From: Sphingosinicella flava | GTDB taxonomy: Bacteria; Pseudomonadota; Alphaproteobacteria; Sphingomonadales; Sphingomonadaceae | Direction: 5' to 3' | Assembly: GCF_016025255.1 (NCBI RefSeq) | Contig: NZ_CP065592.1 | Location: 787,122-851,121 of the forward strand | DNA length: 64,000 nt | Position numbers and translations under genes: made by a program | Shown: positions 1 through 64,000 of the stretch, in pieces | Layout: each line of letters begins with the position of its first letter | Position numbering within the stretch: position 1 is the first letter of the stretch | The notes under the pieces: model-generated | Told to the model about the DNA's origin: nothing | The model's input: the letters and a program-made list of their open reading frames with translations, nothing else | The model's database searches: none

Positions 1-4
1 GGGG

Positions 5-1252
5 ATGAATATCGAAACGGACCGCCGGCACTTTCTGGCGATAGGCAGCGGGGCGGCGGCGATGATGGCGGTGCCGGGCTGGACCCAGGGTGCCGCACTC
101 CCCAACTTCGCGGCGCGCGCCGTGCCGATCGGGCGCGAGGAACGGCTTGCGCGCATCGCGAAGGCGCAGCGGCTGATGCGCGAGAGGGGCATGAGCGCCC
201 TCCTCATCGAGCCTGGCGCATCGCTCGTTTATTTCACCGGCATACGCTGGTGGCGGAGCGAGCGGCTGACGGCGGCGATCCTCCCAGCGGAGGGCGATAT
301 CGGCATCGTCACGCCGTTTTTCGAGGAGCCGTCGATCCGGGAAAGCCTGGCGGTGCCCGGCGATGTGCGTGTGTGGCAGGAGGACGAGGATCCGATCGCC
401 CTAGTTGCCGGGTGGCTGAAGGACCGGAAGCTCGGCCAAGGCAATATCGGGATCGAAGAAACGGTGCGCTTCTTCGCCAGCGATGCGCTGGCCCACGCTC
501 TGCCCCAGGCACGCGTCACGGCGGGCGCGCCGGTCGTCCGCGCCTGCCGGATGATCAAGTCGCCCGCCGAGATCGCGCTGATGCAGGTCGCGAGCGATAT
601 CACCATGGCCGCCTATCGCCATGTTCACGCCCGGGTCGAAAAGGGCATGGCGGCGCGCGACATTTCGCGCATGATGACCGAAGCGATGGCCGCGCTCGGC
701 GGATCGCCGGAATTCGCGCTCGTCCTGCTCAACGAGGCGTCGGCCTATCCGCATGGATCGGAAAAGCCGCAGGTCGTGCAGGAAGGCGGGATCGTGCTGA
801 TGGACAGCGGCTGCACGGTCGAAGGGTATCAATCCGACATTTCCCGCACCTTCGTGTTCGGAGAGCCGACGAAGGAGCAGCGCGAGGTTTGGGAAACGAT
901 GCGGCGCGGCCAGGGCGTCGCACACGCCGCCGCGAAGATCGGCGCGAGCGCGGGCAGCGTCGATGATGCCGTGCGCGGCTGGTACGAGAGCTTGGGTTAC
1001 GGCCCGCGCTACAAGCTGCCCGGCCTGTCGCACCGCACCGGGCACGGCATCGGCCTTGAAGGGCATGAGCCGGTGAACCTCGTCCATGGCGAAACGACTC
1101 CGCTCGCGCCCGGCATGTGCTTTTCCAACGAGCCGGGTCTTTATTTCCCCGGCAAGTTTGGCGTGCGGATCGAAGATTGCTTCCATATGACGGCGGAAGG
1201 CCCGCGCTGGTTCTCCGTGCCGCCCACATCCTTGGATAACCCAATCGGCTGA
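5..1252 (+). CDS. Tat-exported M24 family metallopeptidase (Xaa-Pro aminopeptidase-like)
   Basis: Predicted to remove N-terminal residues next to proline from peptides in the periplasm. The first 30 residues form a twin-arginine signal (RRHFLAIG followed by an Ala/Gly-rich stretch), so export is expected to be folded and via Tat. Residues about 45-170 match a creatinase N-domain; the rest is the pita-bread fold. The five M24 metal ligands are visible: Asp in LMDSG, Asp in SDISRTF, His in GHGIGLEGHE, Glu in SNEPGLY and Glu in RIEDCF. The 415-residue length is normal for this class. The start lies 4 bases from the window edge, after GGGG, so an earlier start cannot be excluded. Exact peptide specificity is not shown by the sequence. 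Confidence 0.85.
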   Translation: MNIETDRRHFLAIGSGAAAMMAVPGWTQGAALPNFAARAVPIGREERLARIAKAQRLMRERGMSALLIEPGASLVYFTGIRWWRSERLTAAILPAEGDIGIVTPFFEEPSIRESLAVPGDVRVWQEDEDPIALVAGWLKDRKLGQGNIGIEETVRFFASDALAHALPQARVTAGAPVVRACRMIKSPAEIALMQVASDITMAAYRHVHARVEKGMAARDISRMMTEAMAALGGSPEFALVLLNEASAYPHGSEKPQVVQEGGIVLMDSGCTVEGYQSDISRTFVFGEPTKEQREVWETMRRGQGVAHAAAKIGASAGSVDDAVRGWYESLGYGPRYKLPGLSHRTGHGIGLEGHEPVNLVHGETTPLAPGMCFSNEPGLYFPGKFGVRIEDCFHMTAEGPRWFSVPPTSLDNPIG

Positions 1253-1418
1253 ACGGCTCGCCGCGCGCAAGGCAGCATCCGGCGCGCGCGCGCCTCGAAA
1301 GCGCCGAGAACCGAATTGGGGCGCCGGAGACTTTTGCCGCAAAGGTTCGTTTTATCCCCAACAGAGCATGGGGGCGTGTACGGCGCCCATATGGGCTGCC
1401 GAAACGGGAGCCTTTGAG

Positions 1419-1865
1419 ATGAAGACCAAGATGATGATGTTCGCCGCTGTTGCCATGTCGATGGGCAGCGCGGCCTCCGCACAAATGATGTGGAACAATG
1501 GCAGCTGGAGCCCGACGCCCGTCACGTCGGCCTATCCGGCTTGCTCGGGCGCCGAAAGCGACGACCGCTGCATTCAGCTTTACGAGCGCGGCGTCCGCAC
1601 CAGCGCGAACCTCGCCATGAACCGGGACATGAACGGCACCGCCACCGCCGCCATGGACGACAGCATGACCATGCCCGCCGACGGCAGCGGCACCTATACG
1701 GGCCAGGGCGGCCCTTACGAACCCGTCGACGCATCCGGTTATGCGGCGATGAGCGGCATGGCGACGCCGACCAGCCGTAGCGGCTATCCCCCCTGCCCGC
1801 GCAGCGACGCGGCCGACAGCTGCATCCAGCTTTATGAGCGGGGCGTCACCGGCAACGGCAATTAA
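1419..1865 (+). CDS. small secreted protein with two copies of a CIQLYERGV motif
   Basis: Function unknown. The start at 1419 was chosen over an in-frame ATG at 1368 because GGGAG lies 9 bases upstream and translation then begins with a clean signal peptide (MKTKMMMFAAVAMSMGSAASA). The mature chain is about 128 residues, rich in Met, Gly, Ser and Thr. A motif occurs twice, near residues 35-60 and again at the C-terminus: YPACSGAESDDRCIQLYERG and YPPCPRSDAADSCIQLYERG. Each copy has two cysteines, suggesting a disulfide in each repeat. It is convergent with addB and separated from it by a hairpin. A periplasmic or surface role is inferred only from the signal peptide. Confidence 0.6.
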   Translation: MKTKMMMFAAVAMSMGSAASAQMMWNNGSWSPTPVTSAYPACSGAESDDRCIQLYERGVRTSANLAMNRDMNGTATAAMDDSMTMPADGSGTYTGQGGPYEPVDASGYAAMSGMATPTSRSGYPPCPRSDAADSCIQLYERGVTGNGN

Positions 1866-1876
1866 GCCGCGCCATC

Positions 1877-1900
1877 GCGGGAGCCCATCGCGGCTCCCGC
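1877..1900. terminator. hairpin between convergent genes
   Basis: A 9-bp perfect stem (GCGGGAGCC / GGCTCCCGC) with a 6-base loop lies between the stops of the small secreted protein and addB. It is followed on the plus strand by ACTTTCTTC, so it fits a terminator for the plus-strand gene and could serve both directions. Confidence 0.6.
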
Positions 1901-1907
1901 ACTTTCT

Positions 1908-4853
1908 TCAATCCTCGCGCCCATACCATTCGTCGAGGCGCATCAGCTGATCGTAATCGCCGTAAGGCGCATATTCGGGATGGAGCTTGGCGGTGAACGG
2001 TGCATCGCCCGTCAGCCATTGGGCGGCCGCATCGGCGAAATTGGCGGCGGCAAGAGCGGTGAAATCCGCCGGATCGATGGCGGTCTTCCCGCCGACGGGG
2101 CTGGCGATGAAGCCGAGCCTCCCCCCTTTCTTGGCGAGCGACCAATATTCGAAACCCTCCGGCTTCCCCTCGATCCCTTCGAAGCCGCCGCGTTCGGCGA
2201 TCAAGCCGATAAGGCCGAGCTGCAACGCATAGCCCGCCGCGACCGCTTTCGAGGCGGGCGGCATGCCGGTTTTATAGTCGACGATGGTCAGACCGCCATC
2301 GGCCGCCCGGTCGATGCGGTCGGCGACCCCGAACAAATCGATGCCCGCGACCTGCGCCCTCCCCTTGCATTCCGCCGCCAGCACCTTTCGCCCCTCTGCG
2401 TTGAGCCGCGCCACCTCCTCCGCGATCCAGTCCACCGCCTCGAGAAGCCGGGGCTGCCAAAGCGCCTTCATCAGCGGGTGGGCGGCGCTGCCTGCGAGCA
2501 AAGCCTCTGCGCGCGGGCGCAATTTCGCGGGGTCGCAGCCGTCTTCCTTGGCCCAGGCTTCCAGAATGGCGTGGACAGCGCTGCCCCGCCAGGCCGGGCC
2601 AGGATCGGCATCGACCTCCTCCAGCATCGACAGGCCCAGCATCTTGCGCGCGTAAAAGGCGAAAGGGTCGGCCTTCAGGCGATCCACATCGGTCACGGAT
2701 ATGGAGCTGGGACGCTCGACGGCCGGAGGCTGCGGTGCGGGCCGCGAAGCGGGCGTGTAGCGATCCGGCCGGTCGAGCGCCTCGGCCCAGCGCCGGTGGG
2801 CCGGCAGACGGGTCATGCCGCCGGTCATCGCCTCCAGCCGCAGCCAGAAACGCGATGCGACGGCGGGCGCCCGCGCATCGCGCCGCGCCCGCGTCACGAC
2901 GACCTGGCGCCCGCCCAGCCCGCTCGCGAAATCGTGAGCGGCAAGGCCGATCCGCCGATCGAGGCCCGGCAGGCCGAGGTCGGCGCGAATGCGCGGCGCG
3001 AGCCAGGGATCGGGCGCGGGCAGAGAAGGCCAGGTACCCTCGTTGAGGCCGGACAGGATCATCAGGTCCGCCTGCTGCAGCCGCGCCTCGATCAGGCCCC
3101 AGATGAAGATGCGCGGATGCTGCCCGTAAGGCGGACGGACGGCGACGCCGGAGAGGATCTGGGTCAGCAATGCGGGGAAGGTACGCATATCGCTGCCTCT
3201 CGGCCCGCCGAGCGCCGCGACCTCGATCTCCTCGAACAGATCGGCGGCGGCGCGCCCGGCGGGTCCGGCCCAGGCTTCCGCGCCCGCCAGCGCTTCGGCC
3301 GTTTCGCGCAGAAGCTGGAAGCGCTGGGCGAGGCTCGCCCCCGTATCGAAACCTTGCTCCAAAGGTGCGAGCAAGGGCGCGATCCCATGCCACCAATCGA
3401 GGGCCTTGCGCGCGACCGGAGCTTCCCGCCCAGCGACGGCGGCGAGATGCGCCGCGATGCCGGAAAGCCCAGCAGCCGGGCGCGGGCCGCGCAAGGCGAG
3501 ATCGAGATAGCGGACGCCCTCCAGCCACGCCTGGCGCGCCTCGCCCCGGCGGACCAGCGGATGCTTGAGGAGCGCGAGCAAGGGCACGGGCGCGAACCGC
3601 TCCGCCGCCGCTTCCGCGATCGCGAGAAGGAGCGTTCCGGGGGGCGTCTGGCCAAGCGGGCGGCCGGCGCTGTCATCCGCCACGATGTTCCAGCGTTCGA
3701 GTAGGGCGGATACGCGGCGGGCGAGCATCCGGTCGGGCGTCACCAGCGCCGCCGTCCGGCCGGGCGTCTCCACCGCTTCGCGCAGGAGGATGGCGATGGC
3801 CTGGGCTTCCTGCGCGGGGTCGGCGACTTCCAGGGCCTTGACGCCGGACAGGCTGCGATCGCGCGCGCGCAGGCTTTGCCATTTGCCGGTGTAGCGGGCC
3901 GGCGCCATGGCGTTGGCGATGGCGCGGCTGCGGCTGGCAGGCGCGTCCCTGCCCCCGCCCCAGCGCCAGTCCACGACCTCGCCGCGCCCGACGCTCATGC
4001 GGTCGAGCAGCAGTTTCAGCGCATATTGGGGATGGGTTTCGATGGATCGCGCCCGCCTGCCGGTTTCGGGATCGGCTTCGTGCGGGCCAAGCGCTTGCCA
4101 CTCCGCTTCCGGCATCGCGCGGTCGAGGCCGGGAAAGACGATCGTGCCGTTCGGCAATCGGGCGATGACACCGAGCAAGCGGGCAACGGCGGGCGCGGTG
4201 GTGGTGATGCCAGCCCCGACGACGAAACCCGGCGGCGGCTCCCTGCGCCACCGTTTCGCCATGGCGTCGAGCAGGCGGTTGCGCCGGTCGGCGAGATCAA
4301 TGCGGCCTAGACGGCGCAGCGTGCGCGGCCAATCCTCGAGGATCAGGCGCAGGCGATCGAGCGAGGCCTGCCAATGGGCCGAAAGATCGGGCGCTTCTTC
4401 AACGATGCCAAACAGGCGCGCCGGATCGATTTCCTCCACCAGAAGCTGATCGAGCGCCCGGCCAAGATCGGCGGCAAGGCGCAGCGCCTCGGCGGCGTCC
4501 ACCCCCGGCATATGGCTTTCGACGAGCCGGGCGAGGATCATCAGCCGCGTCATCGGCTCGACGGCGGGCGGTATGGGATCGCTCTCCAGCGGCTCCAGCG
4601 CCCCGCCGATCCGCTCGTCGAGATCGGGATCGCCCACCGGAACCAGGCGCGGCAGCAGCAATCCGCCCTCCGACCGGCGCACGAAGGCGTCGGATATGGC
4701 GCGCGCGGCACGATTGTTGGGGACGAGGACGATGCCGCCCGCAAGGCCGGTCTTGTCCTTCCCGTGCCGCGCGATCAGCCCGGCGGCCAGGGCGTCGGCA
4801 AAAGCCCGGTGCGGCGGGATCGTGTAGACGCTTGGGCCGCGTCCTTCATTCAT
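1908..4853 (-). CDS. addB: double-strand break repair protein AddB
   Basis: AddB is the second subunit of the AddAB helicase-nuclease, which processes double-strand breaks for RecA loading. The 981-residue product has the N-terminal inactivated-helicase region with VLVPNNRAARAISDAF, and a C-terminal PD-(D/E)XK nuclease domain with SISVTDVDRLKADPFAFYAR leading to the nuclease motif DYKTG near residue 870. The start at 4853 (MNEGRGPSVYTIPPH) overlaps the end of the upstream nucleotidyltransferase by 8 bases, which indicates translational coupling and makes the longer reading frame to 4949 unlikely. In many alphaproteobacteria addA follows immediately; here a convergent unrelated gene follows, so the partner must be elsewhere or absent. 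Confidence 0.9.
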   Translation of the reverse strand: MNEGRGPSVYTIPPHRAFADALAAGLIARHGKDKTGLAGGIVLVPNNRAARAISDAFVRRSEGGLLLPRLVPVGDPDLDERIGGALEPLESDPIPPAVEPMTRLMILARLVESHMPGVDAAEALRLAADLGRALDQLLVEEIDPARLFGIVEEAPDLSAHWQASLDRLRLILEDWPRTLRRLGRIDLADRRNRLLDAMAKRWRREPPPGFVVGAGITTTAPAVARLLGVIARLPNGTIVFPGLDRAMPEAEWQALGPHEADPETGRRARSIETHPQYALKLLLDRMSVGRGEVVDWRWGGGRDAPASRSRAIANAMAPARYTGKWQSLRARDRSLSGVKALEVADPAQEAQAIAILLREAVETPGRTAALVTPDRMLARRVSALLERWNIVADDSAGRPLGQTPPGTLLLAIAEAAAERFAPVPLLALLKHPLVRRGEARQAWLEGVRYLDLALRGPRPAAGLSGIAAHLAAVAGREAPVARKALDWWHGIAPLLAPLEQGFDTGASLAQRFQLLRETAEALAGAEAWAGPAGRAAADLFEEIEVAALGGPRGSDMRTFPALLTQILSGVAVRPPYGQHPRIFIWGLIEARLQQADLMILSGLNEGTWPSLPAPDPWLAPRIRADLGLPGLDRRIGLAAHDFASGLGGRQVVVTRARRDARAPAVASRFWLRLEAMTGGMTRLPAHRRWAEALDRPDRYTPASRPAPQPPAVERPSSISVTDVDRLKADPFAFYARKMLGLSMLEEVDADPGPAWRGSAVHAILEAWAKEDGCDPAKLRPRAEALLAGSAAHPLMKALWQPRLLEAVDWIAEEVARLNAEGRKVLAAECKGRAQVAGIDLFGVADRIDRAADGGLTIVDYKTGMPPASKAVAAGYALQLGLIGLIAERGGFEGIEGKPEGFEYWSLAKKGGRLGFIASPVGGKTAIDPADFTALAAANFADAAAQWLTGDAPFTAKLHPEYAPYGDYDQLMRLDEWYGRED

Positions 4854-5607
4854 TGCCGAGCAGCATTTCCGTCTTCTTGACCGCGGCCGGCGTGCCGACA
4901 TCGTACCACAATCCCTGATGCACGGCGCCGAAGCAGCGGCCCTGCGCAATGGCGCGATCCCACAGCAAATTCGTCGAGAACGGGCCTTCGGGCGTGTCGG
5001 CGATCAGCCGCTTCGCGATCATCTGAATGCCGGTATAGACGAAGGGCGCCACCGTCCCGCGCCTGGGGCGCCGCACCCGCCCCATCGCATCCAAGTGGAA
5101 ATCACCCTTTCCGCCATGGCAATTGGCGCGGGCGAACGGAACGAGCAGCAACAGCGCGTCCATGTCCGCATCGTTCCAGTGCGTCGCGAGCAGGCGAAGC
5201 GTATCGACGGGACCATCCACCCAGAGATTGTCGGAATTGACGACGAGAAACGGATCGGCATCGATCATGGGCAAGGCGCGGACCAGGCCGCCGCCGGTTT
5301 CGAGCAACAGGTCGCGCTCATCTGAAATCGCGATATCAATATCTTGCACTCGATTCTTCAGATGAGCTTCGAGCGCATTGGCGAGGTAATGGACATTGAC
5401 GACGGCCCGTTCCACGCCCGCGGCGCGCAGCCGGTCGAAGCAATGATCGATGAGCGGCTTGCCCGCCACCTCGACCAGCGGCTTGGGCCGCGTGGCGGTG
5501 AGCGGCCGCATTCTTTTGCCAAGGCCCGCCGCCATCACCATTGCCGTGCGGGGCACGGTGCCGCCGGGATCGGGCCGCAGGGACAATGGCGCCTTGTAAC
5601 GGCTCAT
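4846..5607 (-). CDS. murU: MurU-like sugar-1-phosphate nucleotidyltransferase
   Basis: Predicted to transfer UMP to MurNAc-1-phosphate, giving UDP-MurNAc in the recycling shunt that bypasses de novo MurA/MurB synthesis. The nucleotide-binding signature is near residue 25: MVMAAGLGKRMRPLT, then TRPKPLVEVAGKPLIDH. A metal-binding Asp lies in VVNSDNLW. The 253-residue length fits. The start at 5607 was chosen because it forms an ATGA overlap with the stop of the sugar kinase upstream; a second ATG at 5625 is possible. Family members also include mannose-1-phosphate guanylyltransferases, so the substrate assignment rests on the coupling to an AmgK-like kinase. Confidence 0.8.
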   Translation of the reverse strand: MSRYKAPLSLRPDPGGTVPRTAMVMAAGLGKRMRPLTATRPKPLVEVAGKPLIDHCFDRLRAAGVERAVVNVHYLANALEAHLKNRVQDIDIAISDERDLLLETGGGLVRALPMIDADPFLVVNSDNLWVDGPVDTLRLLATHWNDADMDALLLLVPFARANCHGGKGDFHLDAMGRVRRPRRGTVAPFVYTGIQMIAKRLIADTPEGPFSTNLLWDRAIAQGRCFGAVHQGLWYDVGTPAAVKKTEMLLGNE

Positions 5608-6593
5608 GCGCGCGTCGCTTCCCAAGCCGCGGCACGCTTGTCCGACGGGACGTTCGCATCGAACCAGTCTTTGACGGGCGCGAGGGCCGGATGCGCGAGG
5701 TTGCGCTCCAGATAGCCCCAGACGCGCGGTTGAAAGTCGAGATAATGGCCTTTGCCGTCGCGCTTCCAGAGGCGCGTGAAGATGCCGAGGATCTTGGTGT
5801 TCCGCTGCGCGCCCAGCACTTCATAATGGGCGCGGAAGCGGTCAGGGTCGGCGATCTCCGCTTTCTCCACGAACCGCGCCAGCATCTCTTCTTCCAGCGC
5901 CGGGGCGATGTCCCGCCGCGCGTCCTGCAGCAGGGACACGAGGTCATAAGCCGAGTGACCCGCCAGCGCATCCTGGAAATCGAGCAGGCCGAGCTCGCGC
6001 CGCCCCTCCAGCACCATCAGGTTGTCGGCATGATAATCGCGCAGGACCATGACCGGATTGGCCGCCGCTTCAGCCGCGACCTCGGCCCAGGTTCGTTGCC
6101 AGGCGGCGCGATATCCGGCTTCGTCCACCTCCAGCGTCAGGGCCGGCGCATACCATTCGGGAAACAGCGCGGCTTCGCGCGCCATCGCCGCCTCGTCGTA
6201 AGGCGGGATATCGGCGGGCGCGGGCTGGCTGGCGAGGGCGGCGAGAATGTCCACCGCGCTCTCGTAAATCTCACGTTCGTGCCCAGGATGCCGCCACAGG
6301 AACGGGCCGACCCGCGCATCGCCGAAATCCTCGAGCAGCAGTAGGCCCCGTTCCCGGTCGACCGCCAGCGGCCGGGGCGGCAGGAAACCCCGGTCGAGCA
6401 GGTGCCCGGCCACCTTCAGGAACGGCCCGACATCCTCATGCTCGGGCGGCGCGTCCATCAGGACGGCGGTGTCATCGCCCCGGTGAACCCGAAAATAGCG
6501 GCGGAAGGAGGCATCCCCCGCAAGCGGGCGAATTTCGGCGCCGCCCCAGCCGTGAGCGGCGAGGAAATCGGGCGCGGCGGCGGGTGGAATCAT
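5604..6593 (-). CDS. amgK: AmgK-like aminosugar anomeric kinase (aminoglycoside phosphotransferase fold)
   Basis: Predicted cytoplasmic kinase that phosphorylates MurNAc or GlcNAc at the anomeric carbon, feeding the nucleotidyltransferase encoded next. The 329-residue protein has the APH fold: an N-lobe with LAGDASFRRYFRV, the catalytic loop LRDYHADNLM near residue 200, and the metal-binding LLDFQDALAGH. The start at 6593 gives an ATGA overlap with tsaE; the reading frame runs open for a further 43 codons but that stretch overlaps tsaE and reads as its antisense. The pairing amgK-murU is the known recycling module; activity on MurNAc is inferred from this pairing. Confidence 0.82.
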   Translation of the reverse strand: MIPPAAAPDFLAAHGWGGAEIRPLAGDASFRRYFRVHRGDDTAVLMDAPPEHEDVGPFLKVAGHLLDRGFLPPRPLAVDRERGLLLLEDFGDARVGPFLWRHPGHEREIYESAVDILAALASQPAPADIPPYDEAAMAREAALFPEWYAPALTLEVDEAGYRAAWQRTWAEVAAEAAANPVMVLRDYHADNLMVLEGRRELGLLDFQDALAGHSAYDLVSLLQDARRDIAPALEEEMLARFVEKAEIADPDRFRAHYEVLGAQRNTKILGIFTRLWKRDGKGHYLDFQPRVWGYLERNLAHPALAPVKDWFDANVPSDKRAAAWEATRA

Positions 6594-7036
6594 GGGAGGG
6601 GCCATCTCCCTTCCCAAGCGGGCGGCACGGAGGCTGTCAAGGCGCGCGCATCCTCCCCATCGCGGTCGAGAAACAGTTGAAGGCTGTCGGGCCACAGCGC
6701 CGCGCCCAGCCGTTCCGGCCATTCGATCAGCAAAGCGGCGTCATGACGAGCATCGTCCAGCGCCAGTTCCTCAAGCTCGGCCGAATCCTCGATGCGATAA
6801 AGGTCGACGTGCCAGACCGGAAAGCGCAGATCCGGGACTTCATAGACCTGGACGATCGGGAATGTCGGGCTCGCGACATCGCCCGCAAAATCCAGGCCGC
6901 GCAGGACGCCGCGCGCGAAGGCGGTCTTGCCTGCCCCGAGATCGCCATGAAGCGCGACCACGTCGCCGGGGCGAAGCACAGCGGCCAGCCGCCCGCCCAG
7001 CGCCTCGGTCTCGCCCTCGCCCGCCAACCGGATCAT
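6590..7036 (-). CDS. tsaE: tRNA threonylcarbamoyladenosine biosynthesis ATPase TsaE
   Basis: TsaE is the ATPase that resets the TsaB-TsaD complex during synthesis of t6A37 on ANN-reading tRNAs. The 148-residue protein has the Walker A motif LHGDLGAGKTAF near residues 30-41, a switch region SPTFPIVQVYE, and the family motif VWHVDLYRIED. The conserved WPERLG follows at about residue 108. Its start overlaps the stop of divL by four bases (ATGA), and its own stop overlaps the amgK start in the same way. The four genes from divL to murU are therefore probably one translationally coupled unit. Confidence 0.93.
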   Translation of the reverse strand: MIRLAGEGETEALGGRLAAVLRPGDVVALHGDLGAGKTAFARGVLRGLDFAGDVASPTFPIVQVYEVPDLRFPVWHVDLYRIEDSAELEELALDDARHDAALLIEWPERLGAALWPDSLQLFLDRDGEDARALTASVPPAWEGRWPLP

Positions 7037-9357
7037 GACGCGATTTCCGCTTCCGCCTGGCGGGGCAAGAGGATGGTGACGGTGGTTCCGGCGCCGAGTT
7101 CGGATTGAAGCTCGATCCGCCCACCATGCGCCTCGACGAATTGCTTGGCGAGCGGCAGGCCGAGGCCGAGCGCCGATTCCCCCTCGCCCATCGCCGCGGC
7201 GGTGCGATGGAAGCGGTCGAACACGCGCTCGCGGTCCGCGGCGGCGATCCCCCGCCCATTGTCGGTAACGGTGATCGACGCGCCCCGCGCATCGCCGACC
7301 GCGCGCAGCGACACCTTGCCGCCTAAATCGGTATAGCCCACCGCATTGGTGAGGATATTGTCGAGTGATTGGCGCAACCGGCGCTGATCCCCCGCGACGA
7401 TGCCCACCGACGGATCGATCCCGATATCGAGCATGATCGCCTTGCGCTCAGCCGCCTCGCGCACGCCTTCCGCCGACGCGGCGCACATGGCCGCCAGATC
7501 GACATGATCCTCTGCGAGAAGCAGGCTGCCGCTGTCGCTCTGGGTCAGATCGAGGACATTGTCGATCAGGCTGGAGAGGCGGGACACGGAATCGAGGATC
7601 GCGCGGACATAATCGTTGGCCGCGCTCGGCAGCGCGCCCGCATAGCCGTTGGCCAGCATTTCGGTGAAGCCGGCGATCGAGGTGAGCGGTGTGCGCAGCT
7701 CATAGCTCATGTTGGACACAAAGGCGGTCTTCAGCTTGTCCGCCTCGACCAACGCCTCGTTCCGCTCGCGCAGGGCGGCTTCCATCATCCGGCTGTCGGT
7801 CACGTCGATCATCGTGAAAAGCGCATTGCCGTCGGGCAGCGGCACGGCGGCGAATTCGAAGTCCCGCCCGCCGGTCAGCTGCACCTGCCCCGTGCGCTGC
7901 TTTCGCTCCACCGTCGCGCTGCGCACCATTTCGCGGATCAACGCGCCCTGGCTGCGATTTTTCAGCTTCTTGGCGAGCCGGGTCGACAGCGCGTCGATGC
8001 GAGGATGGGCGGCAAGCTCCTCCTCCTCCAGTTGCCACACCTGCCGGAACCTGTTGTTCCAGAGCTGCAGACGCCCATCGGAAGCAAAGACCCCCACCGC
8101 CTCGAACAGGTTGTCGAACGTCGCGGTCCTGACGCGGAGCAGGGTGTCTCGCGCGCTCGCAAGTTGCAGCTGTTCCGTTCTGTCCTCGAAGATCAGCAAG
8201 AGGCCGCCATCGGGCAGCGGCTGCGCAACGACGCGCAAGTGGGTGCCGCCGGGCAGCAGCCAATCCTCTTCTTCCGCCGCCATGCCGGACGTGAACCAGG
8301 CGCGATGCTCCTCCTTCCATTGCGGATAGTCGCGCACCTCGGGAAGCTGCCTATTCTCGCGCATGCGGTCGAGCAGGCGATCGAATTCCGGGCGGTCGGC
8401 AAGCCAGTCGAGCGGCAAGGCGAAAAGCCGTGCGAAGGGACGGTTGTAGAAAGTCAGGCTGCGGTCGCGGCTGAACTGGACGACGCCCGCCGACAACCGG
8501 TCGAGCATGTCGCGCTGCGCCCGCATGAACCGCGCAAGGTCGGCGCGGGCCTGCTCCCGCTCCTCGACGTCGATCGCATAGCCAGCAACGCCCGTTTCGC
8601 CGAGCGGCAATTCGACGACCCGCATCATCCTGCGCTGACCGGCGACGGTCGCCGGGACCGTGCGCGCCACCGCTTCTCCTTTTTCCCGCACCGCCGCGGC
8701 TTGGCTGAGCGGGCTCTTTCCATCGCTCTCGTCGACCAGCTCGAGCCCGGACTGGACCGCCGTCAGCGCATCGGGCGCTTCCACCGCCGCCACATAAGCT
8801 CCGTTCACCATGGCAAGGCGCAGGTCGGGGCCGCGATACCACATCGGAAACGGTGCCGCCTCGATCAGCGCCGACAGGGCATCGAGCGTGCTGGACAGGC
8901 GCTGGTTCTGCCCATGCAACACCTCCATCTTCCGTTCGCTCTCGGTAATGTCGATGAACCAGAGGAGGAGCGTTCCCGGCGCATAAGGCGCGGGAGCGGG
9001 GCCGCCCTGCACAATGAAGACGCGCGACGTGCCCCGAGGGCGCAGCATATGCGTAAAGGTAGCGCCGGAGGCGCGGATCGCCGCGACCTTTTCCGCTAAG
9101 CTCTCGTCCAGCGCGCGAAGCTCTCCTTTGTCGGCCGCGCGCTTAAGTCCAAATCGTTCCCATAGACTCGGGTCCGCATCGAGGCTGCCTTTTGGGGAAA
9201 TAATAAGCGGCAATCCCGGCCCGCTCGCCAGCAAGGCCTGGGCGGAAGAAGCCTGCCTTTGCTGCTCGTTAACCGCTCCAAGCCGTCCTGCCGCCCGCCA
9301 CGTCAACCAGGCGAAAGCGGCCAGCCACAGCCCACCAGCAACACCCAGCAACGCCAA
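7033..9357 (-). CDS. divL: DivL-type cell-cycle pseudokinase (tyrosine in the H-box)
   Basis: A membrane-anchored multi-PAS histidine-kinase-like protein. One N-terminal transmembrane segment (LLGVAGGLWLAAFAWLTW) is followed by about three to four PAS regions, a dimerisation helix and an HATPase domain (TVTDNGRGI, then LGLGLPLAKQFV). The phosphoacceptor position reads SNMSYELRTPL: the codon at 7702-7704 is TAT, giving Tyr at about residue 552 where kinases have His. In Caulobacter this substitution (Tyr550) defines DivL, which binds DivK and controls CckA rather than acting as an ordinary kinase. The length of about 775-790 residues and position before tsaE agree. The start is uncertain: 9357 is TTG, and the frame is open upstream to 9468 with a CTG at 9408 but no ATG. 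Confidence 0.85.
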   Translation of the reverse strand: MALLGVAGGLWLAAFAWLTWRAAGRLGAVNEQQRQASSAQALLASGPGLPLIISPKGSLDADPSLWERFGLKRAADKGELRALDESLAEKVAAIRASGATFTHMLRPRGTSRVFIVQGGPAPAPYAPGTLLLWFIDITESERKMEVLHGQNQRLSSTLDALSALIEAAPFPMWYRGPDLRLAMVNGAYVAAVEAPDALTAVQSGLELVDESDGKSPLSQAAAVREKGEAVARTVPATVAGQRRMMRVVELPLGETGVAGYAIDVEEREQARADLARFMRAQRDMLDRLSAGVVQFSRDRSLTFYNRPFARLFALPLDWLADRPEFDRLLDRMRENRQLPEVRDYPQWKEEHRAWFTSGMAAEEEDWLLPGGTHLRVVAQPLPDGGLLLIFEDRTEQLQLASARDTLLRVRTATFDNLFEAVGVFASDGRLQLWNNRFRQVWQLEEEELAAHPRIDALSTRLAKKLKNRSQGALIREMVRSATVERKQRTGQVQLTGGRDFEFAAVPLPDGNALFTMIDVTDSRMMEAALRERNEALVEADKLKTAFVSNMSYELRTPLTSIAGFTEMLANGYAGALPSAANDYVRAILDSVSRLSSLIDNVLDLTQSDSGSLLLAEDHVDLAAMCAASAEGVREAAERKAIMLDIGIDPSVGIVAGDQRRLRQSLDNILTNAVGYTDLGGKVSLRAVGDARGASITVTDNGRGIAAADRERVFDRFHRTAAAMGEGESALGLGLPLAKQFVEAHGGRIELQSELGAGTTVTILLPRQAEAEIAS

Positions 9358-9399
9358 TGTGGAACTTGAAATACTGATCGTACCTACCCCGACATCGAG

Positions 9400-10118
9400 G
9401 TGTTGCAGCCTGCCGCCACCATAGAAGCAATTCCCAGCGCGGCAACAGCCGAGGCGAATTTTCCGGTTTTACCAGCTGTTCAAAAGCAAGTGCGTGTGTT
9501 TTCGAAAATGGAGCTTACAGCCGAGGGCGATCCGCTTCGCCCCATCCCGGCCGACCGGGTCAGCGACCGGCCTGAGATCAGGTTGTTCCGAAACTTCCTC
9601 TCGCAAGCCGAATGCGAGTATCTGATCGATGCCGCCATGCCCCTTGTTCCAGCCGTCCGTCATCATCCATCCTGAAACGGGTCAAAGAATGCAGCACCCG
9701 GTTCGAACCTCAGATGCCGCCGCCTTTCCGATCGCCCAGGAAAATCCCGCCCTACATGCCCTCAATCGCAGGATAGCGGCCGCGAGCGAAACTCTGGCGG
9801 AACAAATTCTTCGCTACCAATCGGGCCAGCAATACAGGCCGCACAGCGATGCCATGGCGGGCGAGAAGAACCAGCGCATCCTGACCTTTCTCATTTACCT
9901 CAACGATGATTTCGAGGGAGGAGAAACCCATTTCCTCGCGCCCGACCTCAAGGTGCGCAGGGCGCGCCGGCGATGCCATCCTCTTCCGAAACACAAATCA
10001 GGACGGCACGCCGGATGATTCAGCCCGGCATGCCGGGCTTCCTGTCACCAAAGGCACGAAACTCATCGCTTCGCGCTGGATTCGTCAGCGCCCCATCGAT
10101 CTTACCGGCAACGCTTAA
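9400..10118 (+). pseudogene. frameshifted prolyl 4-hydroxylase-like 2OG-Fe(II) oxygenase
   Basis: Three overlapping reading frames must be joined to give one recognisable dioxygenase. Frame one (9400 to about 9641) ends its homologous part in AECEYLIDAAMPL; frame two (about 9642-9957) carries QPSVIIHPETG, the iron-binding RPHSDA, and FLIYLNDDFEGGETHF; frame three (about 9960-10118) carries GRAGDAILFRNTNQDG, the distal His in SARHAGLPV and the 2-oxoglutarate Lys in KGTKLIASRW. Both breaks look like +1 insertions, near CCCTTG at 9637-9642 and near GCGCAG at 9955-9960. The catalytic residues are intact, so decay is recent, or the breaks are sequencing errors. The family usually has a longer N-terminal part, absent here. 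Confidence 0.75.
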
Positions 10119-10129
10119 TCCAAGAAAAA

Positions 10130-10148
10130 GGGGCACCCTCGGCGCCCC
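10130..10148. terminator. bidirectional terminator between the oxygenase relic and ahcY
   Basis: The stem GGGGCACC / GGCGCCCC has one mismatch and a 3-base loop. It is flanked by AAAAA on one side and TTCTTTCTT on the other, so it can act as an intrinsic terminator for transcripts from either strand. Confidence 0.65.
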
Positions 10149-10160
10149 TTCTTTCTTCCA

Positions 10161-11573
<1,413 letters not shown>

Positions 11574-11658
11574 ACTGCGTCTCCTGAAAATGAAAGAAGG
11601 CCGCTTAATGGGCGGCCGACATTGCGCGCTCCCTAGCCGCGCAGCGCCTGGAAGGCAA

Positions 11659-11678
11659 ATATAAAGATATCTTTATAT
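11659..11678. promoter_or_regulatory. 20-bp perfect palindrome, candidate ArsR/SahR-type operator of ahcY
   Basis: The sequence ATATAAAGATATCTTTATAT is its own reverse complement and sits 86-105 bases upstream of the ahcY start, in a very AT-rich island within a GC-rich gap. AT-rich palindromes of this form are typical binding sites of small winged-helix ArsR-family repressors, and SahR-type ArsR regulators are known to control SAH hydrolase genes in proteobacteria. The assignment to SahR is inference; no regulator gene lies in the window. Confidence 0.6.
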
Positions 11679-11714
11679 GTGACTTCGCCTGCGCCACGTA
11701 ATGAATGGCGAAGA

Positions 11715-12275
11715 TTAGGCCGTGCCGGATTCGCTGGTGAGGAGACGGGGATCGATGCCCGCACCCTGGAAGGCCCGGTCCCAGCGCTGACTGACATCGC
11801 AATCGAACATGAGCTCCGCCGTTCCCTCGACCGTGAACCAGCCGTGCCGCGTCATTTCCTCGTCCAGCTGCCCGGCCGCCCAGCCCGCATAGCCGAGTGC
11901 CGCGACCCAGCGGCTCGGGCCGCGCCCCGCTGCGAGCGCTTTCAGAATGTCGAGCGTCGCGGAAAGGCACCATTGGCCGGCGACATCGACGCTCCCCTCC
12001 CCGCCCCAATCGCGCGAGTGGAGGATGAAGCCCCGTTGGGGCTCGACGGGCCCGCCCTGATGGATGACGGTGTTGGGCGCAACGCCCGGGTCGATGTCCA
12101 GCTGCTTCAACAGATCGTGGAAATGCAAGCGCGGCACGACGCGGCCAAGACCGATACCGAGCGCGCCGTCCTCGTCATGCGCGCAGACCGCCACCACCGC
12201 CCTTTCAAAACGCGGATCGCCTATGCCGGGCATGGCCAGCAGGAACTGACCGGCGAGGAATTTGGGGCTGTCCAT
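11715..12275 (-). CDS. YqgE/AlgH family protein (UPF0301)
   Basis: A conserved cytoplasmic protein of unknown biochemical role; the family name comes from links to alginate and to redox genes in other bacteria. Recognised from FLAGQFLLAMPGIGDPRFERAV at the N-terminus (split here over the family signature), the central GGPVEPQRGFILHS and the C-terminal ALGYAGWAAGQLDEEM. About 186 residues, normal length. The start at 12275 (MDSPKFLAG) matches the family N-terminus; an in-frame ATG at 12287 adds four residues and cannot be ruled out, as neither has a strong ribosome-binding site. It is divergent from the peroxiredoxin gene. Confidence 0.88.
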   Translation of the reverse strand: MDSPKFLAGQFLLAMPGIGDPRFERAVVAVCAHDEDGALGIGLGRVVPRLHFHDLLKQLDIDPGVAPNTVIHQGGPVEPQRGFILHSRDWGGEGSVDVAGQWCLSATLDILKALAAGRGPSRWVAALGYAGWAAGQLDEEMTRHGWFTVEGTAELMFDCDVSQRWDRAFQGAGIDPRLLTSESGTA

Positions 12276-12388
12276 GGCTAGGAACATAGGCTTTGGGCCG
12301 CCGTTCTCAACCGTATCGCCCCTGTTCGTCGGGCAGGCGCCCTGTTAGGGAGCCGGAACGGTTTCAACCTACGAAGAGGAGAGTCACA

Positions 12389-12871
12389 ATGACCATTCAA
12401 GTCGGCGATCGCGTGCCTTCGACCATGCTTACCAAGGTGACGGCGGAAGGACCCGAGCAGGTGAGCAGCGAGGATTATTTCAAGGGGCGCCGCGTCGCGC
12501 TCTTCTCGGTGCCCGGCGCTTTTACCCCGACCTGCTCGGCCCGCCATTTGCCGGGCTTTGTCGAGAAGGCCGGTGATATCAAGGGCAAGGGCGTCGACGA
12601 AATCGCCTGCACGGCCGTCAACGACGCCTTCGTGATGGGCGCTTGGGGCAAGGGCGCCGAAGTGGACGGCAAGGTCACGATGCTCGCCGACGGCAATGGC
12701 GATTTCGCCAAAGCCGTGGGCCTCACCATGGACGGCTCCAAATTCGGCATGGGCACGCGCGGACAGCGTTATTCCATGGTCGTCAATGACGGCGTCGTCG
12801 AGCAGCTCAATGTCGAAGAACCCGGGGCTTTCAACGTGAGCAGCGCCGATTACATGATCGAACGCCTTTAA
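12389..12871 (+). CDS. peroxiredoxin, Prx5 type
   Basis: Reduces hydrogen peroxide and organic peroxides using a thiol reductant such as glutathione or thioredoxin. The peroxidatic cysteine lies in PGAFTPTCSARHLPGF at about residues 43-58, the Prx5 signature; NDAFVMGAWGK and DGNGDFAKAVGL follow as expected. The 160-residue length is standard. The start at 12389 follows the strong site GAAGAGGAGAG; the reading frame extends 32 codons further upstream without family similarity. A GC-rich hairpin follows the stop. The only cysteine in the usual resolving region is not obvious, so a 1-Cys or glutathione-dependent cycle is likely. Confidence 0.92.
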   Translation: MTIQVGDRVPSTMLTKVTAEGPEQVSSEDYFKGRRVALFSVPGAFTPTCSARHLPGFVEKAGDIKGKGVDEIACTAVNDAFVMGAWGKGAEVDGKVTMLADGNGDFAKAVGLTMDGSKFGMGTRGQRYSMVVNDGVVEQLNVEEPGAFNVSSADYMIERL

Positions 12872-12881
12872 CTGGCCTTGG

Positions 12882-12904
12882 CCCCTCTCCTCCCGGGAGA
12901 GGGG
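12882..12904. terminator. CCCCTCTCC/GGAGAGGGG hairpin after the peroxiredoxin gene
   Basis: A 9-bp stem with a 5-base loop starts 11 bases after the peroxiredoxin stop and is followed by CATCTCTC. It resembles the CCCTCTCC repeats common in sphingomonad intergenic DNA and may act as a weak terminator. Confidence 0.45.
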
Positions 12905-13006
12905 CATCTCTCAAACCGTCTTCCCAAACCTTCAGCCTGCCTCCTGCGCCGCAACCCGCGCCTGTTCGCCGCATTGCCCTCTGCAATGCATGCGAGGAGA
13001 CGCGCG

Positions 13007-14146
13007 ATGGCCTGGCGGCTGAAACCAATCGAAGAGCAGACGATCGTCGTGACGGGCGCTTCCAGCGGCATCGGCCTGGCGACGGCCCACCTGGCTGCGG
13101 CACGCGGCGCCAATGTCGTCCTCGTCGCGCGCAATCAGGACGCGCTTAGGGAAGCCGCGAAGGAGATTAACGGCAAGGACGGCGGAAGAGCCATCTTCAT
13201 CGCCGCCGACATGGCGGACGAAGGCGCGCCACACCGCATCGCCAGCGTCGCCGATCAGGCTTTCGGCGGCTTCGACACCTGGGTGAACAATGCCGCCGTC
13301 GCCATTCTCGGCCGCTTAGACAGCACGACGATGAGCGAGCATCGGCAGATCTTCGACATCGGCTATTTCGGCCTTGCCGGAGCCTCTCTCTTCGCCGCCG
13401 CATACCTGAAGCGGCGCGGCGGCGGGGCGATCGTCAATATCGGCTCCATCCTCTCGGATCGCGCTGCTCCGCTTCAGGGCGCCTATTCGGCGATGAAGCA
13501 CGCGGTTCAAGGCTTTACCGAGAGCCTGCGCATGGAATTGGAGATGGAGAAGGCGCCGGTATCGGTGACGCTCATCAAGCCGGCCGGCATCCACACCCCC
13601 TATCCCGAACATGCGCGCGACAAATTGGCGAAACATGCCGCCATTCCGCCGACCGCCTACGATCCCCGTCTCGTCGCGGAAGCGATCTGCTTTGCCGCCG
13701 CGAACCGCAAGCGCACGATGACCGTCGGCGGCCAAGGCCTCGTCCTGACGAAGCTCGCGGGACTGTTTCCACGCACGACGGACAGGATCATGGAAGCCTT
13801 TTTCGAAAAGGCGCAAAGCACCAGCCAACCGCCGCCGCCCGGAGTAAAGGACAATCTTTTCCAAGCCCGGAGGGATGGGCGGATCGAATCGAGCCAAGAT
13901 CAATATGTCCGCCGCCACAGCATCACGCTGAAGGCGCAGATGCACCCGGTCGCGACGGCGGCCGTGCTGGCCGGCATCGCGATCGCGGCCGCAGGTTTCC
14001 TCTCTGGCCGCAAGGCCGCGGCACGGCGCCGAGACTTTTCTTCAGAGAGGCTGCGGCATCAGAAAGGTACCCAACCCGCTCCTGTGAGGTTTGGAGAAAC
14101 CGGAGGCGGCCATCATATACCGACCGCCGAGGATATTCGGATCTGA
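13007..14146 (+). CDS. SDR family oxidoreductase with C-terminal extension
   Basis: A classical short-chain dehydrogenase: NAD(P)-binding TGASSGIGLATAHLA at residues 17-31, NNAA near residue 100, catalytic Ser in NIGSILS and YSAMK as the Tyr-Lys pair. The usual 250-residue domain is followed by about 130 residues ending in a hydrophobic segment (ATAAVLAGIAIAAAGFL) and a basic tail, so the enzyme may be held at the membrane. The start at 13007 has GAGGAGA eight bases upstream; the open frame reaches back to 12878 but lacks family similarity there. Substrate unknown. It converges with a YbjN gene two bases away. Confidence 0.83.
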   Translation: MAWRLKPIEEQTIVVTGASSGIGLATAHLAAARGANVVLVARNQDALREAAKEINGKDGGRAIFIAADMADEGAPHRIASVADQAFGGFDTWVNNAAVAILGRLDSTTMSEHRQIFDIGYFGLAGASLFAAAYLKRRGGGAIVNIGSILSDRAAPLQGAYSAMKHAVQGFTESLRMELEMEKAPVSVTLIKPAGIHTPYPEHARDKLAKHAAIPPTAYDPRLVAEAICFAAANRKRTMTVGGQGLVLTKLAGLFPRTTDRIMEAFFEKAQSTSQPPPPGVKDNLFQARRDGRIESSQDQYVRRHSITLKAQMHPVATAAVLAGIAIAAAGFLSGRKAAARRRDFSSERLRHQKGTQPAPVRFGETGGGHHIPTAEDIRI

Positions 14147-14148
14147 CG

Positions 14149-14670
14149 CTATTTCTCCAGAGGGAGCAAAACGCTGGTGGCGAATTTGTCGACCTGACTG
14201 GCGAAGACGAGAAGATTGACCGCCAAGTCGCCCCGGATAAACCCGTAATCGGCGGTCAGATAACGCTGCATCGACGGATTGCCGGACGGCGACAGATAGA
14301 CTTTGGCGAAAGCATATCGGTGGTTGAACCCCTCGATCGCGGCCGATACCTGCTGGGGCGGCGCCTTTGAAATTTTGGTCCAGGATGACTGGATGCTCAT
14401 CGCCTTGCAATTCGCGCCCGCGCAGGAACTCAGCAGCAAGGTCGCCTTGCGTCCATTCTGGAACTGCACGTTGATGCGCGGTGCGGCGGCCGTGCCGACC
14501 GACTGATGGCGGGCGCCGATCGCGCGCAAGATCTCGCCGACATTGGCCACAGTGAATGCGGGCAGAACCTGCCGGTTCTCCGGCGCTTTCGGATTCCAGA
14601 CCGGGACGGCGGCCGATGCGGCGGACGGCAAGGCCAGTGCAACGTATAGGATCAAGGGCGCCGTTTTCAT
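14149..14670 (-). CDS. secreted YbjN-domain protein
   Basis: A 173-residue protein with a signal peptide (MKTAPLILYVALALPSAASA) followed by a domain resembling YbjN, a fold related to type III secretion chaperones. Visible family features are FTVANVGEILRAIG, a strand with VQFQNGRKATLLLSSC, the paired cysteines in SSCAGANCKA, and YAFAKVYLSPSG leading to a helical end. Members are small periplasmic proteins of unclear function in sphingomonads. It converges with the SDR gene and lies 100 bases downstream of the M2 peptidase on the same strand. The family call is from pattern only. Confidence 0.6.
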   Translation of the reverse strand: MKTAPLILYVALALPSAASAAVPVWNPKAPENRQVLPAFTVANVGEILRAIGARHQSVGTAAAPRINVQFQNGRKATLLLSSCAGANCKAMSIQSSWTKISKAPPQQVSAAIEGFNHRYAFAKVYLSPSGNPSMQRYLTADYGFIRGDLAVNLLVFASQVDKFATSVLLPLEK

Positions 14671-14770
14671 CGACGGCTTTCTCCAAAGGGCAAAGTGAAA
14701 CGGGGACGGAGCATCCCTGCCCCGCCCCCGCTGAATTAACCATTTACGGGAGGATTGCCAGTGCCGGATT

Positions 14771-16600
14771 TCACCAGCCGCATTGCTTCCCCTTATTCTG
14801 CTGCTTCAGCCAGCCCTGCAGCGGACGGAAATATTCGAGCATCGCCTTGCCCGACATCTGCTTCGTTCCGGTGAAGGTCTGCAAGGCTTCCGGCCACGGG
14901 CGCGAGGCGCCCATTTCGAGCATCGCGTTCAGCTTCTGGCCGACTTCCTTGTTGCCGTAGAAGGAACAACGATGAAGCGGCCCCTTCCAGCCCGCCTGGT
15001 CGCACGCCGCCTTGTAGAATTGGAACTGGAGGATGCGGGCGAGGAAGTAGCGGGCATAAGGCGTGTTGCCCGGAATATGATATTTGGCGCCCGGGTCGAA
15101 CTGCGCTTCGGTCCGCTCGACCGGGGGCACGATGCCCTGATATTGGAGGCGCAGGTCGTTCCAGGACTTGTTGTAATTGGCGGGCGAGGTCGCGCCGCTG
15201 AACACGCCCCAGCGCCATTTGTCGACCATCAGGCCGAAGGGCAGGAAGGCGACCTTGTCCATCGCCTGATTGAGCAGCAGGCCGATATCCTTGTCCGCCG
15301 ACGGCACTTGCGACTTGTTGAGAAGGCCGATCTGGGTCAGATATTCCGGCGTGACGCTCAATGCGATCGTGTCGCCGATCGCCTCGTGAAAACCGTCATT
15401 GGCGCTGTTCAGATAAAGATAGGGCTGCTTGTTGTAGGCGCGCTGGTAATAATTGTGGCCAAGCTCGTGGTGGACGGTCACGAAATCGGTCGCATTGACC
15501 TTCGTGCACATCTTGATGCGCAGATCATCGACATTGTCGACGTCCCAGGCCGAAGCGTGGCACACCACTTCGCGGTCGCGCGGCGCGGTGATCATCGAAC
15601 GCTGCCAGAAGGTTTCGGGGAGCGGCGCGAAGCCTAGCGAGCTGAAAAAGCCTTCGCCCGTCTTCACGATCTTCGTCGCGTCGTAATTGTTCGACACGAG
15701 CAATTCGGTCAAATCGTATCCGATGTCGCCCGCGCCCTTGGGCGCGACGATATCATAGATATTGCCCCATTCCTGCGCCCACATATTGCCCAAGAGGTCG
15801 GCGCGGATCGGGCCGGTCTTGGCCTGGACCGCATCGCCATATTTCTCGTTCAATTTGGTGCGCGTGTAGCAATGAAGGTCGTCGTAGAGCGGCTTCACCT
15901 CGCCCCACAATTTGTCCATCATCGCCGCGAAGGCGTCCGGGTCCATGTCATAGCCCGAGCGCCACATCGCCCCGGTGTCGGCGAAGCCCAGTTCCTTCGC
16001 GCCCTGGTTCGCGATTTCGACCAGGCGCTGGTAATCGGCGCGCATTGGCGTTCCGACATTGGTGTGCCAGCTCGTCCACATTTCCTTCAGATCCTCGGGA
16101 TCGCGGACGGTACCCATCAGCTCCTCGAGGTCGTTGCCGGTCTTGACCTCTCCGTTCAGCGTGCCGCGGCCCTTGCCGTAGGTCGAATTGAGGCGGGTCG
16201 CGATTTCATTCAATTCCGCGGCGGCACCGGGAGTTGTCGGCGCCGGGAGGACGAGGCCGCCGCGCAGGAAGTCGAGCTTCCGCTTGGTGTCGTAGCTCAG
16301 GCCCTGCACGTCATTGAACTTCGCGGCCTCGTTGGCGAATTTCACCGACATTTCGGTGCCGATCGTGCCGAAATAGGCGGCGAGCGCATCGGTATCGTCG
16401 GTGATATAGGTATTGTTCACCCATTGGGCGCGGTTGCTGATGACCGAAAAGCCGCTCAGCTCCTTTTCGGCCCGCGCGACGAAAGCGTCCGCATCGGCCA
16501 CGGTCGGCGCGGCGGACTGTGCAGCGGCCTGCTGCGCGGCGGCCGGGGCGCCGAAGGCGAGGAAGGTGGCAAGGGCAAGAGTCGAGACAGCGGCTTTCAT
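14771..16600 (-). CDS. exported M2 family zinc dipeptidyl carboxypeptidase (ACE-like)
   Basis: Homologue of angiotensin-converting enzyme: removes C-terminal dipeptides. A Sec signal peptide (MKAAVSTLALATFLAFGAPAAA) predicts a periplasmic enzyme. The zinc site is the HEXXH in VHHELGHNYY at about residue 375, with the third ligand Glu in HEAIGDTIALS about 24 residues later. The chloride and substrate region PEYLTQIGLL and HIPGNTPYARYFLA are also family-like. The 609-residue length matches bacterial single-domain members. It stands alone with a 57-base gap to the next upstream gene. The natural peptide substrate is unknown. Confidence 0.93.
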   Translation of the reverse strand: MKAAVSTLALATFLAFGAPAAAQQAAAQSAAPTVADADAFVARAEKELSGFSVISNRAQWVNNTYITDDTDALAAYFGTIGTEMSVKFANEAAKFNDVQGLSYDTKRKLDFLRGGLVLPAPTTPGAAAELNEIATRLNSTYGKGRGTLNGEVKTGNDLEELMGTVRDPEDLKEMWTSWHTNVGTPMRADYQRLVEIANQGAKELGFADTGAMWRSGYDMDPDAFAAMMDKLWGEVKPLYDDLHCYTRTKLNEKYGDAVQAKTGPIRADLLGNMWAQEWGNIYDIVAPKGAGDIGYDLTELLVSNNYDATKIVKTGEGFFSSLGFAPLPETFWQRSMITAPRDREVVCHASAWDVDNVDDLRIKMCTKVNATDFVTVHHELGHNYYQRAYNKQPYLYLNSANDGFHEAIGDTIALSVTPEYLTQIGLLNKSQVPSADKDIGLLLNQAMDKVAFLPFGLMVDKWRWGVFSGATSPANYNKSWNDLRLQYQGIVPPVERTEAQFDPGAKYHIPGNTPYARYFLARILQFQFYKAACDQAGWKGPLHRCSFYGNKEVGQKLNAMLEMGASRPWPEALQTFTGTKQMSGKAMLEYFRPLQGWLKQQNKGKQCGW

Positions 16601-16657
16601 GAAAGCATCCTCTTTGTTCGTGGTTGCGCTTACTCTGGACGCGGTGCGCGGCTCCGG

Positions 16658-17425
16658 TCAAGCGGCGAGAAAACCGGCAATGGCCTGGCCCAGCTCGGCT
16701 TTTACGACCGCGCTCATGTGATTGCCGGGCACCGTCACGAACCGCGCGTCAGGCAACGCCTCCGCCAACGCAGCGCCCGATCCGTTGTCGTCGTCATCCT
16801 CGCCATTCACGACGAGGACCGGCACATCGATCCCGGCAAGCTCCGCACGGGTGGTGTCGGCGAAGCTATCGAGGATCAGCAACAGCGCCTGGGGGTCGCC
16901 GCCGGTCGTCTTGAGAAAGGCTTCGGTCATCCATTCCGACGATCCCCGGTCGAACGAACCGAGGTTGGTCAGCACGTTGCGGAAATAACTGCCGCGCCCC
17001 TGCGTATCGAGGATGCCGTCCAGCCCCATGCCGGACAGCACGACACGGCGGGGCTTCGCGCCTTGGGCCAGCATCCGCACGCACGTCCGCGCGCCCAGCG
17101 AATAGCCGGCAAGATCATAATCGGTGAGGCCAAGATGGGCGATGAGATCGAAGCCGTCGCGGGCCAGCACGTCGGGCGTGTAAAAAGCGGGATCGTGCGG
17201 CTTGCCGCTGTCGCCATGGCCGCGCAGGTCCGGCATGATGACGCGGAAACCCGCCGCCGCGATCTTCTCCGCGTGGCCGTAACGAATCCAGTTCGTCCAG
17301 GCGTTGGAGAAATAGCCATGGATGAGGACGAGCGGGCGCCCTTCCCCCATTTCCCTATAGGCGAGCCGCACGCCGTCGTGGGCGGTGAAGTGATGAACCT
17401 TCAGATCAGTCGGGGAGCTTGCCAA
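16658..17425 (-). CDS. alpha/beta hydrolase
   Basis: A 255-residue cytoplasmic alpha/beta-hydrolase fold protein. The oxyanion region is VLIHGYFSNAW, followed by MPDLRGHGDSGKP; the nucleophile elbow is GYSLGA with Ser near residue 104; the catalytic acid probably lies in VVNGEDDDDNG and the catalytic His in VPGNHMSAV close to the C-terminus. The start is TTG at 17425 and overlaps the 3-prime end of the GFA gene by 20 bases; no ATG occurs before the conserved strand. The substrate cannot be deduced. Confidence 0.82.
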   Translation of the reverse strand: MASSPTDLKVHHFTAHDGVRLAYREMGEGRPLVLIHGYFSNAWTNWIRYGHAEKIAAAGFRVIMPDLRGHGDSGKPHDPAFYTPDVLARDGFDLIAHLGLTDYDLAGYSLGARTCVRMLAQGAKPRRVVLSGMGLDGILDTQGRGSYFRNVLTNLGSFDRGSSEWMTEAFLKTTGGDPQALLLILDSFADTTRAELAGIDVPVLVVNGEDDDDNGSGAALAEALPDARFVTVPGNHMSAVVKAELGQAIAGFLAA

Positions 17426-17846
17426 CGGTCTTCATCCAGCGGTCGACAAGGCCCTGATGCTCTTCGGTCCGGATTTCCTTCAGGCCTTGGGTATTGAGCC
17501 ACGCCCGATGAATGCTCTCCGCGCCGAAATGATGGACGGGGCGAAAGCGGGAGGGATCGTCGAAGGAGGCCACCGTCAAATCCATATTCGCGCTGTCCGG
17601 AAATTCGAAGGTCAGCGACGTCCCGCAGGTCGAACAAAAGCCGCGCCGGGCGATTGGGGAGGATTGGTAATAGTCGGGCTCCCCCTCCCACCGCACATCA
17701 GCCTTCTTCACATTCTTCATCGCGAGCGATACGTTGCCCGACGCGCGCTGGCACATGCGGCAATGGCAGAGATAGGCTTCATCATTCGCGATATCGGCCG
17801 AGTAGCGGATCTTCCCGCACGTGCAGCCACCGGTCATCTCCGTCAC
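17406..17846 (-). CDS. GFA family (CENP-V/GFA-like) zinc protein
   Basis: A 146-residue protein of the family named after glutathione-dependent formaldehyde-activating enzyme. Zinc-binding cysteines are grouped as expected: GGCTCGKIRYS, LCHCRMCQRASG and FCSTCGTSL. The start at GTG 17846 was chosen for its AAGGCGGG site upstream and because it falls 2 bases after the asd stop; ATG 17837 is an alternative. It lies between asd and the hydrolase on the same strand with tight spacing, so it may be co-transcribed with asd. Glutathione-formaldehyde activity is not established for most members. Confidence 0.85.
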   Translation of the reverse strand: MTEMTGGCTCGKIRYSADIANDEAYLCHCRMCQRASGNVSLAMKNVKKADVRWEGEPDYYQSSPIARRGFCSTCGTSLTFEFPDSANMDLTVASFDDPSRFRPVHHFGAESIHRAWLNTQGLKEIRTEEHQGLVDRWMKTVGKLPD

Positions 17847-17848
17847 GA

Positions 17849-18877
17849 TCAGCCCGCCTTCTGGAGATGCTTCCGCCCCAGCAGTTCGGCGATTTGCACC
17901 GCGTTCAGTGCCGCGCCCTTGCGGAGGTTGTCGGACACGCACCAGAGCGACAAGCCGTTGTCGACGGTCGAATCCTCGCGCACGCGGCTGACATAGGTCG
18001 CATATTCGCCGACCGCTTCCACCGGCGTCACGTAGCCACCATCCTCACGCTTATCGACGAGCATCACGCCCGGCGCCTCGCGCAGGATCTTCTGCGCGTC
18101 GGCGGCGCTCAACTCATCCTCGAACTCGATATTGATCGCTTCGGAATGGCCGACGAAGACGGGCACGCGGACGCACGTCGCCGTCACCTTGATCTTGGGA
18201 TCGAGGATCTTCTTCGTTTCGACCACCATCTTCCATTCTTCCTTGGTCGACCCGTCGTCAAGGAAGCTGTCGATATGCGGAATGACGTTGAAAGCGATCT
18301 GTTTGGTGAATTTCTTCGGCTCGGCCGTGTCGCCGACGAAGATGTTGCGGCTCTGCTCGAACAACTCGTCCATGCCGTCCTTGCCCGCGCCAGACACGGA
18401 CTGATAGGTCGCGACCACCACGCGCTTGATCGTCGCGGCGTCGTGGAGAGGTTTCAATGCCACGACCATCTGCGCGGTCGAACAATTCGGGTTCGCGATG
18501 ATGTTCTTCTTGCGGTAATCCGCGATCGCTTCCGGGTTCACTTCCGGCACGATCAACGGCACGTCGGGGTCCATGCGGTAGAGCGAGCTGTTGTCGATGA
18601 CGACGCACCCCGCCGCCGCGGCCTTCGGCGCATAGATTTTCGAGGCTTCGGATCCTGCCGCGAACAGGGCGATGTCCCAGCCTGCAAAATCGAAATGCTC
18701 CAGATTCTTGACCCGCAGCGTCTCTCCGCTGTCGCCGAAATCGATCTCGTCGCCCGTCGAGCGCGCCGAGGCCACCGCCGCGACTTCGTCCAGCGGGAAT
18801 TGCCGTTCGGCGAGGATGTTCAGCATCTCCCGGCCGACATTTCCCGTCGCGCCGACAACAACGACCCGGTATCCCAT
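17849..18877 (-). CDS. asd: aspartate-semialdehyde dehydrogenase
   Basis: Reduces aspartyl phosphate to aspartate semialdehyde with NADPH, the branch point to lysine, diaminopimelate, threonine and methionine. The NADP-binding start is YRVVVVGATGNVGREML; the active cysteine is in NPNCSTAQMV near residue 130; QSVSGAGKDGMDEL and the catalytic His in CVRVPVFVGHSEA are present. The length of 342 residues is normal. The start at 18877 follows GGAGTGAG; the longer frame to 19066 runs through a palindromic repeat and is not coding. It fits functionally with dapF further along the window. Confidence 0.96.
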   Translation of the reverse strand: MGYRVVVVGATGNVGREMLNILAERQFPLDEVAAVASARSTGDEIDFGDSGETLRVKNLEHFDFAGWDIALFAAGSEASKIYAPKAAAAGCVVIDNSSLYRMDPDVPLIVPEVNPEAIADYRKKNIIANPNCSTAQMVVALKPLHDAATIKRVVVATYQSVSGAGKDGMDELFEQSRNIFVGDTAEPKKFTKQIAFNVIPHIDSFLDDGSTKEEWKMVVETKKILDPKIKVTATCVRVPVFVGHSEAINIEFEDELSAADAQKILREAPGVMLVDKREDGGYVTPVEAVGEYATYVSRVREDSTVDNGLSLWCVSDNLRKGAALNAVQIAELLGRKHLQKAG

Positions 18878-18943
18878 GGTCTCACTCCAATTAGAGGTTT
18901 GACGCCATCTAGGATGCGGACGGCCCGAGGGGAAGGGCTGATC

Positions 18944-19014
18944 GTGTTCCGGCGCAGGCCGGAACCCAGCGGCACCGGCGGAAAGACTGGGCTCCGGCCT
19001 TCGCCGGAGCACAA
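18944..19014. repeat. palindromic repeat type A, copy 1 (intergenic)
   Basis: A 71-base bipartite element: hairpin TTCCGGCGCAGGCCGGAA, then CCCAG, a variable spacer, CTGGG, and hairpin GCTCCGGCCTTCGCCGGAGC. It fills the gap between asd and the dipeptidyl peptidase gene and ends exactly at the latter's stop codon. Three further copies occur in this window, two of them inside genes. Confidence 0.8.
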
Positions 19015-21219
19015 TCAGGGTTTTGCCTTCACCTCGCGGTTCAAAAACCGCTCGATCGTCTTCCACATATGGACTTGCGGCCCTTCGCCCGACACGCGGT
19101 GGGTGGCGCCGGGATAGACCATCAGTTCGAATGGCACCTTCTTGCCCTGCATCTCGCCCATCAGCGCCGTCATGTTGTCGAACACCACATTGTCGTCCGC
19201 CATGCCGTGGATGAGGAGGATCGGATCGGCGATTTTCGAGGCGTTGGGAATATTGCTGGACTTCTCATAAGCCGCCGCGTCCGCGCCCAGGGGATTGCCC
19301 ATGTAGCGTTCGGTATAATGGGTGTCGTACAGCTCCCAACGCGTCACCGGCGCCCCGGCCACGCCCGCCGCATAGACGCCGGGCAGGCCTTCGAGCAGCT
19401 TCAAGGTCATGTAACCGCCATAGGACCAGCCATAGACGGCGATCCGATCCGGATCGACGAAGGGCTGGTCTTTCAGGAAATCCACGCCCGCGAGCTGGTC
19501 CTTGACCTCGACGCTGCCCATGGCGCGATAGATATGATCCTCGAACGCCTTGCCGCGCGCGGGGGTACCGCGCCCGTCGACGGAGAAGACGATCCAGCCC
19601 TTATCCACCAGATATTGCTGCAACGCGCCCGCCCAAGCGCGCGTCACCTGCCGCCCGGCGCCAGGCCCGCCATAGACCTGGACGAAGACCGGATAGCGCT
19701 TCCCTGCCTCCATCTTGGGCGTCAGCATCTTGTAGTGAAGGTCGCTGCCATCCTCCGCCTTGATCGTTCCGAATTGCGGAACGGCATGGCTGGCGAGATA
19801 GGGCGCATAAGGGTGATTGGCGTCCAGCGCATTCTGCTCGATCCAAGCGACGCGCTTGCCATTTGTATCGGTCAGATACACTTGGCTCGGTTGCGACGGA
19901 CCGGAGCGGGTCACGATTGCCCGGCGCGCCGCCTTGTCCATGGCGGCGGCGTTCCAATAACCGCTTTCGGTGAGCCGCTTTGGCTCCGTCTTCCGGTCCA
20001 GCCGCGCGACATAAAGATGTTGTTCGAGCGGCGTATCCTTGTTGGCGGTGAAGTAGACGAGGCCCTTGCCCTCATCCACGCCCTCAACGGCATTCACCAT
20101 CCAGTTGCCGGAGGTAAGCTGCGTCCACCTTCCGTTCTTCCAGCGATAGAGGTGGCTGTAGCCGGACCGTTCCGACGACCACAGCAAACTGCCGTCCTTC
20201 AAGGCGCGGAGATTGTCGTGCAGGTTGATCCAGGTCTTCGCCGTTTCGGTGAACAGGATGCGGGAGGCGCCCGTCTCCGGATCGACGGCGAGGAGATCCA
20301 GCGTCATCTGGTCCCGGCTTTCGCGCTGAACGAGCAAAGTCTTGCCGTCCGGCGTCCAATCGACGCGGGCGAGGTAGATATCCGGATTGGCGCCAAGATC
20401 GACCTTCACCCGCGACGAACCGTCGGGCCGCATCACATAGAGATCGACAATGGCATTGGGCGTGCCCGCCGCCGGATAACGCTGCTCATAGACCCGCGTG
20501 CCGCCGGCGCCGATGGCGGCGCGGGTCACGACCTTGACTGGGCTTTCGTCGACACGCGCGACGGCGAGGTAGCGATCGTCCGGCGACCACCAATGGCCGG
20601 TCGTCCGGTCCATTTCCTCCTGCGCGACGAATTCGGCCGATCCCCAGGAGAGGGTGCCGCCACCGTCCGTGGTGAGCTGGGTCGCCTTTCCGGCAAGATC
20701 GGAGACGAAGAGATTCTGGTCGCGCACGAAGGAAACGTAGCGCCCGGTTTCGGAAACCTGCGCATCCACCTCCGTCTCCGGCGTTTCGGTGATGCGGCGC
20801 ACGTCGCCGCCCAGGACCGCAACGAACAGGTCGCCGTCCAGCGGCACCAGGATCGCCTTGCCGTCCGGCGCCCAGTCATAAGCGACGATGCCCTTGGTGC
20901 CGCTCACCCGGGCACGTTCGCGCCGCATTTTTTCCTCTTCGGACAATTCCGCGCCAGACCCGACCTTCAGGGAATCGACCAGCATCCGCGCCGCGCCGGT
21001 ATCGGCGTCGATGGCCCAAAGATCGTAGCGATCCTTGTCCTCCGCGCGATTGCGCAGCAGGGTCACAAGCCGCCCGCCCGGCGACAGCCGGGCGAGCCGC
21101 GGGCTCGGGCCGTTGAGGTCGGGGCTTTGGAATATCCGGTCGAGCGTCAACTCTTCGGCATGAACGGGAAAGGCGGCAGAGGCCATTGCGGCGGCCAGAA
21201 CCAGGGGGGAGAAACGCAT
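19015..21219 (-). CDS. exported S9 family peptidase (dipeptidyl peptidase IV)
   Basis: A 734-residue serine peptidase that cleaves X-Pro or X-Ala dipeptides from N-termini. It starts with a Sec signal (MRFSPLVLAAAMASAAFPVHA), so it is periplasmic or outer-membrane associated. Residues about 40-470 form the beta-propeller with RYDLWAIDADTGAA and repeated WTPDGK-type blades; DPP-IV Glu residues appear in FVAQEEMDRTTG. The hydrolase domain has the nucleophile YGWSYGGYMTLKLL, the acid in HGMADDNV and the His in GATHRV. Its stop abuts a palindromic repeat and a terminator-like hairpin lies 50 bases upstream of its start. Confidence 0.94.
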   Translation of the reverse strand: MRFSPLVLAAAMASAAFPVHAEELTLDRIFQSPDLNGPSPRLARLSPGGRLVTLLRNRAEDKDRYDLWAIDADTGAARMLVDSLKVGSGAELSEEEKMRRERARVSGTKGIVAYDWAPDGKAILVPLDGDLFVAVLGGDVRRITETPETEVDAQVSETGRYVSFVRDQNLFVSDLAGKATQLTTDGGGTLSWGSAEFVAQEEMDRTTGHWWSPDDRYLAVARVDESPVKVVTRAAIGAGGTRVYEQRYPAAGTPNAIVDLYVMRPDGSSRVKVDLGANPDIYLARVDWTPDGKTLLVQRESRDQMTLDLLAVDPETGASRILFTETAKTWINLHDNLRALKDGSLLWSSERSGYSHLYRWKNGRWTQLTSGNWMVNAVEGVDEGKGLVYFTANKDTPLEQHLYVARLDRKTEPKRLTESGYWNAAAMDKAARRAIVTRSGPSQPSQVYLTDTNGKRVAWIEQNALDANHPYAPYLASHAVPQFGTIKAEDGSDLHYKMLTPKMEAGKRYPVFVQVYGGPGAGRQVTRAWAGALQQYLVDKGWIVFSVDGRGTPARGKAFEDHIYRAMGSVEVKDQLAGVDFLKDQPFVDPDRIAVYGWSYGGYMTLKLLEGLPGVYAAGVAGAPVTRWELYDTHYTERYMGNPLGADAAAYEKSSNIPNASKIADPILLIHGMADDNVVFDNMTALMGEMQGKKVPFELMVYPGATHRVSGEGPQVHMWKTIERFLNREVKAKP

Positions 21220-21529
21220 GCCGCTTCGTAGCGCACGCGGCTTCCTTGTAAAGATAGCGGAAAAAGGAAGAGCCCCGCCCGCGCAAAGGGAAACGCGGAC
21301 GGGGCCCTGGCTCGTGGCTGCCCCTGCTCTCGAGTCCCCTCCTATGTAGATGCCCTAAGGAATTCCCGCCATTCGCCGAAAGGAAAAAAATACCATAACT
21401 TTCGATAGATAGTTCGCTTCGTCGCTCGCGCGCGGCGATCGCTTGTGGTAAAAGCGAGTCTCGGGAAGGCGGCCTCCGGCTCGCTGCATAGGCCGGATGA
21501 CGCCCTCTCTGCGATTGAGGAGAGCCGAT
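21220..21529. other. 310-base gap between divergent genes, with possible short minus-strand transcript
   Basis: No supported protein gene. The centre (21360-21420) is AT-rich with a run of seven A residues. A GC-rich hairpin at 21272-21305 is oriented to end a minus-strand transcript. The gap must hold the promoters of the peptidase gene (minus) and the DUF2189 gene (plus). Confidence 0.4.
21255..21305 (-). terminator. hairpin plus T-run upstream of the dipeptidyl peptidase start
   Basis: Read on the minus strand, GCCCCGTCCGCG pairs with CGCGGGCGGGGC across a 10-base loop; the single imperfect position is a G-U wobble only in this orientation. It is followed by CTCTTCCTTTTTCC. No minus-strand gene precedes it, so it would end a leader transcript or a small RNA. 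Confidence 0.5.
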
Positions 21530-22333
21530 ATGGTCCTTGCCCATTCCGTGCGATCCAGTTCCGTTCCACGCGCTCTGCCCGTGCGCAGGATCACGAATGA
21601 CGATTTACGCCTATCGTTACGGCAGGGGCTGGACGATTTTCTCGCCAAGCGCGGCGATATCCTGATCGCAGGCCTGCTCTATCCGCTTATCGGCTTCTTC
21701 GCGGCCGTCCTCATGCTTGGCGGCCCCTTTCTGCCCCTCTTCTTTCCCGTCGCGGCGGGGCTCAGCCTGATGGGGCCGGTCGCCGCCGTCGGCTATTACG
21801 AATTGGCCCGCCGCCGCGAGATGGGGCTGGAATCGGATTGGCGGCATTTCTTCGATGTCGAGCGAAGCGGCGCAGGAGGCGAAATTCTCTCCATCGCCCT
21901 TCTTCTCCTGCTCATTTTCGCACTCTGGGTTCTGACGGCGGCCTTGCTCTACATCCTCCTTTGGGGCTGGCATGTTCCGGACTCTCCCGGCGCTTTCGTT
22001 GAACGGCTGTTCACCACGAACGAAGGCTGGGCTCTCATCCTGTTCGGGAATCTCGCGGGCGCACTTTTCGCGGTTGCCGTACTGGCGATCAGTGTGGTTT
22101 CCCTGCCCATGCTGGTCGATCGCGGCGGATCGGCGGGGGCCGCCGTCCGAACCTCCATTGCCGCCTTTCGTGAAAACCGTCCCGTCATGTTGCGCTGGGG
22201 CGCCATCATCGGCTTGCTGTTGGTTCTGGGATCCATTCCTTTCTTCATCGGCCTGGCCTTTGTGCTGCCTTGGCTCGGCTACGCCACCTGGCATCTCTAC
22301 ACTCGAACCGTAGAGAGGGACGCGCCGCGTTAG
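21530..22333 (+). CDS. DUF2189 multi-pass membrane protein
   Basis: An inner-membrane protein of 267 residues with about six hydrophobic segments, including ILIAGLLYPLIGFFAAVLML, ILSIALLLLLIFALWVL, WALILFGNLAGALFAVAVLA and WGAIIGLLLVLGSIPFF. The DUF2189 pattern is seen in LRQGLDDFLAKRGDI, then PVAAVGYYELARRREMG and VSLPMLVDRGGSAGAAVRTS. Function unknown; the related family resembles predicted integral membrane proteins near cytochrome genes. The start at 21530 follows GAGGAGAG and removes 11 residues from the longest frame. A strong bidirectional terminator follows. Confidence 0.8.
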   Translation: MVLAHSVRSSSVPRALPVRRITNDDLRLSLRQGLDDFLAKRGDILIAGLLYPLIGFFAAVLMLGGPFLPLFFPVAAGLSLMGPVAAVGYYELARRREMGLESDWRHFFDVERSGAGGEILSIALLLLLIFALWVLTAALLYILLWGWHVPDSPGAFVERLFTTNEGWALILFGNLAGALFAVAVLAISVVSLPMLVDRGGSAGAAVRTSIAAFRENRPVMLRWGAIIGLLLVLGSIPFFIGLAFVLPWLGYATWHLYTRTVERDAPR

Positions 22334-22358
22334 GCAGCTGGTGGACCCGCACGAAAAA

Positions 22359-22386
22359 GGGCGCGGAAGCCGATGCTTCCGCGCCC
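22359..22386. terminator. bidirectional terminator between DUF2189 gene and rplS
   Basis: A perfect 12-bp stem (GGGCGCGGAAGC / GCTTCCGCGCCC) with the 4-base loop CGAT, flanked by AAAAA and TTTT. It sits between the two convergent stops and can terminate both transcripts. Confidence 0.9.
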
Positions 22387-22415
22387 TTTTGCTTATTTCA
22401 GGCTGGAACGCCGGA

Positions 22416-22799
22416 TCAGCTCTGATTGGCGTCTCCGCGCGTGTCGCGACGCTCCGCGATACGGGCCGACTTGCCGGTGCGGCCGCGCAGATAATAGAGT
22501 TTCGCGCGACGGACGGCGCCGCGGCGGACGACCTCGATCGAATCGATGTTCGGGCTGTAGAGCGGGAACACGCGCTCGACGCCTTCGCCGAAGCTGATCT
22601 TGCGGACGGTGAAGGAGGAGCCGAGGCCCCGGTTGGCGCGGGCGATGCACACCCCTTCGTAATTCTGCACGCGGGTGCGGTCGCCTTCGACCACCTTCAC
22701 GCCGACTTTCAGCGTATCGCCCGGGCGAAATTCGGGAATCGTCTTGCTGCTGTTGAACTGCTCGATGGCCTCGGCCTCGAGGGTCTGGATCAGGTTCAT
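22416..22799 (-). CDS. rplS: 50S ribosomal protein L19
   Basis: Component of the large ribosomal subunit at the interface with the 30S subunit. The 127-residue protein has the family core [49 protein letters not shown] and [15 protein letters not shown]. The start at 22799 has GAAGG upstream; the frame open to 22982 is antisense to trmD-proximal sequence and not family-like. It is the last gene of the ffh-rpsP-rimM-trmD-rplS group and is followed by a strong terminator. A short hydrophilic tail ([11 protein letters not shown]) extends beyond the core. Confidence 0.97.
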
Positions 22800-22810
22800 C
22801 TGTCTAACCT

Positions 22811-23542
22811 TCAATCTTCGTGCCGCGCACCAGAGGGCGACCGACCGGAAGCGTCCCCATGACGCTCCATCAAGTCCGGCCGCCTTAGCCGTGTGTCTTC
22901 GATCGACCTGGCCTTCCGCCAGGCGGCGATCTTCGCATGATCCCCCGATCGCAGCACTTCGGGGATCATGCGCCCTTCCCATATATTAGGTCGGGTATAT
23001 TGCGGATATTCGAGGAGGCCGCCTTCGAAGCTTTCTTCCTCACCGCTCAAGGCCGCGCCCATTACGCCAGGAAGCAGGCGAACGCAAGCGTCCAGAAGGA
23101 CGATGGCCGCCGTTTCGCCGCCGGAGAGCACATAGTCGCCGATCGAGACCGGAAGGATCGGCCGCGCTTCGAACAGGCGCTCGTCCATCCCTTCGAACCG
23201 GCCGCAAAGAATGGAGACGCCGGGGCCTGCCGCAAGCTCGCGGACGAAATCCTGGGCAAGCGGGCGCCCGCGCGGCGTCATGGCGAGCAATGGCGCCCGC
23301 GGCTGGCGGGCAAGCGCATGATCCACCGCCGCGCCGAGCACGTCGGCCCGCATCACCATGCCCGCCCCGCCGCCGGCGGGCGTGTCGTCGACGGAGCGAT
23401 GCCTGTCCGTCGCGAAATCGCGGATCTGCACGGTGTCGAGCGACCATTTGCCCTCCGCAAGTGCGCGACCCGCCAGGCTAAGCCCAAGCGGCCCAGGGAA
23501 CATCTCGGGATAAAGAGTCAGGATGGCGGCGGCCCAGCTCAT
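22811..23542 (-). CDS. trmD: tRNA (guanine37-N1)-methyltransferase
   Basis: Methylates G37 of tRNAs reading CNN codons, preventing +1 frameshifting. The SPOUT knot residues are visible: [43 protein letters not shown] and the SAM-loop [19 protein letters not shown]. The product has 243 residues, normal. The start at 23542 follows AGGAGG and overlaps the stop of the small gene upstream by four bases (ATGA), indicating coupling. A 27-base-longer frame exists but lacks a better site. A 12-base gap separates it from rplS. Confidence 0.97.
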
Positions 23543-23928
23543 GGCAAAACCTCCTCTGGTTCGCACCAAGCCCCTTCATCCAACACTTTCGCTAGATGCC
23601 TAACTGTCAGGCGTTCCTCAGCTTCCTTCGGCAAAGGAATGAGGCGGCCTTCGAAAGGCCACCAAAATACACGCCATATTGTCCAGAATGGAAGCAATGC
23701 GCAGCCGCAACCCCGAAAACTAGTGGTCTGATCCGAGAAACGACCCCACGGGACGGACCAAACGACCGAGCCGAACTGCGCTTCTAAATCCCAAACGAAA
23801 TCATCGACGTCGATGCCATCAATAAGGGCATCTTGCGACATTGCCGTTTCAGGAGCGATCTGCTCCATCGGCAACTTAAATCCGTGGCGCGACATCGTTT
23901 CTGCGACAGCAATTTCCGTGGGTGTCAT
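23539..23928 (-). CDS. small lower-GC protein, possibly DUF1493-like
   Basis: A 129-residue protein of unknown function. The N-terminal part ([22 protein letters not shown]) resembles an acyl-carrier-like helix pattern found in DUF1493 proteins, with an aromatic segment ([13 protein letters not shown]) and a basic/acidic C-terminal helix. The match is by eye and weak. Base composition is visibly less GC-rich than its neighbours. Its stop overlaps the trmD start, so it is translated together with trmD although it is not part of the usual operon. It is divergent from the reductase-like gene with a 73-base shared promoter region. Confidence 0.55.
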
Positions 23929-24001
23929 TTTTCAAAGGCTCAAACTGCTCCGCGCCGAGCAATATCTCGGAACTATAACGGCCATAGGGACTTCGGTCGC
24001 C

Positions 24002-24919
24002 ATGGGCCAGACGGACTTTGATTGCCTGATCGTGGGCGGCGGGCCAGCGGGCCTGACCGCCGCCATCTACCTCGTCCGCTTCCACCTGAAGCTGAAAGTG
24101 GTGGATGCGGGCAAGAGCCGCGCAAACTGGATCCCCCTCACCCGCAATCATGCGGGCTATCCCGACGGCATTTCGGGAAAGGATCTGCTCACGGCGATGA
24201 AGGCGCAGGCGCAGAAATATGGCGCCTCCATCGAAACCGGGCGGGTGACGCGGCTGGACAGGATCGAAGGCGGCTTCGAAGCGGAATGGGGCGGTGGACC
24301 CGTCACCGCCCGCACCGTTCTGCTCGCCACCGGCGTCACCAATCGCCGTCCGCCGATGGACGAGGACTTGCACGACGAGGCGCTATCGAAGGGGCTGATC
24401 CGCTATTGCCCGATCTGCGACGGCTATGAAGTGACCGACAAGAAGGTCGGCGTCATCGGCAGCGGGTCGCACGGCGTCGCGGAGGCGGTGTTCCTGCGCG
24501 GCTACACCGCCGACATCACCCTGATCGCGCCGGACAAGGCGCATGAGCTTGACGCTGAGGATCAGGCCAGGCTCCAAGACTATGGCATCCGGACCGTTGA
24601 CGGTCCGTGTCAGGCTGTCGCGCTCGACGGCGGCTGTATCACGCTCGACACGGCGGAAGGGCATTATACGTTCGACAGCGTCTATCCCGCACTCGGGTCG
24701 GACACACACACCGAGCTCGCGGAACAGGTGGGTGCCTCGCTATCCGAGGGAGGCTGCGTCTTGGTCGATAGCCATCAGCGCACCAGCGTCCCCGGTCTCT
24801 ACGCGGCCGGCGATGTCGTCATCGGCCTCGATCAGATCAGCCATGCCATGGGCGAAGGCGGCGTCGCCGCAACTACGATCCGTAACGATCTGGCGAAAGA
24901 AAAGCCGCTGATGCGGTGA
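24002..24919 (+). CDS. NAD(P)/FAD-dependent oxidoreductase, thioredoxin reductase-like
   Basis: A 305-residue flavoprotein. FAD binding: FDCLIVGGGPAGLTAAIYL at residues 6-24 and LYAAGDVVIGLDQISHAMGE near the C-terminus; NAD(P) binding: KVGVIGSGSHGVAEAVF. The redox pair is CPIC in RYCPICDGYEV, in the position used by thioredoxin reductases, so it probably moves electrons from NAD(P)H to a small thiol protein. The start at 24002 follows directly on a lower-GC gap; in-frame codons upstream to 23813 overlap the divergent small gene. It lies on the opposite strand inside an otherwise conserved ribosomal operon. Confidence 0.85.
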   Translation: MGQTDFDCLIVGGGPAGLTAAIYLVRFHLKLKVVDAGKSRANWIPLTRNHAGYPDGISGKDLLTAMKAQAQKYGASIETGRVTRLDRIEGGFEAEWGGGPVTARTVLLATGVTNRRPPMDEDLHDEALSKGLIRYCPICDGYEVTDKKVGVIGSGSHGVAEAVFLRGYTADITLIAPDKAHELDAEDQARLQDYGIRTVDGPCQAVALDGGCITLDTAEGHYTFDSVYPALGSDTHTELAEQVGASLSEGGCVLVDSHQRTSVPGLYAAGDVVIGLDQISHAMGEGGVAATTIRNDLAKEKPLMR

Positions 24920-24921
24920 AG

Positions 24922-25407
24922 TCAGGCCACGAAAGCCGGGTCGACGACGATCTTGCCGTCCTCAAGGTCGGCGACGGTCGGCTTGAAGGGTATCATCACC
25001 TTCTTCCCGCCGGTCCGCTCGATCTCGAGAAGGTCGCCTGCTCCAAAATTCTCGACGGCGGCGACGGTGCCGACCTCCTCCCCTTCCCGCGTCACGCAAG
25101 AAAGGCCGATCAGGTCAGCGTGATAATATTCGCCCTCTTCCAGCGGCGGGAGAGCCGATCGGGGGACGGTGAGGACGGTGCCCCGAAGCGCCTCGGCGGC
25201 GCTGCGGTCCGCAACCTCGGCGAAGCGGGCGATGGGCATGCCGCCGCCTTCCTTCACCGATTTGAGGGTGAGTGTGCGCTCGCCCGCCTGGACCGTCTTG
25301 TGATGGCGCAGACTTTCCACGCTTTCCGCGAAAAGCTTCAGGCGCACCTCGCCCGATATGCCATGCGCGCCGGCAATCGCGGCGAGGGTGATGGTGGGTT
25401 CGTTCAA
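24922..25407 (-). CDS. rimM: 16S rRNA processing protein RimM
   Basis: Assembly factor for the 30S subunit head; binds S19 and helps maturation of 16S rRNA. The 161-residue protein has the N-terminal AAIAGAHGISGEVRLKLF, then EYYHADLIGLSCVTREGEEVG and the PRC-barrel end VMIPFKPTVADLEDGKI. The start codon is TTG at 25407 with GGAGGGG five bases upstream; that site lies in the edge of a palindromic repeat. It converges two bases from the reductase-like gene, which separates it from its usual partner trmD. Confidence 0.95.
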   Translation of the reverse strand: MNEPTITLAAIAGAHGISGEVRLKLFAESVESLRHHKTVQAGERTLTLKSVKEGGGMPIARFAEVADRSAAEALRGTVLTVPRSALPPLEEGEYYHADLIGLSCVTREGEEVGTVAAVENFGAGDLLEIERTGGKKVMIPFKPTVADLEDGKIVVDPAFVA

Positions 25408-25412
25408 AATAG

Positions 25413-25520
25413 CCCCTCCCCCTTGATGGGGGAGGCCGGGTGGGGGTGGTCTACGACGTAGAGTTCGTTCCTTCCGAATACATCACCCCCACCCAACCCT
25501 CCCCCATCAAGGGGGAGGGT
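25413..25520. repeat. palindromic repeat type E, long copy, between rpsP and rimM
   Basis: About 108 bases: CCCCTCCCCCTTGATGGGGG with a following GGTGGGGGTG arm, a 40-base spacer, then CACCCCCACCC and CCCTCCCCCATCAAGGGGGAGG as the inverted counterpart. The outer arms pair with each other and each also forms its own hairpin. One end supplies the Shine-Dalgarno-like GGAGGGG of rimM. Confidence 0.8.
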
Positions 25521-25537
25521 TATGCTCGGCCTTAGTT

Positions 25538-26119
25538 TCAACCTTCCGCCTTTTCAGCGCCTTCGGCCGGAGCATCTTCAGCGGCGCCTTCGGCCGGTTC
25601 GCTGGTGGACTCGCCTTCGTTCGGAGCTTCCGAGGCCGGGGTGGCTTCTTCCGCAGCAGCTTCCGCCGGAACTTCCTCGGCAGCCGGAGTGGCTTCTTCG
25701 ACCGCTTCGGCCATCACTTCGACGGTTTCTTCCTGAGCAGGCGCTTCTTCGGCCGGAGCAGCGGCAGCTGCGGCAGCGGCTTCAGCTTCCTTGGCGGCAC
25801 GCTCTTCGGCGCGTTCCTTGGCCTTCTCGCCCGGTTCGCCCTTCTTCGGGTTGTTGCGCGCTCCACGCTCGAGGAGACCGGCGGCGTCGAGGAAGCGATG
25901 CACGCGGTCCGTCGGCTGGGCGCCGACCGACAGCCAATGCTTCACGCGATCCGTGTCGAGCTTCACGCGTTCGGGATTGTCCTTGGCGAGCAGCGGGTTG
26001 TAGCTGCCGACGCGCTCGATGAACTTGCCGTCGCGCGGGGCGCGGACGTCGGACACGACGACCTTGTAATAAGGACGCTTTTTCGAGCCGCCGCGGGCCA
26101 GACGAATTGCAACTGCCAT
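25538..26119 (-). CDS. rpsP: 30S ribosomal protein S16 with long acidic-alanine tail
   Basis: Small-subunit protein needed for 30S assembly. Residues 1-80 are a standard S16: [32 protein letters not shown] and [18 protein letters not shown]. The usual family length is about 80-90 residues, but here about 105 more follow, almost only Ala, Glu, Pro and Ser (for example [16 protein letters not shown] and [19 protein letters not shown]). The tail is low-complexity, strongly acidic and probably disordered. It is encoded in the same frame with normal local codon use. The gene is second in the ffh operon. Confidence 0.95.
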
Positions 26120-26150
26120 TTTCTTATTCCTTTCGTTTCGATGCCTGTCC

Positions 26151-26178
26151 CGTCATTCCGGCGAAAGCCGGAATGACG
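26151..26178. repeat. palindromic repeat type D, short copy
   Basis: CGTCATTCCGGC-GAAA-GCCGGAATGACG, a perfect 12-bp stem with a GAAA tetraloop, between ffh and rpsP. A longer relative lies at 63735-63830. It could fold in the operon transcript as an internal processing or stability hairpin. Confidence 0.8.
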
Positions 26179-26194
26179 CGGGGGTTGATCTCAT

Positions 26195-27655
26195 TCATTT
26201 CTTCGTAAATTTGTTGAAGCCGGGAGGCAGGTTGAACGGGGCGTTGCCGCCTGGAAGACCTGGAAGCCCGCCCGGCGGTCCACCGGACCCGCCCATCAGG
26301 CCGCCAAGATCAGGCATGCCGCCGCCTCCAAACAGAGCGCCGAGCTTGCCAAGCCCGCCCATCTTGCGGAGCTTCTTCATCATCGTCGCCATTTCCTGAT
26401 GCATCTTGAGCAGGCGATTGACGTCCTGCACCGTGGTGCCGGAGCCATTGGCGACGCGGATCTTGCGCTTGGCGTTGAGGAGTTCAGGCTTGGCCCGCTC
26501 CTTCGGCGTCATGGAGGAGATCATCGCGTCGAGGCGGGTGAGCGCCTTGTCGTCCTGCGCCGCCTTCACCGCGCCCGCCATCTTCTTCATGCCCGGAAGC
26601 ATGGAGGCGAGCGCGCCGAGGCCGCCCATGCGCTGCATCTGGGCGATCTGGGTGCGGAGGTCGTTCAAATCGAACTGGCCCTTGGCCATCTTGCGGGCCA
26701 TCGCCTCGGCCTCTTCGGCCTGAACGGTTTCCGCCGCGCGCTCGACGAGGCTGACGACATCGCCCATGCCGAGAATCCGGCCCGCGACGCGATCGGGGTG
26801 GAAGCCTTCCAGCTTGTCCATCCCTTCGCCGACGCCGGCGAACTTGATCGGTTTGCCAGTGACGGCGCGCATCGACAGCGCCGCGCCGCCGCGCGCATCG
26901 CCATCCATGCGGGTGAGGACAACACCAGTCAGGTCCACCTGCCCCGCGAAGCTCTGCGCGACGTTGACCGCGTCTTGACCGGTCAGCGCGTCGACGACGA
27001 GCAGGATTTCAGCCGGGGTCGAGACCTCGGCCACCGCCTTCATCTCATCCATCAAGGCCTGATCGACATGGAGGCGGCCCGCCGTATCGAGCAGCAGCAC
27101 GTCATAGCCCTGCAGCTTCGCGGCCTGCATGGCGCGCCGGGCGATGTCGACCGGCTGCTGGCCCGCGACGATCGGCAGGGTAGCGACACCCGTCTGGGTG
27201 CCGAGAACGGCAAGCTGCTCCTGCGCGGCCGGGCGATTGACGTCCAGCGACGCCATCATCACCTTCTTGCGGTTCTTTTCCGAAAGCCGCTTGGCGATCT
27301 TCGCCGTCGTCGTGGTCTTACCGGAGCCCTGCAGACCCACCATCATCACGACGGCGGGCGGCGTCACGTCGACATTAAGCTCGGACTCATCCGCACCCAG
27401 CATATCGACAAGCGCGTCGTTGACGATCTTGACGACCTGCTGGCCCGGGGTGACCGACTTCAGAACCTGCTGGCCGACGGCCTTTTCGGTAACCTTGTCG
27501 ATGAAATCGCGCGCGACAGGCAACGCCACGTCGGCTTCAAGGAGCGCGATCCGCACTTCGCGCATCGCGGCGCGGACATCGGCTTCGTTGAGAGCGCCAC
27601 GGCCGCGCAGACGGTCGAACACGCCGCCAAGGCGATCGCTCAGACTTTCAAACAT
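26195..27655 (-). CDS. ffh: signal recognition particle protein Ffh
   Basis: GTPase of the signal recognition particle; binds the SRP RNA (encoded at 57620-57718) and targets nascent membrane proteins to FtsY. The 486-residue protein has the N domain, the G domain with GLQGSGKTTTTAKIAKRL, DVNRPAAQEQL, LLDTAGRLHVD and TRMDGDARGGAAL, and a methionine-rich M domain with RIRVANGSGTTVQDVNRLL. The C-terminus is a Gly/Pro/Met-rich tail (GGLMGGSGGPPGGLPGLPGG), common in alphaproteobacteria. It is the first gene of the ribosomal operon on this strand. Confidence 0.97.
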   Translation of the reverse strand: MFESLSDRLGGVFDRLRGRGALNEADVRAAMREVRIALLEADVALPVARDFIDKVTEKAVGQQVLKSVTPGQQVVKIVNDALVDMLGADESELNVDVTPPAVVMMVGLQGSGKTTTTAKIAKRLSEKNRKKVMMASLDVNRPAAQEQLAVLGTQTGVATLPIVAGQQPVDIARRAMQAAKLQGYDVLLLDTAGRLHVDQALMDEMKAVAEVSTPAEILLVVDALTGQDAVNVAQSFAGQVDLTGVVLTRMDGDARGGAALSMRAVTGKPIKFAGVGEGMDKLEGFHPDRVAGRILGMGDVVSLVERAAETVQAEEAEAMARKMAKGQFDLNDLRTQIAQMQRMGGLGALASMLPGMKKMAGAVKAAQDDKALTRLDAMISSMTPKERAKPELLNAKRKIRVANGSGTTVQDVNRLLKMHQEMATMMKKLRKMGGLGKLGALFGGGGMPDLGGLMGGSGGPPGGLPGLPGGNAPFNLPPGFNKFTKK

Positions 27656-27875
27656 GCGCGCGGCTCCTTAACAAGACCGCTGCCCACAAGCACGAAAGCG
27701 CCGGCGGGCGAAACCTCGCCGGCCAGCGCGTGTCCGTGGACACCGGATGCAAACCCATTTCCAAAAACAGGTGGGCGCCCCTTAAGCGCTGCGGCATCCA
27801 GGGTCAAGACAAGTTGCCCTTAATCAGCTCTTTACGCATTTTCGCTACGCAGGGCCCCTCGATATCGGGGTAGGA

Positions 27876-29498
27876 ATGGCAAGCTCGCTTTTCGACGGAC
27901 CGGGTTGGAAGTCATCGACGGCGAAGGACGCCGCGACGATTTCGGTCGCCGTCTCCGCAGTATTGATCTTCTCATATGTGACGGGGTTCGACCTCGGCGG
28001 GGCCACACGTCTGCTTTTCTTCAAGGCCGAAGCGCTGGCCGCTTTTCTCCTCCTCAGCATCGCCGTCAGCCTTTACGGCTGGCGGCGATGGAGAGACGCG
28101 GCACAGGAACTTGCGATCCTGCGCGCGGCGGAACGGCAGTCGCTTTCCCTCACCGCGACCGATCCGCTGACCGGCTTCCTCAATCGCGCCTCTCTCTGCG
28201 AGGCGGCCAATCATATGTTCGCCATCACCCGCCCGGCCGGACGATCCGTCGCGATGCTCAAGGTGGACATGGACGGCGTCCGCACGATCAGCGACCTTTA
28301 CGGCCAACTGGCCGGAGACGGGCTGCTCCGCGCGGTGGCGGCGGTGATGCGGACCGCCTTGCCCGCCGACGCGGCCGTCGCCCGGATCGGCGCCGATACT
28401 TTCGCGGCCTTTTTCCCCTACGACCCCAAATCGCCATGGGCGGCAAACGTGGTCGCGGAGCGCATCCTCGATCGCCTCGGCAAGCCCTTCGACCTTGGCG
28501 GCGCGCATACCGAAGTCAGCGCATCGGGCGGTCTTGCCCGTGCCGAAGACGGCGCCTCGGACTTTGAAGCACTGGCCCGCCGCGCCGGCATCGCCCTCGG
28601 CGCCGCCCGCAAGCTGGGTCGCGGACGCTATCTCTGGTTCGACGCCAGCATGGAAGCGGAGCTGCTGAAGCGGAATGCCGTGGAAGCAGGCCTCCGCACC
28701 GGCATTCCAGCTGGGCAGTTCGTTCCTTATTTCGAGCAGCAACGCGATTTGCTGACGGGCCGCCTGCAGGGTTTCGAGGTTCTCGCGCGCTGGAACCATC
28801 CGGAACGCGGCCTTATCCTTCCCGAAGACTTTATCGGCGTGGCGGAGGATTGCGGGTTGATCGGCGAATTGTCGATGGCGGTGATGCGGCAGGCGCTGGA
28901 CGAGGCGCGTAGCTGGGATATCTCGCTCACTTTGTCGGTCAACATGGCACCCTCGCAGTTGAAGGATCCTTGGCTCGCGCAAAAGATTGTCAAGCTGCTC
29001 GTTGAAACCGGCTTCCCCGCCGACCGGCTGGAGGTCGAAATCACCGAAGCCGCCTTGTTCGAGAATCTCGGCCTTGCCCAGTCCGTGGTCGGCAGCCTGA
29101 AGAACCAGGGCATCCGCATCGCGCTCGACGATTTCGGCAGCGGTTACTCCTCCCTCTCCCATCTCCGCGCGATGCCGTTCGACCGGATCAAGATCGACAG
29201 GAGCCTCGTCGAAACGATCAACGACAATGACGATACCGCTGCCTTCGTGACCGCCATCGCCCGGCTTGGCGAGAGCCTGGGCCTCGCCATCACGGTGGAG
29301 GGCGTCGCGCACGAAACGGTCGAAGCGCGCATTCGCGCGATTGGCACGTTCAGGGGACAGGGCTGGCTTTATGGCCGTCCGATGCCGATCGAAGCCGTTC
29401 GCAGCCTGCTCGCCGACCAGCGCCTTCTTCCAGCCGCGAGAACCGTCGAGCCGCGTTCGGCGCCCCGGCTCCGGCGGACGACGCGACGGACCGGCTGA
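27876..29498 (+). CDS. membrane GGDEF-EAL protein, cyclase motif degenerate
   Basis: Predicted cyclic-di-GMP phosphodiesterase. Two N-terminal hydrophobic segments (about residues 20-38 and 48-68) anchor it in the inner membrane. The GGDEF domain (about 95-245) has TDPLTGFLNR but the active loop reads RIGADTFAAF in place of GGDEF, so cyclase activity is unlikely. The EAL domain (about 265-510) keeps the catalytic set: FEVLARWNHP (EVL variant), LSVNMAPSQL, EVEITEAAL and ALDDFGSGYSSL with KIDRSLV. The cyclase remnant may bind GTP and control the phosphodiesterase. Its stop codon lies in a tandem 8-base repeat. Divergent from ffh across 220 bases. Confidence 0.9.
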   Translation: MASSLFDGPGWKSSTAKDAATISVAVSAVLIFSYVTGFDLGGATRLLFFKAEALAAFLLLSIAVSLYGWRRWRDAAQELAILRAAERQSLSLTATDPLTGFLNRASLCEAANHMFAITRPAGRSVAMLKVDMDGVRTISDLYGQLAGDGLLRAVAAVMRTALPADAAVARIGADTFAAFFPYDPKSPWAANVVAERILDRLGKPFDLGGAHTEVSASGGLARAEDGASDFEALARRAGIALGAARKLGRGRYLWFDASMEAELLKRNAVEAGLRTGIPAGQFVPYFEQQRDLLTGRLQGFEVLARWNHPERGLILPEDFIGVAEDCGLIGELSMAVMRQALDEARSWDISLTLSVNMAPSQLKDPWLAQKIVKLLVETGFPADRLEVEITEAALFENLGLAQSVVGSLKNQGIRIALDDFGSGYSSLSHLRAMPFDRIKIDRSLVETINDNDDTAAFVTAIARLGESLGLAITVEGVAHETVEARIRAIGTFRGQGWLYGRPMPIEAVRSLLADQRLLPAARTVEPRSAPRLRRTTRRTG

Positions 29499-29514
29499 CC
29501 GGCTGACCGGCTGA
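29491..29514 (+). repeat. three tandem CCGGCTGA units over the stop codon
   Basis: Three exact copies of the 8-mer CCGGCTGA in a row. Each carries TGA, and because the unit is 8 bases long the three TGA codons fall in all three forward frames. The first is the stop of the GGDEF-EAL gene. Confidence 0.85.
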
Positions 29515-29562
29515 CCGCGTCGCTGGACTTGGGGCCTGCCACTGCCTAGATCAGCCCGGCAA

Positions 29563-30366
29563 ATGATGTGCCGTTTTCACAAGATGCACGGGCTCGGCAA
29601 CGACTTCGTCGTGATCGACGCCCGCACCCAGTCGCTGCCGATGAGCAGAGCGATGGCGCGCGCCGTTGCCGATCGGCATCGTGGCGTCGGATGCGACCAG
29701 CTTATCCTCCTCGAGCCGTCGAATGTCGCCGACGTCAAGATGCGCATTTTCAACGCCGATGGCGGCGAAGTGGAAGCGTGCGGCAATGCCACGCGCTGTG
29801 TTGCCCTGCTGATCGGCGGCGACATTCGCATCGAGACATTGGGCGGGACGTTGGACGCCAGCTCCACCGGTGAAGGCGCGAGCGTAGACATGGGGACGCC
29901 GCGCTTCACCTGGGACGCCATTCCTCTCGCTTACCCGATGGATACCGCGTCCCTCCCGGTCGGATGGGAGGGCTTGGAGACGCCGTTCGCCGTCAATGTC
30001 GGCAATCCGCACATCGTTTTCTTCGTACCGGATGCCGACCGGGTCGACCTCCAGCGGATCGGGCCTATCATCGAGAATGATCCTCTCTTTCCCGAGCGGG
30101 TCAACGTCAATGCCGCCTCGATCGCGGACGGACGGGTGAAGCTGCGCGTATGGGAACGCGGCGCGGGCCTTACAATGGCCTGCGGAACCGGCGCATGCGC
30201 GACGGCCGTGGCGGCGATCTCCAGAAACCTTGCCTCTTCGCCGGTCGATGTGGATTTGCCTGGAGGCAGCCTCACCATCGCCTGGGCGCCGGGCGGGACC
30301 ATTCGCATGTCCGGCGGCGCTACCCACGTCTTTAAGGGCGAAATCGATCTCGAGGCCTTGCTATGA
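29563..30366 (+). CDS. dapF: diaminopimelate epimerase
   Basis: Converts LL- to meso-diaminopimelate for lysine and peptidoglycan synthesis. The two catalytic cysteines are seen in EACGNATRCVAL near residue 73 and TMACGTGACATAV near residue 208. The N-terminus FHKMHGLGNDFVVID and NVGNPHIVFFV are also diagnostic. The length of 267 residues is normal. The stop overlaps the mtaB start by four bases (ATGA). It heads a plus-strand run dapF-mtaB-ftsY-yciB in which every junction overlaps. Confidence 0.97.
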   Translation: MMCRFHKMHGLGNDFVVIDARTQSLPMSRAMARAVADRHRGVGCDQLILLEPSNVADVKMRIFNADGGEVEACGNATRCVALLIGGDIRIETLGGTLDASSTGEGASVDMGTPRFTWDAIPLAYPMDTASLPVGWEGLETPFAVNVGNPHIVFFVPDADRVDLQRIGPIIENDPLFPERVNVNAASIADGRVKLRVWERGAGLTMACGTGACATAVAAISRNLASSPVDVDLPGGSLTIAWAPGGTIRMSGGATHVFKGEIDLEALL

Positions 30367-31673
30367 GCATCGAGGTCATCACGATGGGTTGCCGCCTCAA
30401 CATGGCGGAGAGCGAGGCGATGCGGAAACTGGCGAACGGCCAAGACGATGTCGTCATCGTCAACAGCTGCGCCGTCACCAACGAAGCGGTGCGTCAAACC
30501 CGCCAGGCCATCCGGCGCGCGAAGAAGGCGCGGCCCGAGGCGCGCGTCATCGTCACCGGCTGCGCCGCTCAAGTCGATCCCACCAGTTTTGCGGCCATGC
30601 CGGAGGTGTCGCGCGTCCTAGGTAACCGCGAGAAGCTCGACCCTTCTTCGTTCGTCCCGAGCGAAGTCGAGGGGCGCCCGCACCAACGCCCTTCGACTTC
30701 GCTCGGGACGAACGCATTTGGGAAGCTACCGGACGTCCGCGTGTCCGACATCATGGCGGTGCGCGACACCGCGCCGCACCTCGTCACGGGTTTTGCCGAG
30801 CATAGCCGCGCCTTCGTGGAAGTGCAGAATGGCTGCGACCACCGCTGCACCTTCTGCATCATTCCTTATGGCCGGGGAAACAGCAGGTCGGTTCCCGCGG
30901 GCCTCGTCATCGACAAGATCAAGGCGCTGGTGGACCAGGGCTATAACGAAGTCGTGCTGACCGGCGTCGACGTGACGAGCTACGGCCCCGACCTTCCCGG
31001 ATCGCCGACGCTCGGCCAGCTCGTCGAACGCATCCTGAAACACGTTCCCGCCCTCCCCCGCCTTCGCCTCTCTTCGCTCGACAGCGTGGAAATCGACGCG
31101 CGCCTGTTCGACATCATCACCGGCGAGCCGCGCTTCATGCCGCACCTCCATATGTCCTTCCAGGCGGGCGACGACATGATCCTGAAGCGGATGAAGCGCC
31201 GCCACAGCCGCGCCCAGGCGGTCGAGATGGTCCGCCGCCTCAAGGACAAGCGCCCCGAAATCGCCATCGGCGCGGACCTGATCGCCGGTTTCCCAACCGA
31301 AACCGACGAAATGGCCGAAAACAGCCTCCGCCTGATCGACGAGTGCGAGATCGTGATGGGCCATATCTTTCCCTACTCGCCTAAGCAGGGCACGCCCGCC
31401 GCCAGAATGCCGCAGGTCGACCCGAAACGGGTTAAAGCGCGTTCAGCCCGACTGCGCGAGGCAACGGCGCGGCAAAAGGCGAAATGGCTGGAAAGCCTGG
31501 TCGGCAGCCGCCAGAAGGTGTTGATCGAACGCAGCGGCGTCAAAGGCCATGCCGAAAATTTCGCCCCTGTCCTCATTCGCCATTCCCGCGAAGACGGAAG
31601 TGACGTGGGTGAAATAATGGAAGTGAAAGTCGTAGCTTTGAAAGACCAAATCCTGATCGGAGAAGCCGCTTGA
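30363..31673 (+). CDS. mtaB: tRNA t6A37 methylthiotransferase MtaB with in-frame palindromic insert
   Basis: Radical SAM enzyme that adds a methylthio group to t6A37, giving ms2t6A. The N-terminal UPF0004 domain has TMGCRLNMAESEAM and its three cluster cysteines (the others in NSCAVTNEAV and VTGCAAQ). The radical SAM cluster is CDHRCTFCIIP near residue 160. A C-terminal TRAM-like part follows. Residues about 96-118 (DPSSFVPSEVEGRPHQRPST, then SLGTN) are encoded by a palindromic repeat at 30649-30714 inserted in frame in the linker between the two domains. Substrate t6A is made by the TsaE pathway encoded at 6590-7036. Confidence 0.95.
   Translation: MSIEVITMGCRLNMAESEAMRKLANGQDDVVIVNSCAVTNEAVRQTRQAIRRAKKARPEARVIVTGCAAQVDPTSFAAMPEVSRVLGNREKLDPSSFVPSEVEGRPHQRPSTSLGTNAFGKLPDVRVSDIMAVRDTAPHLVTGFAEHSRAFVEVQNGCDHRCTFCIIPYGRGNSRSVPAGLVIDKIKALVDQGYNEVVLTGVDVTSYGPDLPGSPTLGQLVERILKHVPALPRLRLSSLDSVEIDARLFDIITGEPRFMPHLHMSFQAGDDMILKRMKRRHSRAQAVEMVRRLKDKRPEIAIGADLIAGFPTETDEMAENSLRLIDECEIVMGHIFPYSPKQGTPAARMPQVDPKRVKARSARLREATARQKAKWLESLVGSRQKVLIERSGVKGHAENFAPVLIRHSREDGSDVGEIMEVKVVALKDQILIGEAA
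30649..30714. repeat. palindromic repeat type B inserted inside mtaB
   Basis: Two 28-base arms with one mismatch and a 10-base loop: the left arm runs 30649-30676 (CGTTCGTCCCGAGCGAAG onward) and the right arm 30687-30714. The total of 66 bases is exactly 22 codons, keeping the mtaB frame open. The encoded peptide SFVPSEVEG...PSTSLGTN has no counterpart in the enzyme family. Confidence 0.9.
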
Positions 31674-32608
31674 GCGAGACACCCTGGCTCGAGCGGTTGC
31701 GCGGCGGCTTCAAGAAGACCTCCGACCGCTTGGGCGACAATCTGACTGGCCTCTTCACCAAATCCACGCTCGACAAGGAGACGCTGGACGAGATCGAGGA
31801 TGCGCTCGTCGCTTCCGATCTTGGCCCCTCCACGGCGGCAAAGGTACGCCAACGCCTCGCCAGCGAGCGGTTCGAACGCGGCCTCACCGAAGCGGGCGTT
31901 CGCGAGGTCGTGGCGGACGAGCTCGCCAAGATCCTCGCGCCCGTCGCCAAGCCGCTGGAGATCGACGCCTTCCCGCGTCCGCAGGTGATCCTCGTCGTCG
32001 GCGTCAACGGATCGGGCAAGACCACGACGATCGCCAAGCTCGCCAGCCTGTTCCTCGAGCAGGATTATGGCGTCCTCCTCGCCGCTGGCGACACCTTCCG
32101 CGCCGCCGCCATCGGACAGCTCAAGATCTGGGCCGACCGCATCGGCGTACCGATCATTTCCGGCCCGGAAGGGGGCGATCCATCCGCCATCGTGTTCGAC
32201 GGCGTCAAGAAGGCGACGGCGGAGGGCATCGACGTCCTCATCGTCGACACGGCGGGCCGCCTCCAGAACAAGCGCGAATTGATGGACGAATTGGCGAAGA
32301 TCCGCCGCGTTCTCGGCCGCCTCAACCCGCAAGCGCCGCACAATGTCGTTCTCGTCCTCGACGCGACCACGGGCCAGAATGCCCTCAACCAGATCGAGGT
32401 GTTCAAGGAAGTGGCGGGCGTTTCCGGCCTCGTCATGACCAAGCTGGACGGCACCGCGCGGGGCGGCGTCCTCGTCGCCGCGGCCGAGCAATATGGCCTT
32501 CCCATCCACGCCATCGGCGTCGGCGAAGGCGTCGGCGACCTCCGCCCCTTCAATCCCGCAGATGTCGCCCGCGCCATTGCCGGAGCGACCGGAGAAACCC
32601 AATCGTGA
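31670..32608 (+). CDS. ftsY: signal recognition particle receptor FtsY
   Basis: Membrane-associated GTPase that receives Ffh-ribosome complexes at the translocon. The 312-residue protein has the NG domain: VVGVNGSGKTTTIAKLA, GDTFRAAAIGQL, VDTAGRLQNK and MTKLDGTARGGVL. The acidic A domain found in E. coli FtsY is missing, as in many alphaproteobacteria. The start is TTG at 31670, overlapping the mtaB stop by three bases, and the stop overlaps the next start (GTGA). Together with ffh and ffs all three SRP components are in this window. Confidence 0.96.
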   Translation: MSETPWLERLRGGFKKTSDRLGDNLTGLFTKSTLDKETLDEIEDALVASDLGPSTAAKVRQRLASERFERGLTEAGVREVVADELAKILAPVAKPLEIDAFPRPQVILVVGVNGSGKTTTIAKLASLFLEQDYGVLLAAGDTFRAAAIGQLKIWADRIGVPIISGPEGGDPSAIVFDGVKKATAEGIDVLIVDTAGRLQNKRELMDELAKIRRVLGRLNPQAPHNVVLVLDATTGQNALNQIEVFKEVAGVSGLVMTKLDGTARGGVLVAAAEQYGLPIHAIGVGEGVGDLRPFNPADVARAIAGATGETQS

Positions 32609-33219
32609 CCGCAGTCGAAACCAAACCCCCGGCCCACTCCCAGGGCTGGCTCAACTTTCTCGTGGATTTCGGGCCTTTGCTCGTGTTCTTCGTCGCCTAT
32701 AAATTCGGCGGCGTTTTCGCCGGCACCGTCGCGTTCATGGTTGCGATCGTCGCCGCACTCGCCGTGTCGGTGGTCAAGCGGAAGCGGGTGGTGCCGATGA
32801 CCTGGATTTCGGCTGTCCTGGTCGTGGGGTTTGGCGGCCTCACCCTTTATTTCAACGATCCGCGCTTCATCCAGCTGAAGCCAACGCTCATTTATACGGG
32901 CTTTTCGATCCTTCTCTTCGCGGGCCTCGTCTTCGGCCGCCCCTTGCTGAAATATGTGCTCGGCGCCGCATTTGAGGGACTGAATGAAAGCGGATGGCTT
33001 AAATTATCGCGCAATTGGGCGCTGTTTTTTGCCGCAATGGCGGTCCTCAACGAAATCATGCGCGTCTATCTGAGCTTCGACACTTGGCTCGCCGTCAAAG
33101 TCTGGGGCATTACCATCCTGTCGCTGATCTTCGGCGCCGCCAACCTGCCGATGATGATGCGCCACGGCTTCCCGGCCGCGGAAGCCAAGGAAGAACCGCC
33201 CGTCCCGCCGCAGGGATAA
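32605..33219 (+). CDS. yciB: septation protein A family inner-membrane protein (YciB)
   Basis: An inner-membrane protein of 204 residues with five to six transmembrane segments. YciB-family members influence septation and envelope synthesis. Family motifs are DFGPLLVFFVAYKFGG, RKRVVPMTWISAVLVV, FNDPRFIQLKPTLIYTGF and LSRNWALFFAAMAVLNE. The GTG start at 32605 overlaps the ftsY stop by four bases. A 17-residue hydrophilic tail (EAKEEPPVPPQG) ends the protein. A type C palindromic repeat follows the stop, then an ABC transporter operon. Confidence 0.92.
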   Translation: MTAVETKPPAHSQGWLNFLVDFGPLLVFFVAYKFGGVFAGTVAFMVAIVAALAVSVVKRKRVVPMTWISAVLVVGFGGLTLYFNDPRFIQLKPTLIYTGFSILLFAGLVFGRPLLKYVLGAAFEGLNESGWLKLSRNWALFFAAMAVLNEIMRVYLSFDTWLAVKVWGITILSLIFGAANLPMMMRHGFPAAEAKEEPPVPPQG

Positions 33220-33228
33220 TTCCCTTTT

Positions 33229-33317
33229 CGTCACTCCGGACTTGATCCGGAGTCCATGAACACCGAATTATCCGCAAAAGTCCGTGTTCTAGATGCCGGA
33301 TCAAGTCCGGCATGACG
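33229..33317. repeat. palindromic repeat type C, copy 1
   Basis: About 89 bases: CTCCGGACTTGATCCGGAG hairpin, the segment CCATGAACACCGAATTATCC, then TGCCGGATCAAGTCCGGCA hairpin, with outer arms CGTCA and TGACG. It occupies the whole gap between yciB and the ABC transporter. A second copy is at 57417-57507. Confidence 0.85.
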
Positions 33318-33334
33318 GATGAAAAGGGGGCAGC

Positions 33335-34267
33335 ATGCAGCCGGTCATCGAGGTCAAGGGCGTTACGAAAACCTATGCGTCGGGCCATCAGGCGCTCAAA
33401 TCCGTCGATCTCGACATCCGCAAAGGCGAGATTTTCGCCTTGCTCGGCCCGAACGGCGCGGGGAAGACGACCCTCATCAACATCGTCTGCGGCATCGTCA
33501 CGCCGTCGAGCGGCACGGTGCGCGCCGATGGCTTTGACATTCAAAGGGACTATCGCGAAACCCGCTCCCGCATCGGCCTCGTGCCGCAGGAGCTGACCAC
33601 CGACGCCTTCGAGGCGGTGATCGATACCGTCACCTTCAGCCGCGGCCTCTTCGGCAAGTCCCGCAATCCCGCTTATATCGAGAAAATCCTGAAAGACCTC
33701 TCGCTCTGGGACAAGCGCAAGGCGAAGATCAAGGAATTGTCGGGCGGTATGAAGCGGCGCGTGATGATCGCGAAGGCGCTGTCCCACGAACCGGACATCC
33801 TGTTCCTCGACGAACCCACGGCGGGCGTCGACGTCGAGCTGCGCCGCGACATGTGGAAGCTCGTCCGCCAGCTGCGCGAAAATGGCGTCACCATCATCCT
33901 CACCACCCATTATATCGAAGAGGCCGAGGAAATGGCCGACCGCGTGGGCGTCATCAACCAAGGCGAGCTGATCTTGGTCGAGGAAAAGAGTGCCTTGATG
34001 CGCAAGCTCGGCAAGAAGGAGCTGACCGTCTATCTCGCCGACCCGATGGAGCGTGTGCCCTCCGAGCTTTCCGATTGGAACTTGACGTTGAAGGCCGACG
34101 GCAACGAACTCGAATATATTTTCGACGCGCATGAGGAACGAACCGGCATTCCTTCCCTCCTCCGCGCGATGAGCGATCTCGGCATCGCATTCAAAGACTT
34201 GAACACGCGGCAAAGCTCGCTGGAGGATATCTTCGTCAGCCTCGTCCACGAAAGGAACGGCCAATGA
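33335..34267 (+). CDS. ABC transporter ATP-binding protein
   Basis: ATPase of an ABC-2 type exporter, 310 residues. Walker A is [15 protein letters not shown] at about 41-55, the signature is [15 protein letters not shown], Walker B is [13 protein letters not shown] and the switch His is in [12 protein letters not shown]. The C-terminal 80 residues form the extra domain of the drug/polysaccharide-exporter class. Its stop overlaps the permease start by four bases. The pair resembles YadG/YadH; the exported substrate cannot be deduced. Confidence 0.93.
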
Positions 34268-35040
34268 GCGCGTCCGCATTCAACCATCGCGGCGTCCTCG
34301 CCATCTACATGTTCGAGCTGCACCGCTTCTTCCGCACGCTCTGGACCGGCCTTGCCGTGCCAGTCATCACCACTTCGCTCTATTTCATCGTCTTCGGATC
34401 GGCGATCGGATCCCGAATGACGGAAATCGGCGGCGTGCCTTACGGCGCCTTCATCGTACCCGGGCTGATGATGCTGTCGCTGTTCACCGAAAGCATTTTC
34501 AACGCATCATTCGGCATCCACATGCCGAAATTCACCGGCACCATCTACGAACTCCTGTCGGCGCCGCTTTCCGCGTTCGAAACCGTGCTCGGCTATGTCG
34601 GCGCGGCGGCGACCAAATCCACCATCGTCGCGCTCGTCATCCTTGCGACGGCACATCTGTTCGTCGATATCCGCATCGCGCATCCGGTGCTGATGCTCGC
34701 TTATCTGCTGCTCATCGCGGCGACGTTCTGCCTGCTCGGTTTCATCATCGGAGTTTGGGCGAAAGGCTTCGAGCAGCTTCAGATCATTCCCTTGCTCGTC
34801 ATCACGCCGCTGACCTTTTTGGGCGGCGCATTCTACTCGATCGACATGCTGGCCGAGCCATGGCGGACGGTGACCCTTTTCAACCCGATCGTCTATCTGA
34901 TCAACGGCTTCCGCTGGACCTTCTACGGCACTGCGGACGTGGCGTTCGGCGTCAGTTTCGGCATCACCGCTGGCTTGTTCTGCCTATGCCTCGCCGCCGT
35001 GTGGTGGATTTTCAAGACCGGCTACCGGTTGAAGAATTAA
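34264..35040 (+). CDS. ABC-2 type transporter permease
   Basis: Membrane half of the exporter, 258 residues with six predicted transmembrane segments, for example [35 protein letters not shown] and [19 protein letters not shown]. The ABC-2 signature region is [20 protein letters not shown] (first residue of the family pattern differs) and [20 protein letters not shown]. Gene order and ATGA overlap make it the partner of the ATPase encoded immediately upstream. A GC-rich repeat region with hairpins follows and separates it from convergent sodB. Confidence 0.92.
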
Positions 35041-35047
35041 CGCCATT

Positions 35048-35152
35048 GGAAGGTCGGGTGAGGGAGCGAGCGCCGTTCGCATCAATCCCTCACCCTCCCG
35101 GCGCCTTGAAAGCCCCGGGCCTCCCTCCCGCCGGAGCGGGAGGGACCGTAAC
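35048..35152. repeat. GC-rich palindromic repeat region type F between ABC permease and sodB
   Basis: Two hairpin-forming parts: GGTGAGGGA with TCCCTCACC about 30 bases later, and CTCCCTCCCGCCGGAGCGGGAGGGA. It resembles the CCCTCACC/GGTGAGGG intergenic repeats common in GC-rich alphaproteobacteria and probably ends both convergent transcripts. Confidence 0.6.
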
Positions 35153-35779
35153 TCACCCTTCCTGGTCGGCGCGGCTAAAGCCTTCGCCATCGAGATTCTG
35201 GGCGACGAAATCCCAATTCACGATATTCGAAAGAACCTTTTCGGCGAAATCCGGCCGGGCGTTGCGATAATCGATATAATAAGCATGCTCCCACACATCG
35301 AGCGTCAGGAGCGGCTTCATGCCCTCATAAACGACCGGGCTGTCCGCATCGTGGAGCGAAGTGATCTTGAGCTTATCCCGATCGAGGATCAGCCATGCCC
35401 AACCGTTGGAAAAATGGCCGACAGCTTCTTCCTTCAGCTTGGCGATGAGATTTTCGGTGGAGCCGAACTCGGCGCTCACCATGTCGGCGAGCTTGCCTGC
35501 CGGCTTTTGCCCTTGTGCGGGGGCAAGGCAATTCCAGTAGAAGCTGTGGTTCCAGATCTGGGCGCTGTTGTTGAACAACCCCTTGTCGCCCCGTTCCTTC
35601 GCCGCCTTGATGACCTCGATCAGAGAGGCGCCTTCCAGGCCCTTTTCGCCCAGCATGCCGTTCGTCTTGTCGACATAGGCCTTATGATGCTTGCCATGAT
35701 GGTAATCGAGAGTCTCGGCCGACATATAATCGCCGAGCGCGTCCTTCGCGAACGGCAGGTCCGGGAGCGTGAAAGCCAT
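35153..35779 (-). CDS. sodB: superoxide dismutase, Fe/Mn type
   Basis: Converts superoxide to oxygen and hydrogen peroxide in the cytoplasm. The 208-residue protein has the metal ligands His in DYHHGKHHKAYVDK (first His near residue 26), His in WNHSFYWNCL, and Asp and His in LDVWEHAYYIDY. The pattern AQIWNHSFYW and GNGWAWL-like SNGWAWLILD suggest the iron form, though metal choice cannot be settled by sequence alone. It starts at 35779 with AGGAGG seven bases upstream. It lies downstream of pspF with a 130-base gap. Confidence 0.95.
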   Translation of the reverse strand: MAFTLPDLPFAKDALGDYMSAETLDYHHGKHHKAYVDKTNGMLGEKGLEGASLIEVIKAAKERGDKGLFNNSAQIWNHSFYWNCLAPAQGQKPAGKLADMVSAEFGSTENLIAKLKEEAVGHFSNGWAWLILDRDKLKITSLHDADSPVVYEGMKPLLTLDVWEHAYYIDYRNARPDFAEKVLSNIVNWDFVAQNLDGEGFSRADQEG

Positions 35780-35909
35780 GGGTGTTTCCTCCTTTTTTGG
35801 ATGACCAGCAGCTATACGTTTAGGACCGCGATTTGAATGGCTCTCGCATAAAAAAGCATGGTCTGATTTGCGATAGAGCAGCTTTGCCCTGTGTTGGGTG
35901 AGGCAGACC

Positions 35910-36944
35910 CTATTCCTTCTCGCCGAGCTTGTGCCGTTTCATGGCGTGACGGAGCTGATCGTAGGTAAGCTGCAATGCGGTCGCTGCAGCGCGCTGGTTC
36001 CACCGGCATTTATCCAGAGCAGCAGCCAAAATTGCCTTCTCATATTCGGCGATGGCAAGGCGAAAGTCGGCACAATTCGATGGATCGTAACGGGATGGGG
36101 CGGCGACAATCGCCTGCACCTCGGCCGGGCTTGCCTCCGCCCCCTGGACGCGGGCCATCGACGGCGGCCGCCAGGGGGATTCGAAGGGATCGAACTGGAT
36201 CAAGTCGACGGGGTTATCCGCGTCCTCCCAACGATAAACGGCGCGCTCCACCACGTTGCGCAGCTCGCGCACATTGCCCGGCCAATCATAACCGAGCAGC
36301 CGGTCCATGGCATTCGCGCTGAAGCCCGGCCATTGCGGCCAATCCAGCTCCAACGCCATGCGCCGGGCGAAATGGTCGGCAAGGACGGGGATGTCGCTGG
36401 TCCGGTGGCGCAGGGGCGGCAACGTCACCACTTCGAAAGACAGGCGATCGAGGAGGTCGGCCCGGAATCGCCCTTCATCCACCAATTTGGGCAGATGCTC
36501 GTTGGTCGCCGCAACGATGCGGACATCCACCCGGGTCGGGCGGCTGGCGCCGATCCGCGTCACCTCGCCATATTCGACGGCGCGGAGAAGGCGGTCCTGC
36601 GCCGCCGACGACAAGGTCGCGAGTTCGTCGAGGAACAGGGTGCCGCCGTCCGCTTCCTCGAAACGCCCCGCGCGCGCCTTCGACGCGCCGGTGAACGCAC
36701 CCGCTTCATGTCCGAACAATTCCGCCTCGATCAACGTTTCGGGCAAGGCGGCGCAATTCATGACGACGAGCGGCCCATCCCACCGCGAGGAGAGATGGTG
36801 CAACCGCTCGGCCACCAATTCCTTGCCGGTCCCCCGCTCCCCGATCACCAGCACGGGACGATCGAGCGGCGCGGCCCGGCTCGCGCGCTCGATTGCGTCG
36901 AGGAAGGATGAGGACTGACCAACGAGCTGAGTGGTGCGCTCCAT
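35910..36944 (-). CDS. pspF: phage shock protein operon activator PspF (sigma-54 enhancer-binding)
   Basis: Hexameric AAA+ activator that opens sigma-54 promoters of psp genes and is inhibited by PspA. The 344-residue protein lacks a receiver domain, as PspF does. Walker A is VIGERGTGKELVAERL, the sigma-54 contact loop is GAFTGA in HEAGAFTGASKA, Walker B is GGTLFLDELATL, and the sensor II region is YDWPGNVRELRNVVERA. The C-terminus is a Fis-type helix-turn-helix (NQRAAATALQLTYDQLRHAM). The start at 36944 drops 12 non-conserved residues. It is divergent from the psp operon, which has a sigma-54 promoter in the shared gap. Confidence 0.95.
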   Translation of the reverse strand: MERTTQLVGQSSSFLDAIERASRAAPLDRPVLVIGERGTGKELVAERLHHLSSRWDGPLVVMNCAALPETLIEAELFGHEAGAFTGASKARAGRFEEADGGTLFLDELATLSSAAQDRLLRAVEYGEVTRIGASRPTRVDVRIVAATNEHLPKLVDEGRFRADLLDRLSFEVVTLPPLRHRTSDIPVLADHFARRMALELDWPQWPGFSANAMDRLLGYDWPGNVRELRNVVERAVYRWEDADNPVDLIQFDPFESPWRPPSMARVQGAEASPAEVQAIVAAPSRYDPSNCADFRLAIAEYEKAILAAALDKCRWNQRAAATALQLTYDQLRHAMKRHKLGEKE

Positions 36945-36954
36945 TCCCGAATGT

Positions 36955-36969
36955 TGGGACGAATTCCCA
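36955..36969. promoter_or_regulatory. candidate PspF binding site (imperfect evidence)
   Basis: The inverted repeat TGGGA-CGAAT-TCCCA lies just upstream of the pspF start and about 76-90 bases before the sigma-54 promoter of the psp operon. That distance suits an upstream activating site and would also allow autoregulation of pspF. Assignment is by position and symmetry only. Confidence 0.35.
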
Positions 36970-37044
36970 CCTCTTGGCAAGTCTTTTCGCCGATGCGCCC
37001 CGCTTTCTCAGAGAAAAATGGCGGATTTCCGTGCGTCTTAAAAT

Positions 37045-37060
37045 TGGCACGGCTCTTGTA
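37045..37060 (+). promoter_or_regulatory. sigma-54 promoter of the psp operon
   Basis: TGGCACG-GCTC-TTGTA matches the -24/-12 consensus TGGCACG-N4-TTGCA with one change (GT instead of GC at -13/-12) and exact spacing. It points to the psp operon, and the divergent gene encodes the matching activator. The predicted start is near 37071. A 9-bp inverted repeat (CGGCTCTTG at 37050-37058, CAAGAGCCG at 37071-37079) overlaps the -12 box and the start point. Confidence 0.85.
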
Positions 37061-37113
37061 ACATAATTGGCAAGAGCCGCCGTCAGGCAGCCCAGGGTTC
37101 AAGGAGAAAGACC

Positions 37114-37260
37114 ATGTTCAATATCGACCTCAACAGCATTCAGCGCGTTGCCGTTTCCGCCGTCGCTGCCCTCGTGTTCAGCACCACCTGCATCGGCATG
37201 GCCGTCGCTCCGGCGGCCGCGGAACAAGGCGCGCCGGTCGTTGCCGTACTGAGTGCCTAA
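37114..37260 (+). CDS. 48-residue exported or membrane peptide, first gene of the psp operon
   Basis: A short gene not recognised as a known family. ATG at 37114 follows AAGGAGAAAG with good spacing, and the frame ends at TAA 37260. The product starts MFNIDLNSIQRVAVSAVAAL, followed by VFSTTCIGMAVAPAAAEQG and a short tail APVVAVLSA. The middle 22 residues are hydrophobic and end in APAAAEQ, which looks like a signal peptidase site; the alternative is a single-span membrane peptide with one cysteine. It lies 43 bases after the predicted sigma-54 start and 72 bases before pspA, so it should be the first product made upon envelope stress. Confidence 0.65.
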   Translation: MFNIDLNSIQRVAVSAVAALVFSTTCIGMAVAPAAAEQGAPVVAVLSA

Positions 37261-37332
37261 AGCCGGACCAATCTGCTATAAGGGTTGCAGAGAGCTTCCG
37301 GCTTTTAAAAGATCTCAAGGAGTTTCAGTTTG

Positions 37333-38010
37333 ATGGGTATCTTTTCGCGGACACGGGACATCATCGCCGCCAACGTGACCGACCTGCTCGACAAGGCGGA
37401 GGATCCGGGCAAGATGATCCGCATGATCATCCTGGAGATGGAGGAAACGCTCGTCGAGGTCCGCGCCTCGGCCGCGCGCTCCATCGCCGATCAGAAGGAG
37501 ATGCGCCGCCAGATCGCCAAGCTGGAGAAAATCCAGGAAGGCTGGGTCGAAAAGGCCGAGCTGGCGCTTTCGAAGGACCGCGAGGATCTCGCCAAGGCGG
37601 CTTTGGTGGAAAAGCAGAAGGCGGCTGAAATGGCCGACGGCTTGAAGTCCGAAATCGCGGTGCTGGACGATGCGCTCCGCGCGTCGGAAGCCGATATCGC
37701 CAAGCTGCAGAACAAATTGCGCGAGGCGCGGACCCGCCAGAACGCGATCGCCAGCCGGATGGAAAGCGCCCACAATCGCGCCCGCCTCCGCGAAATGTAT
37801 GCCGGTCCCAAGACGAGCGAAGCGTTCAGCCGCTTCGACGTGCTGGAGCGCCGCGTCGATTTCGCCGAGGGCCATGCCGACGCGCTCGCGCTGGGCGCTC
37901 CGCCCAAGACGCTGGAAGAAGAAATCGCCGAACTCCGCAACGCCGAGAAGATCGAGGCGGAGCTCGAGGCCCTGAAGGCCAAAAACCGCAACTCCGGTCA
38001 GGAAGGCTAA
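37333..38010 (+). CDS. pspA: phage shock protein A (PspA/IM30 family)
   Basis: Peripheral inner-membrane protein that forms large helical assemblies on stressed membranes and also represses PspF. The 225-residue protein is nearly all helix: the amphipathic N-terminus GIFSRTRDIIAANVTDLLDK, then coiled-coil repeats such as IADQKEMRRQIAKLEKIQ and AKLQNKLREARTRQNAIA. The length and the motif EDPGKMIRMIILEMEETLVE are diagnostic. ATG 37333 is chosen over an adjacent TTG at 37330; AAGGAG lies 10 bases upstream. It is followed after 3 bases by pspB. Confidence 0.96.
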   Translation: MGIFSRTRDIIAANVTDLLDKAEDPGKMIRMIILEMEETLVEVRASAARSIADQKEMRRQIAKLEKIQEGWVEKAELALSKDREDLAKAALVEKQKAAEMADGLKSEIAVLDDALRASEADIAKLQNKLREARTRQNAIASRMESAHNRARLREMYAGPKTSEAFSRFDVLERRVDFAEGHADALALGAPPKTLEEEIAELRNAEKIEAELEALKAKNRNSGQEG

Positions 38011-38013
38011 GTC

Positions 38014-38316
38014 ATGGATCCGACAGGCGTCATCGCAATCGTATCGATCTTCCTCGGCCTGCCGTGGATCATTTTTCACTACATTACCAAATGGAAAAGT
38101 GCCGCGACGCTGACCACCGAGGACGAAAACCTCCTCGACGGCCTGCATGAAATGGCGCGCCGCCTTGAAGACCGCCTTTCGACCATCGAACGGATCATGT
38201 CGGCGGAAAATCCGGGCTGGCGCACGGTGACTCACGATCCGGTCGCCAGTCTCCCCGTCCGCGATCTCGGCGAGATCGACCGCGACCTCGAAGAATTGAG
38301 GAGCCTCCGCAAATGA
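38014..38316 (+). CDS. pspB: phage shock protein B-like envelope stress membrane protein
   Basis: A 100-residue protein with one N-terminal transmembrane helix (GVIAIVSIFLGLPWIIFHYI) and a cytoplasmic helical tail. In enterobacteria PspB and PspC sense membrane damage and pull PspA off PspF. The segment LEDRLSTIERIM corresponds to the PspB leucine-zipper region; the tail ends EIDRDLEELRSLRK. It is longer than E. coli PspB (about 74 residues). It starts 3 bases after the pspA stop and its own stop overlaps pspC by four bases. Its helix motif recurs in the next four proteins. Confidence 0.9.
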   Translation: MDPTGVIAIVSIFLGLPWIIFHYITKWKSAATLTTEDENLLDGLHEMARRLEDRLSTIERIMSAENPGWRTVTHDPVASLPVRDLGEIDRDLEELRSLRK

Positions 38317-38693
38317 GCGCGCGTCACACCAAATTCTATCGCGACAAGCAGAATGCCAAATGGCTGGGCGTCTGCGCGGGCATCGCCGATTATACCGGCA
38401 TCGACGTCACCCTGATCCGCATCGGCCTCGTCGCCGCGACCATGCTGGGTTCGGGCGCACCGTTCATCGTCTATCTCATCGCCGGCTACATCGCCCCGTC
38501 GAAGCCGCGCGAATTGGATTACACCACGCCGGACGACAAAAAATTCTGGCAGGGCGTCCGCGCCTCGCCGACCCGGACGGTGAAGACGGTACGCTCCAAA
38601 TTCCGCGACATCGACCGCCGCCTCGCCAATATCGAAACTTATGTCACGAGTTCCGACAACCGGCTCGCCGACGAAATCGAAAAATTGCGCTGA
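38313..38693 (+). CDS. pspC: phage shock protein C-like envelope stress protein
   Basis: A 126-residue inner-membrane protein. The PspC domain is visible as KFYRDKQNAKWLGVCAGIAD, then VTLIRIGLVAATMLGSGAPF and a hydrophobic segment IVYLIAGYIAP. After a linker the C-terminus is a helix RRLANIETYVTSSDNRLADE followed by IEKLR, similar to the tails of the neighbouring small proteins. The start overlaps pspB (ATGA). A 38-base gap separates it from the next gene. Role: membrane sensor acting on the PspA-PspF pair, by family. Confidence 0.92.
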   Translation: MSARHTKFYRDKQNAKWLGVCAGIADYTGIDVTLIRIGLVAATMLGSGAPFIVYLIAGYIAPSKPRELDYTTPDDKKFWQGVRASPTRTVKTVRSKFRDIDRRLANIETYVTSSDNRLADEIEKLR

Positions 38694-38731
38694 CAGCTTA
38701 GCGGCAACCGCATCAATCAAAGGAAGCGGAA

Positions 38732-39052
38732 ATGGAAAAATTTGCTTTCATGTCTCAATTCTTTCCACTTGCGGTGATCATGGCCGCGATCGGGGTGGGC
38801 GGCTGGGTCTTCACCACCTGGCTTCGCATCAAAAACGGCTATCCGCTCGAAAATAGCTGGGGAAAGCCGATCTACCCCAAGCAGAATGACGAGACGATCG
38901 AACGGGTGAAGTTGCTCACCCAGGAAAATGCCCAGCTCCGCGCCGAACTTGGTTCGATCAAGGATCGGCTCGCCACCGTCGAACGCATCGTCACCGACGA
39001 CAGCCACCGCCTGACGCAGGAAATCGAAGCCCTGCGCCTGCCGAAGAATTGA
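38732..39052 (+). CDS. psp-operon small membrane protein 1
   Basis: Not a named family that I recognise. 106 residues: one transmembrane helix near the N-terminus (FFPLAVIMAAIGVGGWVFTTW), a short loop with NGYPLENSWGKPIYPKQND, then a coiled-coil-like helix ENAQLRAELGSIKDRLATVE and the end ERIVTDDSHRLTQEIEALR. The ribosome-binding site AAAGGAAG lies 9 bases upstream. The architecture copies PspB (short N-terminal anchor plus cytoplasmic helix), and the terminal motif is shared with the next two genes, so a role in the same membrane-stress complex is inferred. Confidence 0.75.
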   Translation: MEKFAFMSQFFPLAVIMAAIGVGGWVFTTWLRIKNGYPLENSWGKPIYPKQNDETIERVKLLTQENAQLRAELGSIKDRLATVERIVTDDSHRLTQEIEALRLPKN

Positions 39053-39059
39053 GGGACTT

Positions 39060-39335
39060 ATGCTAGAAGATCTGTTGAAGGCCTTTACCGTGCTGGTGGT
39101 CATCGGCCTGCCCGTCACGCTCATCTTCGGCCAAGGCCTCATCAAGCGCTTCCTCGAACATCGCGAGAAGAAGCTGGAGATCGAGGCGCGCATGACGGCG
39201 GAGAAGGCGGCGCAATATGCCGCTCACACCGAGCGGCTGGAACAGAGGGTGCGCGTGCTGGAGCGGATCGTCACCGAAAAGGGCATTGCGGTGTCCGACG
39301 AGATCGAACGCCTGCGCCACACGCCGATCAACTAA
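39060..39335 (+). CDS. psp-operon small membrane protein 2
   Basis: A 91-residue protein with an N-terminal transmembrane segment (FTVLVVIGLPVTLIFGQGLI) followed by a strongly charged helix, FLEHREKKLEIEARMTAEKA, then ERLEQRVRVLERIVTEKGIA and EIERLRHTPIN. No known family recognised. It begins 7 bases after the stop of the previous small protein, with GAGGGA just upstream. The ending (LERIVT, EIE, LR) aligns with that of its two neighbours without gaps. Probably a PspB-like coiled-coil partner at the inner membrane. Confidence 0.75.
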   Translation: MLEDLLKAFTVLVVIGLPVTLIFGQGLIKRFLEHREKKLEIEARMTAEKAAQYAAHTERLEQRVRVLERIVTEKGIAVSDEIERLRHTPIN

Positions 39336-39363
39336 ACATCAGCATTTTAGGGAGTTACGTGGC

Positions 39364-39609
39364 ATGAATCCGTTCGAAATGGTGGTGATCATCGTCGCCA
39401 TCGTCTCCATCGCCAGCATCATCAAAGCCAAATATGGCGTCCGTCGCGACCGTCACGGCAACGAATATCATGTGAACGATGCCGAGGCCGGGCGCCTGCG
39501 CGACGAAGTGAAGATATTGCGCGACCGCGTCGCCGTCCTCGAACGCATCGCGACCGACAAGGAAAGCAGCCTGGAACGCGAGATCGAAAGGCTTAGGGAC
39601 CAGCGCTGA
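39364..39609 (+). CDS. psp-operon small membrane protein 3
   Basis: An 81-residue protein. The start at 39364 follows GGGAG and drops 49 non-conserved codons of a longer open frame. A transmembrane helix (PFEMVVIIVAIVSIASIIKA) is followed by a basic turn (KYGVRRDRHGNEYHV) and a helix ending RLRDEVKILRDRVAVLERIA then EREIERLRDQR. This is the shortest member of the local series of membrane-anchored helices. It is the last gene of the psp operon; a CCTCCCCCTTGATGGGGGAGG hairpin follows 7 bases after the stop. Confidence 0.75.
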   Translation: MNPFEMVVIIVAIVSIASIIKAKYGVRRDRHGNEYHVNDAEAGRLRDEVKILRDRVAVLERIATDKESSLEREIERLRDQR

Positions 39610-39615
39610 CGATAG

Positions 39616-39638
39616 CCTCCCCCTTGATGGGGGAGGGG
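39616..39638. repeat. palindromic repeat type E, short copy, after the psp operon
   Basis: CCTCCCCC-TTGAT-GGGGGAGG forms an 8-bp stem with a 5-base loop. It is the half-element of the long copy at 25413-25520 and probably ends or stabilises the psp transcript. Confidence 0.7.
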
Positions 39639-39683
39639 GATAGATCGCTGGCTCCCCCGCCTCTCCTCTGATACCGCGCCGTC

Positions 39684-40091
39684 ATGACCGCGCTTGACGA
39701 TATCTACGCCGATTACGAACTGCTCGACGCCGACGACCGCTACCGTTTGCTGATCGACCTCGGCCGGACGCTGGAGCCGATGCCGGACGCGTTGAAGACC
39801 GACGCGACCCTGGTACGCGGCTGCTCGGCCGCCGTCTGGGTCTATCCGATGCCGCGCGAGGATGGCCGTCTCCATTTTCTCGCCGACAGCAATGCTGCCA
39901 TCACGAAGGGGATTATCGCGCTCGTTCTGACGACGGTGCAGGATCGGACGGCGGAGGAAATTCTGGCGACCGATATCGAAGGCGCCCTCGCCCCCTTCGA
40001 TCTGAAAAACCAGCTGAGCTCCAACCGGACGCAGGGCATTCCCAACATGATCGCGCTCATCCGGCAAACCGCGGAACGGCTGCGCGGATGA
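39684..40091 (+). CDS. sufE: SufE family sulfur acceptor protein
   Basis: Accepts persulfide sulfur from a SufS/CsdA-type cysteine desulfurase and raises its activity in Fe-S cluster assembly. The 135-residue protein has the acceptor cysteine in TLVRGCSAAVWVYP near residue 47, and the family helix AAITKGIIALVLTTVQDRTAEE. Its stop overlaps the next gene by four bases. The cysteine desulfurases at 58078-60371 are IscS/NifS-like rather than SufS-like, so its direct partner is probably encoded elsewhere. Confidence 0.93.
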   Translation: MTALDDIYADYELLDADDRYRLLIDLGRTLEPMPDALKTDATLVRGCSAAVWVYPMPREDGRLHFLADSNAAITKGIIALVLTTVQDRTAEEILATDIEGALAPFDLKNQLSSNRTQGIPNMIALIRQTAERLRG

Positions 40092-40543
40092 ATGCCGGCG
40101 ACGCCCTTCGCAATATGCAGGGTTTCGACCCGAAGCTCTTCGCCGAATTTGCGGGCCGCGTCGGCCATGGCGGCGCGCTCCGCATCGATTATCGCGATCA
40201 CGGCGCCGACTGGGCGGAATTGTCGCTCGATTATCGCGAAGATTTGATCGGAGTGGAGGAAACCGGCGTGATCGCGTCCGGGCCGATCATCAGCCTGATG
40301 GACATGGCGACCAGCACGGCGATCTGGGTGAAAATCGGCCGCTTCCGGCATCAGGCGACGCTTGACATGCGCGTCGACTATCTGCGCCCTGCGACGCCTG
40401 GGCGGACGATTATCGGTCGCGGCGAATGCTATCGCATCACCAGCAAGATCGCCTTCGTCCGCGGCGTCGCGCATGACGGAGACCTGGGCGATCCGGTAGC
40501 CAACGTCACCGGCACCTTCATGTTCATGGAGAAGCGGACGTAA
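40088..40543 (+). CDS. PaaI-type hotdog-fold thioesterase
   Basis: A 151-residue acyl-CoA thioesterase-like protein of the hotdog fold. The helix and catalytic region GPIISLMDMATSTAIWVKIG carries Asp in the position expected for PaaI-type enzymes, followed by the strand QATLDMRVDYLRPATPGR and NVTGTFMFM. The N-terminal 30 residues are helical and variable. It overlaps sufE by four bases (ATGA), so both are likely made together. The acyl-CoA substrate is unknown. A type A palindromic repeat follows the stop. Confidence 0.82.
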   Translation: MNAGDALRNMQGFDPKLFAEFAGRVGHGGALRIDYRDHGADWAELSLDYREDLIGVEETGVIASGPIISLMDMATSTAIWVKIGRFRHQATLDMRVDYLRPATPGRTIIGRGECYRITSKIAFVRGVAHDGDLGDPVANVTGTFMFMEKRT

Positions 40544-40551
40544 AACACCGT

Positions 40552-40622
40552 TGTGCTCCGGCGAAAGCCGGAGCCCAGTCGTTCGTTCGCGCCGCTGGGC
40601 TCCGGCTTTCGCCGGAGCGCAA
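40552..40622. repeat. palindromic repeat type A, copy 2 (intergenic)
   Basis: GCTCCGGCGAAAGCCGGAGC hairpin, CCCAG, spacer, CTGGG, GCTCCGGCTTTCGCCGGAGC hairpin. It fills the gap between two convergent genes and ends at the stop codon of the J-domain gene. Confidence 0.85.
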
Positions 40623-41153
40623 CTAGCTGGCGGCCCGCCGTTCCTCAGCCTTCGACAACACCTCATAGGCCGACGTGATCGCCTGAAACCGTGTGGCGGC
40701 ATCGGCATCGTCAGGGGCCACGTCGGGGTGGTTGGCCTTGGCGAGGCGGCGATAGGCGGCCTTGATCTCGTCGAAGGAGGCATCCACCTCGACACCCAGA
40801 ACATCCAGCGCCCGCATCTCGTCGCGGCTGCGGGTGCCGTCCCCCTCTCCGCCCCAGCCGTAAAACTTGGCCTGGCCATAGGCGCCGGCATCGCGCTGCT
40901 CGCCCGCGGCACGCGCTTCGGCTTCTTCCTTGGAGAGGCCGGCGAAATAGTCCCAGCCCTTGTTATATTCGGCCGCATGGCGTTCGCAGAAATACCAGCG
41001 GTCCGGACGGTTGGGCGATTTGGGCGCGGGCCGGTCGCCAGGCTCATCGCAGCCTTCACGGTCGCAGGGGCGCACCTGCTGCGCCACGCGCTCGCTGCCA
41101 TAAGCGCGCCAGCGCGGAAAACCCCAGTCATTCGATCGAGTCTGACGTCCCAT
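40623..41153 (-). CDS. J-domain (DnaJ-like) protein
   Basis: A 176-residue co-chaperone-like protein with the J domain at the C-terminus instead of the N-terminus: ALDVLGVEVDASFDEIKAAY, then RRLAKANHPDVAPDDADAAT. The essential HPD tripeptide is intact, so it should stimulate an Hsp70 ATPase. The N-terminal 60 residues contain CDREGCDEPGDRPAP and WYFCERHAAEYNKGWDYFAG, with three Cys and a CxxH-like arrangement that may bind zinc. The start at 41153 gives MGRQTRSNDWG. A small family with this layout is common in alphaproteobacteria. Confidence 0.85.
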   Translation of the reverse strand: MGRQTRSNDWGFPRWRAYGSERVAQQVRPCDREGCDEPGDRPAPKSPNRPDRWYFCERHAAEYNKGWDYFAGLSKEEAEARAAGEQRDAGAYGQAKFYGWGGEGDGTRSRDEMRALDVLGVEVDASFDEIKAAYRRLAKANHPDVAPDDADAATRFQAITSAYEVLSKAEERRAAS

Positions 41154-41192
41154 GATCACCCACTACAAGCTGGAAAACCCAGCGAAAACAAG

Positions 41193-41561
41193 CCAGAGGG
41201 TCTATAAGCCGGGTTCTGTCCATCCCCGCTTTCGCGAAGACTGTGCGGCCATTCCTCTAGGAGGCGGATCGCTCCGCCCCTCAAGCAACCAACCCGGGCG
41301 GTCCGGCCGGAACAAGGCCACCATGCCGCCCCTATTCGGTCTTGCTCCCGGTGGGGTTTGCCATGCCGTTCCCGTTGCCGGGCCCGCGGTGCGCTCTTGC
41401 CGCACCCTTTCGACCTTACCGCACCGAAGAGCGGCGGTATGCTTTCTGTGGCACTTTCCCTGGGGTCGCCCCCGCCGGACGTTATCCGGCACCGTTGTTC
41501 CGTGGAGCCCGGACTTTCCTCGCCCCGCATTGCTGCAGGCCGCGGCCGCCCGACCCTCTGG
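41193..41561 (-). ncRNA. rnpB: RNase P RNA
   Basis: Catalytic RNA that trims the 5-prime leader of tRNA precursors. On the minus strand the ends pair as P1 (CCAGAGGGTC at the 5-prime end, GACCCTCTGG at the 3-prime end). Universal parts are readable: GAGGAAAGTCCGGGCTCCAC (CR-I), AGGGTGCGGCAAGAGCGCAC, GGCAAACCCC, then TGGACAGAACCCGGCTTATA near the 3-prime end. Length about 369 bases is right for the bacterial A type. Open frames over this region are not genes. It begins about 10 bases after the stop of the amidase gene, so its promoter lies in that gene. Confidence 0.97.
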
Positions 41562-41571
41562 TAAGCCCTAT

Positions 41572-42264
41572 CTAGTCGTCGCCTTGCGGTTTGGGAAGGA
41601 GAAGCGCGAGGAGAAGCGACCGGCACTCGCCGTCGATCGTCCCGTCGATCAATTCGGGGCGAAACCGGCGTTGAAAGGCGACGGTGGCGGCAAGGGCATC
41701 GCTGACGTCGTAGCCGAAGCGTTCGAGCGCGAGCAGAAAGGCGCTGTCCGACCAGCCGGGATCGACCAGATTCTTCGCGGGCCTGGGCAGCGCCAGCCGC
41801 AGCTTGGCGAGACGGTACCAGGGGAAAAGCTCGCCCGGATCCTGCTTGCGCCGCGGCGCGACATCGGAATGTCCGACGATATTGCCCCGAGTGATGCCGT
41901 GCCGCTCCTTGATCTCCGCAACGAGCGGGATCAGCGCCTCGATCTGGGCGTCCGGAAAAGGCCGGTAGCCGAATTCGTGGCCCGGATTGACCATCTCGAT
42001 TCCAACGCTCGCCGAATTGACGTCCGTGATGCCCCGCCAAAAGGATTGGCCCGAGTGCCAGGCGCGTTTGTCCTCATCGACCATGCGAAGAACGGTGCCG
42101 TCTTCCGTCACGACATAATGGGCGGAAACGCCGGCTTGCGGATCGGCCAGGCGATCGATCGCGGCTTCGGCCGTTTCCATGCCCGTATAGTGAAGCACGA
42201 TCATCGATACCGGCAGCAAGCGGTCGCCGAAATTGGGGGATGGATGATCGATTGGCTCTGTCAT
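41572..42264 (-). CDS. N-acetylmuramoyl-L-alanine amidase (AmiD/AmpD family)
   Basis: Zinc amidase that cleaves the MurNAc-L-Ala bond. The 230-residue protein has an Amidase_2 domain: IVLHYTGMETAEAAI with the first zinc His, SAHYVVTEDGTV, AWHSGQSFWRG, SVGIEMVNPGHEFG with catalytic Glu, and VGHSDVAPRRKQDPG with His and Lys/Asp near residue 150. A short C-terminal helical domain resembles a peptidoglycan-binding domain (SAFLLALERFGYDVSDALAA). No signal peptide is seen, so it may act on cytoplasmic muropeptides and supply the AmgK-MurU recycling route. rnpB follows at once. Confidence 0.9.
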   Translation of the reverse strand: MTEPIDHPSPNFGDRLLPVSMIVLHYTGMETAEAAIDRLADPQAGVSAHYVVTEDGTVLRMVDEDKRAWHSGQSFWRGITDVNSASVGIEMVNPGHEFGYRPFPDAQIEALIPLVAEIKERHGITRGNIVGHSDVAPRRKQDPGELFPWYRLAKLRLALPRPAKNLVDPGWSDSAFLLALERFGYDVSDALAATVAFQRRFRPELIDGTIDGECRSLLLALLLPKPQGDD

Positions 42265-42311
42265 GCCACCCTAAATGACGGGGGTGATACCGTTTTGGCA
42301 ATGGCGGAGTG

Positions 42312-43166
42312 TCAGGCCGCCGTCGATTTCAAGGTTGCGGCCGGCACTTCAACCGGACTGTAGAGGCCGCGGAAATTGGCGTTGGATACGAACGACTTGC
42401 TCTGCCCGATCACCGTTTCTCCGGCACCGAGCATCAGGAAGCCGTCGGGCGCGATCGCCTGCGACAACCGGGCAAAGACGGTCCCGCGCGCGGCTTCCTG
42501 AAAATAGAGCAGGACGTTCCGGCACAGGATGATGTCGAAACGGCCGGGAGGCGGCGCCGCATCCATCAGGCTGTGCGTGCGGAACCGCACCCGCGCCCGC
42601 AGGCCTTCAAGGACGCGCCATTGGCCTTCGCCTTCCGCTTCGAGCCAGCGGATCATTTGCACGACCGGCAGACCGCGCTGCACTTCGAATTGCGAATAGA
42701 GCCCGCTCCGGGCCTGCTGGATCGCGGTTTGCGACACGTCGGTGCCCAGGATATCGACGGTCCAGCCGTCCCAACGCGCCTGGTCCTCGGCGATGGCCAT
42801 GGCAATCGAATAGACTTCCTGGCCCGTGGAACAGCCCGCGCACCAGATGGACAGTCTCTTCCCCCGCTCCCGCGCGCTCTGCAAGGAGGGCAAGGCGCTG
42901 GACAGGAGAAGGTCGAATGCGGCGCGATCCCGGTAGAAATAGGTTTCGTTGTTGAGAAGCGCGTCGACCACGGCGTCCGCCAGACCGGGATCGCGCGCGG
43001 ACACGAGGTCGGTCAGCAGCTGGTCGATGCTCTCCATGTTGCGAGCGCGCAGCAAGCCTTTCAGCGCCGTTTCGATCCGCCAGCGGCGGCTGCTGGCGAG
43101 CTGCTGTCCCGTTCGCGCCTCGAGAAGGTTCGCCAGGATGCGAATGGCGGAATCGCTTACTTGCAC
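42312..43166 (-). CDS. cheR: chemotaxis protein methyltransferase CheR
   Basis: Methylates glutamates of chemoreceptors using SAM. The 284-residue protein has the N-terminal helical domain (residues 1-70) and the methyltransferase domain with NNETYFYRDRAAFDLLL, LSIWCAGCSTGQEVYSIAMA, VDILGTDVSQTAIQQA and FDIILCRNVLLYF. The start GTG at 43166 follows GGGAGG and overlaps the end of cheB by 10 bases; the longer frame has no family similarity upstream. Last gene of the che cluster. No chemoreceptor gene is in the window. Confidence 0.94.
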   Translation of the reverse strand: MQVSDSAIRILANLLEARTGQQLASSRRWRIETALKGLLRARNMESIDQLLTDLVSARDPGLADAVVDALLNNETYFYRDRAAFDLLLSSALPSLQSARERGKRLSIWCAGCSTGQEVYSIAMAIAEDQARWDGWTVDILGTDVSQTAIQQARSGLYSQFEVQRGLPVVQMIRWLEAEGEGQWRVLEGLRARVRFRTHSLMDAAPPPGRFDIILCRNVLLYFQEAARGTVFARLSQAIAPDGFLMLGAGETVIGQSKSFVSNANFRGLYSPVEVPAATLKSTAA

Positions 43167-44257
43167 ACCGCCTCCCGCGCGCGTGCCGCGACGTAATGGG
43201 CAAGGTCGGCGGGCGGCGCGATGGCGCTGGCAAGGCCCGCCTCCGCCACCGTGCGCGGCATTCCCCACACCGCCGAAGTCTCCTCATCCTGCGCCAGCAC
43301 CACGCCCCCGCGCCGGGCGACTTCTCCCGATCCGATCAGCCCATCGCGGCCCATGCCGCTGAAGATTACGGCCAAGGCACTCTTGCCGTACATTTCGGCC
43401 ATCGAAATCAGCATGGGATCGACGGACGGGAGGCAGGATGTCGCCGCCGCGTCCTTGTTCAATTGGACCCGGATGGTGCCCCCCTGCCATTCCAGGCAGA
43501 GATGGGCATCGCCCGGCGCGACCAGGATTTCCTCCAACTTCAATATCATGCCGTCTTCGGCCACCAGGGTCAGGCGCCCGGAGGCCGCCTCCACCTGCCG
43601 GGCGAAATAGGGCATGAAGACAGGCGGCAGGTGCTGAGTGATGAGGATGGGGGCGCCGATCGATGCGGGCAAGTTGCGCAGGAATTCGTTCAGCGCACGA
43701 AGGCCGCCCGTCGACGCGCCAAGCCCAAGGCAGCCGACGCGGTGGGGATCGACCGTGCGCAGCGCCAGCGGGGCGCTTTTACCGTCTGGCGCTTTCACTC
43801 CGCCCTGTTCCTGCGCGGGCTCGTCCACCGCCCCGTCTTCGCCGGCGCGGCCGATCCGGCGCAGGCGTTCGGCAAGCACATGCGCGAAACGGCCGCCGAA
43901 ATTGCCGGTGCCAGGCTTCGGCAAGGTATCGGCGGCGCCCAGCGCCAGGGCGCGGACCGCGGCTTCGGCGCCATCCTCGGCATTGGAGGATACGATGAGC
44001 ACGCGCGCGCCCTTTCCGGTGCGCAGGATATCGGGAAGAATATTGAGCCCGCTCGTGCCCGGCATTTCGACATCGAGGAGAACGATGTCGACGCTCACCG
44101 CCTCGAGTTTCGCCAAGGCCTCGTCGGCGCAGCCCGCCGTGGCGACGATTTCGAAATCGTCGAACGTGGAAATCATTCGCGACAATACGGCGCGGGCCAC
44201 CGGCGAATCGTCGACGATCATCAACCGGATGCGCGGCGCCGCATGCCCCGGCATCAT
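43157..44257 (-). CDS. cheB: chemotaxis methylesterase/response regulator CheB
   Basis: Removes methyl groups from chemoreceptors, activated by phosphorylation from CheA. The 366-residue protein has an N-terminal receiver domain (IRLMIVDDSPVARAVL; phospho-Asp in DIVLLDVEMPG; Lys in TLPKPGTG) and a C-terminal esterase domain with the Ser in GLGASTGGLRAL, His in ILITQHLPPVF and Asp in FSGMGRDG. The start is ATG 44257 with GGGGGA upstream; the next codon is also ATG, and a GTG at 44296 would overlap cheY. The linker of about 40 residues is rich in charged residues. Confidence 0.95.
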   Translation of the reverse strand: MMPGHAAPRIRLMIVDDSPVARAVLSRMISTFDDFEIVATAGCADEALAKLEAVSVDIVLLDVEMPGTSGLNILPDILRTGKGARVLIVSSNAEDGAEAAVRALALGAADTLPKPGTGNFGGRFAHVLAERLRRIGRAGEDGAVDEPAQEQGGVKAPDGKSAPLALRTVDPHRVGCLGLGASTGGLRALNEFLRNLPASIGAPILITQHLPPVFMPYFARQVEAASGRLTLVAEDGMILKLEEILVAPGDAHLCLEWQGGTIRVQLNKDAAATSCLPSVDPMLISMAEMYGKSALAVIFSGMGRDGLIGSGEVARRGGVVLAQDEETSAVWGMPRTVAEAGLASAIAPPADLAHYVAARAREAVCK

Positions 44258-44292
44258 CGTCCCCCGCTCGATATCACGGGCGGACGCGCCCT

Positions 44293-44658
44293 TCACGCGA
44301 CGCCGACGATCTGGAGCTTGCTTTCCAGCGTTTCGCGATCGAACGGCTTCATCACATATTCGTCGGCCCCCGCCTCGATGGCGGCGCGGATATGCGCGGT
44401 ATCGTTTTCCGTGGTGCAAAAAACGACCTTGGGCTGGGTTGGGATGTCCTGCTGGCGGAGCGTGCGCAGGAATTCCATGCCGCTCATCACTGGCATGTTC
44501 CAGTCGAGCAGCACCACGTCGGGCATCTTTTCCTCGCAGCGGGATAGGGCCTCACGGCCATCCTCCGCTTCGTCGACATTGAAATTCAGCGTTTCCAAAA
44601 TGTGACGCGCGACCTTGCGGATCACCTTGGAATCATCGACGACGAGGCAGTTTTTCAT
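44293..44658 (-). CDS. cheY: chemotaxis-type single-domain response regulator CheY
   Basis: A 121-residue receiver domain without output domain. Acidic pair in CLVVDDSKVIRKVA, phospho-acceptor Asp in DVVLLDWNMPVMSG near residue 53, Thr in VVFCTTENDTA and the conserved Lys in YVMKPFDRETL. In the che cluster it should carry the signal from CheA to the flagellar motor or to another effector. It sits between cheW and cheB; a 63-base gap separates it from cheW. Confidence 0.94.
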   Translation of the reverse strand: MKNCLVVDDSKVIRKVARHILETLNFNVDEAEDGREALSRCEEKMPDVVLLDWNMPVMSGMEFLRTLRQQDIPTQPKVVFCTTENDTAHIRAAIEAGADEYVMKPFDRETLESKLQIVGVA

Positions 44659-44721
44659 CCCATGAACCCCCTGAGAGCATGTCAGCCCTTTAATCCCTAA
44701 TGGTAAGCACTCTCTTAAAGG

Positions 44722-45153
44722 TCAGGCCGCCTGACGCGACGGCGCATCGATGAGCGCGGCGGGATCCAGGAGAAGGCAGACACCCTCGCCGGTCGATACG
44801 ACGCCGCGTGCGGCATGCACCCATGCGGAGCCCAGGACCGTGCTGACCGGCGACACGGTGTCGTCGATTTCGACGACATCGTCCACACGATCGACGAGCA
44901 GGGCATAAAGGTGGCCCGAGATGCTGACGACGATCGCTTCGCGCCGCGCTTCGTCGTGGGGGGCGAGGCTAAGCGCGCGGCGGCAATCGACGACGGTAAG
45001 AACGCGGCTGCGGAGCGCCGACAGGCCCAGAATATGGGGCGCGGAGCCGGGCACGGGGGTCAGGCCCTCCAGCTCCACCACCGACTGGACGTCGCTGGCC
45101 GGAATCGCGACCCTCTCGTCCGCGATATCCACGATCAGGAAGAGCGCCGTCAT
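44722..45153 (-). CDS. cheW: chemotaxis adaptor protein CheW
   Basis: Links CheA to chemoreceptor tips. The 143-residue single-domain protein shows LFLIVDIADERVAIPASDVQ, the core GLTPVPGSAPHILGLSALRS and VLTVVDCRRALSL, and the end GVVSTGEGVCLLLDPAALI. Its start overlaps the cheA stop by four bases (ATGA), so it is made together with the kinase it binds. The sequence is standard in length and pattern. Confidence 0.93.
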   Translation of the reverse strand: MTALFLIVDIADERVAIPASDVQSVVELEGLTPVPGSAPHILGLSALRSRVLTVVDCRRALSLAPHDEARREAIVVSISGHLYALLVDRVDDVVEIDDTVSPVSTVLGSAWVHAARGVVSTGEGVCLLLDPAALIDAPSRQAA

Positions 45154-47489
45154 GCCTTTTGCCCCGCTTTGGCCCGGCTGCGTTCGGTCAACGCGCTGAA
45201 CAATCCGGCGCGGTCGTAGCGGTAGACGCTACCGTCCCCGCCCTCGTCGTCGGGATTGGCGCGCAAGCGCAGCAGCTTCGCCTTCGGCGCGCCGGGCGGC
45301 GCTTCACCATCGGCGGCGATCAGAACGTCGACCGCTTCCGGGTCCGCGCCTTCGGCCGCGATCACGCGATAACCGGCATTTTCCAGGATCGGGCGCAGGA
45401 TATTGTGCATCCAGGCGTCGCTTGACGGCAACGCGCAGGTCAGCGGCGCGTCCAACCCCTCGGCGCTGCAATGCGCGGCGAACAGCCAGAAGGGATCGAG
45501 CATTTCGACCGGCTCGCCATTGATCAGGGTCACGCCGCCAACTTCACCCGGCACGGCGGCGGGAATGACCTCGCTCGCCAGCGGCACGATATCGATCACC
45601 TCGCGGAAGGCATAAGCCAGCTCCGCCGTCCCGTCCGTCAGGCGAAGGAGCCGCATCTTGCCCTCAGACGGCGCGGCGGCGCAGCCTGCCAGCGGCAACA
45701 GCGCATCGCGTATCGTGACGCGCAGGCGCCCGGCGGAAACCTGGACAGCCTCGACCGGCACGTCCTCGATCCGTTCGACAAGGGCAAGCCGGACCGCGCG
45801 GCAGCGGCCTTCGAGGGTGCGGAAAAGGAGCGTCGCGGGCCGATCCCCCGCCATTTCCTCAACGGGCTGAACCGGCGCCGTTTCGGCCTCGGCCGCGTCG
45901 AGCACGACGCCCGCCGCAGCCGCGATGCCGGCGCAGTCGAGCAGCAGGATCGGGCGGCCATCGTCGGCAAGGGTCGTGCCAGCGTAGAGCCCGGTCGCTA
46001 TGACGGGGGGCGCCGCCGGCTTGATGACGAGCTCCTCATGATCGTGAATCACGTCCACGGCGAGAGCGTAAAGGTCGGCGCCCGCGGGTTTCAGCACGAT
46101 CATGGTCTGATCGCGTTCCTCGGTCGTTTCCGCCATGCCGAGCGCCGCCGACAGCGACACGCGCGCCATCCGCTTGCCGCGAATGTTGGCGATCTTCGAT
46201 CCGCCGAGCGATTCGACCGTGACCGCGCCCCGATACCGCACGATCTCTTCGATGGCGGAGCGCGGAATGGCGAATTTCTGGCCGCCGGCACTGACGGTCA
46301 GCGCGGGAATGATGGTAAGGGTAAGCGGCACGCGAAGCGTCAGGCGCAGCCCGTGCCCGGGCTTGCTGTCGAGATCGACGACTCCGCCGATCTTCTCCAC
46401 ATTGGCGCGAACGACGTCCATACCCACGCCGCGCCCGGAAATGGCAGTCACTTCCCGCGCGGTCGACAGGCCGGGTTCGAAAATAAGGGCGACCTTTTGC
46501 GCCAAGGTCATGGTCTCCGCGCGTGCCGGGGTGACGATCCCCGCCGCAAGCGCCTTCTTGAGCAGCCGCTCGCCATCGATTCCGCGCCCGTCGTCGGCGA
46601 CTTCGATCAATATCTGGTTGCCCGACTGACGGGCGTGAACGCGCAGCTGGCCGATCGTGGCCTTGCCGGCCGCGAGGCGGTCTTCCGCGGTCTCAAGGCC
46701 GTGGTCGAGGGCATTGCGAATGATGTGGGTCAACGGATCGCGGATCATTTCGATCATCTCGCGGTCGAGCTCGACATCCCCGCCGTCGATGTCGAGGGCG
46801 ACCTTCTTGCCCAGCTCCACCGACAGGTCGCGGACCATGCGGGGCAGGCTTGCAAACAGATTGTCGATCCGCTGCATCCGCGTCCGCGTGATCGCTTCGC
46901 GCATTTCCGCGATGCAGGCCGACACTCTGTCGAACGCAGCCTCCAGGACCGGATCAGCCTCCGTTTCCCGCAAGCGGCGGGCAAGTTCGTTGCGGGCCAG
47001 CACCATGTCGGACACGCCGTTCATCATCCGGTCGAGCAATTCGACCGACAGGCGAATGCTCCGCACCGGCGCGCGCAGGTCGACCGGAGCCTGCTCCTCC
47101 ATGTCGCGGCGCGGAGTGGGCACCGGCTGCGTCAGGGCGGATATGAGAAACTCATCATTGTCATTGGGAACCGCCTCGCCAGTCTGAAGCGACTGAACGA
47201 TCTCGCCGATGCGGTCGATGATGGCGAGGACCGCGCTGACCAGCGGATGATCGGCCTCCCGGCGTCCGGACCGGACCTCGGCTAGCGCATCCTCCGCGGC
47301 ATGGCTGAGATTTTCGAGGCGGGGCAGTTCGAAAAAGCCGCAATTGCCCTTCACGGTGTGGACGAAGCGGAAAATGGCGTCCAACCGCTCGCGATCGCCG
47401 GGATTTGCTTCCCACGCCACGATTTCGCCGCTCAGCGCGTCCAGCATGTCCCGCGTTTCCGCGATGAAATCGTCGAGAAGGTCGTCCAT
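45150..47489 (-). CDS. cheA: chemotaxis histidine kinase CheA
   Basis: Cytoplasmic kinase at the centre of the chemoreceptor array, 779 residues. The HPt domain has the phospho-His in FRFVHTVKGNCGFFELP near residue 50. The P3/P4 part has SVELLDRMMNGVSDMVLARN, LTHIIRNALDHGLE (N box), DDGRGIDGERLLKKALAAG and GRGVGMDVVRANVEKIGG. A CheW-like P5 domain follows, and the last 150 residues contain a second, degenerate CheW-like or receiver-like region (MLDPFWLFAAH; RPILENAGYRVIAAEGAD). The start at 47489 skips 14 non-conserved codons. The P2 CheY-binding domain is not obvious. Confidence 0.94.
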   Translation of the reverse strand: MDDLLDDFIAETRDMLDALSGEIVAWEANPGDRERLDAIFRFVHTVKGNCGFFELPRLENLSHAAEDALAEVRSGRREADHPLVSAVLAIIDRIGEIVQSLQTGEAVPNDNDEFLISALTQPVPTPRRDMEEQAPVDLRAPVRSIRLSVELLDRMMNGVSDMVLARNELARRLRETEADPVLEAAFDRVSACIAEMREAITRTRMQRIDNLFASLPRMVRDLSVELGKKVALDIDGGDVELDREMIEMIRDPLTHIIRNALDHGLETAEDRLAAGKATIGQLRVHARQSGNQILIEVADDGRGIDGERLLKKALAAGIVTPARAETMTLAQKVALIFEPGLSTAREVTAISGRGVGMDVVRANVEKIGGVVDLDSKPGHGLRLTLRVPLTLTIIPALTVSAGGQKFAIPRSAIEEIVRYRGAVTVESLGGSKIANIRGKRMARVSLSAALGMAETTEERDQTMIVLKPAGADLYALAVDVIHDHEELVIKPAAPPVIATGLYAGTTLADDGRPILLLDCAGIAAAAGVVLDAAEAETAPVQPVEEMAGDRPATLLFRTLEGRCRAVRLALVERIEDVPVEAVQVSAGRLRVTIRDALLPLAGCAAAPSEGKMRLLRLTDGTAELAYAFREVIDIVPLASEVIPAAVPGEVGGVTLINGEPVEMLDPFWLFAAHCSAEGLDAPLTCALPSSDAWMHNILRPILENAGYRVIAAEGADPEAVDVLIAADGEAPPGAPKAKLLRLRANPDDEGGDGSVYRYDRAGLFSALTERSRAKAGQKA

Positions 47490-47591
47490 CAAGCCAAAGC
47501 CCGGATCGTTGCATGAGGCCCACGCATGCACCGGCGCTGGTAAAGAACCCTTTAACCGCCTCGGGCTCCGGCCGAGGCGAAGGATGACGCG

Positions 47592-48227
47592 TCAGGCGGG
47601 CACGGATGTTCCGAGCAGGAGCATGCCTTCCTCCGCGTCGCTCACCTGGACGCTGCCGCCGCCTTCCGAAACCAGGCAATATACGAGCCAGGCGGCGGCG
47701 GCGCGCGGCTCGATGGCATCCTCCGCCGTTTGACCGGTCAAGGTTTTGCGCAATTCGGGATCGAGCAGAATGCGCGGCCCTTCGGCGCGCACGACGATGT
47801 CGAGGCCCGCGCCGTGCCGCTCCACGCCGATATCCAGCCGCCCCCCGCGCACCAGCGCATCGCCCGCGATGAGGGCGAGGTTCAGCAGCACCTTGAGCGC
47901 CGACTTGCTCATCACCGGCTCGTCCACCATCCAGCCAAGGGCGATGCGGCCGTCCACGCCATACAGGCCTTCGATCGCGGCGCGGGCTTCGCCGGTGTCG
48001 ACCTCGTCCCCGAAGCCGCCCGCGGCGCCGAAGGCGAGGCGGAAGAATTTGAGCTTGTTGGCCGTCGTCCGGGCGCTTTCGGCAAGGAGATCCAGGCAAC
48101 GCGCCCGCATGTCCGGATCCTGCTCGTCGGCGAGCAATTCGATGCCGTTGTTGAGCGCGCCTACCGGGCTCAGAAGGTCGTGACAGAGACGGGAGCAGAG
48201 AAGGCTTGCGAATTCAATGGATTTCAT
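47592..48227 (-). CDS. chpT: histidine phosphotransferase ChpT
   Basis: In alphaproteobacteria ChpT relays phosphate from CckA to CtrA and CpdR, controlling the cell cycle and motility genes. The 211-residue protein has the two-helix hairpin with the phospho-His in SRLCHDLLSPVGALNNGIEL near residue 15, and a degenerate ATPase-like C-terminal domain (SKSALKVLLNLALIAGDALV; AAAWLVYCLVSEGGG). The start at 48227 overlaps the end of the M67 gene by 14 bases. It lies upstream of cheA on the same strand. With divL at 7033 two members of the same regulatory pathway are in this window. Confidence 0.9.
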   Translation of the reverse strand: MKSIEFASLLCSRLCHDLLSPVGALNNGIELLADEQDPDMRARCLDLLAESARTTANKLKFFRLAFGAAGGFGDEVDTGEARAAIEGLYGVDGRIALGWMVDEPVMSKSALKVLLNLALIAGDALVRGGRLDIGVERHGAGLDIVVRAEGPRILLDPELRKTLTGQTAEDAIEPRAAAAWLVYCLVSEGGGSVQVSDAEEGMLLLGTSVPA

Positions 48228-48741
48228 GGCGCGGGCCCCGGTCTGGAATGTCTTGATCCCTATTGGCGGGTCGGGCCTGTGGAGGCAAGGCGGTCTTTCT
48301 TCTAACGTCACCCAGACGCGGTTCGGGTGATGATGGAAAGGTTAAGGCCACCGCGTCGAACCGCCCACGAACCGCGCCGCCTTTACTCGCGATCCACAAG
48401 GCCGCCGCATCCCGCGACACGATCAACCACAACGCCCCCTCCTCCTCGGCTTGCGCCGCATCCTTGGCCGAAGGCCGCACATCGCCGCTTGGATGGGAAT
48501 GATAGCAGCCGAGAACCGTCCTCCCTTTCTCCCTTGCCCGCCGCTGCACGGCGATCTGCGTGGCAGGATCGAGCAGGAAACCTTGCGCGGGATCGGCGGC
48601 GAGATTGGACGAAGCCACCGTTTTCTCAATCTGCCCCACTCTCCCAACCAGCAAACCGCAGATTTCCAGCGGACCTGCCGCCGCCGCTTCATTCCGCAGC
48701 CGGTCCAGCAGAGCCCTTGAAATCTTAACGCCCGTTCCCAC
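48214..48741 (-). CDS. M67 family JAMM metallopeptidase
   Basis: A 175-residue zinc peptidase-like protein of the JAB1/MPN fold. The JAMM set is visible: Glu in GPLEICGLLVG, and His-His-Ser-Asp in LGCYHSHPSGDVRPSAKDAA. Bacterial M67 proteins cleave C-terminal extensions of ubiquitin-like or sulfur-carrier proteins, or have unknown targets. The GTG start at 48741 follows AGGAGG; the much longer open frame to 49515 is antisense to rluD. The C-terminal 40 residues (FPSSPEPRLGDVRRKT onward) are not part of the fold and overlap chpT. No sulfur-carrier gene is adjacent. Confidence 0.83.
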   Translation of the reverse strand: MGTGVKISRALLDRLRNEAAAAGPLEICGLLVGRVGQIEKTVASSNLAADPAQGFLLDPATQIAVQRRAREKGRTVLGCYHSHPSGDVRPSAKDAAQAEEEGALWLIVSRDAAALWIASKGGAVRGRFDAVALTFPSSPEPRLGDVRRKTALPPQARPANRDQDIPDRGPRHEIH

Positions 48742-48774
48742 ATCGGCCTCCTGATGGATCGGGGGGTTTCGATC

Positions 48775-49710
48775 ATGCGCGTGGGCGTCGCTTCGGAGGC
48801 TGAAGGCTGGCGGCTCGACCGCGCCCTCGCCGCCGCGATCCCCACCTTGTCCCGCGAGCGTTTGAAGGCCCTCATCAGCAGCGGTGCCGTTTTCGGCCCG
48901 CAAGGCGCGGCGGTCCGCGACCCTGCGTCCAAGGCGGTTCCGGGCGGGGCTTACGAGGTTCATGTCCCCGCTACTGCCGAGGCGCACAACGCGCCGCAAG
49001 ATATTCCGCTCGTCATCGTTCATGAGGACGAGCATCTCCTCGTCGTCGACAAGCCCGCCGGAATGGTCGTCCACCCCGCCGCGGGCAATATCGACGGCAC
49101 GATGGTGAACGCCCTGCTCCACCATTGCGCGGGGCGCCTGTCCGGCATCGGCGGGGTGGCGCGGCCGGGCATCGTCCACCGCATCGACAAGGGCACGTCG
49201 GGCCTTATCGTCGTCGCCAAGACCGACCGGGCGCATGAAGGGCTCGCGGCGCAGTTTGCAAAGCACAGCATCGACCGCCGCTACAAGGCGATCGTGGCAG
49301 GCATTCCGAACCCGCCGAGCGGCACGGTCGACGCCCCCCTCGCCCGCTCTTCGGCCAATCGCCAGAAGATGGCGATCGTCGCGGAAGGCCGGGGCAAGCG
49401 CGCGGTGACCCATTATGCACTGGAACGGCCATTGAAGGAGGCGTCGCTTATAGAATGCCGCCTCGAAACCGGCCGTACTCACCAGGTGCGCGTCCACATG
49501 ACCTCGATAGGCCACGCGCTTTTAGGCGATCCCGCCTATGGGCGCACCAAAATCGCTCACCGTGATTTGCTCAATCAATTGGACTTCAAGCGGCAGGCGC
49601 TGCACGCTGCGGTGCTTGGCTTCGTCCATCCGGTATCGAAACAAAACTTAACCTTTGAGAGCGTCGTTCCGTCTGATATGCAGGAACTGTTAATCGCCCT
49701 CTCCGTATGA
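48775..49710 (+). CDS. rluD: RluA-family 23S rRNA pseudouridine synthase (RluD-like)
   Basis: Converts uridines in 23S rRNA helix 69 to pseudouridine, by family. The 311-residue protein starts with an S4 RNA-binding domain (GWRLDRALAAAIPTLSRERL), followed by the catalytic domain with the Asp in VHRIDKGTSGLIVVAKTD, and the conserved GRTHQVRVHMTSIGHALLGD. The start at 48775 follows GGGGGG; an ATG at 48754 adds 7 residues. It is divergent from the M67 gene by 33 bases and directly upstream of rpoH. RluA or RluC activity cannot be ruled out from sequence alone. Confidence 0.92.
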   Translation: MRVGVASEAEGWRLDRALAAAIPTLSRERLKALISSGAVFGPQGAAVRDPASKAVPGGAYEVHVPATAEAHNAPQDIPLVIVHEDEHLLVVDKPAGMVVHPAAGNIDGTMVNALLHHCAGRLSGIGGVARPGIVHRIDKGTSGLIVVAKTDRAHEGLAAQFAKHSIDRRYKAIVAGIPNPPSGTVDAPLARSSANRQKMAIVAEGRGKRAVTHYALERPLKEASLIECRLETGRTHQVRVHMTSIGHALLGDPAYGRTKIAHRDLLNQLDFKRQALHAAVLGFVHPVSKQNLTFESVVPSDMQELLIALSV

Positions 49711-49758
49711 ATGAGAAGCGTATCGGCGCCCCAAAGGTGCCGGTCAGGGAGAAAGACT

Positions 49759-50661
49759 ATGGCAAGCGGCAACGTCCCCAAAACCATCCCCGCGATGAGC
49801 GGCGAGGCGGGCCTCAACCGCTATCTATCGGAAATCAAGAAGTTTCCGATCCTCGCCCCGGAAGAAGAATTCATGCTCGCCAAACGCTGGTCGGAGCATC
49901 AGGATACCGAGGCGGCGGCCAAGCTGGTGAACAGCCACCTGCGACTCGTGGCGAAGATCGCCATGGGCTATCGCGGCTACGGCCTGCCGGTGAGCGAACT
50001 CATCTCCGAAGGCAATATCGGCCTGATGCAGGGCGTGAAGAAGTTTGAGCCGGACCGGGGCTTCCGCCTCGCCACTTACGCGATGTGGTGGATCCGCGCG
50101 TCGATCCAGGAATTCATCCTGCGCAGCTGGTCGCTCGTGAAAATGGGCACCACCGCGGCGCAGAAGAAGCTCTTCTTCAACCTCCGCCGGATGAAGAACC
50201 AGATCGAGGCGTTCGAGGATGGCGACCTGAAGCCGGAAGACGTGACGAAGATCGCCACCGACCTCGGCGTATCGGAAGAAGACGTCATTTCGATGAACCG
50301 CCGCATGGCGATGGGCGGCGACACGTCGCTCAACGTCTCCTTGCGCGAGGAAGGCGAAGGCCAGTGGCAAGACTGGCTGGTCGACACCGACCCGCTGCAG
50401 GACGAGCGCGTTGCCGAAGCCGAGGAAACCCGCGTCCGCCACGATTTGCTGGTGGAAGCGATGGAGGCCTTGAACGACCGCGAGCGCCACATCCTCACCG
50501 AACGCCGCCTGACCGACGACCCGAAGACGCTGGAAGAACTCAGCCAGGTCTACGACGTCAGCCGCGAACGCATCCGCCAGATCGAAGTGCGCGCGTTCGA
50601 GAAGCTGCAAAAGGCGCTGATGAACCTAGCGGGCGAGCGGAAGCTGCTGGCGGCGCACTAA
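49759..50661 (+). CDS. rpoH: RNA polymerase heat-shock sigma factor RpoH (sigma-32)
   Basis: Directs RNA polymerase to heat-shock promoters. The 300-residue protein has region 1.2/2 (GLNRYLSEIKKFPILAPEEE, SHLRLVAKIAMGYRGYGLP, ISEGNIGLMQGVKKFEPDRG, FRLATYAMWWIRASIQEFIL), the RpoH box QKKLFFNLRRMK, and region 4 with a helix-turn-helix LEELSQVYDVSRERIRQIEV. The start at 49759 has GGGAGAAAG upstream and is 48 bases after the rluD stop; the frame open upstream is not conserved. A strong terminator follows. Regulation by stability or leader structure is typical but not visible here. Confidence 0.96.
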   Translation: MASGNVPKTIPAMSGEAGLNRYLSEIKKFPILAPEEEFMLAKRWSEHQDTEAAAKLVNSHLRLVAKIAMGYRGYGLPVSELISEGNIGLMQGVKKFEPDRGFRLATYAMWWIRASIQEFILRSWSLVKMGTTAAQKKLFFNLRRMKNQIEAFEDGDLKPEDVTKIATDLGVSEEDVISMNRRMAMGGDTSLNVSLREEGEGQWQDWLVDTDPLQDERVAEAEETRVRHDLLVEAMEALNDRERHILTERRLTDDPKTLEELSQVYDVSRERIRQIEVRAFEKLQKALMNLAGERKLLAAH

Positions 50662-50667
50662 AGAGAT

Positions 50668-50698
50668 CGCGTCGAAGTGGCACTTCGACGCGGTTTTT
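50668..50698 (+). terminator. rpoH terminator
   Basis: The inverted repeat CGCGTCGAAGTG / CACTTCGACGCG (12 bp, centred on one G) starts 7 bases after the rpoH stop and is followed by GTTTTTCC. Typical intrinsic terminator. Confidence 0.9.
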
Positions 50699-50947
50699 CC
50701 ATTTCCCCCAGTTGCGAAATTTCGGCCAACATGCGGGCCTCGCGATGGGCTGTCGGGTAGGCAAGTACAGCGTTTTTCGTGCAAGCAAGGTAGCTTGCCA
50801 CCCGGGCGGCCCTAAATCTTGATCTAGATGCAGGCGGAATATCGGCGGCATCTGGCTGGCGGTTGCTTGATCACGGTCGGTCTTTAAGAGAGCGATCGCC
50901 AAAGACCGCGGCAATTCGCCACGCGCAGGGGGACGAGTTCGTAACAT
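50699..50947. other. 249-base gap between rpoH terminator and MipA-like gene
   Basis: No gene or RNA recognised. There is an imperfect inverted repeat around GGTAGGCAAGTACAGC and GCAAGGTAGCTTGCCACC (50755-50805), and moderately lower GC than neighbouring genes. It must contain the promoter of the outer-membrane protein gene that follows. Confidence 0.4.
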
Positions 50948-51826
50948 ATGGACGTCAAATTTCCGCACATCCGCCTGCTTATGCGCTTGAGCGTGTTTTC
51001 CGGGCCATTGCTAGTTGCGCCTTCGGCATTGGCATCACCCATTGCCGCAAAAGCCAGTAAGGGCGAGCAGCAGCAGCCCGCCGTCATTTTCACGCTTGGT
51101 GGGGGCGCGCGGGTCTACCCCCGCTTTCCGGGCGATGACGGCCTCGGTGTTCATCACATGCTGATCGTCTATGCCCGTCCCGAGGGTCAGCCTGTGCCAC
51201 TGCGGGCGCCGGATCAGAAATTCGGTCTGATATTGTTTGGTGCCGGCAGCCCGGTGAATGCGGGACTTGCGCTTAACATCAAAGGGCGCCGCCGCGAGAA
51301 GAATGTTGGCGCGCCGATTGGCAATGTGGGCTGGACCGCCGAAGCCGGGGGCTTCATCCAGGCGTTCGTGCACAAGAATGTGCGCCTGCGCGCCGAAGCC
51401 CGCCAAGGTATGAACGGCCATGGCGGCATAACGGGGGATATGAGCGCTGATCTGTTCGTGCGTGCCGGAGATCTCAGCGTCTTTTCGATCGGGCCGCGCC
51501 TCCGTCTCGCCAGCGGTAAGTATGTCGATGCTTATTATGGCATTGCCCCTGCGGCCGCGATGGCCAGCGGCCTTCCCGCCTTCGATCCTGAAGGTGGAAT
51601 CCATGCGGCGGGTGCAGTGGCAAGCATGCGGCTCGATGTCGGCAGGAGCGTCGCCGTCCACGCCTATGGCATTTACGACCGGCTGATGAACGGGGCGGCA
51701 GATTCGCCGATCGTCGCGCGCTTCGGATCGCGCAATCAGTTCAGCGCCGGCCTTGGTCTTTCGTTCAGTTTCAGGGTGCCGTTACGGCCCGGCGCGGCTC
51801 CGGGGCCCATTACCGCGCGTCCCTAA
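50948..51826 (+). CDS. MipA/OmpV family outer-membrane protein
   Basis: A 292-residue predicted outer-membrane beta-barrel. After a signal-like N-terminus (LMRLSVFSGPLLVAPSALAS) the MipA/OmpV opening is seen: VIFTLGGGARVYPRFPGDDG, followed by alternating amphipathic strands such as AEAGGFIQAFVHKNVRLRAE and DLSVFSIGPRLRLASGKYVD, and the C-terminal FSAGLGLSFSFRVPL. In E. coli MipA scaffolds PBP1B and MltA; in others OmpV is a porin-like protein. The terminal residue is not the usual Phe because about 15 extra residues follow the last strand. mtgA lies two genes downstream. Confidence 0.75.
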   Translation: MDVKFPHIRLLMRLSVFSGPLLVAPSALASPIAAKASKGEQQQPAVIFTLGGGARVYPRFPGDDGLGVHHMLIVYARPEGQPVPLRAPDQKFGLILFGAGSPVNAGLALNIKGRRREKNVGAPIGNVGWTAEAGGFIQAFVHKNVRLRAEARQGMNGHGGITGDMSADLFVRAGDLSVFSIGPRLRLASGKYVDAYYGIAPAAAMASGLPAFDPEGGIHAAGAVASMRLDVGRSVAVHAYGIYDRLMNGAADSPIVARFGSRNQFSAGLGLSFSFRVPLRPGAAPGPITARP

Positions 51827-51920
51827 TAGGCACATGATACGCCGATGGGATTGCCCCTTGGTGTGCGCTCGGGCAATGACAACCTGTCGAATCGACATTT
51901 ATCAGGGGGTTACAATCATA

Positions 51921-52622
51921 ATGTTTAGGAAGAGTGGAAGGCTGCTCGCGGCCGCGGGCGTCTGCGCCATGGCATCTGGCTGCGCGAATATGAACACGGG
52001 CGGCTATCTTGGGATGGTCGGCGGCGCTGCCGCTGGCGGTTATGCCGGGTCGGAAATGGACGACGGTAGCGGAACAATGACCGTGGTCGGCGCCGTAATC
52101 GGCGGATCGCTCGGCATGGTGCTGGGCAGCGGCGCGGTATCGCCCGGCGAAATGGCGCAAGCAGCCGTCGAGGCCGACGTCGTGGGAACGATTGCACAGG
52201 CATCGGCGACGCCTGCACCGGTCAACACTTATGGAACGGCGTCGAACTCCGCTCCCGGCACCGGAACTTCGGTCGGTGTGGCAACCCCGAACAATGCTCC
52301 GGCAGGGGAAGAACAGCTCGCTGACAAGGCGGTCAGCGTATATTTCATTCTAGGAATGGTGCCGACCGAGAAAAATACTCGCAATCCAATGTGTTACAGC
52401 AACACGTTCAGCGTGACGATACCCTTCAACCCCAGGGGTTGGGGCAACAATGGCCGTCTCCTTGAGGTGATCCAGCCGATGATGGAGACTTTCCGTTCGA
52501 AATGTGCGCAACTCGGCAGCGTTGTGCCCGGCCCGGTAAACTATGGAGCCAGCGACAACATCGCTTCGGGCTTCCCGCGTTCGGCGCCGCATGCCGAAGA
52601 TTACACGGTGGTAATGCCCTGA
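51921..52622 (+). CDS. glycine-zipper lipoprotein
   Basis: A 233-residue predicted lipoprotein. The signal ends in the lipobox MASGC (Cys near residue 21). Next comes a glycine-zipper segment (GGYLGMVGGAAAGGYAGSE and TVVGAVIGGSLGMVLGSGAV) that may insert into the membrane or oligomerise. The rest (about 90-233) is not recognised; it has three cysteines and several Asn/Pro-rich loops. The start at 51921 gives a proper signal peptide; the open frame reaches upstream into the MipA-like gene. Its terminator-like hairpin follows at 52665. Function unknown. Confidence 0.65.
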   Translation: MFRKSGRLLAAAGVCAMASGCANMNTGGYLGMVGGAAAGGYAGSEMDDGSGTMTVVGAVIGGSLGMVLGSGAVSPGEMAQAAVEADVVGTIAQASATPAPVNTYGTASNSAPGTGTSVGVATPNNAPAGEEQLADKAVSVYFILGMVPTEKNTRNPMCYSNTFSVTIPFNPRGWGNNGRLLEVIQPMMETFRSKCAQLGSVVPGPVNYGASDNIASGFPRSAPHAEDYTVVMP

Positions 52623-52664
52623 CACCAGGGAAGAGCTGCAGCCGCGTTTAAGCGGAGGCGGGTT

Positions 52665-52693
52665 AAGGGCGGCCAACAGGCCGCCCTTTCCTT
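52665..52693 (+). terminator. terminator after the lipoprotein gene
   Basis: AAGGGCGGCC-AACA-GGCCGCCCTT is a perfect 10-bp stem with a 4-base loop, followed by TCCTTTTG. It lies 43 bases after the lipoprotein stop. Confidence 0.85.
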
Positions 52694-52795
52694 TTGAGGG
52701 GAAGCGAACGAGCATTTGCCCATCTGACCTGGTACGTCCGAAGCCGCCAGCAAGTTCAGCATGACGGCGGCGTTTCCAGCCGCTAATCTCCAGTT

Positions 52796-53737
52796 ATGGC
52801 GAGGGCAAAGGCACGGCGGGCGCGGTCCCGTACTTCACGGCGAGGTTGGGGCGGCAGGATCCTTGGGTGGATTCTGAAGGGGATCGTCCTGTTCATCCTC
52901 ATGAGCCTCGCCTGGGTATTGCTCTACCGCTTCGTGAACCCGCCTGTCACCTTCACCATGATGGGTGACGTGATCGGCGGGCGTTCGGCCACTCGGGACT
53001 GGATGCCGCTGGGCGAGATCGATCCCGACATGAAGCGCGCCGTCATCGCGGCGGAGGATTCCAAATTCTGTTCGCATTGGGGCTTCGATCAGGACGCGAT
53101 CGCCGCCGCGATGCGCCGCAATGCGGAAGGAGGGGGCGTGATCCGCGGCGGCTCCACGATCAGCCAGCAGACCGCGAAGAACGCCTTCCTGTGGCAAGGA
53201 GGCGGCTATTTCCGCAAGGGGCTGGAGGCCTGGTTCACCCTGCTTATCGAGAATATCTGGGGCAAGCAGCGGATCATGGAGGTTTATCTGAACCTCGCCG
53301 AGACTGGCATCACCACTTACGGCGTCAATGCAGGCGCGCAGCGTTATTTCGGCAAGGATGCGTCGAACCTCACCCGCCAGGAGGCCGCGCGCATCGCCGC
53401 CGTCCTGCCGCTCCCCAAGAAGCGCGAGGCGGTCACGCCCACCGGCTTCACCCGCCGCTACGGCAACAGCATCGCGGCCCGCATCCGCGTGGTGGCGCGC
53501 GACAATCTCGACGCCTGCCTGGACGGCAGCGGGCGGATGGAGGCGGTGGAGCCGGAAGGGACACCCAAGACCAAGGCGAAAGCTGCGCCCAAGCAGAAGC
53601 AGCCGGTTGAACCGACCCCGCAACCGGAACGGGCGGAGGACTATATCCAGCCCATGAACGAGCCGGAAACCTCTTCCCCGGCCGAACCGGCCCCGCCCCC
53701 CGCCGACACGCCGCCCGTGGTGGAACCGGACGAATGA
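52796..53737 (+). CDS. mtgA: monofunctional biosynthetic peptidoglycan transglycosylase MtgA
   Basis: Polymerises lipid II into glycan strands at the inner membrane. The 313-residue protein has a basic N-terminus, one transmembrane helix (LKGIVLFILMSLAWVLLYRF) and a GT51 domain with the catalytic Glu in AVIAAEDSKFCSHWGFD, GGSTISQQTAKNAFLW and EVYLNLAETGITTYGVNAGA. The usual length is about 230 residues; here an extra 75-residue tail rich in Pro, Glu and Lys (PKTKAKAAPKQKQPVEPTP onward) follows the enzyme domain. The stop overlaps the next start (ATGA), joining it to a sensor kinase. Confidence 0.94.
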   Translation: MARAKARRARSRTSRRGWGGRILGWILKGIVLFILMSLAWVLLYRFVNPPVTFTMMGDVIGGRSATRDWMPLGEIDPDMKRAVIAAEDSKFCSHWGFDQDAIAAAMRRNAEGGGVIRGGSTISQQTAKNAFLWQGGGYFRKGLEAWFTLLIENIWGKQRIMEVYLNLAETGITTYGVNAGAQRYFGKDASNLTRQEAARIAAVLPLPKKREAVTPTGFTRRYGNSIAARIRVVARDNLDACLDGSGRMEAVEPEGTPKTKAKAAPKQKQPVEPTPQPERAEDYIQPMNEPETSSPAEPAPPPADTPPVVEPDE

Positions 53738-54870
53738 AGGGCGCGCGCGGCCATGACACGATCGGCGTCAGCATCCTTCTGATTGCCCTGCTCTATTGGT
53801 CGTCCTTCGTCATCCTGACGTCGGTCAGCGCGGTGATCGGCGGCTACCATTATGGCCTCATCAACCTGCCGCTCGATTTTTCGCTCATCACCTTCGCGAC
53901 GCTGACCGCGCTCGGCATTTTCAAGATGCTGTCGCGGCTGACTGCGCTTCCATTTCGGCAGCAGGCATTGATCGCCCTCGTCGCCATGTTCGCGATCGCC
54001 TTTTTGTTCGACATCGGGTTTCAGCTGATCCGCACCGTTTTCGGCCCGGACGCGGCGGAGCTGACGGTCGAAACCGCCGTTACGCGCGAGAATATCGTGC
54101 GCGGCGGCCTGTTCTGGTTCGTGCCCCTCTGCCTGTGGGCGGCGGCCGTCCTCGCTCTCCTCCACAGCGACGCCGCGCGGCGCCGGGAGCGGCAGCTGCT
54201 GACGGCGGAGAAGGAAGCCACTGTCCAGCTCGCGCGCGCCGCCGAAGCGGAGAGCAAGGCCGCGCGGTCCGAGCTCGCCATGCTCCGCGCCCAGCTCGAT
54301 CCGCATTTCATGTGCAACGCGCTGAATGCGGTCTCCGGCCTCATTCTGATGGGGCGTCAGGACGATGCCACAGCCACGATCGACCGGCTGGCCGCCTTCA
54401 TGCGCTCCGCGACCGAAATCGGCGACCAGGAAATCACGCTGCAGGACGAACTGGACATCGCCGAAGCCTTTCTGGCCGTGCAGGCCATGCGCTTCGGCGA
54501 CCGTCTGCGCCTCACGCTCGATTGCGATGACGAAATACTGGATGCGTTAGTGCCCAACTTCCTGCTCCAGCCTTTGGTTGAAAATTCGGTCAAATATGCG
54601 GTCGAACATTCGCCCGATCCGGTTGAGATCGTCATCGCGGCCCGGCGGGAAGGCGACACCCTGGTGCTGACGGTCAGCGACGACGGCAAGATCGCAGTTC
54701 CGGCCAAACCGGGAAGGAAAGGCGGTGTCGGCCTCACCAACGCACGCGCGCGGCTTGGCCTCCGCTATGGCCTGGCCGCCTCGCTGGAAACGGGCCGCCT
54801 GGATGGCGGCTATCGCACGATCATCCGCCTGCCTTTCAAGACACAGGAATCGGCGCCCAGCGCTGGATGA
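53734..54870 (+). CDS. LytS/YehU-type sensor histidine kinase
   Basis: A 378-residue kinase of the His_kinase (PF06580) class. Four hydrophobic segments fill residues 1-145 (for example VSILLIALLYWSSFVILTSV and LIALVAMFAIAFLFDIGF), followed by a coiled coil and the H-box LDPHFMCNALNAVSGLI, where the family usually has HFLFN. The ATPase region has VPNFLLQPLVENSVKYAVEH and GVGLTNARARLGLRYG. Such kinases normally pair with LytTR response regulators, but the next gene is on the other strand and is a GAF protein. Translational coupling to mtgA suggests it senses or controls cell-wall synthesis. Confidence 0.9.
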   Translation: MKGARGHDTIGVSILLIALLYWSSFVILTSVSAVIGGYHYGLINLPLDFSLITFATLTALGIFKMLSRLTALPFRQQALIALVAMFAIAFLFDIGFQLIRTVFGPDAAELTVETAVTRENIVRGGLFWFVPLCLWAAAVLALLHSDAARRRERQLLTAEKEATVQLARAAEAESKAARSELAMLRAQLDPHFMCNALNAVSGLILMGRQDDATATIDRLAAFMRSATEIGDQEITLQDELDIAEAFLAVQAMRFGDRLRLTLDCDDEILDALVPNFLLQPLVENSVKYAVEHSPDPVEIVIAARREGDTLVLTVSDDGKIAVPAKPGRKGGVGLTNARARLGLRYGLAASLETGRLDGGYRTIIRLPFKTQESAPSAG

Positions 54871-54871
54871 C

Positions 54872-55357
54872 TTAATTCGGGATGGCGATGCCCATTTTCC
54901 GGGACAGGATTGCCGCAACCTCCTCGGCAAGGCTTTGCAACGCCGCGACCGTATCGGGTGCGGTCACGACGCGCGGCGCGGGATCGATGGCGCAAAGGGT
55001 GCCGTAAAAGCTGCCGTCCGCCAGGATGATCGGCAGCGAGGCATAGCTTTCGAAGCCGTAGAGCATCGGCACCGGATGCGTGCGCCATTCCGGATCGGCC
55101 GCGACATGGTCGATCACGATCGCGGTGCCGCACTGGCGGATATCATTGCAGATCGTCGTCTTGATCTCCAACTCACTCCCGGGATCGAGGCCGAATTCGA
55201 TCCGGTCCTCCACCTGGCAGGCGATCCAGCGATCCTCCGTCACCCGCGCGACCGCAGCGAAGCCCATATGGGTGATCCGGCAAGCCTGGCGAAGGATATC
55301 CCTAATCGCCTCGTCGTCGCCGTGGGCGGCCGCCTCGGCGGCAAAGGCGTCCTTCAT
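54872..55357 (-). CDS. GAF-domain protein
   Basis: A 161-residue protein made of one GAF domain: AIRDILRQACRITHMGFAAV, IEFGLDPGSELEIKTTICND, VIDHVAADPEWRTHP, MLYGFESYASLPIILADGSF and GTLCAIDPAPRVV. GAF domains bind small ligands or cofactors. There is no output domain, so it may be a stand-alone sensor or a methionine-sulfoxide-reductase-like GAF enzyme; the cysteine in TTICNDIRQCGTA invites the second idea but the fRMsr set is not clearly present. The start at 55357 gives MKDAFAAEAAAHGDD. It lies downstream of ybaB by 46 bases and converges with the LytS-type kinase. Confidence 0.75.
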   Translation of the reverse strand: MKDAFAAEAAAHGDDEAIRDILRQACRITHMGFAAVARVTEDRWIACQVEDRIEFGLDPGSELEIKTTICNDIRQCGTAIVIDHVAADPEWRTHPVPMLYGFESYASLPIILADGSFYGTLCAIDPAPRVVTAPDTVAALQSLAEEVAAILSRKMGIAIPN

Positions 55358-55403
55358 GGTCGGCGCGACCCTGCACGCTGCGGCGTCATGATCAACCGCC
55401 GCC

Positions 55404-55727
55404 TCAAAACGGCATCTTGAAGCCCGGCGGCATGGGCAGACCCGCCGTGATCTTCTGCATCTGCTCGTTGGCCGCGACATCCGCCTTGGCGCGCGCGTCG
55501 TTGATGGCGGCGGCGATCAGGTCTTCCACCATTCCCTTTTCGGAGGGTTGAAGCAGGCTTTCGTCGACGCTGACGCCGATGATCCGCCCCTTGGCGCTGG
55601 CCTTGATCCGGACAAGGCCGCCGCCGGACACGCCTTCCACTTCGATCGTATCGAGATTGTCCTGCGCCTTCTGGAGCTCGGCCTGGGCCTCCTGGGCCAT
55701 TTTCATGATGTCGTCGAGGCTGGGCAT
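55404..55727 (-). CDS. ybaB: YbaB/EbfC family nucleoid-associated protein
   Basis: A 107-residue DNA-binding protein that forms a dimeric tweezer and is usually encoded after dnaX. Family pattern: MKMAQEAQAELQKAQDNLDT, EGVSGGGLVRIKASAKGRI, DESLLQPSEKGMVEDLIAAA and NDARAKADVAANEQMQKITA, ending LPMPPGFKMPF. It starts one base after the dnaX stop, so the pair is probably co-translated. The role in chromosome organisation is by family. Confidence 0.95.
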   Translation of the reverse strand: MPSLDDIMKMAQEAQAELQKAQDNLDTIEVEGVSGGGLVRIKASAKGRIIGVSVDESLLQPSEKGMVEDLIAAAINDARAKADVAANEQMQKITAGLPMPPGFKMPF

Positions 55728-55728
55728 G

Positions 55729-57327
55729 TCAGGCGCTCCGTCTTTCTTTTCCGGGATAGTCGATAAGCTCGGCGCCGGGAAACACCTCCCGCGCGGCCGA
55801 TACGATGGGATGGTCGAGGATCTTCTGCCTGTTCGCCTCCGCCGCCATCTTCTCCTGCTCGAGAAGGGTCGGCTCGGACGGCGCGTCGGAAATGGCGACG
55901 GTCCACTGGGCGCCGGTCACCGACTTGAGCGCGGCGGTGAGGTCGCGCTGGAAATCGCCGGGCAAGGGCTTGGCTGGCCGGATTTCCAGCGCCGGCGGCG
56001 CATAGCGGACGACGCCCGCATAATCGTGCAGCTGCTGGGCGAGCAACGCCTTGCCATTGCCCTGAAGCGCCCGAACCAGCGCCTCGAACGTGGCGGGCAG
56101 GGCCAGCATCGCCGTCTGGGGCTCCGGCGGAGGGGCGGCGGCGGACGCGGACGCGCGGGCGGGCACGGCCTCCCCGCTCATCAATTTTTCCATCAACGTG
56201 CCGGGATCGGGCATATCGGAAGCGTGGACGATGCGAAGCAACGCCATTTCGGCGGCCTCCATCGGCATCGCGGCGCTGTTCACTTCATTGAGGCCCTTCA
56301 GCAGCAGCTGCCACAGCCGGTGGAGCGCGGCATGGCCGAGGCGGCTCGCCCATTCGGCATAGGCCTCCCGCTCCTCGGCGGATTGCGCGGGATCGTCCCC
56401 GCCGCCGACCTTGGCCCGGGTGATGCCATGGACGCTTTCCAGCAGCCCTCGCACGATCGCGGAAGGCTCGACTCCCAGGTTGTGCTGCTCCTTCACCGCC
56501 GCCAGCGCGCCTTGCGCATCTCCGGCGAGCAGCAGGGCAAGCAGCCGTCGCACCGCGCCGCGATCGGACAGGCCGAGCATCCCCCTCACCTGCTCGGCCG
56601 TCACGCCCTCGGCGCCATGGGCGATGGCCTGGTCGAGGATGGAGAGGCCGTCGCGCGCCGAACCTTCCGCCGCCCGCGCGATCAGCGCCAGCGCCTCCGG
56701 CTCGACGGTGACGCCTTCCTTTTGCACGACCTCGGCGAAATGGGCGGCGAGCTGCTCGGCCGAAATGCGGCGGAGGTCGAAGCGCTGACAGCGCGACAGG
56801 ACCGTCACCGGCACCTTGTTCACTTCCGTCGTGGCGAGAAGAAATTTCGTATTCTCAGGCGGTTCTTCGAGTGTCTTCAAAAGCGCGTTGAAGGCGTTTT
56901 TCGACAGCATGTGGACTTCGTCGATGATGAAGACCTGGAACCGGGCGCCGAACCCGGTGTTGCGGGAAATATCGATGATTGACCGCATGTCGTCGACGCC
57001 GGTATGGCTCGCGGCGTCCATCTCGATCACGTCGACGTTCCGGCCCTCCATGATCGACGTGCAATATTCGCACACGCCGCAAGGATCGATCGTCGGGCCG
57101 CCCTGCCCGTCGGGTCCGACGCAATTCAGCGCCTTCGCCATGATCCGCGCCGTCGACGTCTTCCCCACCCCGCGCACGCCGGTCAGCAGGAAGGCATGCG
57201 CCAGCCTCCCGCGCCGGATGGCGTTGCCCAGCGTCCGGACCATCGCGTCCTGGCCGATCAGTTCGCCAAAGCTCTGCGGCCGGTATTTGCGCGCAAGGAC
57301 GCGATAAGGCTGGGGAGATTCGCTCAT
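55729..57327 (-). CDS. dnaX: DNA polymerase III subunit gamma/tau
   Basis: Clamp-loader ATPase of the replicative polymerase. The 532-residue protein has Walker A in LTGVRGVGKTSTARIMAKAL near residue 50, a zinc module with CGVCEYC (first Cys in ALNC), Walker B in VFIIDEVHML, and sensor 1 in LLATTEVNKVPVTVLSRCQR. The C-terminal 170 residues form the tau-specific part, ending in the polymerase-binding region. No evident slippery A-run for making a separate gamma form was seen. Followed by ybaB in the usual order; the SRP RNA gene lies upstream on the same strand. Confidence 0.96.
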   Translation of the reverse strand: MSESPQPYRVLARKYRPQSFGELIGQDAMVRTLGNAIRRGRLAHAFLLTGVRGVGKTSTARIMAKALNCVGPDGQGGPTIDPCGVCEYCTSIMEGRNVDVIEMDAASHTGVDDMRSIIDISRNTGFGARFQVFIIDEVHMLSKNAFNALLKTLEEPPENTKFLLATTEVNKVPVTVLSRCQRFDLRRISAEQLAAHFAEVVQKEGVTVEPEALALIARAAEGSARDGLSILDQAIAHGAEGVTAEQVRGMLGLSDRGAVRRLLALLLAGDAQGALAAVKEQHNLGVEPSAIVRGLLESVHGITRAKVGGGDDPAQSAEEREAYAEWASRLGHAALHRLWQLLLKGLNEVNSAAMPMEAAEMALLRIVHASDMPDPGTLMEKLMSGEAVPARASASAAAPPPEPQTAMLALPATFEALVRALQGNGKALLAQQLHDYAGVVRYAPPALEIRPAKPLPGDFQRDLTAALKSVTGAQWTVAISDAPSEPTLLEQEKMAAEANRQKILDHPIVSAAREVFPGAELIDYPGKERRSA

Positions 57328-57619
57328 GGGTCTACGTTAGCGGGTCTGCGCCGCCACACCAACCGTCATGCCAGCGATATAGCCCGCAAGACCTGGGTTC
57401 GACGACAAACCCATTGCGTCACCCCGGACTTGATCCGGGGTCTATGAACATTGCTCTATCCGAAAAGGTCTGTGTTCATGAATGCCGGATCAAGTCCGGC
57501 ATGATGGACGATGGAAAATGTGATGGCGCCGCGGCGAAGCCGCGCCGTCGATCCTCGCTTTGCAAGGTCGGCCGCGCTTGTGCGTCTCGGCGATAGCTAT
57601 CGCTATCTTCGTGTGCACT
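57328..57619. other. 292-base gap between dnaX and ffs
   Basis: No gene seen. A type C palindromic repeat occupies 57417-57507. The rest probably holds the dnaX promoter; GCGATAGCTATCGCTATC near 57589-57607 is an inverted repeat next to the 3-prime end of ffs. Confidence 0.45.
57417..57507. repeat. palindromic repeat type C, copy 2
   Basis: CCCCGGACTTGATCCGGGG hairpin, TCTATGAACATTGCTCTATCC, GTCTGTGTTCATGAA and TGCCGGATCAAGTCCGGCA hairpin. It closely matches copy 1 at 33229-33317 in layout and in the middle segment, which can itself pair (TGAACA with TGTTCA). Confidence 0.85.
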
Positions 57620-57718
57620 GCGCGGTAGGAGCCGGGCGACCCGGGGCGAAATCGTTACGGCTGCTTCCTTCCGGACCTGACCGGGTTGGCGACAGCACCG
57701 TCCGCCCGACTCCCGCGC
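57620..57718 (-). ncRNA. ffs: SRP RNA, small bacterial type
   Basis: RNA scaffold of the signal recognition particle. On the minus strand the apical part reads GGTCAGGTCCGGAAGGAAGC followed by AGCC, the Ffh M-domain binding helix with its GGAA tetraloop. The outer arms pair: GCGCGGGAGTCGGGCG at the 5-prime end with CGCCCGGCTCCTACCGCGC at the 3-prime end. The length of about 99 bases fits the 4.5S-like class. Its partners ffh and ftsY are at 26195 and 31670. Confidence 0.95.
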
Positions 57719-57745
57719 TGCATATGGCGGAGCCTTCGCGCTAAA

Positions 57746-58081
57746 TCAACGCCCCTGCATGTTGTGCGCGCCGGGCGGAATGCGGACGGAAAGGCTCTCC
57801 ATTTCCGCCGTCAGCCATATCTGGCAGGACAGGCGCGAAGTGCGCGTCGCGTGCAGGGCGAGATCGAGCATATCCTCTTCCTCCTCGCTCGCGCGCGGCA
57901 ATTTGCCGAAGTCCGCGGCCTCCACGATGACATGGCAGGTGGAGCAGGCCATCTGCCCCTCGCACGTCCCTTCAAGCGGCTGACCATCGGCTTGCGCGAC
58001 GTCGAGGAGGCGTGCGCCCGGTTCCGCCTCGACTTCGCTCAGCAAATCCCCCTTGGGCGAGAGAAAACGTACAAGCGTCAT
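57746..58081 (-). CDS. 2Fe-2S ferredoxin, adrenodoxin type
   Basis: A 111-residue electron carrier. The cluster ligands are in LEGTCEGQMACSTCHVIVEA (Cys near residues 40, 46 and 49) and the fourth Cys in RLSCQIWL near residue 86, the vertebrate-type/Isc ferredoxin pattern. In Fe-S assembly such ferredoxins donate electrons to the scaffold. The start ATG 58081 overlaps the stop of cysteine desulfurase 1 by four bases, supporting a functional link. The open frame that continues upstream is antisense-like reading of the desulfurase gene. Confidence 0.93.
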   Translation of the reverse strand: MTLVRFLSPKGDLLSEVEAEPGARLLDVAQADGQPLEGTCEGQMACSTCHVIVEAADFGKLPRASEEEEDMLDLALHATRTSRLSCQIWLTAEMESLSVRIPPGAHNMQGR

Positions 58082-59286
58082 GCCGCGAACCGCCTCTGCC
58101 GCCGCGCGGCGGCCATGATGAGATCGAGAGCGTGGAGCAGATCTTCCTCCCTCGTATAGCGTCCGAAGCCCAGCCGGATGCTCGCCCGCGCCTCGCGTTC
58201 GGAAAGGCCGAGGGCGGACAGGACATGGCTCGGCCGGCCCGATCCGCTCGCGCAAGCGGAGCCCGATGAAAAAGCGACATCGCGCACGCCCGAGATCAGC
58301 CGCGCGCTGTCCACGCCCGGCATCAGGATGTTGAGGTTGCCGCGATAGCGCGCATCGCCCGAGCCGTTCAGTATCCACTGGTTGCCGAAACGCTGCCATG
58401 CGGCGCTCCACAGCCGCTCGACATGGACATGATCCTCGTCCGCGCGTTCGGCCAGGAGCCGGGCCGCCTCGCCGAAGCCAACGCAAAGCGCGGGCGACAA
58501 GGTGCCGGACCGAACCCCGCCTTCCTGTCCGCCGCCATGCAGGAGCGGTTCCAGGGCCAGGCCGTCGCGCACCCACAAGGCGCCAATGCCTTTGGGTCCA
58601 TGCACCTTGTGCGCGGACAAGGCGATCAGGTCGCAGGCGTGCACGGGTAGGGGAACGCGACCAAAACCTTGCACCGCATCGCAAAAGAAAATCGCGCCTT
58701 TAGAATGCGCTATATCGGCAATCTCACAGATCGGCTGAACGACGCCAATTTCGTTGTTGACCAGCATCGCGGCAACGAAGCCGGTGCGCTCGTCGATCCT
58801 TTCCGCCGCCAGATCGAGGTCGATCAGGCCGTCAGGCTTCACCGGCAGAATATCGATATCGAAACCCTGCCCGCCGAGCCACGCCACGGTATCGAGCACG
58901 CAAGCATGTTCGGTCGCGAGGGTGACGATCTTGCGTTTCCCTTCGGGCAGCCGCGCCGCCGTGCCCTTGAGCGCCCAATTGGCGGCTTCCGTCGCGCCGG
59001 AGGTGAAATACAGCTTCCCGTTTCCCGGCGAAAGCCGGGGTCCAGTCCGCTCGGGTGGCGCTGCTGGGTTCCGGCCTACGCCGGAACACAAAGGTGCGGA
59101 TGCCAAATGTAGCGCCTCGATGGTGCGCTCCCGCGCCACTTCGACCGCCGCCGCCGCCTCCCGTCCCAGCCGATGCGGCGAGTGGGGATTGCCGAATCCG
59201 TCCTCGATCCATGGCCGCATCGCCGCCGCCACTTCAGGCGCTATCGGCGTGGTCGCCTGATAATCGAGGTAGATCGGCGTCTTCAT
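58078..59286 (-). CDS. cysteine desulfurase 1 (IscS/NifS type) with in-frame repeat insert
   Basis: PLP enzyme that takes sulfur from cysteine as an enzyme persulfide. The 402-residue protein has IYLDYQATTPIAPEV, FTSGATEAANWALKG, TEHACVLDT, the PLP Lys in LSAHKVHGPKGIGALW and the persulfide Cys in SSGSACASGSGRPSHVL. Residues about 63-88 (SAPLCSGVGRNPAAPPERTG then PRLSPGNG) have no place in the family and are encoded by a type A palindromic repeat at 59021-59090. Without the insert the length would be the usual 375 or so. It is flanked by overlaps with the ferredoxin and with desulfurase 2. Confidence 0.92.
   Translation of the reverse strand: MKTPIYLDYQATTPIAPEVAAAMRPWIEDGFGNPHSPHRLGREAAAAVEVARERTIEALHLASAPLCSGVGRNPAAPPERTGPRLSPGNGKLYFTSGATEAANWALKGTAARLPEGKRKIVTLATEHACVLDTVAWLGGQGFDIDILPVKPDGLIDLDLAAERIDERTGFVAAMLVNNEIGVVQPICEIADIAHSKGAIFFCDAVQGFGRVPLPVHACDLIALSAHKVHGPKGIGALWVRDGLALEPLLHGGGQEGGVRSGTLSPALCVGFGEAARLLAERADEDHVHVERLWSAAWQRFGNQWILNGSGDARYRGNLNILMPGVDSARLISGVRDVAFSSGSACASGSGRPSHVLSALGLSEREARASIRLGFGRYTREEDLLHALDLIMAAARRQRRFAA
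59021..59090. repeat. palindromic repeat type A, copy 3, inside cysteine desulfurase 1
   Basis: CCCGGC-GAAA-GCCGGG hairpin at 59024-59039, GTCCAG, spacer, CTGGG and the TTCCGGC-CTAC-GCCGGAA hairpin at 59069-59086. The reading frame of the desulfurase passes through it without a stop. Confidence 0.85.
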
Positions 59287-60371
59287 GCTGCCCGCTTCCG
59301 CGCCGCCATGTCGGCCCAGGCGCCCGCGAAGCGCAGCACGTCGCTTTCCGTCGTGGACCAGCCGAAGCTCACCCGCACCACCTCGCGCGCCACATCATCG
59401 TCCAGGCCCATGGCGGAAAGGACGCGGCTGGGCTTCAGGCTCCCCGACGAACAGGCGCTGCCCGCCGACACCGAAATACCCGCCGCGTCGAACTGGATAA
59501 GCTGCGCCAGCGCGGGGACGCCCGGCATGCGATAGGCGCCGATGGTGGGAATGCGCGGGGCCTCCGCCGCGACCGCCGTGCCGCCCGCTTCAGCGATCCG
59601 CGCATCGAGCAACGCGCGAAGACGGTCTGCTTCCGCGAGCCAATCCTTCGGCGCCTCCAATGCGGCGGCCATGGCGAGGATGCCCGGCAGGTTCTCCGTG
59701 CCCGGGCGGTAGCCATGCTCCTGCCCCCCGACCGCGTCGATCAGCCCGTAATCGCGTACCAGCAAGGCCCCGACACCCGGCGGCCCGCCGAACTTGTGGG
59801 CGGAGAGGACGATCATGTCAGCCTCGGGGAGCGGCAATTTGCCCGCCGACTGCGCGCAGTCGGCGAGGAGGAGACCGCCTTCTTCGCGTACCGCCGCTGC
59901 AATTTCGTCGAGCGGTTGAATCACGCCGGTCTCGTTACTGGCTTGCTGGATGGCGTAGAGTTTGTTGTGTTCCTGCGAAGGCAGGAGCCCAGTTCCGCCG
60001 TTCGAGCCGCTGGGCTCCTGCTTTCGCAGGAGCACAATACCGCTTGAGTCGACGGACAACCTCTCCGCGTCCGGCGTCAGTCTCAACACCGCATCATGTT
60101 CGACCGGCGATGTCGCCACCCCTTGCCGCCCACGCAGCGCAATCGCCAGCCCTTCGCTGGCACCGGACGTGAAGATCACCTCTCCATTCCAACCAAGCGC
60201 CGTCTTCATCCGCGCCCGCGCATCCTGCAGCGCCGCCTTCGCTGCGCGCCCTTCCCCGTGCGGCGAGCTTGGATTGGCCCAAGCGTCCATCGCCGCCGTC
60301 ATTGCCGCCTTGGCCTCCGGCCGCATCGGCGTGGTCGCGGCATGGTCCAGATAGATACGGTCTTGCGCCAC
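59283..60371 (-). CDS. cysteine desulfurase 2 (NifS-like) with in-frame repeat insert
   Basis: A second PLP desulfurase, 362 residues, only moderately similar to its neighbour. Visible: RIYLDHAATTPMRPEA, FTSGASEGLAIALRG, the PLP Lys in LSAHKFGGPPGVGALL, and the active Cys in VSAGSACSSGSLKPSRVL. A type A repeat at 59965-60036 is read in frame as about residues 114-137 (IVLLRKQEPSGSNGG then TGLLPSQEHN), just before QQASNETGVIQP. The GTG start at 60371 follows GGGAG; the frame open to 60479 is less likely. It overlaps desulfurase 1 by four bases. Two desulfurases in tandem may serve different acceptors, or one may be decaying. Confidence 0.88.
   Translation of the reverse strand: MAQDRIYLDHAATTPMRPEAKAAMTAAMDAWANPSSPHGEGRAAKAALQDARARMKTALGWNGEVIFTSGASEGLAIALRGRQGVATSPVEHDAVLRLTPDAERLSVDSSGIVLLRKQEPSGSNGGTGLLPSQEHNKLYAIQQASNETGVIQPLDEIAAAVREEGGLLLADCAQSAGKLPLPEADMIVLSAHKFGGPPGVGALLVRDYGLIDAVGGQEHGYRPGTENLPGILAMAAALEAPKDWLAEADRLRALLDARIAEAGGTAVAAEAPRIPTIGAYRMPGVPALAQLIQFDAAGISVSAGSACSSGSLKPSRVLSAMGLDDDVAREVVRVSFGWSTTESDVLRFAGAWADMAARKRAA
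59965..60036. repeat. palindromic repeat type A, copy 4, inside cysteine desulfurase 2
   Basis: TTCCTGCGAAGGCAGGAGCC, CAG, spacer, CTGGG, CTCCTGCTTTCGCAGGAG, flanked by GTG and CACAA as in copy 1. Arms use CCTGC in place of CCGGC. The gene frame stays open through it. Confidence 0.85.
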
Positions 60372-60478
60372 TCCGGCTCCCAAGATTGCTAAGTCGCCTT
60401 CTCTCCATATATAGGAGCGCGCGACAACGCGGCCCAGCCGGGCCGCGCCCTTATTCTTGCAACCCGCGCCGAGGTGCA

Positions 60479-61135
60479 ATGCCCGAAGTCATCTTTCCTG
60501 GCCCCGAAGGCCGTCTCGAAGGCCGTTTCCAGCCCGCTCCGCGCCCACGTGCGCCGGTGGCGATGATCCTGCATCCCCATCCGCACAGCGGCGGCACGAT
60601 GAACAACGCCATCGTCCAGGCGCTCTACAAGACGTTCGTGCGGCGCGGCTTCGCGGTGCTGCGCTTCAACTTTCGGGGCGTCGGCAAAAGCCAGGGCGTG
60701 TTCGACAACGGTATCGGCGAATTGTCGGACGCCGCCTCCGCGCTCGACTGGGTGCAGTCCATCCATCCGGAAGCCGAGCAGACCTGGGTCGCTGGCTTCA
60801 GCTTCGGCGCCTGGATCGGCATGCAGCTTCTGATGCGCCGCCCGGAAGTGCGCGGCTTCATCTCGATCGCGCCGCCCGCCAACATGTATGATTTCACCTT
60901 CCTCGCCCCCTGCCCGTCCTCGGGCATCATCGTTCAGGGGGAGGCGGACGAGGTGGTGACGCCGATCGCGGTGCAGAAGCTGGTCGACAAGCTCCGCACC
61001 CAGCGCCACATCACCATCGCGCACGAAACCATCCCCGGCGCCAACCATTTCTTCCAGAATGAAATGCCGGAACTGATGAAGACGGTCGACGACTATCTCG
61101 ATTTCCGCCTCGACCCGAGCTGCCCGATCCGCTGA
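60479..61135 (+). CDS. alpha/beta hydrolase of the YfhR/dienelactone-like cytoplasmic group
   Basis: A 218-residue serine hydrolase-like protein. Features: VAMILHPHPHSGGTMNNAI, FAVLRFNFRGVGKSQGVFD, nucleophile region GFSFGAWIGMQLL with Ser near residue 108, an acid in IIVQGEADEVVTP and the His in GANHFFQNEM. No signal peptide. The substrate is unknown; members are often annotated as cytoplasmic esterases. It is divergent from cysteine desulfurase 2 across 107 bases. The start at 60479 gives MPEVIFPGPEGRLEG, matching the family N-terminus. Confidence 0.87.
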   Translation: MPEVIFPGPEGRLEGRFQPAPRPRAPVAMILHPHPHSGGTMNNAIVQALYKTFVRRGFAVLRFNFRGVGKSQGVFDNGIGELSDAASALDWVQSIHPEAEQTWVAGFSFGAWIGMQLLMRRPEVRGFISIAPPANMYDFTFLAPCPSSGIIVQGEADEVVTPIAVQKLVDKLRTQRHITIAHETIPGANHFFQNEMPELMKTVDDYLDFRLDPSCPIR

Positions 61136-61162
61136 CCTAGCGTCATTCCGGCTTAAGGCGGT

Positions 61163-61342
61163 TCAACCGACCGGCACTGTCCAGATCAGCACGTTGCCGA
61201 GGATGACCGCCCCGGCAACCAGCATCAGGACGCCGCGCTTCACGTCCCGCTTCTTCGCGATCAGCCATATGCCGCCCGCGCCAAGCGCGAATACGGCCAG
61301 CATGCCGAGGGAAAGGGCGAGATTTCCGATACCGCTGTTCAT
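61163..61342 (-). CDS. 59-residue two-span membrane protein
   Basis: A very short gene with two hydrophobic segments: LALSLGMLAVFALGAGGIWL and RGVLMLVAGAVILGNVLIW, joined by a basic turn (IAKKRDVK). Family not recognised. ATG 61342 overlaps the stop of the threonine dehydratase gene by four bases, which favours real translation. Longer frames upstream lie within the dehydratase gene on the same strand in another frame. It is convergent with the hydrolase gene. Confidence 0.7.
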   Translation of the reverse strand: MNSGIGNLALSLGMLAVFALGAGGIWLIAKKRDVKRGVLMLVAGAVILGNVLIWTVPVG

Positions 61343-62313
61343 GCCGCGCCCTTCGCACGCGCCGCTTCGCCGCTCAAGATATCCGCATAAAGTATCGGAT
61401 CGACATTGCCGCCCGACACCAGGATCACACTGCGCTTCGTAAGGGGGCCCGCCTTTCCGGCCAGAGCCGCCGCCAGCGCCACCGCGCCGCCCGGCTCCAC
61501 GACGAGGCGCAGATGCCGCGCGGCGAAGGCCATGGCCGCCTTCACTTCGGCCTCGCTCACCCAAATGCCGCGCGCACCGGCGTCCCGCAATGCGCCGAAG
61601 GTCAGCGGCGACACCAATGTCGTCTGCAGCGCATCACACAGAGTCGCGGGCGCATCGTCGGCCACCGGCACCCGCTCGCCCCCCGCCAATGATCTCGCCA
61701 TGTCGTCCCAGCCTTCCGGCTCCACCGTGACGATTTCGGCACCCGGCAAGGCAAGCGCGATCCCAGCCGACAATCCGCCGCCGCCGCAGCAGGCCAGCAC
61801 CTTGTCCGGCACCCCGCCCAATTGCTCGGCGATCTCGATCCCTGTCGTCCCTTGTCCTTCGATGATGTCGACATCATCGAAGGACGGCACCAAAATCGCG
61901 CCTTTCTCAGCCGCCAGCCGCGCGCCGATCTCCTCGCGGCTTTCCGTCGCGCGATCATAAAAAACGATATCCGCGCCCGCGCCCTGTGTCGCAGCCACTT
62001 TCACGGCGGGCGCGTCCGAGGGCATCACAATGGCGGCAGGGATGCCGAGCCGCCTCGCCGCTATCGCTATACCTTGCGCATGGTTACCAGAGGAAAAGGC
62101 GACAACACCTCGTTGCCGCTCCTCAGCGCTCAGCTGCAACAGGCGGTTCGTCGCGCCGCGCAGCTTGAAGCTGCCGCCCGTCTGCAGGCATTCCGCCTTC
62201 ACCCACGCCGTCACACCGCCGATTTCGGCCGGCAATAGCGGCGTCTTCACCACATGATCCCGGATCCGGGCGGCAGCAGCGCGGACTCCATCCCCCGTTG
62301 GAATTCGACTCAT
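61339..62313 (-). CDS. threonine/serine dehydratase (PLP fold type II)
   Basis: Converts threonine to 2-oxobutyrate or serine to pyruvate. The 324-residue protein lacks a regulatory ACT domain, so it resembles the catabolic or serine racemase-like form. PLP Lys is in GGSFKLRGATNRLLQ near residue 50; SSGNHAQGIAIAAR and the phosphate-binding CGGGGLSAGIALAL are present, then EPGGAVALAAAL. The next gene overlaps its stop. Whether it has racemase activity cannot be read from sequence. The gap to the next gene upstream (213 bases) holds the divergent promoters. Confidence 0.9.
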   Translation of the reverse strand: MSRIPTGDGVRAAAARIRDHVVKTPLLPAEIGGVTAWVKAECLQTGGSFKLRGATNRLLQLSAEERQRGVVAFSSGNHAQGIAIAARRLGIPAAIVMPSDAPAVKVAATQGAGADIVFYDRATESREEIGARLAAEKGAILVPSFDDVDIIEGQGTTGIEIAEQLGGVPDKVLACCGGGGLSAGIALALPGAEIVTVEPEGWDDMARSLAGGERVPVADDAPATLCDALQTTLVSPLTFGALRDAGARGIWVSEAEVKAAMAFAARHLRLVVEPGGAVALAAALAGKAGPLTKRSVILVSGGNVDPILYADILSGEAARAKGAA

Positions 62314-62526
62314 AAACTACCCCTCGACTCGTCGCACGTGCGAAACGGATGAACGGCACGGAATTCGGCCCGTCGCGACCCTGCCAACATGCTGGCGCAG
62401 AACGCAAAAATGCAGCTCTTTACATGACCAAAAGACGCTCATATATCGCGCCCTCCGCTGCCCCATGGGGACTTCCAAACCGCAAGGCAGCTGTTTCGTC
62501 AACTACGCCTCTGGAGGTCCCTTGAA

Positions 62527-63714
62527 TTGCACAAGCACCATAGCGCGCTGGGGCTAGCGTCCCTTCATCGGCCGGTCCAGCCGGTCACGCTCCTTCGTCC
62601 GCATGCCGCACAGCGTGCCGCCCGCTTTTTTGCAGAGAAGTTTCCGGGCCGCTCGATGTATGCCGTGAAGGCGAATCCGTCACCCGATCTCCTCGAGATT
62701 CTGTGGGACAGCGGGATCACGCACTATGACGTCGCCTCCATCGCGGAAGTGCGGCTGCTTGCGCGCACCCTGCCGGACGCGACTCTTTGCTTCATGCACC
62801 CGGTAAAGGCCGAAGAAGCCATCGCCGAGGCCTATTTCATCCACGGCGTGCGCACCTTCTCGCTCGACACGATGGAGGAGCTGGAAAAGATCGTCCGCGC
62901 GACCAAGGGCGCCACCGACCTCAACCTCTGCGTGCGTATCCGCGTCTCGTCGGATCATTCGAAGCTCAGCCTCGCCTCCAAATTCGGTGCCGAACCGGAC
63001 GAGATGAAGGCCTTGCTCATCGCCACCCGCCAGGTCGCGGACGCTTTGGGCATCTGCTTCCATGTCGGCAGCCAAGCGATGACGCCGGCGGCCTATGCCG
63101 AGGCGATGGAGCGCGTGCGCGCCGCCATCGTCGGCGCGGCCGTCACCGTGGACATCGTCGATGTCGGTGGCGGCTTTCCGTCGACCTATCCGGGCATGGA
63201 GCCGCCGCCGCTCGAAACCTATTTCGAAGTGATCCACAAAGCCTTCGAAAGCCTGCCGATTTCCTATTCGGCGGAATTGTGGTGCGAACCGGGCCGCGCG
63301 CTCTGCGCCGAATATGCCAGCCTCCTCGTTCGCGTCGAAAAGCGCCGGGGGGAGGAGCTGTACATTAACGACGGTGCCTATGGCGCCCTGTTCGATGCCG
63401 CGCATATCGGCTGGCGCTTCCCGGTGAAGCTTGTCCGGGACGACGCTTCGGACGCCCGGGACATGGCGTTCAGCTTCTATGGGCCTACCTGTGACGACCT
63501 CGACCATATGGCCGGGCCGTTCATGCTGCCTGCCGATGTCGCCGCGGGCGATTATATCGAAATCGGCATGCTCGGCGCCTATGGCTGCGCGATGCGCACC
63601 GGCTTCAACGGCTTCGGATCGGACCTGAAGGTGATCGTCGAGGACGAACCGATGGCGTCGCTCTACCTGGCGCAAGAGGAACGTCGCGCGGCCTCGAACG
63701 TCGTGAAGCTGTAA
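62527..63714 (+). CDS. ornithine/lysine decarboxylase, fold type III PLP enzyme
   Basis: Predicted to make putrescine and/or cadaverine. The 395-residue protein of the eukaryotic-type ODC family has the PLP Lys in MYAVKANPSPDLLEIL near residue 45, IRVSSDHSKLSLASKFG, the His in CFHVGSQAMTPAAY, DVGGGFPSTYPG, and the catalytic Cys in YGPTCDDLDHMAG near residue 325. The start codon is TTG at 62527 with GGAGG nine bases upstream. A deoxyhypusine-synthase-like gene follows, which suggests that its product feeds homospermidine or spermidine-type synthesis. Substrate preference (Orn, Lys or both) is not decided by the sequence. Confidence 0.92.
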   Translation: MHKHHSALGLASLHRPVQPVTLLRPHAAQRAARFFAEKFPGRSMYAVKANPSPDLLEILWDSGITHYDVASIAEVRLLARTLPDATLCFMHPVKAEEAIAEAYFIHGVRTFSLDTMEELEKIVRATKGATDLNLCVRIRVSSDHSKLSLASKFGAEPDEMKALLIATRQVADALGICFHVGSQAMTPAAYAEAMERVRAAIVGAAVTVDIVDVGGGFPSTYPGMEPPPLETYFEVIHKAFESLPISYSAELWCEPGRALCAEYASLLVRVEKRRGEELYINDGAYGALFDAAHIGWRFPVKLVRDDASDARDMAFSFYGPTCDDLDHMAGPFMLPADVAAGDYIEIGMLGAYGCAMRTGFNGFGSDLKVIVEDEPMASLYLAQEERRAASNVVKL

Positions 63715-63734
63715 GGCTTCGGCACATATATTGG

Positions 63735-63830
63735 CGTCATTCCGGCGGAGTCGAAGACGGGCGCAGCCCAAAGCCGGAATCTCCCTTCCCCTTCAAAGAA
63801 GCGAGATTCCAGCTTCCGCTGGAATGACGG
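63735..63830. repeat. palindromic repeat type D, long copy
   Basis: CGTCATTCCGGC at one end and CTGGAATGACGG at the other; between them GCCGGAATCTCCCTTCC and GCGAGATTCCAGCTTCCGCT give further pairing. It fills most of the gap between the decarboxylase and the next gene. Confidence 0.7.
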
Positions 63831-63846
63831 GTCATTGGAGATTGAA

Positions 63847-64000
63847 ATGAACACCGAAACCCCGATCAACGACACCCGCAAGGCGGAGCTGCTGTCGAAG
63901 CAGGTCGAGCATATCGACATCAAGAGCTTCGACGCGCGTCCCATCGTCGACGCGATGAAGAAGATGAGCTTCACCAGCCGCGACCTCGGCCGCGCGACGG
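63847..64000 (+). CDS. deoxyhypusine synthase-like protein (partial, runs off the window)
   Basis: Only the first 51 codons are present. ATG 63847 follows GGAGA. The product begins MNTETPINDTRKAELLSKQV and continues HIDIKSFDARPIVDAMKKM and SFTSRDLGRAT, the N-terminal pattern of deoxyhypusine synthase family proteins in bacteria. Bacteria lack eIF5A, so these proteins usually make homospermidine or related polyamines by transferring an aminobutyl group. Placement right after an ornithine decarboxylase fits this. The active-site Lys lies beyond the window, so activity cannot be judged. Confidence 0.75.
   Translation, partial: MNTETPINDTRKAELLSKQVEHIDIKSFDARPIVDAMKKMSFTSRDLGRAT

Follow-up and report, generated by a model that had tools for sequence, protein, structure and literature searches.

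The psp operon of Sphingosinicella flava raises the question of what three genes for small membrane proteins, located after pspC, add to a system in which work on the recruitment of PspA to damaged membrane has centred on a pair of partners, PspB and PspC. We analyzed this locus in a stretch of 64,000 nucleotides (hereafter the window). An earlier sequence-only reading had placed five ORFs for membrane-anchored proteins after pspA, all of which are found at the starts it gave, with the quoted motifs present in their translations (Table 1). It had also opened the operon at 37114, which is the start of a 48-residue leader ORF and not of pspA.

Table 1. The psp locus: coordinates in the window, strand and basis of each assignment.
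Feature	Position	Strand	Basis
pspF, divergent sigma-54 enhancer-binding activator	35910..36980	-	TIGR02974 E 2.6e-146, 487.2 bits vs cut-off 443.55
Sigma-54 (-24/-12) promoter-like site TTGGCACGGCTCTTGTAA in the pspF-pspA gap	37044..37061	+	pattern match in the sequence
48-residue leader ORF	37114..37260	+	signal-peptide-like sequence, judged by eye
pspA	37333..38010	+	TIGR02977 272.2 bits vs cut-off 242.95
pspB with C-terminal extension	38014..38316	+	TIGR02976 75.6 bits vs 51.7
pspC with full C-terminal tail motif	38313..38693	+	TIGR02978 124.3 bits vs 104
E1, alpha type	38732..39052	+	one membrane helix, conserved GYPL-x3-WG-x4-P loop, long tail-ending helix
E2, beta type	39060..39335	+	one membrane helix and tail
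E3, gamma type, final gene of the array	39364..39609	+	one membrane helix and tail

The layout is of the PspF/PspABC type: pspF is divergent from pspA-pspB-pspC, the genome has an rpoN gene scoring above the cut-off, and a putative sigma-54 promoter, identified by pattern match only, precedes pspA. Among loci of the Sphingomonas family, 35 of 69 have the pattern TGGCA[CT]N5TTG[ACT] in the 450 bases before pspA, as do 12 of 29 other loci; none has it on the reverse strand, and in this form it is missing from about half of the loci. No terminator-like site was found on the forward strand between 37000 and 39720. The genes of such arrays are closely spaced, with a median gap of 20 bases across 287 gaps, 95% of which are at most 60 bases. 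The leader ORF matches nothing in Pfam or NCBIfam; by tblastn, 10 of 100 loci, including the window, have a similar sequence 5' of pspA.

The sequence-only reading had proposed one helix motif at the end of all five proteins. The motif, approximately L-x2-R-[LVI]-x2-[LV]-E-R-I-x-T-D-x4-L-x2-E-I-E-x-L, is complete in PspC, where it falls inside one helix of the structural model (86-125), and in E1, E2 and E3, but PspB fits its first half only (E = 0.14 over 13 positions). A clean tail profile does not list PspB at E <= 1, and the EELRSLR of PspB sits 30 residues past its ERIM. The part of PspB that follows the [IL]ER[ILV] motif has a median of 39 residues in 70 family loci vs. 15 in 30 other loci.

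We then assessed how specific this tail is. Searched against the six-frame translated genome, the clean profile returned only E1, E2, E3, PspC and a second PspC at E <= 1, while in the PDB the best chain was no better than E = 3.8. (PspC itself has no match among solved structures at E <= 1.) An iterated profile, started from the tails of PspC, E1, E2 and E3 and hence circular, was run for three rounds against 7850 six-frame ORFs of at least 45 codons, taken from the window and 100 loci. At E < 1e-3 it had 389 hits, among them PspC tails and a few PspB. All 389 lie downstream of pspA and on its strand, with none on the other strand. As a non-circular control, a profile was made only from the PspC tails of 24 loci outside the family (threshold E < 0.01). 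With E-values that refer to searching only the 288 extra proteins collected, it found 97 of these, vs. 0/288 when the tails were shuffled and 4/288 when they were reversed; in the window it found E1 (2.8e-4) and E3 (9.4e-3) and missed E2 (0.065). It was weak on several subtypes (alpha-prime 1/14, beta 23/88, gamma 12/50, delta 0/12, gamma-2 0/23). The corresponding profile of 70 family PspC tails, its E-values likewise scaled to the 288 sequences, found 192 extras, with none among shuffled and two among reversed tails. Direct alignment to PspC with hhalign gave E = 8.5e-8 over 38 columns for E1 and 5.5e-8 for the gamma type. Hence, E1 to E3 carry a C-terminal tail that by sequence is of the PspC type, from which binding to PspA is a prediction only. 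The claim that the tails resemble each other more than generic coiled coils do is borne out by these searches and controls. One might still see in the extras generic membrane-anchored coiled coils, foreign to Psp and alike by convergence. Weak matches to coiled-coil models do occur among 72 sampled extras (bZIP_1 11, DUF4164 8 and ZapB 7 in Pfam, about as frequent as PspB; Npun_F5560 14 in NCBIfam), but the specificity of the profile in genome and PDB, the shuffled-tail control, the site after pspC and the conserved order already disfavour this explanation, which we regard as very improbable.

The sequence-only reading could name no family for the last three proteins, and indeed none of them reached the cut-off of any Pfam or NCBIfam family. 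The best matches of E1 are the C-terminal part of PspC in NCBIfam (E = 3.5e-4) and, in Pfam, DUF4164 (E = 0.002), which is not a Psp family; those of E2 in NCBIfam are PspB (E = 5.8e-4) and PspC (E = 1.3e-3), all below cut-off, and E3 has chance-level matches only. The PspC model TIGR02978 (121 positions) covers E1 at 66-121 and E2 at 46-121, under its cut-off. What is shared with PspC is the C-terminal helix, R-L-x2-[IV]-E-x2-V-T-[SD]-x4-L-x2-E-I-x2-L, whereas the PspC domain (PF04024, unmatched by E1, E2 and E3) and the PspC membrane helices are absent. The AlphaFold2 model of E1 (pLDDT 80.5) predicts a membrane helix and a following helix. A single N-terminal membrane helix (hydropathy above 1.5) is present in 280 of the 288 extras, a count biased upwards by the use of a hydropathy rule in choosing start codons. 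PspD and PspG of enterobacteria are small accessory Psp proteins too, yet they are absent from the family matches of E1 to E3. A phage or defence origin was considered and rejected (PADLOC gave no match and PHROG a single weak one, E = 0.0089).

Plain duplicates of PspB that keep its function would account for the architecture, since PspB, too, has a single membrane helix at its N-terminus and then a helix containing [IL]-E-R-I. At E <= 0.01, PspC (35/72) and PspB (17/72) are the most frequent NCBIfam matches of the sampled extras. The best match to the PspB model TIGR02976 has E = 1.1e-6, and PF06667 is matched by 7/72, its best match (E = 2.1e-6) being one that may lie above the Pfam gathering score; a repeat scan of ten members yielded nothing in Pfam at E <= 0.001. 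In their 2024 survey, Ravi et al. (PMC11237479) use the term 'PspB duplicates' for one operon, a pspFABC operon with additional PspB-like genes that may be this array in one genome; the passage names AOL22920.1 as its one example accession and does not describe an array, a tail family, or their distribution or mechanism. However, E1, E2 and E3 are all below the PspB cut-offs: E2 scores 20.1 bits where TIGR02976 needs 51.7 and 13.2 where PF06667 needs 25.6, and E1 and E3 have no PspB match at E <= 1. They lack the E-x-P-x-W of PspB, which ends in E/D-x-P-x-W/F, and their tails end in T-D-x4-L-x2-E-I as in PspC. A separate PspB stands beside the extras in 70 of 71 family loci. We thus consider duplicates with PspB function unlikely. 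By sequence, the extras combine the PspB architecture with a PspC-type tail end.

To study the distribution of the array, we compared psp loci across genomes. In agreement with the expectation that the extra genes follow pspC in other sphingomonads, the array is present in 71/71 family loci examined, of which 34 had been chosen via an E3 match and 36 via PspC. Loci carry 1-8 extras (mean 4.0) and a gamma-type gene closes the array in 67/71. Outside the family but within the order, 3 of 30 loci carry an extra. The tail was found in 191 of 199 family genomes, with no tail match in the other 8, and E3 has matches in 48 of 60 relatives. A single-protein query gave 184 relatives, the best 80 of which are all titled sphingomonads or alphaproteobacteria. 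The proposed family thus holds for sphingomonad psp operons and extends further: other families of the order have single copies at sites outside the psp locus, and stand-alone proteins identified by their tail occur in another class of the phylum. Hence, the tail need not act within a psp operon.

The suggestion that the family arose by duplication agrees with the copies being diversified paralogues, the main subtypes being separate clades with support values of 0.97 (alpha), 0.92 (beta), 0.94 (gamma) and 0.90 (gamma-2). Tails of one subtype taken from different genomes are more alike (0.644) than tails of different subtypes from the same genome (0.456), a comparison that covers 249/288 tails and is biased this way by the alpha group being partly defined by tail letters. 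This similarity and the supported clades disfavour recent tandem copies or gene conversion. E1, E2 and E3 are under purifying selection as judged from their sequences: dN/dS is 0.12-0.22 for E1 and 0.08-0.47 for E3 (four comparisons each), and 0.30, 0.32 and 0.64 for E2 against the beta genes of three relatives, the pair with L043 being left out because that gene is of gamma type. Together with the distribution, these values rule out strain-private genes or an annotation artefact. The variable membrane parts of the subtypes with their common tail, the separate clades, and a juxtamembrane motif that is invariant across 26 alpha-type sequences would suit an array of sensors, as the sequence-only reading had suggested, in which every extra would act as a separate input for stress and free PspF from PspA via its own tail. 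However, the stretch ahead of the membrane helix is a few residues, leaving hardly any periplasmic part, and anchors or effectors would give an identical picture. We hold such an array to be a possible but rather doubtful explanation.

Two genomes, one case each, have lost partners. G083 lacks pspB, its PspC ends before the tail and the genome has no other PspC-type tail, and it retains one beta and one gamma extra with intact tails. G160 has no pspB and keeps PspC and three extras. These losses bear on the idea that the extras are decoys or brakes, whose tails would rival that of PspC in binding PspB or PspA, thereby setting the threshold or shut-off of the response. The PspC-like tails and the place of the array after pspC are compatible with it, as is the silencing of the Yersinia system through PspB-PspC cytoplasmic domains, reported in a title in the reference list of PMC5596341. 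In G083, however, little is left to compete with, and we find decoys improbable.

We favour, with a probability of about 60%, the explanation that the extras are membrane anchors controlled by PspF and sigma-54, whose PspC-type tail joins them to the PspA-PspB-PspC complex; their binding, sensing, co-transcription and topology we infer from sequence. At the membrane, PspA would have not only its two usual partners, PspB and PspC, but also an array of single-pass inner-membrane proteins, each consisting of a membrane helix and a juxtamembrane stretch of its own and then a PspC-type helix, most likely cytoplasmic. Upon stress, PspF would turn on the entire operon, the tails would dock PspA and/or pair with those of PspB and PspC, and PspA would thereby be gathered at several kinds of anchors rather than one. 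The site at which an anchor responds, or the state of the membrane that it responds to, would depend on its particular membrane part.

This explanation is favoured by the tail homology to PspC in hhalign and PspC-only profiles, which do not find shuffled tails, by the short gaps, the lack of a terminator-like site, pspF and rpoN, by the array in all family loci examined and its purifying selection, and by the extras kept without pspB in G083 and G160. It is also favoured by the literature on PspA: PMC5596341 describes the C-terminal cytoplasmic domain of PspC as binding PspA in the on state, and in E. coli, according to PMC3068692, interaction with PspA requires the PspC leucine zipper. It is weakened by the few hits of the outside-family profile in several subtypes and its miss of E2, by the weak general coiled-coil matches in Pfam, by the family genomes without a tail, by the tail proteins outside psp operons, by G083 and G160 being one genome each and by the short length of the tail (26 residues). 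A periplasmic C-terminus for PspC, discussed in one E. coli paper, would also argue against a cytoplasmic tail.

The operon layout, a specific common tail, conserved order, selection and presence in most of the family are features of the sequences themselves, and they suggest that the psp operon of the Sphingomonas family has more than two membrane docking points. More tentatively, and with less than even confidence, the PspC-type tail could be an independent plug-in docking module for PspA, a bacterial ESCRT-III protein, which sphingomonads would use in 1-8 anchors of the psp operon and other members of the phylum in stand-alone anchors; in G083 the array would replace PspB and the PspC tail, and a complex of two inputs would become combinatorial. 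The 288 small proteins, which singly have weak or no matches to Psp models, are united as one tail family. Most genomes of one family have an array of anchors with this tail, and in nature PspB and the PspC tail have each been lost; together these genomes form a comparative system in which one may ask which part senses and which docks.

The three small genes that follow pspA, pspB and pspC in the window, which we call E1, E2 and E3, end in a 26-residue motif that is also the C-terminal end of PspC. Across 24 aligned tails, R4, E9, I23 and L26 never vary, and T13 and E22 almost never do. The sequence-only reading had proposed one helix motif in five proteins: this holds for PspC, E1, E2 and E3, and PspB has its first half only. 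The intergenic gaps pspC-E1, E1-E2 and E2-E3 are 38, 7 and 28 bases, and no terminator-like site was found on the plus strand between 37000 and 39720. Among the best 80 of 184 matches, the closest named relative is Allosphingosinicella vermicomposti, whose E1 is 85% identical. ORFs similar to the 48-aa leader lie upstream of pspA in 10 of 100 loci, window counted.

Features of the psp locus (positions within the window, except the first row, which gives contig bases)
Feature	Position	Context	Basis
Window	787122-851121	one-contig genome of 2.42 Mb	
pspF		divergent from pspA	above TIGR02974 cut-off
Sigma-54 promoter-like site		before leader ORF and pspA	predicted
Leader ORF, 48 aa	37114-37260	between sigma-54-like site and pspA	signal-peptide-like sequence
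pspA		after leader ORF	above own NCBIfam cut-off
pspB	38014-38316	after leader ORF	above own NCBIfam cut-off
pspC		after leader ORF	above own NCBIfam cut-off
E1	38732-39052		
E2	39060-39335		
E3	39364-39609		
SufE/CsdE-like gene, then thioesterase-like gene		downstream of E3	both below model cut-offs

As in the sequence-only reading, no family could be assigned to the three proteins: E1-E3 fall below every cut-off of 18950 NCBIfam and 24736 Pfam models. The best sub-threshold NCBIfam matches of E1 and E2 are PspC and PspB, and E3 has chance-level matches only; in Pfam, E1 is closest to DUF4164 (E 0.002) and E2 to PspB (E 0.093), both below cut-off. Among 72 sampled from the 288 such proteins of psp loci (hereafter extras), NCBIfam matches at E <= 0.01 included PspC in 35, PspB in 17 and the Npun_F5560 model in 14. 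The commonest weak Pfam matches of these 72 were bZIP_1 (11), DUF4164 (8), PspB (7) and ZapB (7), so that part of the helix is generally coiled-coil-like. The tail itself is specific in profile searches of the genome and the PDB. At E <= 1, a profile of the later, clean tail alignment retrieved from the whole genome E3, E2, E1 and PspC (1.3e-11 to 1.5e-10) and, as sole further match, a second PspC (8.2e-4); no PDB chain scored better than E 3.8. At another site, this genome carries a further pspA-pspC pair (locus L140, 3351-3716 and 3740-4417, both on the minus strand), its PspC having a recognisable tail and no adjoining extra.

Profiles built from PspC tails alone recover part of the extras, and no shuffled tails at E < 0.01. 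Clustering divides the extras into alpha (E1), alpha-prime, alpha-like, beta (E2), gamma (E3), gamma-2, delta and a few rare types. The profile of PspC tails from outside the family (the Sphingomonas-containing family of the host) recovers 46/53 alpha, 13/39 alpha-like, 1/14 alpha-prime, 23/88 beta, 12/50 gamma, 0/23 gamma-2, 0/12 delta and 2/9 rare members, and the link to PspC is thus strongest for the E1 type. In profile-profile comparisons, the E1 and gamma alignments match each other at 3e-14 and PspC at about 1e-7 each.

To assess the distribution of the extras, we fetched 100 psp loci, 70 from the family (34 chosen for a match to E3, P0005, and 36 hand-picked via a PspC search and spread across genera) plus 30 belonging to the order's other families. 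Extras occur in other sphingomonad psp operons; all 36 family loci chosen via PspC have at least one. Window counted, the 71 family loci carry 1-8 extras (mean 4.0), with 3, 2, 20, 23, 16, 4, 2 and 1 loci having one to eight, respectively; these counts, from a raw list of 291 less three items that were PspB or PspC, are lower limits where gaps remain (ten exceed 100 bases, two of them, of 319 and 341 bases, at family loci that lack a subtype). Elsewhere in the order, 27 of 30 loci have no extras, including one without detected pspA at its contig end (L121) and without tail match on either strand; the three with one extra all belong to a single other family (f8, seven loci examined).

With a profile of the earlier tail alignment (A1), tail matches occur in 191 of 199 family genomes drawn (84 of 89 genera) and are absent from eight; by hand count, PspC tails included, the number of matches is one in two genomes, two in 21 and at least three in 168. 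In one genome (G620, contig C3), equal-scoring matches are mirrored at about 3579521-3580343 (-) and 3622106-3622928 (+), which suggests two copies of the array, inverted relative to each other. Across the phylum, the same profile matched 28 of 249 genomes: 14 of the family, two elsewhere in the class and 12 of another class, where some matches are PspC itself (L175). Four matches in that class (L171, L177, L178, L181) are membrane-helix-plus-tail proteins, with 1-3 tail matches per genome. The gamma alignment matched 3 of 144 class genomes, namely the genome that holds the window and two more from the family, and none of the other 141.

The last gene of the array is gamma or gamma-2 in 67 of 71 loci. 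A FastTree tree with up to 14 members per type recovered clades of alpha (14 members plus one alpha-like, support 0.97), beta (14/14, 0.92), gamma (13/14, 0.94) and gamma-2 (13/14 plus one rare, 0.90); alpha-prime and delta were weakly supported (0.17 and 0.35). In the alpha proteins, the membrane helix is closely followed by a loop, GYPL-x3-WG-x4-P, that is invariant in 26 sequences. Membrane-helix-plus-tail genes of gamma-like layout also lie away from psp in other families of the order (L031, L132-L137, L139, L142, L143), on another contig or distant on the same one, with psp located for all but L139. One might guess that a stand-alone ancestral gene relocated behind pspC and then multiplied; this history remains a guess because the genes away from psp are not cleanly nearest to gamma, 3 of 9 scoring best to beta or alpha-like types.

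Against A. vermicomposti (L050), dN/dS is 0.12 for E1 and 0.08 for E3, similar to PspC (0.11), and 0.32 for E2, whose nearest gene there is a different beta paralogue; the ranges over four relatives are 0.11-0.38 (PspC), 0.12-0.22 (E1) and 0.08-0.47 (E3), and over three relatives 0.30-0.64 (E2), all values being rough because dS is near or above saturation in many pairs.

Two genomes, one example each, show natural losses. G083, the sole genome of its genus in the set and a family member with a weak PspC match, was outside the pick above and added later. It has no gene at the PspB cut-off, the sole weak match being its gamma extra. In its psp operon (L264, about 4619-5480), pspA is directly followed by a PspC whose frame ends before the tail, and downstream lie two extras, beta and gamma, with good tails; its genome has no other tail match. 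G160 has no PspB at E <= 0.01, and its locus carries PspC and three extras. A median of 39 residues follows the ER motif of PspB in 70 family loci, versus 15 in the 30 others, the motif having been chosen slightly differently in the two sets. The PspB C-terminus is longer and variable in the family compared with elsewhere in the order.

The AF2 model of E1 (mean pLDDT 80.5, pTM 0.35) has a helix with the membrane stretch at 2-35, a loop and a single helix at 53-101; the PspC tail lies within a single helix, 86-125 (mean pLDDT 71.7, pTM 0.45). Lys and Arg residues follow the membrane stretch of E1-E3, and by the positive-inside rule the tail is predicted to be cytoplasmic, on the same side as PspA. 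For E. coli, two PspC topologies have been discussed (PMC3068692).

Extra PspB-like genes have already been noticed in the literature: a 2024 survey names "PspB duplicates" for one operon (PMC11237479). For the array, the tail family and its spread, we found no prior description in the open-licence literature searched: the main text of the survey PMC9239133 contains no word starting with "sphingo", nor does that of PMC11237479; no paper on PspB, phage shock and Sphingomonadales was found, and in a wider search Psp was absent from the titles among the matches listed. Work on Yersinia and E. coli describes PspB and PspC as a membrane complex and, in the on state, PspA as bound by the cytoplasmic C-terminus of PspC, which frees PspF (PMC5596341, PMC3068692). 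Most simply, proteins bearing the same tail on other membrane helices, encoded in the same operon, would be further members of the PspB-PspC complex. Judging from sequence, their role there may be in sensing, anchoring or braking, all of which are alike compatible with it.
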